This document shows positions 1 through 32,175 of a stretch of 32,175 bases of DNA, one piece after another. The stretch's first letter is position 1, and every line of letters starts with the position of its first letter. The translations under genes were made by a program, and so were the position numbers. Below the pieces are notes generated by a model, which saw only the letters and a list, made by a program, of their open reading frames with translations, ran no database searches and had not been told where the DNA came from. The DNA is from Candidatus Blautia excrementipullorum (GTDB lineage Bacteria > Bacillota > Clostridia > Lachnospirales > Lachnospiraceae), in the NCBI GenBank assembly GCA_019118645.1, contig DWYN01000072.1, positions 1 through 32,175 of the forward strand. Direction: 5' to 3'.

Positions 1-142
1 GTTTTTGTTTGGCAACTTAATTTTACATCAAAAAGGAACAGGATTCCTTATATTTTGGCCATTTTTTCAAAGTTGTGGATAACAAAACCCAGCAGATTTA
101 TCTTAGGGGATAATTCTGCGGAAACTCAAGAGAATCTTCGGG
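1..142. other. Non-coding start of window, single DnaA-box-like site
   Basis: No coding frame is supported here. A short hairpin (AAGGAA 33-38 with TTCCTT 44-49) followed by a T-rich stretch could be the end of an upstream gene's terminator. TGTGGATAA at 74-82 is a perfect reverse-strand DnaA box (TTATCCACA). A lone box has little meaning by itself, but compare the cluster at 14700-14818. Confidence 0.4.
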
Positions 143-171
143 TTTACAAAATACCGCAAATATGCTAGTAT
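143..171 (+). promoter_or_regulatory. Promoter of the metG T-box transcript
   Basis: The -35 hexamer TTTACA (143-148) and -10 hexamer TAGTAT (166-171) are separated by 17 nt, which fits a sigma-A promoter. The predicted start near 178 lies just before a small hairpin (GCAGAC 182-187 with GTCTGC 191-196) at the 5' end of the leader RNA. Confidence 0.6.
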
Positions 172-177
172 TTTCTT

Positions 178-516
178 TAAAGCAGACAATGTCTGCAGGA
201 TAAGAGAAACTCACAGAACAAGAGAGTACATGTGCAGCGCGGCATTACAGAGAATTCCCCGAAGGAGAGGATCCGGGGCTGAGAGGGAAGGTGCCGGGGC
301 AGATGGAAGATGGCTTGGGAGAGGCGCTGCTGAAGCATCAGTAGGCAGTGACAGGACCGCCTGTTACAGCGGAAGGGTATCGGTAAGTAGAGAGCAGGCG
401 CCGATGCGCTCTGCAGAAGAACTTGTACCCGTTGAGGCTTCCGGCTGTGAGGCGGAAGCGAAAAGAAGTGGTAACACGGGCAGGACTCGTCTTCTCAATG
501 AGAAGGCGATTTTTTA
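178..516 (+). promoter_or_regulatory. T-box leader (tRNA-sensing riboswitch) upstream of metG
   Basis: The leader has T-box architecture. An AGAGAGTA motif (221-228) opens a long stem I whose arms GCAGCGC (234-240) and GCGCTGC (324-330) pair. A stem GCTTCCG/CGGAAGC (437-443 and 453-459) follows. The T-box core AAGTGGTAACACGGG (466-480) can pair with ACCCGTT (427-433) in the antiterminator region, and an intrinsic terminator ends the leader. T-boxes read uncharged tRNA by specifier codon and by the tRNA acceptor end. Because metG follows, the effector is inferred to be uncharged tRNA-Met. ATG triplets at 303-305 and 310-312 on the 3' side of stem I are candidate specifiers, but I cannot choose between them by eye. 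The core departs from the usual GGTGGnACCGCG form. Confidence 0.78.
487..516 (+). terminator. T-box attenuator terminator
   Basis: TCGTCTTCTCA (487-497) pairs with TGAGAAGGCGA (499-509, one G-U pair) and is followed by a T run at 510-515. The hairpin competes with the antiterminator that includes the T-box core at 466-480. Readthrough would occur when uncharged tRNA binds. Confidence 0.8.
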
Positions 517-555
517 TATTATAGGAAAATATTATTTATCCAGGAGGGATTGAGA

Positions 556-2505
556 ATGGAAAAACAGAAGTATTATATCACAACGGCGATTGCCTATACG
601 TCCGGCAAGCCTCATATCGGCAATACCTATGAAGTGGTTCTTGCGGACGCTATCGCGCGTTACAAAAGGCTGGAGGGATACGATGTATTTTTCCAGACAG
701 GAACGGACGAGCATGGACAGAAGATTGAGCTGAAAGCAGAGGAGGCAGGAATTACTCCCAAGGAGTTCGTGGATCATGTCTCCGGAGAAATCAAGAATAT
801 CTGGGATCTGATGAATACTTCCTATGATAAATTTATCCGCACAACAGACGCTGATCATGAAAAACAGGTACAGAAGATCTTTAAGAAAATGTACGCCAAG
901 GGAGACATTTACAAGGGTTATTACGAGGGAATGTACTGTACGCCCTGCGAATCTTTTTTCACGGAGTCTCAGCTTGTGGACGGCAAATGCCCGGACTGCG
1001 GGCGTCCCTGCGTTCCGGCGAAGGAGGAGGCATATTTCTTTAAGATGAGCAAATATGCGGACCGCCTGATCCAGTATATTAAAGACCATCCGGAATTCAT
1101 TCAGCCGGAATCCCGCAAAAACGAGATGATGAACAATTTCCTGCTTCCGGGTCTTCAGGATCTCTGTGTATCCAGAACTTCTTTCAAATGGGGAATTCCG
1201 GTAGACTTTGACCCGAAGCATGTGGTCTATGTATGGCTGGACGCTCTTACCAACTATATTACGGGAATCGGCTATGACTGCGACGGAGAAAGCTCCGAAC
1301 AGTTCAAAAAGCTCTGGCCGGCAGATCTTCACCTGATCGGAAAGGACATCATCCGCTTCCATACGATTTACTGGCCGATTTTCCTGATGTCCCTGGATCT
1401 TCCTCTGCCGAAGCAGGTATTTGGCCATCCGTGGCTTCTGCAGGGAGACGGCAAGATGAGCAAATCAAAGGGGAATGTGCTCTATGCAGACGAGCTGGTG
1501 GATTTCTTCGGCGTGGACGCGGTGAGATATTTCGTGCTTCACGAGATGCCTTTTGAGAACGACGGCGTGATTACCTGGGAGCTGATGGTGGAGAGACTGA
1601 ACTCCGAGCTTGCCAACACCCTGGGAAATCTTGTAAACCGCACCATCTCCATGTCCAACAAATATTTTGGCGGCGTAGTGGAAAACAAGGGCGCTGCAGA
1701 GCCGGTAGACGAGGAGCTGAAGGCTTTTGTACTTGAAGTGCCGGGACGCGTATCCGCTAAAATGGAAAAACTGCGCGTGGCGGACGCAATCACAGAAGTA
1801 TTCTCTCTGTTCAAGCGTCTGAATAAATATATTGACGAGACAATGCCCTGGGCTCTTGCCAAGGATGAGACGAAAAAGGACCGTCTGGCGACAGTGCTCT
1901 ATAATCTGGTAGAAGGCATTTCTATGGGAGCTGTTCTTCTGGAAGCGTTTATGCCGGATACTACAGACCGTATTCTTGCACAGCTTCATGCAGAGAAGCG
2001 CAGCTTTGAATCGCTGAACGTATTTGGTCTTTATCCGTCAGGCAATAAAGTGACAGAGAAACCGGAAATTCTTTTTGCCCGTCTTGATCTGAAAGAGGTA
2101 ATGGAAAAAGTGGAAAAACTTCATCCGCCTGTTGAGGAAAAGAAGGAGGAGGAAACAGGAATCGACCTGGAGCCGAAGCCGGAGATCACTTTTGAAGATT
2201 TTGAAAAAATGCAGTTTCAGGTAGGAGAGATTATTGCCTGCGAGGCGGTGAAAAAATCAAAGAAGCTTCTCTGCTCCCAGGTGAAGATCGGAAGCCAGGT
2301 GCGGCAGATCGTGTCCGGAATTAAGGCTCACTATACTCCGGAGGAAATGGTGGGCAAGAAGGTTATGGTTCTGACAAATCTGAAGCCTGCGAAACTGGCA
2401 GGCGTGCTCAGCGAGGGAATGATTCTCTGCGCAGAGGATGAGGAAGGCAACCTGTCGCTTGTAACTCCTGAGAAAAATATGCCTGCGGGAGCGGAAATCT
2501 GCTGA
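556..2505 (+). CDS. metG: Methionyl-tRNA synthetase
   Basis: This 649-aa class I aminoacyl-tRNA synthetase charges tRNA-Met with methionine in the cytoplasm. HIGN at residues 20-23 and KMSKS at 300-304 are the class signatures. Cys128, Cys131, Cys145 and Cys148 form the zinc knuckle of the connective peptide. Roughly the last 105 residues, after a Glu/Lys-rich linker near 530, form the C-terminal tRNA-binding (EMAP-II/Trbp111-like) domain that allows dimerisation. The ATG at 556 is chosen over an in-frame TTG at 550 because AGGAGG (542-547) lies 8 nt upstream. Expression should be controlled by the T-box leader. moaC starts 29 nt downstream with no terminator between, so cotranscription is likely. 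Confidence 0.97.
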
Positions 2506-2534
2506 CAGAAGAATGGATCACAGGGAGAGATTTT

Positions 2535-3020
2535 ATGGGAAAGGGACTGACACATTTTGACGAAAAGGGAAACGCAGTGATGGTGGATGTTTCCGGAAAG
2601 GAACCCACCTTCCGGACAGCGCGCGCCGCAGGCTGTATCCTGGTGTCTTCCGAAATTATGGAAGCAGTAGCCGCGGGCAATGTAAAAAAAGGCGATGTTC
2701 TGGGAGTTGCCAGAGTGGCAGGAATTATGGGAGTGAAGCAGACGTCCTCCCTGATTCCCCTCTGTCATCCCCTTCCCATCCAGAAATGCTCAGTGGACTT
2801 TGAGCTTGACCGTGAAAACAGCCGGATTTATGTGTACTGCACCGTAAAGACGGAGGGAAAAACCGGAGTGGAGATGGAGGCGCTGACCGGCGTCCAGACC
2901 GCCCTTCTCACCATCTACGATATGTGCAAGGCGATCGACAAACATATGGTGATGTCGGACATTCATTTGCTAGAAAAGACAGGAGGAAAAAGCGGAGATT
3001 TCCGTTTTGAGAAATCATGA
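2535..3020 (+). CDS. moaC: Cyclic pyranopterin monophosphate synthase MoaC
   Basis: MoaC works with MoaA in the first step of molybdenum cofactor synthesis, making cyclic pyranopterin monophosphate from the MoaA product. The 161-aa length is normal. The family motif [10 protein letters not shown] lies about one third along, followed by the conserved [20 protein letters not shown] stretch and the ending KTGGKSGDF. An AGGGAGAG ribosome binding site precedes the ATG. The last 4 nt overlap the moaA start, implying translational coupling. Confidence 0.97.
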
Positions 3021-3997
3021 TAGACCGCATAGGAAGAAAAATTGATTATCTGAGAATCTCCGTGACGGACCGCTGCAATCTCCGCTGCATTTACTGCATG
3101 CCGGAGAGCGGCGTGAAGCTGGTGGACAGGTCTATGCTTCTCAGAGGAGAAGAGATTCTGAGAATTGTAAAGGTGATGGCCGAACTGGGAATTTCCAAAA
3201 TTAAGCTTACCGGAGGGGAGCCGCTTCTGTACTGCCGCCTGTCCGAGCTGGCCGGTGAGATCAAAAAAATTCCGGGAATCCGGAAGGTAACAGTTACCAC
3301 CAATGGAATTCTTCTGAAAGAACAGATAGAGAGCCTTGCGGCGGCCGGGGTGGATGGAATCAATATCAGTCTGGATACGCTGGACAGAGAATGCTTCCGC
3401 CGGATTACGAGAAGAGACCTTCTGGAAAAAGCGCTGGAGGGCGTCCGGGCAACCCTGAGCTATCCGGAAATTTCTGTAAAAATAAACTGCGTTCCTTTAG
3501 GAGCAAAAGAACAGGACGTCTGCTCTGTGGCGCAGCTTGCCATGGAGTATCCGATCCATGTACGTTTTATTGAGATGATGCCTATTGGCTGCGGGGCTGA
3601 GTTTCCCGGAATGAAAGAAGACAGGCTGAGAAATCTTCTGGAAGAGCGCTTCGGAAAGCTGACCCCATATGAAGGAGAAGCCCTTGGCAATGGACCGTGC
3701 AGGTATTACGAGGCGGAAGGCTTTCAGGGAAAAATCGGATTTATCAGTGCGGTGAGCCACAAATTCTGCAGGGAGTGCAACCGTATCCGGCTGACTTCCC
3801 AGGGATATCTGAAAACCTGTTTACAGTACACTGCGGGAAGAGACCTGCGGGAAATCATCCGCAGCGGAGGCACAGACGATGAATTAAAAGCGGTGATCAC
3901 GGCGGCTCTGGATGAAAAGCCGGATGGTCACCATTTTCTGGAAAAAGCAAAAGACGACGATACAGAAAAGCTCTGTATGTCCCAGATAGGAGGATGA
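3017..3997 (+). CDS. moaA: GTP 3',8-cyclase MoaA (radical SAM)
   Basis: MoaA converts GTP to 3',8-cyclo-7,8-dihydro-GTP using S-adenosylmethionine and two 4Fe-4S clusters. Cys20, Cys24 and Cys27 form the CxxxCxxC radical SAM motif, and Cys251, Cys254 and Cys268 bind the C-terminal cluster. The protein ends in the conserved Gly-Gly tail (SQIGG). The 326-aa length fits the family. The start overlaps moaC by 4 nt (ATGA), and the stop lies just before the next gene, so the genes form a tightly coupled block. Confidence 0.97.
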
Positions 3998-3999
3998 AT

Positions 4000-4491
4000 A
4001 TGAAACGAGCGGCAATTATTACAGCAAGCGATTCCGGTTACCGGGGAGAGCGGGAAGACAAAAGCGGGCCGGCGATTCGTGAGATCCTGGAAAAAGAAGG
4101 CTACGAGGTAGTCGCCATGGAACTTCTTCCGGATGACAGAGCCATGCTGGCCGGAAAAATGCAGGAGATCGCTGATTCCGGAAGCGCAGACCTGATTCTT
4201 ACTACAGGGGGAACCGGATTTTCTCAAAGAGATGTGACGCCGGAGGCTACAGAAGAAGTAATTGAAAGGCGGGTTCCGGGAATTCCCGAGGCAATACGGG
4301 CCTACAGCATGACGATTACCAAAAGGGCCATGCTCAGCCGCGCCACAGCAGGAATCCGGGGAACAACTCTGATTATTAACCTCCCCGGCAGTCCGAAAGC
4401 TGTCAGAGAGAGCCTGGAATATATCATAGGAGCCCTTGGCCACGGACTGGAAATTCTAAGCGGCGAGGCCACGGACTGCGCGGCAAAGTAG
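4000..4491 (+). CDS. mog: MogA/MoaB family molybdopterin adenylyltransferase-like protein
   Basis: This 163-aa protein has the MoCF-binding fold that activates molybdopterin by adenylylation before metal insertion. The TTGGTGFSQRDVTPEAT segment carries the family's TGGTG and D-x-T-pEA motifs, and a second conserved element is NLPGSPKAV near the C-terminus. ATG 4000 is preferred over ATG 3994 because AGGAGG (3988-3993) directly abuts 3994 but sits 6 nt before 4000. MogA and MoaB paralogues cannot be told apart from sequence alone. No moeA partner is in the window. Confidence 0.92.
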   Translation: MKRAAIITASDSGYRGEREDKSGPAIREILEKEGYEVVAMELLPDDRAMLAGKMQEIADSGSADLILTTGGTGFSQRDVTPEATEEVIERRVPGIPEAIRAYSMTITKRAMLSRATAGIRGTTLIINLPGSPKAVRESLEYIIGALGHGLEILSGEATDCAAK

Positions 4492-4520
4492 AGGTCGGTT
4501 TTACAAGATGGAGGAGAAAA

Positions 4521-4988
4521 ATGGGGAAAGTAATTGCGGTCTGCATCAGTGAGGAAAAAGGTACCCAGAAGCATAAGGTAAAAGAAGCGGAATTTATTGA
4601 GGACTGGGGGATCAAAGGCGATGCCCATGCGGGAAAGTGGCACAGACAGGTAAGCCTTTTGTCCTATGATAAGATTGAAGAATTTCGAAGCAGAGGCGCG
4701 GAAGTGGAAGACGGGGCTTTTGGGGAAAATCTCGTAGTAGAAGGCTTTGACTTTGCCTCGCTGCCTGTCGGAACCCGTTTTTCCTGCGGGGACGTGCTCC
4801 TTGAAATGACGCAGATCGGCAAGAAGTGCCACCACGGCTGCGCCATCTTCCAGAAAATGGGAGACTGCATTATGCCCAGAGAGGGAGTCTTTACAAGGGT
4901 TCTCCACGGGGGAGTGATCCATGAGGGAGACGAATTTGAGATCTGCGGGGAAAACCGGGAAGCGCAAAACGCGCAGGAGGAAATCTGA
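4521..4988 (+). CDS. MOSC domain protein
   Basis: This 155-aa single-domain protein belongs to the MOSC superfamily (MoCo sulfurase C-terminal domain), which is linked to binding or transferring sulfur or mature cofactor. Family features are WGIKGDAHAG, SLLSYDKI, FGENLVVEG and the conserved cysteine in the GKKCHHGCAIF segment. GGAGGAGA sits just before the ATG. Stand-alone MOSC proteins often lie beside moaABC genes in Clostridia, as here. The exact substrate is unknown. Confidence 0.9.
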   Translation: MGKVIAVCISEEKGTQKHKVKEAEFIEDWGIKGDAHAGKWHRQVSLLSYDKIEEFRSRGAEVEDGAFGENLVVEGFDFASLPVGTRFSCGDVLLEMTQIGKKCHHGCAIFQKMGDCIMPREGVFTRVLHGGVIHEGDEFEICGENREAQNAQEEI

Positions 4989-5053
4989 GCAGCGAAACCT
5001 GCAGAATGACAAATTTATATGGGACGCAGGATGGTAAGAAGGAGTATAGAAAA

Positions 5054-5836
5054 ATGAACAAAGCCATGATTTTTGACACACATGCGCATTATGACGACGA
5101 GGCGTTTGACCCGGACAGAGAAGAGCTTCTGAGTTCCATGGAAAAAAACGGGATAGGAACGATTGTCAATGTGGGAGCTTCTATCAACGGTCTGAAAGAC
5201 GTAGTGGATCTTGTGGAAAACTATCCTTTTATTTATGGGGCAGTGGGGATACATCCCGACGATGCTGCGGAAATGACAGAGGAAACACTGGAGGAGATCC
5301 GCAGGATTTCCCGAATGGAAAAAATGGTCGCCATAGGGGAGATCGGACTGGATTATTACTGGCATAAGGAAGAAGAGGAACATGAGGTGCAGAAAAAAAT
5401 GTTCCGCGCCCAGATGGACATTGCAAGAGCCGAAAAACTTCCCTTTATGATCCACAGCCGGGAAGCGGCAAAGGATACCCTGGATATAGTAAAAGAGTAT
5501 ATGCAGGGAGGAATGTACGGCGGTATTATCCACTGTTTTTCCTACGGGAAAGAGATTGCCAGAGAGTATCTGGATATGGGACTCTGCCTGGGGATCGGCG
5601 GCGTCGCAACCTTCAAAAACGCCAGAAAGCTGAAGGAAGTGGTGGAGTATGCGCCCCTTTCTCAGATTGTGCTGGAAACGGACTGCCCCTATCTGAGTCC
5701 CGAACCCAACCGGGGAAAAAGAAACAGTTCTCTGAATCTTTTCTATGTGGCAGAAACCATTGCAGAGATCAAGGGGATCACACCAGAAGAAGTCATTGCG
5801 GTCACAGAGAAAAACGCGAGAGAACTGCTTTTTTAA
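5054..5836 (+). CDS. tatD: TatD family hydrolase (metal-dependent DNase)
   Basis: This 260-aa TIM-barrel metal-dependent hydrolase is related to TatD/YcfH nucleases. It has the D-x-H-x-H metal motif at residues 8-12 (DTHAH), GEIGLDYYW, the HSREA histidine, HCFSYG and the catalytic aspartate in LETDCPYLSP. ATG 5054 is chosen because AAGGAG (5039-5044) precedes it at 9 nt and families begin just before this histidine motif. An in-frame ATG at 5006 lacks a ribosome binding site. In many Firmicutes tatD follows metG directly and precedes rnmV and ksgA. Here the molybdenum genes lie in between and rnmV/ksgA are absent. Confidence 0.95.
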   Translation: MNKAMIFDTHAHYDDEAFDPDREELLSSMEKNGIGTIVNVGASINGLKDVVDLVENYPFIYGAVGIHPDDAAEMTEETLEEIRRISRMEKMVAIGEIGLDYYWHKEEEEHEVQKKMFRAQMDIARAEKLPFMIHSREAAKDTLDIVKEYMQGGMYGGIIHCFSYGKEIAREYLDMGLCLGIGGVATFKNARKLKEVVEYAPLSQIVLETDCPYLSPEPNRGKRNSSLNLFYVAETIAEIKGITPEEVIAVTEKNARELLF

Positions 5837-5854
5837 CAGAGCAGAGAAATCATG

Positions 5855-5878
5855 CCCGGCCAGCGCCGGGTGTTTTTT
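5855..5878 (+). terminator. Intrinsic terminator after tatD
   Basis: The perfect stem CCCGGC (5855-5860) / GCCGGG (5865-5870) with a CAGC loop is followed by TGTTTTTT. It closes the metG-tatD unit. Confidence 0.9.
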
Positions 5879-5987
5879 GATTTCAGGCGCGCAAAAAGTG
5901 AAAGTCTCTTACGAGCAGGGGATATGGGAAATTAAAAAGGCTCTGTGTTCTGTATTATTTACCATATCTACGGTGTGAGGTCTATGC

Positions 5988-6185
5988 TTATCGGCCAAAT
6001 CTGAACTTGAATAGCGCGGCAATTAGCTGCTGCTTCACATATTCCTCAATCTCGGCGTTGACCTGCCCGTGTACTTTGGAAACGTAGCGGATATATCCGG
6101 CATAGTGGGAAAGGACAGCGTTTATTGCGTCCGGGTCGCCCTCATGGGCTTTGACGATTGTTTCATAGGGTAGAAGTTTACTTAT
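5988..6185 (-). pseudogene. Relic of Tn916/Tn1549-type Orf8-like HTH protein
   Basis: About 65 residues match the small helix-turn-helix proteins found next to the sigma-like gene in Tn916/Tn1549-group conjugative elements. The pattern is LLPYETIVKAHEGDPDAINA, then SHYAGYIRY, then an EEYVKQQLIAALFKFR end. By analogy the start should be the codon at 6183-6185, which overlaps the upstream sigma stop and lies 8 nt after a GGAGAG ribosome binding site. It reads ATA, so a single ATG-to-ATA change may have removed the start. A longer in-frame reading from ATG 6227 exists, but its first residues are the shadow of the neighbouring sigma fragment. The family assignment is from recalled sequence similarity. 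Confidence 0.6.
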
Positions 6186-6300
6186 GGTCTTTTCTCTCCA
6201 TGAGCTGCCGTAGTCGCTGCAAGGCAAGCTGGATATGTCGCCCCGCTGTGCTGCGTGGTCGGCCGATATGTACGCCGATCACTCGCTGCGGCTGGCTTTG
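6178..6300 (-). pseudogene. C-terminal fragment of an ICE sigma-70-like regulator
   Basis: About 40 codons in this frame give a sigma region 4-like helix-turn-helix end: VIGVHIGRPRSTAGRHIQLA, then LQRLRQLMERKDHK and stop. That is the expected upstream neighbour of the Orf8-like gene in Tn1549-type elements. The frame is closed at 6301-6303 by TAG, and beyond it the sequence changes character, so the 5' part of the gene is missing. It overlaps the HTH relic as coupled genes do. Confidence 0.55.
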
Positions 6301-6308
6301 CTAAATGA

Positions 6309-6566
6309 TTAGTTATTGAATACTTCCCCAAAGCCATTCTATGTCGGGAAAAAACAAAAGAGGCACTGGTGATAGCGGACCGTCCCGTCCTGATCACTTT
6401 GCCTGTCGCGGCGGTGTTCCTGTGGGTTATGATCAATGCCAACTGTCTGAATACGGCAGAATTTTTTGCGGAGGCCCCGGTGGTTCCGATTACTGTCTTT
6501 ATTCTGATGATTTTTTCTTTGTGCTGGCGACTTATTATATCGGCGGCAAAAAATCCTGAAATGTGA
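6309..6566 (+). pseudogene. C-terminal fragment of an unidentified membrane protein
   Basis: An open frame of 85 codons has a plausible protein signature: a charged CREKTKEAL stretch and two hydrophobic helices (VLITLPVAAVFLWVMI and VPITVFILMIFSLCW), ending KNPEM and stop. There is no start codon or ribosome binding site at its left edge, which lies only a few bases from the sigma fragment on the other strand. It looks like the 3' end of a gene cut by insertion or deletion. I do not recognise the family. Confidence 0.35.
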
Positions 6567-6774
6567 TCTGTCAGAAGCTTCGCGGGATGAGACGCAGATA
6601 TAAGAAATTCCGGCGGAAAATGTATTTTGAGGTTTTTTATATACATGAATTTGACTAAATAACACAGATTGTCCCGGCCATGTGTGAGGAGACAGTCTGT
6701 TAATTGAATCGATAAATATGTCGACCAGTTATACTGCGCTCTATTTTCTTATATTTGAGAATTATAATATACTG
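6567..6774. other. Gene-free gap between two pseudogene remnants
   Basis: Nothing coding is supported. An imperfect inverted repeat CAGATTGTC/GACAGTCTG lies near 6666-6700, without a T run. The region is AT-rich and may be scar DNA between decayed segments. Confidence 0.3.
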
Positions 6775-7895
6775 TCAGGGCAATGGGCACAGAATATAGG
6801 TTTTAAGTTTTACAGGGCCAATCATTCCATAATTCCGCACCTTTGCTTGGACATCAAATATGGTGTTACTTTCAGGCATGGTATTATTAGAATGTGATGC
6901 AAGTTTTCCTGAAATCAGGTTCCCCATTTGGTAATATCCCCGAGCAAGCAGGCGATTATTGAGGCTGGTAGCTGTTTTTACTCGAATTTCATTTTGTCCA
7001 GGATGAAGCAGTCTGCTAATATCCTGTTCAAGTTTGTCAAAATTCAGATTTCCTGCTTTTATACCATTTACATATACAGCTCCGGTATTTTTGTTCAGCG
7101 ATCCAATTTGTAGAACTGCGCCATGGAGATTGTCCCAGCTCTCTGGAAGAGTAACCTGTGTTGTGTAGTAGCCGATTCCAGATACCATACTTTAAGTTCT
7201 ATATCATCAGGTGCTTCAACATCAAAGTTTATTTCTCTTCCATCAGAAAAAATAACTTTATACTCTCCGGATGTATCAATCTGCGCCAGATAATTTTGGT
7301 TTTCATCTATTTTTACTTCTGCATTCGTTTCTACGATATGTACTGGGGTTTTATCGTTCAGATCAACAGCACAAATACAAGCTTCTCCGGGGGCAAGAGT
7401 CAGTTCAAATGAGGTATGTCCGTTATTACATGAAAAGACAGCCAAAGCCTCAATGTTCCCGTTCCAGCAGTCAAGCATATAAGGGCGGCCTTCTCCAGAG
7501 ACACGGATTGTGAAGGTATGAGGTTTTGTATCCGTGTATTTCATGTTATAGGTATAAATATACAGCCAGCCGCTGTCCTCCCGCACGTGAGTCAGAATAT
7601 GCGTATCGCGTTTCAAAAATTCTGCAGCAGGTTCAACGCCCCAATTTTTCAGTATTGTGTAAACCTCTGATTGTTCGTCGGTTTCCTTAACATTTGGAAA
7701 CCGTTTTATCTGAGATATGATAGAGTCCAGCGCTTGGTCATGCTCGGAGAGGAATGGTGTCAGAGAAGCCGTTTTTTTATGTGTTTTCGTAATTCCAAAG
7801 GGCCGGACTGTTTCGGTTACACCGTTTACAAAAATAACAGGGAGTCCCTTTTGAGCCAATGACAACAGTTTTTCCGCTGATTTGACTGGCATCAT
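6775..7895 (-). pseudogene. Truncated and frameshifted GH106-like glycoside hydrolase (alpha-L-rhamnosidase type)
   Basis: Two minus-strand frames join into the C-terminal third of a large glycosidase. The first (7895 to about 7190) has a Rossmann-like stretch (LLSLAQKGLPVIFVNGVTE) and beta-rich segments. The second (7188-6775) resumes in another frame with SGIGYYTTQVTLPE, AVYVNGIKAGNLNFD and HPGQNEIRVKTATSLNNRLL. These patterns match the galactose-binding-like sandwich at the end of GH106-like enzymes. The frame change lies near 7180-7195. GH106 proteins are usually around 1000 residues, so the N-terminal catalytic region is missing. The left-over tail ends normally at 6775. Non-functional in all likelihood. 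Confidence 0.65.
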
Positions 7896-7935
7896 TTTAT
7901 TCTTCGTTTATCCGGCTTTGATTCATAATAAAAAA

Positions 7936-7966
7936 TAAACACCTGAAGGGAAAGGCCCTTCAGGTG
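7936..7966 (-). terminator. Terminator of the capA-like gene
   Basis: The 11-bp perfect stem CACCTGAAGGG (7940-7950) / CCCTTCAGGTG (7956-7966) is followed on the minus strand by TTTATTTTTTATT. It lies about 140 bp past the capA-like stop codon. Confidence 0.85.
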
Positions 7967-8107
7967 TTCTATAATAATCAGATTACAAAAGAGAGCAGTC
8001 CTCTTGCCCTACTATATTTGTTCCCAGACTTTTTTATTGAGACTACATTGCTGGCTTTTCAATTTTATTTACAATTTATGCTGTTGCGGTCTGTTTCAGA
8101 ATCTCAT

Positions 8108-9622
8108 CTAATACTCGGACTCATCATAATAGATATCTTCCTCATAGTAGCTGTCGTTGTAGTAACCGTCTTCTTCCGAGTAGCCGCTGTCATAATAGCC
8201 GGAGTCTTCTGAATCTTCGGAAGAACTGTCTTCGCTCTGGTCATCTGAGGTTCCCTCTGCCTGCTCCTGACGGTATTGTTCGGCGCTGACAGACCAGATA
8301 TCCTCCACAATATTTCCGCTGGAATCGTACATATTCATCTCATAGTCAAAGCTGACATCCAGAAGATCTGTATTAGTAGAGGGCTCTACATTCATGGACA
8401 TGATCTGCTCAAACTCCGCCTGCAGATTGGCAAGTGTAAACTCATCGCCGATGATCTCCCGCACACTGTGCTGAGAAGCAAGCTCCTCCGTATAGTCTTC
8501 CAGCATATAAGGCCCGTATTCGCCGGTGTCGTGGTTATAGTGCATAACAAGAGGCTTTACTTCCGGATCAAGGATCTGAACAGTGGATTCACCTTTCAGC
8601 GTGGATTTCTGGATAGTAAATCCTGCCATACCGCCCAGAAGCCCGGATAGGGATTCCTGAGTGGAAACAAAATTTCCAAGGGAGTAGAAGATCAGCATTT
8701 CATTGCCCTGGTCGTCCGACATCCGGCCATAGGGCTGGAGAATATGCGGATGGCCGCCGATGACTACGTCCACACCCTGCTGCATCAGAAATACAGCCCA
8801 TTCTTTCTCGTATTCCGTAGGCATAGGTTCGTTCTCGCGGCCCCAGTGCGCCACAAAAATCACACAGTCGCTGATCTCTTTTGCCTGAGCGATCATGGAA
8901 GAAACCTTCTGCCGGTCAAAAATATCAATCATATATTCCCGGCCTTCTCCCGCGCCGGAATTATTTGTTCCATATGTATAATCCAGAAAGGCAATGGTGA
9001 TGCCGTTGACTTCCAGGGTCTTTACCGTATCTGCGTCCTCCTGAGAGGAATGAATGCCGAGAACAGGAATATCCGGATAATTTGTTTCCCAGAAATTCAG
9101 AGTCTGGGAAATGTAATCATACCCGTAATCATCTATGTGATTGGTGGCGGATTCAATAACGTCAAATCCGGCGGTGATCAATGCGTCGCCTACTTCTGTA
9201 GGAGTTGCGAAGGAGGGATATCCGCTGACGGCGTCATGATCCGTGGTGAGAACGGTTTCCTGGTCCACCATTGCTACATCGGCAGCCTGAATCTCATCCA
9301 GCACATTTGTGTATATATGGTCGTAATTCCACTGGCCGGACTCATTCTCCCCGGACAGAAGAAGATTGTCATGATAGAGATTGTCCCCTACAGCGATCAC
9401 TGTTGCAGTGCTTACTTCCGGAGTATTGGCAGCCAGTTCGGCTGCGTTTTTCTCTTCTTCTGCCTGTCTGGCCGCCTCTTCCTGAGGTTTCTGCACCAGA
9501 GTGTAGTCAAGCTGATGGAAAAAGAGAACCAGTACCACAAGCACAACCACAGAACACAGAAGAGCGATCCGTGAATTGCTTTTTTCTTTATAATTTAGCG
9601 GGATATTCTGATTTTTTTTCAT
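8108..9622 (-). CDS. CapA family (PGA_cap) membrane-anchored protein
   Basis: This is a 504-aa metallophosphatase-fold protein of the CapA family, associated with poly-gamma-glutamate capsule or cell-envelope functions. An N-terminal membrane helix (RIALLCSVVVLVVLVLFF) and a Glu/Ala-rich linker precede the domain. It begins VIAVGDNLYHDNLL and continues with ESATNHIDDYG, FVAHWGRE, VVIGGHPHILQPYG and FYSLGNFVS. The last 45 residues are a Ser/Asp/Glu/Tyr tail with many tyrosines. ATG 9622 has an AAGGA site 10 nt upstream, whereas the in-frame ATG at 9652 has none. No capB/capC genes are nearby, so a capsule role cannot be assumed. Confidence 0.9.
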   Translation of the reverse strand: MKKNQNIPLNYKEKSNSRIALLCSVVVLVVLVLFFHQLDYTLVQKPQEEAARQAEEEKNAAELAANTPEVSTATVIAVGDNLYHDNLLLSGENESGQWNYDHIYTNVLDEIQAADVAMVDQETVLTTDHDAVSGYPSFATPTEVGDALITAGFDVIESATNHIDDYGYDYISQTLNFWETNYPDIPVLGIHSSQEDADTVKTLEVNGITIAFLDYTYGTNNSGAGEGREYMIDIFDRQKVSSMIAQAKEISDCVIFVAHWGRENEPMPTEYEKEWAVFLMQQGVDVVIGGHPHILQPYGRMSDDQGNEMLIFYSLGNFVSTQESLSGLLGGMAGFTIQKSTLKGESTVQILDPEVKPLVMHYNHDTGEYGPYMLEDYTEELASQHSVREIIGDEFTLANLQAEFEQIMSMNVEPSTNTDLLDVSFDYEMNMYDSSGNIVEDIWSVSAEQYRQEQAEGTSDDQSEDSSSEDSEDSGYYDSGYSEEDGYYNDSYYEEDIYYDESEY

Positions 9623-9703
9623 TGCATGCTGTTCCTTTATCTGTTTTCCCATGTACGGCAGTCCCGAAGATCAGGGCTACGGAGAATGGTTATGTTCTGT
9701 ACT

Positions 9704-9709
9704 ATTATA
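9704..9709 (-). promoter_or_regulatory. Possible -10 box for the capA-like gene
   Basis: A perfect TATAAT on the minus strand lies about 80 bp before the chosen start. The matching -35 region (TTTCAA at 17 nt) is poor, so the assignment is tentative. Confidence 0.35.
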
Positions 9710-9750
9710 GCAAATTGAACTGTTTATTGAAAGAATTTGTTTGAAAAAAT

Positions 9751-9782
9751 ACTTTGATTTTCAAAGTAATTGGGAGTATAAT
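9751..9782 (+). promoter_or_regulatory. fabT promoter with overlapping FabT-type operator
   Basis: The palindrome ACTTTGA-TTT-TCAAAGT (9751-9767) closely resembles FabT operators of the TTTGATnATCAAA type. The -35 TTGATT (9754-9759) lies inside it, and -10 TATAAT (9777-9782) follows after 17 nt. A bound regulator would block RNA polymerase, which predicts autorepression. Confidence 0.75.
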
Positions 9783-9890
9783 AATGCTGTAATGATACAG
9801 ACGTTATTTTGACCCACGATGTATTTCCTGAGGCAGAACAGGAAAATATGTAAAAGGAGTCTCTCATGGTCAGCCGGGAGGAGGATAGAC

Positions 9891-10343
9891 ATGAATTCAT
9901 ATGAGACAGTAAACGATGTGCTGGTAAAATTGTTCAAGGAAATTATGGGAATTGAAGAGAAGGCGCTGATAACTTCTGAGTATAAAGATATTTCTGTAAA
10001 TGACATGCATGTGATCGAAGCCATCGGCATGGATGAGAAAAAAAATATGTCGGCGGTGGCCAGGGAGCTTTCCGTGACGGTAGGCACGGTCACCATTGCC
10101 ATTAATAATCTGGTAAAAAAAGGATATGTAAAGCGGGTACGAAGCGACAAGGACAGAAGAATTGTGCTGGTCTCCCTTTCTGAAAAGGGCGAGAAGGCAT
10201 ATAATCATCACCGGATGTTTCATGAAAGAATGGTTCTTGCGGTACTGGAGGGCTTGGATAAGGAAGAAACGAAGGTACTGATGAAAGTGCTGGGAAACCT
10301 GCAGCGCTTTTTCAGAAATTATGAAGACGGCCAGGGGCATTGA
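9891..10343 (+). CDS. fabT: FabT-like MarR family fatty-acid biosynthesis regulator
   Basis: This 150-aa winged-helix repressor resembles streptococcal FabT along its whole length: IEEKAL..YKDIS..DMHVIEAIG, the recognition region VTVGTVTIAINNLVKKGY, the wing RVRSDKDRRIV and the FHERMV dimerisation helix. FabT proteins repress fatty-acid synthesis genes when bound to acyl-ACP. ATG 9891 follows GGGAGGAGG at 6 nt, and upstream in-frame codons have no site. A FabT-type palindrome overlaps its promoter. Unusually, no fabH/acpP/fabK genes follow; the gene ends inside its own terminator. Targets must therefore be elsewhere if the role holds. Confidence 0.85.
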   Translation: MNSYETVNDVLVKLFKEIMGIEEKALITSEYKDISVNDMHVIEAIGMDEKKNMSAVARELSVTVGTVTIAINNLVKKGYVKRVRSDKDRRIVLVSLSEKGEKAYNHHRMFHERMVLAVLEGLDKEETKVLMKVLGNLQRFFRNYEDGQGH

Positions 10344-10361
10344 CGGACCCTGGCCGTTTTG
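10327..10361 (+). terminator. Terminator overlapping the fabT stop codon
   Basis: ACGGCCAGGG (10327-10336) pairs with CCCTGGCCGT (10348-10357), followed by TTTT with a short G interruption. The fabT stop codon (10341-10343) sits in the loop, so the gene is monocistronic. Confidence 0.75.
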
Positions 10362-10374
10362 GCTTCGCCTGCTT

Positions 10375-12138
10375 TTATGCGATGTATTTTCTCAGGACAG
10401 GGAAGGGAACCGGCCCTGTTTCCAGTACTTTTTTATGAAATTCCTTCAGATCAAAATCATCTCCAAGCATATTTTCGCACTCATTTCTGAGATCAAGGAA
10501 ATTCAGATATCCCCAGTAATATTTCAAATAGTTGGCAGGTGTTTCCACGATATACTGGTATATTTCCGCCGTAACGGAGCTGTCAGTGATTCCCAGGGAG
10601 TTCAGCAGGCGGTCACAGGCTGACTGTGTCCATCCCTGATAGTGAATGCCAATGTCCAGAAGAGAATAAATACAGAGTTTGACGCTGCGGTTCAGCCAGG
10701 AGAGGACGGCCAGATCTTCTGCGGCATTGTCGTCCAGAAAGGCTGCGGCGTAAGGATAGGCAAAAGACTCTACATAAGTGGCCCAGCCTTCCACATAGCC
10801 GCTGGAGGAGATCAGATACCGTATGTCATCAGGACGGCATGAAGCAAAATATACGGTCTGATACAGATGACCGGGAAAGCCCTCATGGGCCAGCGTAGTG
10901 AAAAGCTCCAGATTGGAGCTCTGCCCGGAGCGGTTGATATAAATCGTATTGGGACTTCCGGTATCCAGCGGCGGCGTGAGATAAAAAGCGGGACTTAAAT
11001 AATCTTCCATGGATTCGTGTACGTAGCGGACTTCGTAATCTGTCTCGGAAAGAGCAGGAAAATCTTTCTGGATGCACTGACTTAGGGATTCCAGAGCGTC
11101 TTCGGGGGAGAAAGAAGGAAGGTCGGTTCCGTCTGTCATTTTGCGCAGAAGAGAAGGCTGTTCTTTCAGCATGAGGCGGATAGTTCCGGAATCTTCCGCC
11201 AGCTGGGAGGCCATGCGCTGCTGGATCTGCTCCACCGGCACATAGGAGCCCACCTGGCTTTTCAGAAGATATTCGTAATATTCTTTTCCGCCGGGAAAAT
11301 GCGCAAGTCCCCGGCTGGACTGGCCGGATCCCTTCAGTGCTTCCAGCCCTGCAATAAGCTTCCGATAGGCGGGAATTACCTTGTTCAGCAGGATACTTTT
11401 ATGCTTTTCCTGAAGCTCCTTTTGATCTTCCGGGGAAAACTTTCCGTAATCCTCCAGTTTTTCATTGAAGACATCCAGCATATAATTGGATTCCGGATTC
11501 TGAATAAAGGCCCTGCACTGCTCTAAAATCCGTTCCAGCGAAGTGTCGCTCATGAAAAGTCCTGCAGCTGCTTTTTCTTCCTCGAACCGGAGAATACTTT
11601 CAAAGTACGGCTCTATAGATGCAAGAAGATTCAGATAATCGGAAATATCCTGATCTTCATAGAATGCATATTCTGCCAGGAGAACCGGAAGCTGAGCCTG
11701 AATTCCAAGACTGGGAGACAGCACTTCCTCAAGCAGTATATGATCTTCCAGAGAAAGCTGAGTGTCAAAATACAGAAGAAGCATATCGAGAGTAATCTGA
11801 TTTTCCCGGGAAAGGCGGGAGAAGGAAAAAGTTTTCAGTTTCTTTATGTAGGATTCATAGAGCTGACAGGTATCTGTCATATCGGAGCTTACTGTTCCAA
11901 GGGTAGGAGCAGGACGGGAAATATCTTTTTCCTCCGGATGGGCCAGAGAATAGTGGAGAGAAAGCAGGCTTCCGGAAACTTCCTGCTGAAAGACTTTCCG
12001 GGTAAAAGACCGGAATTTTCCGTTTTCTGACCAGACACGGGCAGTGCAGTAGCCTACTGCTGTTCCGGCCAGAAGGGTAAGACATAAAAGAAGCGCCAGA
12101 AGAATAGGCTTTTTGAATTTGCGGAATGATAAAGGCAT
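10375..12138 (-). CDS. DUF885 family protein, putative membrane-anchored metallopeptidase
   Basis: This 587-aa protein has an N-terminal membrane helix (ILLALLLCLTLLAGTAVGY) and a long helical ectodomain. The DUF885 hallmark HEGFPGH at residues 418-424 is an HExxx(x)H-like zinc site, with later GYVEGWATYVE, typical of the distal glutamate ligand. The start at 12138 is preferred because the TM helix then sits at the extreme N-terminus; only a weak GAGG precedes it. It is transcribed divergently from trxB. Activity of this family is poorly defined, so peptidase function is inferred from the motif. Confidence 0.87.
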   Translation of the reverse strand: MPLSFRKFKKPILLALLLCLTLLAGTAVGYCTARVWSENGKFRSFTRKVFQQEVSGSLLSLHYSLAHPEEKDISRPAPTLGTVSSDMTDTCQLYESYIKKLKTFSFSRLSRENQITLDMLLLYFDTQLSLEDHILLEEVLSPSLGIQAQLPVLLAEYAFYEDQDISDYLNLLASIEPYFESILRFEEEKAAAGLFMSDTSLERILEQCRAFIQNPESNYMLDVFNEKLEDYGKFSPEDQKELQEKHKSILLNKVIPAYRKLIAGLEALKGSGQSSRGLAHFPGGKEYYEYLLKSQVGSYVPVEQIQQRMASQLAEDSGTIRLMLKEQPSLLRKMTDGTDLPSFSPEDALESLSQCIQKDFPALSETDYEVRYVHESMEDYLSPAFYLTPPLDTGSPNTIYINRSGQSSNLELFTTLAHEGFPGHLYQTVYFASCRPDDIRYLISSSGYVEGWATYVESFAYPYAAAFLDDNAAEDLAVLSWLNRSVKLCIYSLLDIGIHYQGWTQSACDRLLNSLGITDSSVTAEIYQYIVETPANYLKYYWGYLNFLDLRNECENMLGDDFDLKEFHKKVLETGPVPFPVLRKYIA

Positions 12139-12280
12139 ACAGACCTCAGAAACTGCTGTTTCTATTATCATATTGGAAAAGAAGTGATTCTATGCTAAAC
12201 TGGTATACAATAAAAAATCCAGGAAACAATGAACGCCGGTGATTTTTATAGAAACACGAAGGATCGGAAAAGGAGGAACT

Positions 12281-13201
12281 ATGTCGGAAATTTATGATTT
12301 AGCAATACTGGGCGCCGGCCCCGCCGGAATCTGCGCGGCAATTTATGCGTCCAGAGGGAAACTGAACACACTTTGGCTGGAAGAAAAGTTTGTCCAGGGA
12401 GGGCAGATCGTCAATACTTACGAAGTAGATAATTATCCGGGCCTGCCTGGAATAAGCGGAATGGAACTGGGCGAGACCATGGCGGCTCATGCGGAAAAAC
12501 TCGGTCTGGCTCCTGAGAGAGCCGCTGTGGTTTCCATTGAGGACAGGGGAAGTGTGAAGATTATCCGCACGAAGAAAAAGGAGTACCGGGCCAGGGCGGT
12601 GATTTTTGCAATGGGAGCGGAGCACAGAACTCTGGGAATTCCCGGGGAGACAGAGCTGAGCGGCATGGGAGTATCCTACTGCGCCACCTGTGACGGCGCC
12701 TTTTTTCAGGACGGGACGGTCGCCGTTGTGGGCGGCGGAAATGTGGCGGCGGAGGATGCGGTTTTTCTGTCCCGCATCTGCAGAAAAGTTTATGTCGTCC
12801 ACCGGAGAGATGAGCTCCGTGCGGAAAAGATTCTTCAGGAAAGTCTGTTTGCCTGCAAAAATGTAGAAATGATCTGGGATACCGTTCCGGTTTCCATAGA
12901 AGGAAAGGAGCAGACAGAGGCTCTGAAGGTGCGGAATGTAAAGACCGGAGAGGAAAAAAGCCTTTCTGTTGACGGAGTGTTTATTGCTGTGGGGATTGTG
13001 CCGAACACATCCCTGGTCAAAGGAATCGTCAAGCTGGATGAGGGCGGATATATTGATGCCGGAGAAGACGGAGCTACAGATACACCCGGATTTTTTGCGG
13101 CAGGAGACATACGGACAAAAAAACTCCGCCAGATCGTCACAGCCGTATCTGACGGAGCAAATGCAGTGGCCTCTGTGCAGAGGTATCTGATGGAATTATA
13201 A
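12281..13201 (+). CDS. trxB: Thioredoxin reductase
   Basis: This 306-aa FAD/NADPH disulfide reductase keeps thioredoxin reduced in the cytoplasm. FAD-binding GAGPAG lies near residue 10, redox-active Cys134 and Cys137 are in CATCDG, the NADPH-binding GGGNVAAE and HRRDELRA motifs follow, and the C-terminal FAD motif is FFAAGDIR. AGGAGG at 12271-12276 is 4 nt before the ATG. No thioredoxin gene is adjacent. An in-frame GTG upstream at 12239 is rejected for lack of a site. Confidence 0.95.
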   Translation: MSEIYDLAILGAGPAGICAAIYASRGKLNTLWLEEKFVQGGQIVNTYEVDNYPGLPGISGMELGETMAAHAEKLGLAPERAAVVSIEDRGSVKIIRTKKKEYRARAVIFAMGAEHRTLGIPGETELSGMGVSYCATCDGAFFQDGTVAVVGGGNVAAEDAVFLSRICRKVYVVHRRDELRAEKILQESLFACKNVEMIWDTVPVSIEGKEQTEALKVRNVKTGEEKSLSVDGVFIAVGIVPNTSLVKGIVKLDEGGYIDAGEDGATDTPGFFAAGDIRTKKLRQIVTAVSDGANAVASVQRYLMEL

Positions 13202-13215
13202 AACTGCGGATCTTT

Positions 13216-13536
13216 TTAATGGCCGGAGGTGGCTTTCAGGCCGATAATACCGATCAGCAGCAGTGCCACAAAAATGAGGCGGGTGGGAGTGAAAGACTCT
13301 TTAAACAATACAATTCCCACGATTACCGCGCCCAGCGCCCCGATGCCTGTCCAGACGGCATAGGAGGTTCCCAGGGGAAGCTGTTTGGTTGCCTGGGCCA
13401 GGAATAAAAAGCTCAGGACCATCCCCGCCACGGTCAGGACAGAAAACTTCATAACGCTGAAGCCGTTTGAAAGCTTCAGGCAGGTGGACCAGAACACCTC
13501 CAGAAGACCTGCAAAAAGTAAAAAAATCCATTCCAT
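13216..13536 (-). CDS. SMR family exporter, Gdx/SugE (guanidinium exporter) type
   Basis: This 106-aa protein has four membrane helices and the small multidrug resistance fold. The membrane-embedded glutamate is in AGLLEVFWS, and LPLGTSYAVWTGIGALGAV matches the Gdx/SugE branch, whose members export guanidinium. Gdx proteins begin about ten residues before that glutamate, which fits ATG 13536. A GTG at 13548 sits too close to the AAAGGA site. The 3' end is 15 bp from the trxB stop on the opposite strand. No known guanidine riboswitch is visible in its leader; a different hairpin is present. Confidence 0.88.
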   Translation of the reverse strand: MEWIFLLFAGLLEVFWSTCLKLSNGFSVMKFSVLTVAGMVLSFLFLAQATKQLPLGTSYAVWTGIGALGAVIVGIVLFKESFTPTRLIFVALLLIGIIGLKATSGH

Positions 13537-13556
13537 TTTTAAATACACATCCTTTC

Positions 13557-13637
13557 TGCCGCCATAAGAAAAAGCGTTAAATTTTGTATCTCCAAAGGCC
13601 TAATGATACAAATTTAACGCTTATTTACCCGGCGGCA
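13557..13637 (-). promoter_or_regulatory. Attenuator-like hairpin in the SMR leader
   Basis: A long inverted repeat lies between the promoter and the SMR gene. The inner arms at 13572-13590 and 13605-13622 (AAGCGTTAAATTT type) form about 18 bp with one bulge. On the minus strand the stem is followed by TTTTTC, as in an intrinsic terminator. Outer arms TGCCGCC (13557-13563) and GGCGGCA (13631-13637) enclose it and end close to the ribosome binding site. Regulation by attenuation is inferred; no known riboswitch consensus was recognised. Confidence 0.5.
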
Positions 13638-13663
13638 ATTTCTTTTATTGTTTTTTCGTCCTA

Positions 13664-13692
13664 AATTTATCAAATCTTTCTATGAGTGTCAA
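13664..13692 (-). promoter_or_regulatory. Promoter of the SMR gene
   Basis: On the minus strand TTGACA (13687-13692) and TAAATT (13664-13669) are spaced by 17 nt. The transcript would start near 13657 and carry a leader of about 120 nt. Confidence 0.65.
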
Positions 13693-13819
13693 TACTAATT
13701 GCTCACATGCATTCAAATTCGTACAAAATTCTGGAAAGAGTCTTTTCTGACATGCATGAACTGTCTAAAATGTATATCCTGCTGCGGGGAAAACATCTGC
13801 AAATTTTAATATCCGTAAT

Positions 13820-13848
13820 TTGACAGCCCGGAAACGCTGTGCTAAGAT
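13820..13848 (+). promoter_or_regulatory. Promoter of the NlpC/P60 gene
   Basis: TTGACA (13820-13825), a 17-nt spacer and TAAGAT (13843-13848) make a good sigma-A promoter about 105 bp before the start codon. Confidence 0.7.
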
Positions 13849-13953
13849 ACGCAACTGTATGTAAAGAAACCTGACGGATACCGGAGGGAAATTTGGAAAG
13901 ACCAGATTCCCTGTGCTGAAGCGGGAGAAGATCAGGAGATAAAAGGAGACTAT

Positions 13954-14661
13954 ATGAAGAAAAAAATAATGGCAGTATTATTATGCGTATGCGTCGGCAG
14001 CCTGGCGTCCGCGGCGGCGGAAGCCGCAGATCTGGGAAGAGAAGACCGGACGGAGACGGAGACTTTTGCAGACGACACGGCCAGCCGTGAATTCCAGGAC
14101 GGTGAGATCAGCGAGATTGCAGACAGAATCGCGGAGCACGCCGAGGAAGAAGCAAATGCATATCTGGAATTGAAAAAGGAGGCGCAGAAGGCTGAGGATG
14201 CCAGGGAAGTTCAGAGGCGGGCACAGGAGGTAAAGAGAAAGACCACCAGAATCCGCAGGCAGGCAAAAGCGGAAGCCGCCCGGAGAAAGGAGGCCCAGCG
14301 CCTGGCCCACAGACAGGAGATTGTGAACTTTGCCCTGCAGTTTGAGGGAAACCCTTATGTGTATGGAGGAACAAGCCTTACGAACGGCGCGGACTGCTCC
14401 GGCTTTGTGATGTCTGTATTTAAAGAATTTGGATACAGCCTTCCGAGAGTGGCAAGCGCACAGTATGAGGCCTCCGAAAAGAAGGACATCAGCCAGATAG
14501 AAACCGGCGATCTTGTGTTCTACGGTTCCGGAGGCATCGGCCATGTGGCTCTGTATATCGGGAACGGAAAAATTATCCACGCCAGTACCTCCGCCTCGGG
14601 AATTAAAATCTCGGATTATGACTATGAGACGCCGGTTGGTGTCGGAACTTATCTGAAATAA
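13954..14661 (+). CDS. Secreted NlpC/P60 peptidoglycan endopeptidase
   Basis: This 235-aa protein has a signal peptide (basic KKK, then a hydrophobic run to about residue 24). A highly charged, probably coiled-coil region at about 45-125 follows, then a C-terminal NlpC/P60 domain (about 128-235). The catalytic Cys148 is in ADCSGF, His197 is in GHVALYIG, and the third polar residue is His209 in IIHAS. NlpC/P60 enzymes cut peptide stems of peptidoglycan. AAAGGAGA lies upstream of the ATG. The layout (coiled coil plus NlpC) is typical of secreted Clostridial autolysins. Confidence 0.93.
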   Translation: MKKKIMAVLLCVCVGSLASAAAEAADLGREDRTETETFADDTASREFQDGEISEIADRIAEHAEEEANAYLELKKEAQKAEDAREVQRRAQEVKRKTTRIRRQAKAEAARRKEAQRLAHRQEIVNFALQFEGNPYVYGGTSLTNGADCSGFVMSVFKEFGYSLPRVASAQYEASEKKDISQIETGDLVFYGSGGIGHVALYIGNGKIIHASTSASGIKISDYDYETPVGVGTYLK

Positions 14662-14699
14662 TCGAAGTTTGGGCAGATTGCACAAAGTTTGTCGGATTA

Positions 14700-14818
14700 T
14701 GTGGATTGTACAAATTTTTGTACAAGAGTTTTCCACATTTGAAAAACGTGGAAAACCTTATAGAATCAAGTTATGCACAAAGTTATCCACATTATCCACA
14801 CTGAATGGATGTGGATGA
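14700..14818. other. DnaA-box cluster in a gene-free region
   Basis: TTATGCACA (14771-14779), TTATCCACA (14783-14791) and TTATCCACA (14792-14800) match the DnaA box consensus TTATnCACA, with starts 12 and 9 nt apart. Near-matches surround them: TGTGGATTG (14700-14708), TTTTCCACA (14729-14737), CGTGGAAAA (14748-14756) and TGTGGATGA (14810-14818). AT-rich DNA follows (14820-14950). Another perfect box is at 15146-15154. No dnaA, dnaN or rpmH gene is in the window, so origin function is unproven. Confidence 0.65.
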
Positions 14819-14904
14819 ACTGATTTACATAAAAAATGAATAAACGAATGTTTTGGTAAAAAATCATAAAATTACATTCTGCGACAAAAAAAACGGAAAT
14901 TCCC

Positions 14905-14936
14905 TTGACATTTTCGAAGTGAAAATACTGTATAAT
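14905..14936 (+). promoter_or_regulatory. Promoter-like element in the gap before the V-ATPase operon
   Basis: Perfect TTGACA (14905-14910) and TATAAT (14931-14936) hexamers occur on the + strand, but the spacer is 20 nt, longer than optimal. No gene follows on this strand for over 8 kb. Confidence 0.4.
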
Positions 14937-14942
14937 TTTTTA

Positions 14943-15111
14943 TTCAAAAGAGTAATTTTAATGTTTGAAAGTTTAATTGTCAGAAAATACTGAGAAAAAT
15001 CTCAGCCAGACATTTATATAGGATTTATCTGACGAAATCCGGGAAGTCCGGCTGCTCAGATGTCAAAAATAAGATATCCCCTGTGGATTTTTGGTCCGCA
15101 GGGGATATCTT
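14943..15111 (+). ncRNA. Candidate small structured RNA
   Basis: Downstream of the promoter-like element, the + strand has successive hairpins: CTGAGA/TCTCAG (14990-15005), CCGG-GAAGT-CCGG near 15040, and the strong stem at 15071-15111. No coding frame is present. The terminal stem has a better U tract on the opposite strand, so it may only serve the V-ATPase operon. The RNA is inferred from structure alone and matches no family I recognise. Confidence 0.3.
15065..15111 (-). terminator. Terminator of the V-ATPase operon
   Basis: The perfect 13-bp stem AAGATATCCCCTG (15071-15083) / CAGGGGATATCTT (15099-15111) is followed on the minus strand by ATTTTTG. It lies about 60 bp after the last ATPase gene. 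Confidence 0.85.
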
Positions 15112-15171
15112 TATAAAAGAAGAAAAAGATTTATTCTTGCTCAGATGTGGATAACCACGTTTCAAAACAGG

Positions 15172-15792
15172 TTATGAACTCATTTTCATCCGTTTAATGA
15201 CTTTCAGTCTTGTAAATTCCTCGCGCTCCTTCTCTTCCAGTGCGTTCTGGATCTCTTTTGTAAGAGCTTCATATTTGGGAATGGTAATGTTTTTCAGAGC
15301 GTTGGCGCGCTTCTGGGTTTTCTTAATATTGGCAGCCAGACGGATGGCCGCGTTTTCAATCATGGAAAGGCGGATGGAAAGCTCTTTTACCCTTTCAAAA
15401 GCAGCCTTTGCCTGATCCAGCGACATTTTTGTGCTGTAATAGGCATAGGTGGGCACATTACTTCTGGCGTCATATTCCACCAGCGGAATTTCCGTCCCCA
15501 TTACGCTGCGGGTTTTGATCCGGATGGAATCTTCTACAGGGACGGTATAGGCGATCTGCTGGACGAAAGCGATGCCGATTTCCATGTTTGCCTTCTGAAG
15601 GGCGGCATATGCAGTACGGAAAGTCTGGTCGATCTGAGTCTGGATATCTTTGGCCTGGTCGATCAGTTCCATCATTTCCCGGATAAGAATATTCCGTTTT
15701 TTATCCATCAGCTCAAAACCCTGGCGGGAAAGAGCCAGAGAATTCTTGGCCAGTATTAAGTTTCCTTTGGTAGGGAAGGTATTCGGATCCAT
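15172..15792 (-). CDS. ntpD: V-type ATPase subunit D (central stalk)
   Basis: Subunit D forms the rotating coiled-coil shaft inside the A3B3 head. The 206-aa protein has the family pattern FPTKGNLILAKNSLALSRQG near its N-terminus, long amphipathic helices, a SVMGTEIPLV mid section, and a C-terminal helix RANALKNITIPKYEALTKEI. ATG 15792 follows AGGAGG at 7 nt; the TTG one codon earlier is not needed. It is the last gene of the operon. Confidence 0.95.
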   Translation of the reverse strand: MDPNTFPTKGNLILAKNSLALSRQGFELMDKKRNILIREMMELIDQAKDIQTQIDQTFRTAYAALQKANMEIGIAFVQQIAYTVPVEDSIRIKTRSVMGTEIPLVEYDARSNVPTYAYYSTKMSLDQAKAAFERVKELSIRLSMIENAAIRLAANIKKTQKRANALKNITIPKYEALTKEIQNALEEKEREEFTRLKVIKRMKMSS

Positions 15793-15822
15793 CAAACCAC
15801 CTCCTTTAAATTACACTCCTGC

Positions 15823-17205
15823 TTATCGTATTGTTTCTTTATAATATTTATTAAGGATTTTTGTGTCGATACGGTCCAGTTCTTCTTTCGGGAGCAGCCC
15901 CAGAAGTTCCCAGCCCTTGTCCAGGGTTTCTGTGATGCTGCGGTTTTCTGTCTCGGACTGGCCGATAAATTCTGACTCAAAGGCTTTTCCGAATACGAGA
16001 TACCGTTTGTCCATAGGCGAAAGCTCGTCCTCGCCGATAACGGAAGCCAGGGCCCTTGCGTCTCCTACCTTTGCGTAACAGGAAAAAAGCTGGTTGGCCA
16101 CATCCTGGTGATCCTCTCTGGTGAAGCCTTCGCCGATGCCGTCTTTCATCAGACGGGACAGGGAGGGGAGGACGCTTACGGGGGGATAAATAGCCTGCCC
16201 GTGAAGCTGGCGGTCAAGTACGATTTGCCCCTCTGTGATATATCCTGTCAGATCGGGGATCGGATGAGTGATATCATCGTTGGGCATGGTCAGAATCGGT
16301 ATCTGTGTAACGGAACCGGTGCCGCCCCGAACAATTCCAGCTCTTTCATAGAGAGTAGCCAGCTCGCTGTACAGGTATCCGGGGTAGCCTTTTCGAGAGG
16401 GAATTTCTCCTTTGGAGGAGGAAACCTCACGCATGGCTTCGCAGAAGGAAGTTATATCCGTCAGAATAACCAGAATATGCATGCCTTTCTCAAAGGCAAG
16501 ATACTCTGCCGCGGTCAGAGCGATTTTGGGAGTGAGAAGACGCTCCACCACAGGATCATTTGCAAGGTTCAGAAACATTACAACATGATCGGAAGCGCCG
16601 CTTTCCTCGAAGGTCCGGCGGAAAAATTCCGCCACGTCATATTTTACGCCCATTGCTGCAAACACAATGGCGAAATTTTCATCGGAGTCTCCCCCCAGGG
16701 AAGCCTGCTGAACAATCTGAGCGGCGAGCTTGTCGTGAGGAAGTCCGTTTCCGGAAAAAATCGGCAGTTTCTGCCCGCGGATCAGCGTGGTCAGTCCGTC
16801 AATAGCGGAAATTCCGGTGTTGATATAATTCCGGGGGTACTCTCTTGTAACAGGGTTCAGAGGCAGCCCGTTGATATTCAGGCTTACCTCCGGAGAAATA
16901 TCGCCCAGCCCGTCGATGGGCTGTCCGATCCCGTTAAAGGTACGCCCAAGAATCTCAGGAGAGAGTCCGATCTCCAGGGGATGCCCTGTCAGCCGTGTAT
17001 GGGTGTTGCTCAGAGACATGCTGTCTGTCCCTTCAAACACCTGAATCACGGCCTTGTCCTCATAAATTTCGATAATACGGCCAATTTTCCGGGTTCCGTC
17101 ATCCATATGAAATTCCACGATTTCTTCATAGGAAGCGTTTTTGACTCCTTCCAGAACCACCAGAGGGCCGTTTATTTCGCTTAATCCTAAATATTCGATT
17201 GCCAT
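15823..17205 (-). CDS. ntpB: V-type ATPase subunit B (regulatory, non-catalytic)
   Basis: The 460-aa B subunit alternates with A in the hexameric head and has a degenerate nucleotide site. As expected it lacks a P-loop; the equivalent position reads [15 protein letters not shown]. Also present are [15 protein letters not shown], a [13 protein letters not shown] segment and [20 protein letters not shown] 17205 is preferred because AGGAGG lies 10 nt upstream, while the first in-frame ATG at 17214 directly abuts it. The gene starts 17 nt after the stop of subunit A. Confidence 0.96.
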
Positions 17206-17222
17206 ATAAACCATTCCTCCTG

Positions 17223-18992
17223 TCAGCCGTTTTTCTCAAGCACTTTGTCATAAAACGCGTCAATATCCCTGCGGTACTGGTCAAACCGTTCCGGTTCACG
17301 GTTGGGAACGTCATACTTAATGGAAATAATCCGTTCAAAAATATTGTCCTCTTTCAGCACGGAAACGGGCATTCCGCGGTTTACAAGCGCGCGGGATTTC
17401 TCATACAGATAGAGGATAATCTCCATCATCTGGAACTGCTTTTCCATGGGAACGCAGGTATCTTCCTCGTGGAAGGCGTTTTGCTGCAAAAAGCCCAGCC
17501 GGATTACCCTGGCGATCTCCAGAGTCAGCTTCTGATCATCCGGAAGAACATCGCTTCCGATGAGTTTTACAATTTCCATAAGGGAGCTTTCCTGATTTAG
17601 AATCGCCATAATCTGATTCCGGTCAGCCACAAACTTCGGAGATACATTTTTGCGGTACCAGGGAGAAAGATCTTCCAGATACTCGCTGTAGCTGGTCAGC
17701 CAGTGGATGGCGGGAAAGTGGCGGGCATAGGCCAGGGATTTGTCAAGTCCCCAGAAACAGCGGACAAAACGTTTGGTGTTCTGAGTGACGGGTTCTGAGA
17801 AATCTCCTCCCTGGGGAGAAACAGCCCCGATAATCGTCACAGATCCTTCTGTTCCATTCAGATTCTGCATCATTCCGGCCCTCTCATAAAAGGCGGAAAG
17901 CCTGGAAGCCAGATATGCGGGGAAGCCTTCCTCCGCCGGCATTTCCTCCAGACGGCCGGACAGCTCACGGAGGGCTTCTGCCCAGCGGGAGGTGGAGTCG
18001 GCCATGATAGCTACGTCATAACCCATATCGCGGTAATACTCCGCCAGGGTAACGCCTGTATAGATGGACGCTTCACGGGCGGCCACAGGCATGTTGGAAG
18101 TGTTGGCGATCAGTGTGGTACGATCCATCATCAGATTTCCGGATTTGGGGTCAATCAGCCTGGAAAAATCTTCCAGAACCTGAGTCATCTCATTTCCGCG
18201 CTCCCCGCAGCCGATATAGACAATAATATCGGCATCCGACCACTTGGCAATCTGGTGCTGGGTCATGGTTTTTCCGGTACCGAAACCTCCGGGCACAGCC
18301 GCAGTGCCTCCCTTGGCAATGGGAAACAGGGTATCCAGAATACGCTGGCCTGTAATCAGAGGAATGCTGGCAGGATAGCGCATACGGGAGGGCCGGGGAA
18401 CCCGGATGGGCCATTTCTGGGCAAGGGCAAGATCTTTTGTACTTCCGTCCGGAAACTGCATGGTGACGATGGGGTCAAGAATGGTATAATCTCCGTCCTT
18501 GGCCGCCCGGATAACAGTTCCCTCGGGAAAATTGGGGGGAACCATAGATTTATGGAGAATAGAAGCGGTTTCCTGTGTCTCTGCGATAATCGTTCCGGGA
18601 CCGATGATATCCCCTTCTTTAACGGTGAGATGCACTTTCCATTTTTTTTCAGTGTCAAGAGAATCTACACTGACGCCCCGGGAGATATATTTTCCGGAAG
18701 TTTTGGCAATCTCCTCAAGGGGTCGCTGAATTCCGTCAAAAATATTGTGGATGATACCCGGCCCCAGGAGAACAGAGATGGCGTCCCCTGTTCCTGTAAC
18801 GGTTTCGCCGGGGCGCAGCCCGGTAGTCTCCTCGAATACCTGAACGGTAGTCATGCCTTTCTTCAGACCGATGACTTCACCTACAAGATGATCTTTTCCT
18901 ACGTGAACCATCTCTGAAATTTTAAAGCCCGGATCGCCTTTCAGATAAATAACGGGGCCGTTAATGCCGTAAATAATGCCTGTTCTACTCAT
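17223..18992 (-). CDS. ntpA: V-type ATPase catalytic subunit A
   Basis: The 589-aa catalytic subunit binds and hydrolyses or makes ATP. The P-loop GGFGTGKT is at residues 235-242, with a Gly where many relatives have Pro. The [10 protein letters not shown] motif and the [21 protein letters not shown] segment carrying catalytic residues follow. The A-type non-homologous bulge region (about 115-200) distinguishes it from F1-beta. ATG 18992 overlaps the end of the subunit E gene by 8 nt, with GGAGG upstream, indicating translational coupling. Confidence 0.97.
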
Positions 18993-19572
18993 GTTTCAGA
19001 CCTCCGTCAAATTTGAATTCTCTGCGAAGGGACTCCATTCCCTCCAGGAAGGAATTGTCGATCAGGATATTTTTATGGGGAATAGCCGCCCGTATGCCGC
19101 CAACAAAAGACTCTTCGGAAACAGAGAGGGCCACTCCTGTCTCTGAGGATACTTTTTCCGCAATATCTTTGTCGTCCAGAGAGAGCGAAATCTGAATCTC
19201 GTCCTCACCGGCGAATTCTTTGACTTCCCTGATCTGGCGGCGAAGATAATCAAGATATTCGGGTGTTGACATAAAAAGTTCCAGTTTTTTTCTGACTTTC
19301 GCAAAAAGATCGGTTTTCAGTTCTTCCTGTTTTCGGGACCAGTCCCGCTTCAGAGTGATCTGCTCCGCGGAAAGCGCTTTGTTGACTTCACGGCGGACAT
19401 GCTCGGCTTCAGCCTTTACCTCTGCCTCCGCGCTCTGGGTACGGGTGGATTTATGCTCTTCCAGCATCTGTGCGAGATGTTCTCTGTGTTCCTCAATTGC
19501 CTTGGCCGCGTCTTCTTTGGCCTCCTCCACAGATATGTCGTAAAAATGCTGGAGTTTTTCATCTATTGTCAT
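18985..19572 (-). CDS. ntpE: V-type ATPase subunit E (peripheral stalk)
   Basis: The 195-aa peripheral stalk subunit has a long charged N-terminal helix (EEAKEDAAKAIEEHREHLAQ and following Glu/Lys/Ala-rich residues to about 110). A compact C-terminal domain containing GVALSVSEESFVGGI and an IDNSFLEGMESLRREF end completes it. It pairs with the G/H-type subunit to form the stator. GTAGGAGG-type site directly upstream of the ATG. Sequence is variable in this family, so assignment rests on both pattern and operon position. Confidence 0.9.
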   Translation of the reverse strand: MTIDEKLQHFYDISVEEAKEDAAKAIEEHREHLAQMLEEHKSTRTQSAEAEVKAEAEHVRREVNKALSAEQITLKRDWSRKQEELKTDLFAKVRKKLELFMSTPEYLDYLRRQIREVKEFAGEDEIQISLSLDDKDIAEKVSSETGVALSVSEESFVGGIRAAIPHKNILIDNSFLEGMESLRREFKFDGGLKHE

Positions 19573-19645
19573 ATTTTCCTCCTACAGACGCACCTGCTGC
19601 GTCATTCAGACGGATATGGAAGCCGGCTTCCATACTTCCGCCTGC

Positions 19646-19954
19646 CTATAATTTCAGTCCGATTGCTTCATTTACATATGAAGTAATAAAATCCGGTTTG
19701 CGGCCGGTTCCGTGCCTGTCGGGGATCTCGATGATCAGAGGCGTTTTGTGGTGAAGCCGGACTTCGTCTATGATTTCCGGGAATTCCCTGCCGAATTTTT
19801 CGGTCAGAAGAATAATCCCGATTTCTTTGTCTGCGATTGTCCGCTCAAGAGCTTCCTTCAGCTCCGCGCGCTCATGGACAACCACACCTTCAACGCCGGC
19901 AAGGCGCATTCCGGTGTAGGTGTCGATGTTGTCGCTGATTAAATACATTTTCAT
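19646..19954 (-). CDS. ntpG: V-type ATPase subunit F (central stalk; NtpG in enterococcal naming)
   Basis: The 102-aa alpha/beta protein binds subunit D in the rotor. It starts MKMYLISDNIDTYTGMRLAG and contains GIILLTEKFGREFPEII and the ending TPLIIEIPDRHG, all typical for subunit F. The ATG at 19954 is preferred to a start nine codons upstream because the latter would overlap the subunit K gene and the family begins at this methionine. An AAGAGG site lies upstream. Confidence 0.93.
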   Translation of the reverse strand: MKMYLISDNIDTYTGMRLAGVEGVVVHERAELKEALERTIADKEIGIILLTEKFGREFPEIIDEVRLHHKTPLIIEIPDRHGTGRKPDFITSYVNEAIGLKL

Positions 19955-19967
19955 AAAAATCTGCCTC

Positions 19968-20402
19968 TTAAAGCTGGCCAAGGATCATGAAGGAAATAAT
20001 CAGTCCGTAAAGGGCAATACCTTCTGCCATGGCTACAAAAATAATAGATTTACCGAAAAGGGAGCCGTCCTCGCTGAGCGCTCCCAGGGCAGCGCTTGCG
20101 GAGCTTGCAACTGCAATACCGGAACCAAGGCCGGAAATGCCTGTTACAAGAGCGGCGCCGATGTATCCGAGGCCTGTGGCAAGACCGTCCGCGGAAGCGG
20201 CATCAGCGGCCTGTACGCCGGAAGTTCCTGCAAACATTACTACGGAAGCCACAAGAATGACTCCGAAAAACATAAAGCAGTTGGCGGCCAGGGATTTTTT
20301 GTAGCGTTTCCGGCTTTTTTCGCCGAGGAAAAAGCAGCCGAAGGGGACGATGATGCTGAGAATCAGTGCGATTGCGGTTACAATTTGAATAATCATGTTC
20401 AT
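19968..20402 (-). CDS. ntpK: V-type ATPase subunit K (membrane rotor proteolipid)
   Basis: The 144-aa protein has four membrane helices forming two hairpins of the c-ring. Only the second hairpin carries the classic features: Gly/Ala-rich TM3 (GLGYIGAALVTGISGLGSGI) and the ion-binding Glu127 in TM4 (AMAEGIALYGLI). The first hairpin (residues 4-60) has lost the Gly-rich pattern and any acidic residue. One carboxylate per double hairpin matches the enterococcal NtpK layout. Whether it carries sodium or protons cannot be decided here. AGGAGG is 8 nt before the ATG. Confidence 0.93.
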   Translation of the reverse strand: MNMIIQIVTAIALILSIIVPFGCFFLGEKSRKRYKKSLAANCFMFFGVILVASVVMFAGTSGVQAADAASADGLATGLGYIGAALVTGISGLGSGIAVASSASAALGALSEDGSLFGKSIIFVAMAEGIALYGLIISFMILGQL

Positions 20403-20501
20403 GGTGATATCCTCCTGAAGATAATGAATTTAAATGCTCATTCAGCATTCCGGAAAATGCTGAATAACTGCGTTTTGTATATTTCCGAATTTTCCGTATT
20501 T

Positions 20502-22448
20502 TTATGAGGTCTTTTTCTGCGTATGATATTTCATAAACGGACGGAACTCGCGCCCGCTGCCGGCGTAAAAGCGGCTGAAAATTTCATAATATTCAAGACG
20601 GAGCACCTGAATTCCGACGATCAGGCCCTCCATGGCGCATACGAAGAGATTCCCGAGTATGATCACAATCCAGTTGGGACTTCCCCCGTTCGCAGCTCCT
20701 GCCAGCATCATAACTACCTCCATCATTGCCGCGTGGCTGACGGCAAAAGCGCCGATACGCAGAAAAGACAGGGTGTTTGACAGGTAGCTGAGAAGCACCT
20801 CAAACAGCTCAAAAAAACTCTGGACAAAAAACATGCCTTTCTGTTCCGGAAAAACATGCGCCTTCTTTTTCACCAGATTGGTAAGAGGCTCTTTTAAAAA
20901 CATAAGAGCAAGAGGCACAAGAAACATTACCACAAGCACCGCGGCCGCGGGGAGCTTTCTTCCGGAGACAAACAGCCCGATGGTGACGACGATGGATCCG
21001 TAAAACACAAGGCCGGCAACGGCGTTGCTGTCAAACCATGCTTTTTCCACATCATGATTTCGTATGGAATTGATAATATTAAACACCATGCACACCAGAA
21101 TGATAAACATTCCAAAGCCGATGGCGATGACGAATACCGCGTTCAGAGTTCCTACCAGGGGAACATCCATCATGGCCGTCATTGGCTTCAGCCATATGGC
21201 GTGCAGGATATCCTCAAATCCGAAAAGACTGCCGTACATAAATCCGAAGAAGATGGAAAAAATTCCTGCACAGCTTATGATTCCTGCCAGATCCAGATGC
21301 TTCTTTTTATACAAGAACAGACCGCCCAGAAACAGAAGAAGCCCCTGGCCAACATCTCCGAACATAGCGCCGAAGATAAGAGAGTAGGTAATGGCCACAA
21401 ACCAGGTGGGATCCATTTCATTGTAAGCGGGCAGGCCGTACATTTTTACATACATTTCAAAGGGCTTGAATAGCTTTGGATTTTTCAGCTTTGTAGGCGC
21501 CTTTTGCCTGGCGGGAGGCTGCTGATCTTCCATAAGACAGAAGATACGCTCGTCATTTTTGATATCTTCCTGAAAAGCCGCCGCGTCCTTCTCTGTCATC
21601 CATCCGCATAAAATATAGAAAGTATTATTTTCTCCCTGGGTGCAGGCCGCCAGCTTGCGGATGTCGAAGCAGGAAGAGTAGGCCTCCAGGGCTGCCTTTG
21701 CGGAGACAATATCCTCTCGGTTGTCTTCCAGAAACTTCTGAGCCGCCTCTTTGTTCGCCTTCAGGCCGTCATGTATTTCCTGATGCCGGCGGTCCAGCTG
21801 GGCAAAGGCCTCAGCAGCGGTTCCTTCGTAAGTATCCGGCACAAAAATCTGCTCAAAATGCATGGATGAGTATACTGCGTGAACCTTGTGAGCCTGCTGT
21901 TTCGGAACAAAGTATACGCCGTATACATATTGATCGTCATCGCCGCATTTGATGAAAATCGTATCCAGATTATCATAAATATATTTTTCGAATTTCTGAA
22001 GATACTGCTTTTCAATACGGCCGAACCGATAGTGGATGTAACGGAAATGCAGGATCTCGGATATGTCGTAATCCAGATTGCGGAAAGGACGTATGATCTT
22101 CAGCGAATCTACCATTCCGGCGTGCTCCGCGGCCAGCCGGTCGTGTTCTTCCTGCAGCCTTGCGGACTCCTGCTGGATCCGCCGGATCGCGGAAACAGCT
22201 GCTTCTGTATCCATAGGCTTTGGAGCCGTTTTTCCCGGTTCACTTAATTGTTCATAGAAGCCGCTGATTGCGGAAAGCGCTTCCTTATAAGGGTTGATTT
22301 CCAAAAACGGAGACAGATTAGCCACTTCCGTAAGCTCAGACAGGGCGTTTTCCAAATGAATTTCATATTTGGAAAGATAAGTTTCCGTCATTCTGTCAAT
22401 ATCCGCTTTGGGCCCGGTGATGCTTAAAAATTTCATTTTCTCAATCAC
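20502..22448 (-). CDS. ntpI: V-type ATPase subunit I (membrane stator, a-subunit)
   Basis: The 648-aa protein has a cytosolic N-terminal arm (about 1-330, starting MKFLSITGPKADIDRM) and a C-terminal membrane domain with about seven to eight helices. The conserved PTWFVAITYSLIFGAMFGDVGQG entry motif leads into the membrane part. It forms the ion half-channels against the K ring. The GTG start at 22448 has GGAGGT 6 nt upstream. An ATG four codons later is the alternative. It ends about 100 bp before subunit K. Confidence 0.96.
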   Translation of the reverse strand: MIEKMKFLSITGPKADIDRMTETYLSKYEIHLENALSELTEVANLSPFLEINPYKEALSAISGFYEQLSEPGKTAPKPMDTEAAVSAIRRIQQESARLQEEHDRLAAEHAGMVDSLKIIRPFRNLDYDISEILHFRYIHYRFGRIEKQYLQKFEKYIYDNLDTIFIKCGDDDQYVYGVYFVPKQQAHKVHAVYSSMHFEQIFVPDTYEGTAAEAFAQLDRRHQEIHDGLKANKEAAQKFLEDNREDIVSAKAALEAYSSCFDIRKLAACTQGENNTFYILCGWMTEKDAAAFQEDIKNDERIFCLMEDQQPPARQKAPTKLKNPKLFKPFEMYVKMYGLPAYNEMDPTWFVAITYSLIFGAMFGDVGQGLLLFLGGLFLYKKKHLDLAGIISCAGIFSIFFGFMYGSLFGFEDILHAIWLKPMTAMMDVPLVGTLNAVFVIAIGFGMFIILVCMVFNIINSIRNHDVEKAWFDSNAVAGLVFYGSIVVTIGLFVSGRKLPAAAVLVVMFLVPLALMFLKEPLTNLVKKKAHVFPEQKGMFFVQSFFELFEVLLSYLSNTLSFLRIGAFAVSHAAMMEVVMMLAGAANGGSPNWIVIILGNLFVCAMEGLIVGIQVLRLEYYEIFSRFYAGSGREFRPFMKYHTQKKTS

Positions 22449-22466
22449 GATGTTACCTCCGGGTTA

Positions 22467-23510
22467 TTAATTGCTGCGAATGTACTGCAGCGCTTCTTCG
22501 GCAGCCACCCCGTATCTTACACACTCAATGGCAATGGTCAGACGGTTGACTTCATGCTCTTTGTGATACAGATAGGAGTAGAGAACCGCAACGGAATAAG
22601 GATCTCTGCGGGCCTCTTTTTCCAGGGTGGTCCGGAGCATATGGTTATAAAATTCCTCCAGATTGTGGGCTGCCAGATAATCGTACTTTTTACCATAGTA
22701 TGTCCTGCGGAACATTTTCCTTGCATCCTCGTAGGAGGGCGCCTCCACCAGGGCATGTATTTCTTCTTTTTTCAGTTTATAGTTCATAGGAATCAGCAGA
22801 GCGTAAATATCTGCCGGCGCCATATGGAAAAACCGTTTGGAACGGAAGATAAACTGCAGGTTCAGCATATCGAATTTTTCTCCGTATGCCATGGTGATCT
22901 CCTTCAGATCATTTCCGGAAAACAGCTTCCTGCGGACATTCCAGATCTGTGTAAAATAATAGAGATCCAGCGCCATCCCGTAATCGAAAAGCAGGGCGCT
23001 TTCATGATTCTGGATTTTGGAAAGAGGCTGATAAAATTCATTCCCCTTCAGCGCGGCAAGGAATTCTTCCATTGTCGTGCAGGCGATAAGCCGGTCCACA
23101 TCCAGTTTGGAATGCTTCCGGAAAAAATCCCGGTAAGGCGAAATATCGATAGGGTCGGTATTTCTATGATCAAAAAGGTTTGTCATAATTTCCTTGAGCA
23201 CACGTATTTCGTACCGTTTGGAATAAAGCTCCAGGAATTTTTTCTGTTCCGAATTGGCAAACTGATAAATTCTTGAAAAGTCGGCAAAAATAGATGCTCT
23301 CAATAATTTTTCAATCTGCCCCCGGTGAAGAGAATTTTCATCCAGAGAAGCCCATGCCCCGGCATATTCCGGCGTGCGCTTAAGATAGGCGGCAACCTGG
23401 GGGACGCTGGGAAGCTGGACGATTTCCTGAAGTTGCTCTTCCGTGATCAGCTTGCTCTGCATGGCACGGATTTTTGCTGAAATCCCGCTGTAAGAAAGGA
23501 GATTTCCCAT
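22467..23510 (-). CDS. ntpC: V-type ATPase subunit C (d-type socket)
   Basis: The 347-aa protein couples the central stalk to the membrane ring. It is all-helical, with family features in YSGISAKIRAMQSKLITEEQ at the start, FDHRNTDPIDISPYR in the middle and repeats of short aromatic helices. ATG 23510 has AGGAGG 11 nt upstream. In many V-ATPase operons this gene lies between E and F; here it precedes subunit I. Confidence 0.9.
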   Translation of the reverse strand: MGNLLSYSGISAKIRAMQSKLITEEQLQEIVQLPSVPQVAAYLKRTPEYAGAWASLDENSLHRGQIEKLLRASIFADFSRIYQFANSEQKKFLELYSKRYEIRVLKEIMTNLFDHRNTDPIDISPYRDFFRKHSKLDVDRLIACTTMEEFLAALKGNEFYQPLSKIQNHESALLFDYGMALDLYYFTQIWNVRRKLFSGNDLKEITMAYGEKFDMLNLQFIFRSKRFFHMAPADIYALLIPMNYKLKKEEIHALVEAPSYEDARKMFRRTYYGKKYDYLAAHNLEEFYNHMLRTTLEKEARRDPYSVAVLYSYLYHKEHEVNRLTIAIECVRYGVAAEEALQYIRSN

Positions 23511-23527
23511 CTTGTGTCACACCTCCT

Positions 23528-23839
23528 TCAGCCTTCCAGAAGTTTATGAAACAATTCTTCAGACAACTTCTCGGAATTCCGGCTGTAATAAGCGTCGAGC
23601 TCGGCAAGAGAGGTTTCCATACTCTGCCTGAGAGCAGCCAGCTCCGCGTTCTTTTTTTCTTCCAGGCTGCTGCGCAGCTGCTGTATTTTTTTATTGGTTT
23701 CCTGCTCCAGCTCTGCGTCAAAGACTTTGCATTGCTGCTCCATCTCAGCGGAGAGTGCGGACTTTGTTCTGTCGGCATCCTCCATGATGCGCCGGGCAGT
23801 GAGTTCTATTTCGGACAGCTTATTGAAAATTTGTTCCAT
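23528..23839 (-). CDS. V-type ATPase subunit G/H-like stalk protein
   Basis: The 103-aa, strongly charged, fully helical protein is predicted to form a coiled coil (ELTARRIMEDADRTKSALSA and following Glu/Lys/Gln-rich heptads). It is first in the ATPase operon, the usual place of the G-type (NtpF/AtpH) peripheral stalk subunit that pairs with E. ATG 23839 is preferred to GTG 23845 because AAGGAGG lies about 6 nt upstream. Sequence alone is not diagnostic, so context carries weight. Confidence 0.8.
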   Translation of the reverse strand: MEQIFNKLSEIELTARRIMEDADRTKSALSAEMEQQCKVFDAELEQETNKKIQQLRSSLEEKKNAELAALRQSMETSLAELDAYYSRNSEKLSEELFHKLLEG

Positions 23840-23870
23840 ATTCACCCTCCTTTAAACTGGTATTTTTGGA

Positions 23871-23899
23871 ACTTTATCATATGATACACCTTTTGTTAA
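23871..23899 (-). promoter_or_regulatory. Likely promoter of the V-ATPase operon
   Basis: On the minus strand TTAACA (23894-23899) and TAAAGT (23871-23876) are 17 nt apart, about 30 bp before the first ATPase gene. TATCAT slightly upstream is an alternative -10. Confidence 0.45.
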
Positions 23900-24012
23900 A
23901 AAATTACCACTCAAAAAGATACAATTTTTGGGGAATATTTTACAGTCAAATTGTGTAAAATGGACATTCTTTTGGCTCAAATATGGAGAGGAAAGAGGAG
24001 GGACAACTATTT

Positions 24013-24117
24013 ATGAAACAGAACGGGCCCTGTGGGAATGCGGAGGAAACCAGGATCCGGCAAAGTGCGGATTTTGGAGGTTTTGCTTGCCTGCCGGAGA
24101 GAAACCATGTATTATGA
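24013..24117 (+). CDS. Possible 34-aa small protein or leader peptide before trmB
   Basis: A short frame starting MKQNGPCGNAEE and ending GGFACLPERNHVL lies about 35 bp upstream of trmB, after an AGAGGAGGG site at a rather long distance (about 10-12 nt). Residues are not low-complexity and include two cysteines. I do not recognise it. It could be a translated leader or chance. Confidence 0.3.
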   Translation: MKQNGPCGNAEETRIRQSADFGGFACLPERNHVL

Positions 24118-24152
24118 TAAAAGTATTTTGCGGAATTATACAGGAGGAACAT

Positions 24153-24812
24153 ATGAGATTAAGAAATATACCAGGGGCAAAGGATGCGATTGCAGAGAGC
24201 CCCTATGTGGTGCAGGAACCGGAAAAATGCCGGGAACGATGGGGAGAATGCTTTCCGGAAAAGCAGCCCCTCCATATAGAAGTGGGAATGGGGAAAGGCC
24301 GTTTTCTGATGGATATGGCGCGCCTGCACCCGGAAATTAATTATGCAGGGATTGAGATGTATGACAGTGTACTGCTCCGGGCTCTCCAGAAACGAGAGGA
24401 ATGGAAGGCTTCCGGAGAGGAGCTGAATAATCTTCTGTTTATGAGGATGGACGCGAGAGAGCTTCCCCAGGTATTCGGAAAAGGTGAAGTGGAGCGTATT
24501 TATCTGAATTTTTCAGACCCCTGGCCAAAAGCCCGCCATGCCAAGCGGCGGCTGACTTCCAGAGAATTTCTCGCGCGCTATGAGGAAATTCTTGTGCCAG
24601 AGGGTCTTGTGGAATTTAAGACGGATAACCGAGAACTTTTTGAATTTTCCCTGGAAGAGGTAAAGGAGAGGGGATGGGAACTCCTGGAATATACCTTCGA
24701 TCTTCATTCCCAGCCGGAAATGATGAAAGGCAATGTAATGACAGAATACGAAGAAAAATTTTCTTCCATGGGGAATCCGATCTGTAAGCTGATCTGCAGA
24801 CAGCGGCAGTGA
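24153..24812 (+). CDS. trmB: tRNA (guanine46-N7)-methyltransferase
   Basis: The 219-aa SAM-dependent methyltransferase makes m7G46 in tRNA variable loops. It starts MRLRNIPGAKD, as Firmicute TrmB proteins do. It carries the SAM site IEVGMGKGRFL, GIEMYDSVLLRA, catalytic LNFSDPWPKARHAKRRLT and the C-terminal TEYEEKFSSMGNPI motif. ATG 24153 follows AGGAGG at 5 nt. The frame is open further upstream, but the family start and ribosome binding site exclude it. Divergent from the V-ATPase operon. Confidence 0.96.
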   Translation: MRLRNIPGAKDAIAESPYVVQEPEKCRERWGECFPEKQPLHIEVGMGKGRFLMDMARLHPEINYAGIEMYDSVLLRALQKREEWKASGEELNNLLFMRMDARELPQVFGKGEVERIYLNFSDPWPKARHAKRRLTSREFLARYEEILVPEGLVEFKTDNRELFEFSLEEVKERGWELLEYTFDLHSQPEMMKGNVMTEYEEKFSSMGNPICKLICRQRQ

Positions 24813-25209
24813 AAGGGCGCCAGAGCTTAGATATGCCAGTCTGAACCGCAGAACTTAGTATTATAAATGAAATTCGCACCAAGAGCCCGGCCTTGTACAG
24901 ATCTGACCCTATTGCTGTAAAAATGCCGCTTTAAGCGCAATAGACAAAACACAGGCCTAAAATAAGCGCATTAGGATATCCAAGAAAGCTTATAGGAGGC
25001 AGCGTAGATGAATCTTGCCAGATAAACGGAATGAGGGAGAGGCATTTCCGGAAACAGCAGGAACGCCGGGAAGGTACGAACACATTTACGGCGGAGCCGC
25101 ATACGATATAGAAAACAGGCAGGGCTGCTTCCATTGGAAGAAAAGTGGCTGAACATCAAAATTGTCAGCTGCCGGCCCTATAACAGCCGTAAAATTCGGG
25201 GGAGATTTC
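24813..25209. other. 397-bp gap without a supported gene
   Basis: No intact gene is visible. The minus strand has hydrophobic stretches in two different frames (for example LILGLCFVYCA near 24940 and FPEMPLPHSVYLARF near 25030) that might be a decayed membrane protein, but no family is recognisable and there is no start signal. Confidence 0.3.
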
Positions 25210-25377
25210 ATGACGCCAAGAAAAGGAAACAATAAAATTCAGAATCTTATGACACAGTTCAGCTATGAACACCGAAAGCTGGATAAGCGCCTGACAAAAA
25301 TCAGGAAAAACGCAGACGAACTGGCAAAAATGCTGGATTCCTTGCCCGCGAAAAAGGATGGAAGAAAGGAAAAATAA
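25210..25377 (+). CDS. Small basic protein of unknown function
   Basis: The 55-aa product is strongly basic and helical (RKLDKRLTKIRKNADELAKM), probably one amphipathic helix with Lys-rich ends. GGGGGAG lies 5 nt before the ATG at 25210, supporting translation. An upstream in-frame ATG at 25162 lacks a site. It lies alone between trmB and the tRNA-Lys promoter. I do not recognise the family; a nucleic-acid binding or structural role is only a guess. Confidence 0.6.
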   Translation: MTPRKGNNKIQNLMTQFSYEHRKLDKRLTKIRKNADELAKMLDSLPAKKDGRKEK

Positions 25378-25406
25378 AAAAATTTGAAAAAAATATAAAA
25401 TTTTTC

Positions 25407-25435
25407 TTGACTTTTGGTGAATGGTCTCGTATAAT
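25407..25435 (+). promoter_or_regulatory. Promoter of tRNA-Lys
   Basis: TTGACT (25407-25412), a 17-nt spacer and a perfect TATAAT (25430-25435) lie about 50 bp before the tRNA. Confidence 0.8.
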
Positions 25436-25485
25436 AGCTCTTGCGTTAAGGAAATACAGCTTATACAAATGCTGTTAAATCATTT

Positions 25486-25558
25486 GCGTCTTTAGCTCAG
25501 CTGGCAGAGCACCTGACTCTTAATCAGGGTGTCCAGGGTTCGAACCCCTGAAGACGCA
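25486..25558 (+). tRNA. tRNA-Lys (anticodon CTT)
   Basis: A full cloverleaf can be drawn. The acceptor GCGTCTT pairs with AAGACGC, followed by discriminator A. The D arm is GCTC/GAGC, the anticodon stem CCTGA/TCAGG with loop CTCTTAA (anticodon CTT at 25519-25521), and the T arm CAGGG/CCCTG with TTCGAAC. CCA is not encoded. Confidence 0.97.
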
Positions 25559-25565
25559 CTAAAGG

Positions 25566-25612
25566 CACTGTTTTTGCGGACATTGTGATTGCCGTGGGGA
25601 CGGTGTTTTTTT
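25566..25612 (+). terminator. Wobble-rich terminator after tRNA-Lys
   Basis: The arms at 25566-25579 and 25592-25605 pair over 14 bp only if several G-U pairs are allowed (TTTTT opposite GGGGA), then a run of seven T follows. On the opposite strand the same sequence would pair poorly, so the terminator is strand-specific. Confidence 0.65.
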
Positions 25613-25790
25613 GTTGCACAAAACAGGAAATGAAAGAACTGAAGCCGGAGCGGCGGTCAGGGCGCCTGATTTGGAGTGTATGATTCGCGGGGATGATTTT
25701 CCCGGAGAAGAGAGAAGCACGAGGTTACGTAAATATAAAATACGGCGCCGCACTGGAATGAGGAAAAAGGACAGTTGGACAAAACCCCTG

Positions 25791-25945
25791 AAAAAGAAGG
25801 AGGGCCGGACAAAAATGTCCGGCGAGTATGAAAAAGAAAAATTTATGTAAAAAAGCATTCGCTTTATTTACTTAATACTATACTGTCCATATGTGATGAA
25901 ATTGTGAGCATTGCTTGAAAAAAGAATGAGGAAATTATAAAAAAA
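25791..25945 (+). repeat. Dispersed 155-bp repeat, copy 1
   Basis: This segment is nearly identical over its first 90 bp to 29940-30030 and still clearly related to 30095. It holds AAGAAGGAGG, the hairpin GCCGGAC/GTCCGGC, a GAGTATGAAAAAGAAAA block, AAAGCATTCGCTTT and CTTAATACTATAC. Copies differ by small indels that change any reading frame, so it is probably not coding. Both copies have the same orientation. Confidence 0.8.
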
Positions 25946-26096
25946 TTATAAGCGGCCTAATGCATGAAGAAGCGGCTTCTGGTATCCAACGGCTTCTTCC
26001 GTACTCATCAGAGTGCTGTTCTGTGCATTTTCAATGCCGCCGCTGGCTTTTTTCTGATCAGAAAATGCATCATATATTCCTCCACAAATGACTGAT

Positions 26097-27035
26097 TTAT
26101 TTCAAGCCTCTTGCCTTTAATTCCTCAATTACGCGATGATAGACGGGCATGTTCACGCCGTAAGCCGAAGCCATATCTTCCACCGCGTAAACCAGCTCTG
26201 AAATTTCAGACGGTCTTCCCTTTGCGATGTCCCGCTGCATGGAGGTGCCGGCTTCCGGGTTCAGGTCTGCGAGAATGGCAAGATTTACCTCCACCATATT
26301 CTCCGGGACGCCAAGCTCCATGGCTTTGGAGAGCGTAAGAAGCTCCCTGTCCATAGCGATAAAGGTCTCCCTGGGTTCGCCCTCTTTCTGGAAATCCCCG
26401 GCCTGCGCATGATAATACTCGCCGGCGGCAGCCATCGGGCTGGTATACATGAATTTCCGAAAAGTGTCCCGGCGGACATGATCCGTGTATTCGCCGCTGA
26501 TCTCTGCATGATCCAGATCTTCTTTTACCCGGGCAAGCTTCTTCATGACAGCGTCTGACGTTTTCTGGCCCGGACGCAGCCCGTAAACGACCCGGAAAAT
26601 ATCGCCGCCGTGAGTGATCTCACCCGGCGCGGATACATGGGCTGCCACATAAATACAGCCGTCTGTCACCGTCACAGCAGGAAGTTCTTTCTGCATCCGT
26701 TCCCCGGTGCCGTAGATATTCAGAATGGGAATTACGACCGTCTCCGGTCCCCCTGTCCGCTTTATAAGTTCTGTAACATCTTTCAGCGAATAGCTCTTTA
26801 CGCATACAAAGATCACATCCGGCTGTTCCCGGTACGATTCCATGGTCATGGCTTTGAGCGGACGGACTGTAAAGTCCCCCTTTGCCGAATGTTTCACAGA
26901 GATTCCATTCTCAAGGAAAGCCTCCAGCTGGGCGCCCCTTGCAAGAAAGGTCACATTCCTTCCGTCCGCCGCCAGAAAAGCGCCAATGCTTCCGCCGGTA
27001 GCGCCGGCGCCCGCGATTACATATTTCAGTTCCAT
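26097..27035 (-). CDS. Ketopantoate reductase family protein (PanE/ApbA)
   Basis: The 312-aa NADPH-dependent reductase family protein has the Rossmann motif GAGATGG (GxGxxG at residues 9-14). VIFVCVKSYSLKDV follows, as does a C-terminal helical domain with DTFRKFMYTSPMAA and a GRPSEISELVYAVEDM segment. PanE reduces 2-dehydropantoate to pantoate for coenzyme A. Many paralogues act on other 2-keto acids, and the lone position away from panB/panC leaves the substrate open. GAGGAG is 6 nt before ATG 27035. It follows the MarR-GNAT gene by 31 nt in the same direction. Confidence 0.85.
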   Translation of the reverse strand: MELKYVIAGAGATGGSIGAFLAADGRNVTFLARGAQLEAFLENGISVKHSAKGDFTVRPLKAMTMESYREQPDVIFVCVKSYSLKDVTELIKRTGGPETVVIPILNIYGTGERMQKELPAVTVTDGCIYVAAHVSAPGEITHGGDIFRVVYGLRPGQKTSDAVMKKLARVKEDLDHAEISGEYTDHVRRDTFRKFMYTSPMAAAGEYYHAQAGDFQKEGEPRETFIAMDRELLTLSKAMELGVPENMVEVNLAILADLNPEAGTSMQRDIAKGRPSEISELVYAVEDMASAYGVNMPVYHRVIEELKARGLK

Positions 27036-27066
27036 ATTCTGCTCCTCACAAACTTTCTGCATATTG

Positions 27067-27978
27067 TTAAAGATCCTTTTCCCAGCGTTCTTCCACCACG
27101 CCCTCGCCCCATTCGGGCTTGTCCTGACCGGATACCCGGTAAAACCCGTGACTCTCATATACATGGCGGGCCACCACCTGGGCGGTGATGGTCAGCAGGA
27201 AAATCTTTTTGTATTTTTTCTCCCGGCAAAATTCCAGAGCCAGATCCATCAAATGGTTTCCATAGCCCCTCCGGCGCATCTCCGGCTCCAGCATAAAGAA
27301 ACGGATCTGAGCTGTTTCATCACTTTCTCTGGCCACCGCAATGCTCCCTGCCGGCACACCGTTGCACTCTAAAATATTCAGGCAGTCCGTATCCGGATTG
27401 TAGTTGGATACAAAACGGTATACGATCTGATCCACATAAGCGGAAAATACGTCAGACAGGTGACGCTCCGCATAGTAAAGAGTTTTGTGCCTGGATATGA
27501 CATATTCAATATCACTCTGTTTAAAAGGCCGGATCGTCAGTGTATCATTGGCGTCGGAAAGCCGGTTCCGGATCATGATCATGGCGGAGATCACTTCTTT
27601 CCGGGTTTCTTCCGGCAGTTTTTCAAAGATGCGGCTGATATGAACGTTCTGAATATCACTGAGATGATTAAACTCCTGCCTTCCCTTATTCGTCATTTTG
27701 ATATACTTTACTCTGCTGTCCGTACTGGAAGGAGTCTTTTCGATCAGTCCTTCCTTTTCAAACCTGGCAATCATCCGGCTCATATAACTGCGGTCAATGC
27801 CGAGCTGTCCAATTAAAATATTGGCCGTACAGCGCTCTGTTTTGCTGATCTCCAGCAGCACATCCTTCTCCGTCAGTGAATATCCGGACTCCAGAATGCC
27901 ATTGTCGATCTGTTTGCACAGATTCAAATATACTTTATTAAATCCCTGCACATCTGCAATCTGATCTGCTGAAATCAT
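27067..27978 (-). CDS. MarR-type regulator fused to a GNAT acetyltransferase
   Basis: The 303-aa two-domain protein has a MarR winged helix (about 1-140: LTEKDVLLEIS, LGIDRSYMSRMIARFEKEGL, wing STDSRVKYIKMTNKG). A GNAT domain (about 146-303) follows, with RFFMLEPEMRRRGYGNHLMD acetyl-CoA binding, IFLLTITAQ and HVYESHGF motifs. MarR-GNAT fusions are a known but functionally unclear architecture that may couple acetylation of a small molecule or protein to gene control. It lies between a small unknown gene and the reductase gene in one apparent operon, with an inverted repeat over the promoter as a candidate site for it. Confidence 0.9.
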   Translation of the reverse strand: MISADQIADVQGFNKVYLNLCKQIDNGILESGYSLTEKDVLLEISKTERCTANILIGQLGIDRSYMSRMIARFEKEGLIEKTPSSTDSRVKYIKMTNKGRQEFNHLSDIQNVHISRIFEKLPEETRKEVISAMIMIRNRLSDANDTLTIRPFKQSDIEYVISRHKTLYYAERHLSDVFSAYVDQIVYRFVSNYNPDTDCLNILECNGVPAGSIAVARESDETAQIRFFMLEPEMRRRGYGNHLMDLALEFCREKKYKKIFLLTITAQVVARHVYESHGFYRVSGQDKPEWGEGVVEERWEKDL

Positions 27979-28035
27979 ACGACCTCCTGTGCTCTGAAAC
28001 TGTTTTCAGCCGGCCAGCCGGCTGCTGCTGATACC

Positions 28036-28260
28036 TCACGTCAGTTCCTCCGGGGTTCTCAGCTTCTGATGCCTGTAGATAGGAACCTGAAGTTCCTGAT
28101 CAAGTTTGCGTACCAGGTCTTTACAGCACCCCTTCAGCTTATCGTGAAATACAATTGCCTCTATGCCGCCTGTAATGCTGTCAATACAGGCGCGTGCCCT
28201 GGAAAGCCCGTTCTCATCGTCAAATACGTGAGTGAGCGTTCTTGCCAATGTCGTTCTCAT
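28036..28260 (-). CDS. Small protein of unknown function, first in the MarR-GNAT operon
   Basis: The 74-aa product (starting MRTTLARTLTHVF; middle IDSITGGIEAIVFHDKLKGC; end RHQKLRTPEEL) has no recognised domain. ATG 28260 is chosen because an in-frame ATG at 28281 would fall before the predicted transcript start. A ribosome binding site is weak (GAGGA about 14 nt away), so translation is uncertain. It is 57 bp upstream of the MarR-GNAT gene on the same strand. Confidence 0.5.
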   Translation of the reverse strand: MRTTLARTLTHVFDDENGLSRARACIDSITGGIEAIVFHDKLKGCCKDLVRKLDQELQVPIYRHQKLRTPEELT

Positions 28261-28317
28261 AATAGTTGACTGAGTCCTCATTTAATATAGCTCATATTGT
28301 GGATTGAGTCAACTATT
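28261..28317 (-). promoter_or_regulatory. Promoter with operator-like inverted repeat
   Basis: On the minus strand TTGACT (28307-28312), a 17-nt spacer and TATATT (28284-28289) form a promoter. The 11-bp arms AATAGTTGACT (28261-28271) and AGTCAACTATT (28307-28317) are perfectly complementary and bracket it, one over the -35 box and one just downstream of the start. This suggests repression by a dimeric regulator, most simply the MarR-GNAT protein of the operon. Confidence 0.65.
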
Positions 28318-28347
28318 TTATCGGAGATAGATTAAGATATATCAGGA

Positions 28348-28391
28348 GAGGGTATCCTTCCGGCCGTTTCTATGGCTTTTGGAATACCCTC
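28348..28391 (-). terminator. Hairpin after the DUF554 gene
   Basis: GAGGGTAT (28348-28355) pairs with ATACCCTC (28384-28391), extended by a few bases with a bulge. There is no U run after it on the minus strand, so terminator function is weakly supported. Confidence 0.35.
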
Positions 28392-28396
28392 CGCGG

Positions 28397-29113
28397 TTAT
28401 CTTATCAGAGAATAAAATATGGGAATGATCAGAGCGGGCAGCAGGTTCCCCACTGCGAATTTTTTTCCGAATCCGATATTTACGCCGACACAGAAAATCA
28501 GTGCGGAACCAATATAAGAAAGATGGCTGATCAGCTCGGCGCTCATGAAGTTTCCGCAGGCAGCAGCAACGAAGGTGATCGCTTCCTGGTAAACAAAGAG
28601 CGGAAGCGCGGCAAAAATGACACCTTTACCCAGAGTGGAAGCGAAAACCACCACGATCGCAAAGTCCAGAGCCGCTTTTGCGGTCAGGGTGGAGATGTTT
28701 CCTGTCAGTCCATCCTCGATAGCGCCTACAATGGCCATGGCTCCGATACAGATGACAAGCGTGCAGGTGACAAATCCTTCCACAAACTGAGAATCTCCCT
28801 CTGTATGAAACAGCCGCTTCAGAAAATTTCCAAGAGTATCCAGACGTTTTTCGATATCCAGAAGTGAACCGATCAGACCGCCGATGACCAGGGACAAAAT
28901 CAGAAGCATGGTATCCTGCGTTTCCAGCTGATCGCCGCGGATTACCAGCATTTTTGACAGAACGCCTCCGGCGCCTATAAAAATCGTGGCAACACCGCAG
29001 GCCTGCATCAGAACCTGCCGGCAGCTTTCCGGAATTCCTTTCTTCAGAGTCACGCCAAGAACACCTCCGGACACAACTGCCGCTGTATTGATCACTGTAC
29101 CCAAACCGAACAT
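28397..29113 (-). CDS. DUF554 family membrane protein (YqgA-like)
   Basis: The 238-aa protein has about six to seven membrane helices with Gly-rich segments: GTVINTAAVVSGGVLGVTLKK, MLLILSLVIGGLIGSLLDIE, CTLVICIGAMAIVGAIEDGL, and GVNIGFGKKFAVGNLLPAL near the C-terminus. These are hallmarks of DUF554, proposed to be transport proteins of unknown substrate. GGAGG is 7 nt before the ATG. It appears monocistronic and has no obvious functional link to its neighbours. Confidence 0.92.
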   Translation of the reverse strand: MFGLGTVINTAAVVSGGVLGVTLKKGIPESCRQVLMQACGVATIFIGAGGVLSKMLVIRGDQLETQDTMLLILSLVIGGLIGSLLDIEKRLDTLGNFLKRLFHTEGDSQFVEGFVTCTLVICIGAMAIVGAIEDGLTGNISTLTAKAALDFAIVVVFASTLGKGVIFAALPLFVYQEAITFVAAACGNFMSAELISHLSYIGSALIFCVGVNIGFGKKFAVGNLLPALIIPIFYSLIR

Positions 29114-29244
29114 TTTTCCGCCTCCAAAAAATCAAATATCTGCTACATTATATCGAAATTCTTTAGGAAAGTAAAGTGGCAGAGAATATGGCGGATGGCA
29201 CCTGTGAATGCAATTTTATTGAATATCGTCTTCGAATCACAGCA

Positions 29245-29518
29245 GCATCGGTGTACAAGGAGCAATACGCTCCAAACCGCGTAATTTCAGTGACTTACTG
29301 TGTTATACTCAATCGGCGTACGTCCAGTACGCCTCAATCGTCTGCCTTGTAAATTACTGAAATTCCTACGGCTGGAGTCTATGAGTCGAAAAGGTGATGA
29401 TTTCTGCCCCTTTCAGGCACTAGATCGACGCGTACAGGACGTACGCGGAGTGAAAGTAACGCAAAAGGAGCAGAAATCAGCCCTTTATCGACCGTATTGT
29501 CCCCTTGTACATCGATGC
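29245..29518. repeat. Multi-branched palindromic element (candidate miniature mobile element)
   Basis: Nested inverted repeats fold the whole 274 bp. The outer arms are 29245-29260 and 29503-29518 (GCATCGnTGTACAAGG type, one mismatch). One inner domain has arms 29283-29297 / 29350-29364 around the hairpin GGCGTAC-GTCCA-GTACGCC (29315-29333). A second has arms 29398-29413 / 29464-29479 around CGCGTAC-AGGAC-GTACGCG (29429-29447). A small GGAGC/GCTCC hairpin follows the left arm. No coding frame. The symmetry suggests a non-autonomous mobile element or a structured RNA; I know of no named family. Confidence 0.7.
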
Positions 29519-29540
29519 TATTATGTATGTTATCGGAAAT

Positions 29541-29919
29541 ACCGGGGAAATGCTGGCTGACGATAAAAGACATGCTGTCTTGTCAGAGGTATCGGGGAAA
29601 TGCCGCCTGACGATAAAGGATATGTTGGGCTGTCAGAGGTATCGGGAAAAGGCCTTCTGACAATAAAGGATATGTTGTCTTGTCAGAGGTATTGGGAAAA
29701 GGCCTTCTGACAATAAAGGATATGCTGTCTTGTCAGAGGTATCGGGAAAAGGCTGGCTGACAATAAAGGATATGTTGTCTTGTCAGAGGTATCGAGAAAA
29801 GGCTTCCTGACAATAAAAGATATGCTGTCTCACCAGAGGTATTGGGAAAAGGCCTTCTGACAATAAAGGATATGTTGTCTTATCAGAGGTATCAGGGAGA
29901 TGCCGCCTGACGATAAGCG
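29541..29919. repeat. 50-bp tandem repeat array (about 7.6 units)
   Basis: TGTCAGAGGT or a close variant recurs exactly every 50 bp at 29581, 29631, 29681, 29731, 29781, 29831 and 29881. Each unit runs ATCGGGAAAAGGCCTTCTGA, then CAATAAAGGATATGTTGTCT, then TGTCAGAGGT. Inside most units TCTGACAA can pair with TTGTCAGA, giving one hairpin per unit. The first two and the last unit share a different sub-type (GGGGAAATGCnGCCTGACGA) from the middle ones. The period is not a multiple of 3, so this is not a coding repeat. Confidence 0.9.
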
Positions 29920-29939
29920 TCCGGCGGCGAAAAGTTTGT

Positions 29940-30095
29940 AAAAAGAAGGAGGGCCGGACAAATAATGTCCGGCGAGTATGAAAAAGAAAATTTATGTAAA
30001 AAAGCATTCGCTTTATTTGCTTAATACTATACCGGCAATATGTGACGAAAATGTGTGCATTAGTTGAAAAAACAATGATGAATTTCTAAAATACT
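29940..30095 (+). repeat. Dispersed 155-bp repeat, copy 2
   Basis: It matches 25791-25945 in the same orientation, beginning at AAAAAGAAGGAGGGCCGGAC and fading after TTGAAAAAACAATGA. Differences are scattered substitutions plus one inserted base in the hairpin loop and one missing A in an A run. It lies between the 50-bp array and the guaA promoter. Confidence 0.8.
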
Positions 30096-30111
30096 TCTAA
30101 AAATTTTTTCG

Positions 30112-30140
30112 TTGTAAAAGTGCAGTGGCTCCTTTATAAT
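30112..30140 (+). promoter_or_regulatory. Promoter of guaA
   Basis: TTGTAA (30112-30117) and a perfect TATAAT (30135-30140) are 17 nt apart. The RNA would start near 30147. Confidence 0.75.
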
Positions 30141-30146
30141 ATGAAA

Positions 30147-30421
30147 AGAAGCATCTGCAGATCTCTGCTTCAGGAATACTCTGGCAGATCCGGAGAGCGG
30201 AGAGAGCAGAAAATCAGTCCTGTTAAAGAAACCGGAGTGTTGGTACGTGAACAATAGCGGCATATTGTCTGCCGTTCAGACGGCATAGTGCAGAAGTTCT
30301 GGCGCAGTTTATTTGCTGCTTCTGCAATCTTCGATCCGCATATTTGAAGAAACCGTGCAATTGGTTCCGTTGTTTACAGACCGATGTTTCAGGGCGTATT
30401 ATTACTCTGAGGAGGAAGAGC
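30147..30421 (+). promoter_or_regulatory. Long structured 5' leader of guaA
   Basis: The 275-nt leader has several possible hairpins: ATCTGC/GCAGAT (30153-30158 with 30184-30189), TGCCGT/ACGGCA (30270-30285) and GCAGAAG/CTTCTGC (30290-30296 with 30319-30325). I see neither the purine riboswitch core nor a U-tract terminator, so a regulatory role is not shown. GGAGG (30411-30415) is the guaA ribosome binding site. Confidence 0.35.
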
Positions 30422-31966
30422 ATGAAGAGAGAAACCGTTGTAGTACTGGATTTCGGCGGGCAGTATAATCAGCTGATCGCGCGCCGCGTAAGAGAGTGCA
30501 ATGTGTATTGCGAGATTTATTCTTACAAAACGGATATTGAAAAAATAAAGGAGCTTCAGCCCAAGGGAATTATTTTTACAGGAGGACCCAACAGTGTGTA
30601 CCTGGAGGATTCTCCCACATATACCGATGAAATTTATAAACTGGGAATCCCGATTCTGGGAATCTGCTATGGTTCTCAGCTGATGATGCATCAGCTCGGG
30701 GGCAAGGTTGAAAAGGCTCCAGTCCGCGAATACGGAAGAATTGAAGTGAATGTGGACACAAATTCAAAGATTTTTGAAAACGTATCTCCCAAAACTATCT
30801 GTTGGATGAGTCACAACGATTATATCGCAGAAGTAGCGCCCGGATTTCATATTTCCGCATGGACAGACGACTGTCCTGTGGCAGCGGCCGAGAATCCGGC
30901 GGAAGGACTTTATGCCGTTCAGTTCCATCCCGAGGTTCTTCACACCCAGGAAGGAACAAAGATGCTTTCTAATTTTGTGTATAATGTCTGCGGCTGTTCC
31001 GGAGACTGGAAGATGGACTCTTTTGTGGAGGACTCCATCAAAGCCATCCGTGAGAAAGTTGGAGACGGCAAAGTGCTCTGCGCGCTTTCCGGAGGAGTGG
31101 ATTCTTCTGTGGCAGCCGTACTCCTCTCAAAGGCTGTCGGCAGCCAGCTGACCTGTGTATTTGTGGATCACGGCCTTCTCCGCAAGAATGAAGGCGACGA
31201 AGTGGAGGCTGTATTCGGACCAGAAGGCCCGTACGACCTGAACTTTATCCGCGTCAATGCCCAGGAGCGTTTTTATGAAAAACTGAAAGGCGTGGAGGAA
31301 CCTGAGCGCAAGCGCAAAATCATCGGCGAAGAATTTATCCGCGTCTTTGAGGAAGAAGCAAAGAAGATCGGCGCTGTGGACTTCCTGGTTCAGGGAACCA
31401 TTTACCCGGATGTGGTGGAAAGCGGCGTTGGCGGCGAATCCACGGTCATCAAATCCCACCATAATGTCGGCGGACTGCCGGACTATGTGGATTTCAAGGA
31501 AATCATCGAGCCGCTCCGCAACCTGTTCAAGGACGAGGTGCGCAAAGCCGGCCTTGAACTGGGTATTCCGGAATACCTTGTTTTCCGTCAGCCGTTCCCG
31601 GGTCCGGGACTCGGCATCCGCATCATCGGCGAAATCACCGCCGAGAAGGTGAAAATGGTTCAGGATGCCGATGCCATCTGGCGCGAGGAGATCGCAAAAG
31701 CCGGATGGGACAAGAAAGTCAACCAGTACTTTGCAGCCCTGACCAACATGAAATCTGTGGGGGTTATGGGAGACGAGAGAACCTACGATTACGCCATCGC
31801 GCTTCGCGCAGTGACAACGACCGACTTCATGACGGCTGAGAGCGCAGAAATCCCCTGGGAAGTGATCGGAAAAACAACCAGCAGGATTGTGAATGAAGTT
31901 CCGCATGTGAACCGTGTCATGTATGACTGCACCGGAAAACCACCAGCAACGATTGAGTTTGAATAG
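30422..31966 (+). CDS. guaA: GMP synthase (glutamine-hydrolysing)
   Basis: The 514-aa enzyme converts XMP to GMP using glutamine and ATP. The N-terminal class I amidotransferase has catalytic Cys82 in GICYGSQ with His169 and Glu171 in HPEV. The ATP-pyrophosphatase P-loop SGGVDSS is at 223-229, and a C-terminal dimerisation domain ends in [20 protein letters not shown] 30422 has GGAGG 6 nt upstream; the open frame before it has no site. The 3' end of guaA is a known integration site for genomic islands, and a recombinase gene faces it here. Confidence 0.97.
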
Positions 31967-31973
31967 ACACCAC

Positions 31974-32016
31974 ATCTCTGGGAAGCCTTATTTTGCAGGC
32001 TTTCCAGAGATTTTTC
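31974..32016 (+). terminator. Terminator of guaA
   Basis: ATCTCTGGGAAGCCT (31974-31988) pairs with AGGCTTTCCAGAGAT (31997-32011) over 15 bp with a G-U pair, followed by TTTTCTCTTTT. It separates guaA from the convergent recombinase gene. Confidence 0.88.
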
Positions 32017-32027
32017 TCTTTTGTTGG

Positions 32028-32175
32028 CTACAAATTGGCTACATCTGCCATTTGGCTACCATTCGGAACTGTCGTTCCGTTCATCACATTTTCAAGCTGG
32101 GCAGCTACTTCTGCCTGCTTATTCGGATACAGATGACTGTAAGTATTTAAGGTCGTCTGTATTTTTTCATGTCCG
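32028..32175 (-). CDS. Tyrosine recombinase/integrase, C-terminal end (partial)
   Basis: The minus strand at the window edge reads GHEKIQTTLNTYSHLYPNKQ and then an AEVAAQLENVM stretch, ending QMADVANL and a TAG at 32028-32030. GHEKIQTTLNTYSHL is the conserved box of phage and conjugative-element integrases, with the His of the active site and the nucleophilic Tyr. The 5' part lies outside the window. It converges on guaA with about 60 bp between stop codons. The motif TTGGCTAC appears three times within its last codons (32025-32032, 32036-32043 and near 32052-32059). Confidence 0.9.
   Translation of the reverse strand, partial: GHEKIQTTLNTYSHLYPNKQAEVAAQLENVMNGTTVPNGSQMADVANL

Follow-up and report, generated by a model that had tools for sequence, protein, structure and literature searches.

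The 3′ end of guaA in a Blautia contig (the window, that is, the whole contig of 32,175 bases analysed here) very probably carries, at 31955–32175, the attachment site on the integrase side of an integrative element, which is most likely mobilizable (an IME); we put the probability of this reading at about 0.88. It is drawn from sequence comparison, in which the junction between guaA and an integrase gene, an attachment core, a hairpin and short repeats, the recurrence of the junction elsewhere, the presence of one element at two sites and the matching ends of most two-ended relatives all point the same way.

The guaA end and the integrase end in the window

The gene for GMP synthase is complete in the window and its product closes normally, in TIEFE followed by the stop codon, as judged from the reading frame and from its Pfam families. 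Beyond it, the minus-strand frame 32174–32031 translates to GHEKIQTTLNTYSHLYPNKQAEVAAQLENVMNGTTVPNGSQMADVANL, with a stop at 32030–32028; these residues, the last 48 of the protein in the window, form the C-terminus of a tyrosine recombinase. They are 88% identical to residues 325–372 of a 372-aa integrase (locus L032; the copy in locus L102 is identical), and a Pfam search with the 48-residue end alone returned no match. The integrase of L102 has the domains Arm-DNA-bind_4 (PF14657) at residues 10–53, SAM-like (PF14659) and Phage_integrase (PF00589). The integrase gene adjoins the intact guaA end, with 61 bp between the two facing stop codons, and the contig ends 209 bp past guaA. A sequence-only reading of this DNA had described a recombinase gene that ends about 60 bp from the guaA stop codon and faces it, and an undisturbed guaA C-terminus, and both descriptions agree with these coordinates. 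The features are as follows.

30422–31966, plus strand: guaA, GMP synthase (Pfam GATase and GMP_synt_C; reading frame)
31955–31966, plus strand: attachment core GAGTTTGAATAG, encoding Glu-Phe-Glu-stop of guaA; this 12-mer is duplicated and bounds elements in relatives
31974–32011, plus strand: hairpin and T tract, terminator-like, between the core and the arm sites (−24.8 kcal/mol, z −5.9)
32024–32031, plus strand: putative arm-type site 1, TTGGCTAC, of a pair with 11-bp period and its TG at core+70; architecture conserved
32035–32042, plus strand: putative arm-type site 2, TTGGCTAC, as site 1; like the pair near the far end of L102
32052–32059, plus strand: third TTGGCTAC, possible further arm site, at the same place in several close integrase relatives
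32028–32175, minus strand: 3′ end of the tyrosine integrase gene, truncated by the contig end (frame; 88% identity to a relative)

The core consists of the last three guaA codons and the stop codon, 12 bp in all. The hairpin has a 15-bp stem and probably ends guaA transcription, arriving with the element; a scan for terminator-like sequence was weak on its own (one match against 0.5 in shuffles), and hairpin-like sequence, judged by eye, follows guaA in many relatives. Elsewhere in the window, a tRNA-Lys(CTT) gene lies at 25486–25559, and this gene too is often targeted by such elements.

On the reading that we prefer, the integrase, one of the Tn916-type group that has an arm-binding domain at its N-terminus, would have inserted the element from its circular form into the final 12 bp of guaA. 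The element would supply a guaA end of its own, with the last codons, the stop and the terminator. Since the element carries a copy of the guaA end, guaA would keep its sequence, stop codon and terminator and remain unharmed. The core sites at the guaA end would be bound via the core-binding and catalytic domains of the integrase, and the arm-binding domain would dock on the arm pairs of its own element, such as the TTGGCTAC pair; a matching TTGGCTAC pair is predicted close to the far end, about 120 bp in from it, where a second core, GAGTTTGAATAR, would form the boundary. Such joint binding of core and arm sites is that of the lambda and Tn916 models.

Junctions, mobile elements and arrays in relatives

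A contig scan with the closest full-length integrase (372 aa) yielded 49 loci, of which 45 were inspected (L138, L142, L149 and L150 were left out). By manual count, the integrase end adjoins a guaA end in 23 of these 45, in several genera. In 11 loci the core or a one-mismatch form follows unrelated sequence, which in several cases is probably the far end of another element, and the other 11 have no clear core. Within the closest integrase group, the distance from the core to the integrase end is equal, and the hairpin and the TTGGCTAC pair are held in common. Because the junction recurs in independent genomes, it is more than a product of chance. This recurrence in other genera, together with the duplication of the 12-bp core in relatives, bears out the earlier suggestion that an element begins at the 3′ end of guaA.

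Movement of such elements is apparent from two sets of near-identical copies. A stretch of 9,752 bp is identical between L102 (Coprococcus comes MSK.16.63, at guaA) and L103 (Blautia luti MSK.16.34), while both flanks diverge; together with the shared MSK.16 label, this suggests recent transfer within one donor. The L103 copy sits inside a gene beside a frame of 2,560 codons that looks like an ICE gene (region L103, 11181–19494). Its interrupted target frame is of 184 aa and had no match in an NCBIfam search. We dropped the idea that this B. luti target naturally ends like guaA: the open frame continues, apparently in phase, past the far junction, so the guaA-like end in B. luti was brought by the element. 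The element junctions of L102 and L103 share only GAG with both targets. As GAG alone is common to both element ends and both targets, exchange is placed at the start of the core, GAG-TTTGAATAR, and the integrase seems tolerant of a poor secondary site. The second set is an element of about 8.72 kb that is 99.97–99.99% identical in genomes G005, G040 and G051; the guaA gene of G040 is 73–74% identical to those of G005 and G051, which are 98% identical to each other. This element (L041, L047, L042) carries lincosamide-nucleotidyltransferase-like and ABC-F ribosomal-protection-like genes, identified in the L042 copies with scores under the curated cut-offs, and, among the matches listed, copies of its integrase with 100% identity occur in G124 and G245, which belong to other genera.

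Elements also accumulate at this site. Downstream of guaA in G001, G005, G023, G024 and others, tandem arrays run head to tail with the 12-bp core at each boundary, and their genes, from clustering and reading, encode integrases, XRE regulators, relaxases, and mobilisation and replication-type proteins. Short units of about 330 bp (twice in G051, once in G004) or 440 bp (twice in G023) follow some cores in arrays and may be what remains of elements after deletion, reduced to their attachment units. What had been taken as a 13.65-kb 'element' in G051 is now treated as two intervals, one of them of 8.73 kb. The sequence-only reading had called for comparison with a site free of the element. In G004, a 22.5-kb interval is followed by 333 bp that match, at 86% identity, the DNA directly after guaA in G044, whose guaA site is without the repeat pair; G004 is the filled and G044 the empty site. 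G028 was given up as the empty site of G001, the match failing beyond the attachment region (60% over 1.5 kb). What follows guaA varies across relatives: integrases and contents differ, and there may be a tandem array or no element that can be recognised. The opposite pattern, in which the same recombinase stands at guaA in all relatives with no variation in cargo, was looked for and proved false.

Gene content bears on whether the element is mobilizable or conjugative. The 3′ end of guaA is an established insertion site, as the earlier reading had stated, and among its occupants are Tn5801 and streptococcal ICEs and IMEs, according to passages of three papers (PMC4844618, PMC4701971, PMC5357655). 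That the window element is a self-transmissible ICE of the Tn5801 kind is the less likely reading. In its favour, excerpts of the first two place Tn5801, CW459tet(M) and ICE_SmiB6_guaA at this gene (PMC4844618, PMC4701971), and the guaA intervals of relatives reach 22.5 kb. Against this, the closest element delimited at two ends, that of L102, encodes a MobA_MobL relaxase along with primase-like and regulator genes, and of its 11 listed ORFs the 10 scanned with Pfam matched no mating-pore family, which favours an IME. The same element (L102, 1444–11195; same coordinates in L103) includes an epipeptide-like RiPP set, namely a YydG-like radical SAM protein, a YydI-like ABC ATPase and a YydH/LiaK-like protease, with all matches under the curated cut-offs.

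Since the window is the entire contig, the element is not traceable past 32175. The sequence-only reading had expected a second copy of the guaA end, and this expectation held in relatives, where two-ended guaA-adjacent intervals with matching repeats place the copy at +7.4 to +22.5 kb; a second core is also present in C. comes, which carries the closest type of integrase. It did not hold in the window's own assembly, where the search pattern had only two other matches, with three mismatches each. This is weak as a negative, because a match needed sequence beyond the 12-bp core and because the assembly, 89% complete, lies in 184 contigs. A second TTGGCTAC pair with fewer than three mismatches was likewise absent from the assembly (six matches with three mismatches, against 21 in the control), and of the two negatives this one carries more weight. 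The same genome has a second attachment site of like kind on another contig (G000:C55, L073, about 730–2983), with the core GAGTGGGAGTGA, hairpin-like sequence, a TGGCAAC pair at 802–820 and an integrase at 1934–2983; the preceding frame is not guaA. On a further contig (G000:C67, L074), a broken integrase piece at 20295–20489 is 75% identical over residues 180–244, the contig ending at 20615.

These observations also bear on whether the window holds a decayed remnant, an immobile integrase end lacking a far end, which we consider improbable, somewhat more so than an ICE. The failure to find a second core or repeat pair elsewhere in the assembly fits such a remnant, as do the incomplete units of relatives, for example a 6.6-kb interval in G001 without a recognised integrase, and the broken piece in G000:C67. 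However, the integrase end in the window reads as an open frame and shares 88% identity with an intact relative, the hairpin and repeats are unblemished, and in an assembly this fragmented a missing far end is unsurprising. We favour an intact IME, and the window copy may well be complete and mobile.

Putative arm-type repeats and integrase residues

The repeats next to the core were surveyed at guaA in relatives. Of 98 relatives, 64 had a match, and 34 genomes with enough 3′ sequence formed 31 groups; the 41 survey rows included seven in which the same site had been entered twice, and near-copies were merged. An 8-mer pair with an 11-bp period and at least 7/8 matches occurs at 19 of the 31 nonredundant guaA sites (14 perfect), compared to 3.2% of 2000 control windows, and other periods from 8 to 21 occur at 0–2 of the 31; 12 sites are without a pair at 7/8 matches. 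The motif varies between elements and is mostly TGNNNNN. Successive attachment sites delimit 18 intervals, of which 13 carry a pair at each end and five at one end only. Twelve of the two-ended intervals are nonredundant, and in 9 of these an automatic rule finds one motif shared by the two ends (shuffle mean 3.5, P = 5e-5). The first interval of G001 would make ten, being a register miss with TGGTTCT repeats at both ends, and the end motifs truly differ in two of the 13 (the third interval of G005, and G058).

For the repeat type of the window, far ends were sought at 29 loci over up to 10 kb each. A far pair together with a core was found in L102, L112, L115 and L124, a far pair alone in L103, where an intact core is not expected, and in L114, and weaker far pairs in L113, where a core is present, and in L122, where it is absent; the remaining loci had no pair or core within up to 10 kb. 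Relatives display, with exceptions, a short motif on each arm at a set distance from the core, and the window shows the near arm. Its third TTGGCTAC lies inside the integrase gene, 17 bp past the second, and G001 likewise has a third copy of its own motif. The triple TTGGCTAC, tentatively proposed as arm-type from the sequence, indeed looks arm-type, a pair of 11-bp period at a fixed core distance being present at both ends in most two-ended relatives, and the repeats are best read as putative arm sites of the integrase.

If the repeats are arm sites, the arm-binding domain might be expected to vary with them. The arm-binding domain of the window integrase itself lies off the contig, and the relationship described below is drawn from relatives. 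The training set paired 58 integrases with arm motifs: 26 came from the loci gathered first, and a family-wide search, with 55 loci of which 33 had a site, supplied the other 32, L167 being left out (pair offset 60, off register). Training motifs were aligned in register by hand. Considered as a whole, the arm-binding domain was no better than the catalytic domain as a predictor of the motif, either in the 26 loci (rho 0.57 versus 0.59) or in the larger set (0.37 versus 0.44; partial 0.18 versus 0.30), and its partial correlation for distant pairs, 0.08, was matched by 31 of 300 permutations. As the domain is not favoured as a whole, we claim the single-residue result only. In a column test on 42 representatives below 80% identity (L102 numbering), the strongest links joined motif positions 7 and 6 to residue 16 and position 3 to residue 28. 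Residue 331, outside the arm-binding domain, came next with position 5 (z 8.0), ahead of residue 12 with position 4 (z 7.4). Seven of these representatives are of the TGGCTAC type and have Met12, Gln14, Arg16 and Lys28, a set that the window integrase is predicted to share.

A combined set of 54 representatives displays these relations directly; it omits seven held-out loci whose copies differ or have no TG (L248, L252, L269, L279, L290, L297 and L302), all of which stay in the held-out count given below. Arg16 goes with a motif ending in AC in 24/24 cases and Tyr16 with an ending other than AC in 25/25, and one Trp16 also goes with AC. A polar residue 28 accompanies G at position 3 (30/30), a small or aliphatic one A (20/21) and an aromatic one C (2/3, the third being mixed A/C). 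Among 333 integrase columns, the best for motif positions 3, 4, 6 and 7 is in each case an arm-binding-domain residue; for position 5, the leading columns in this set lie outside that domain. Lys14 occurs with AC at motif positions 5–6 in 9/9 representatives, the integrases concerned being partly related. On a tree built without the arm-binding domain (130 branches), residue 16 changes seven times and the AC end six times, and all six coincide; for residue 28 and position 3, 7 of 10 changes coincide.

The co-variation also weighs on the idea that the 11-bp repeats are sites of an excisionase (recombination directionality factor) and not of the integrase, which seems rather remote to us. Sites of such factors are also direct repeats one helical turn apart, as part of the text of PMC7498355 has it, and the motif tracks the whole integrase lineage, as a co-inherited excisionase site would. 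Yet two-ended intervals have a pair at each end, set at a constant spacing from the core, a residue of the arm-binding domain is the best column for four of the motif positions, and on a tree from which that domain was withheld, six branches show a change of residue 16 along with one of the AC end. Binding of the repeats by the integrase would account for this co-variation. An assembly artefact joining guaA wrongly to an integrase fragment is scarcely credible: the join does lie close to a contig end (about 210 bp away), and the assembly is fragmented, but the same junction of guaA, hairpin, repeats and integrase, with equal spacing, is present in other genomes, for example in L106, L127, L143 and L144.

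The residue rules were written down before they were applied to 80 new loci among the matches listed, near-copies of the query (89–100% identical) and some others being left out. Motifs were called by script, and an attachment site was called in 45 of the 80, leaving 35 without a call; the offset of the pair from the core was 70–72 in 44 of the 45. Over both repeat copies of these 45 held-out integrases, the rules hold in 155 of 161 applications; 2000 shuffles of the motifs average 82 and never exceed 106. Because some held-out genera are also represented in training, we give filtered counts as well. Restriction to integrases less than 80% identical to training and to each other, with TG in a copy, leaves 13, for which 43/44 applications hold, and restriction to arm-binding domains less than 80% identical leaves 16, with 48/52 (shuffled mean 24, maximum 38). 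Motifs that are new relative to training and obey the rules include TGACAAC (L242) and TGATACT (L238, L247 and L257). The rules fail at L279 and L290, both with motifs absent from training, and also at L252, L269 and L297; L279, L290 and L302 are probably wrong site calls, which were retained in the 155/161.

On this comparative evidence, we lean towards a broader picture in which guaA of Lachnospiraceae is a shared berth where element families stack, using one 12-bp core and, at each end, a private pair of arm motifs 7 bp long (TGNNNNN, repeated with an 11-bp period). These motifs would be read by a simple code in the arm-binding domain, with residue 28 specifying base 3, residue 12 base 4, and residues 14 and 16 bases 5–7, and TTGGCTAC would be one such address.

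Known guaA elements and the meaning of a proposed arm code

Insertion at guaA itself is ordinary and already known. Passages of PMC4844618 describe Tn5801 and CW459tet(M) as Tn916-family ICEs inserted in the 3′ end of guaA; like the element here, they have a tyrosine integrase and this insertion site, and 11-bp direct repeats are given there as their putative core. Tn5801, as portrayed in that text, is conjugative, with Tn916-like modules and tet(M), whereas the relative L102 is IME-like with epipeptide-type cargo; the comparison is one of descriptions, not of integrase sequences. In the streptococci, the sections at hand of PMC5357655 report IMEs with Tyr_3 integrases that insert at guaA or rplL, as well as IMEs that insert in genes of ICEs, and those of PMC4701971 place ICE_SmiB6_guaA at guaA and state that the repeats of guaA ICEs hold only the exact gene end. 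Both the Tyr_3 IMEs and ICE_SmiB6_guaA, as far as these sections go, share the guaA 3′ end as their site with the element here. They differ from the present case in its Lachnospiraceae hosts, multi-element tandem arrays and element-specific arm pairs, the Tyr_3 elements being compared by description.

The guaA 3′ end is also the site of elements outside Bacillota, among them epsilon15, CMGI-3, GIsul2 and ATE-1, and others, according to portions of PMC8138268 and PMC5704250; the site is common to these four and the element here, but epsilon15 and CMGI-3 belong, in the same portions, to the IntSXT subgroup, unlike the element here. The arm-binding domain of the Tn916 integrase is built of three strands and a helix, and the IntTn916 subgroup has N-terminal arm-binding, core-binding and catalytic domains, as excerpted from PMC8138268, an order matched by the integrase of L102, the relative from which the domains of the window integrase are predicted. 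Unlike Tn916 and Tn1549, as they appear in those excerpts, the present integrases are site-specific at guaA, and a residue–base relation for arm sites is added here. The nearest precedent for the latter comes from Oenococcus prophages, for which part of PMC8074189 proposes that the differing N-termini of IntF and IntB-F bind different attP arm repeats and coevolve with them; that part contains no residue-level rule, whereas about 26 motifs and a held-out test are available here. Among the open-licence papers searched, we found neither a residue-level arm code nor one that brings together guaA, Lachnospiraceae and an integrase.

What is new here is that residues of the arm-binding domain co-vary with the bases of the arm motif. 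Integrases that use one core site with about 26 arm motifs make up a natural collection from which the DNA specificity of arm binding can be read through co-variation. If true, the residue code would predict arm sites from protein sequence and help to delimit elements in fragmented gut genomes. It would also let an integrase act on its own element within an array of look-alikes, and different arm motifs may be what stops stacked elements from excising each other. In this way, the code poses a testable answer to the question of how elements stacked at one site avoid mutual excision.
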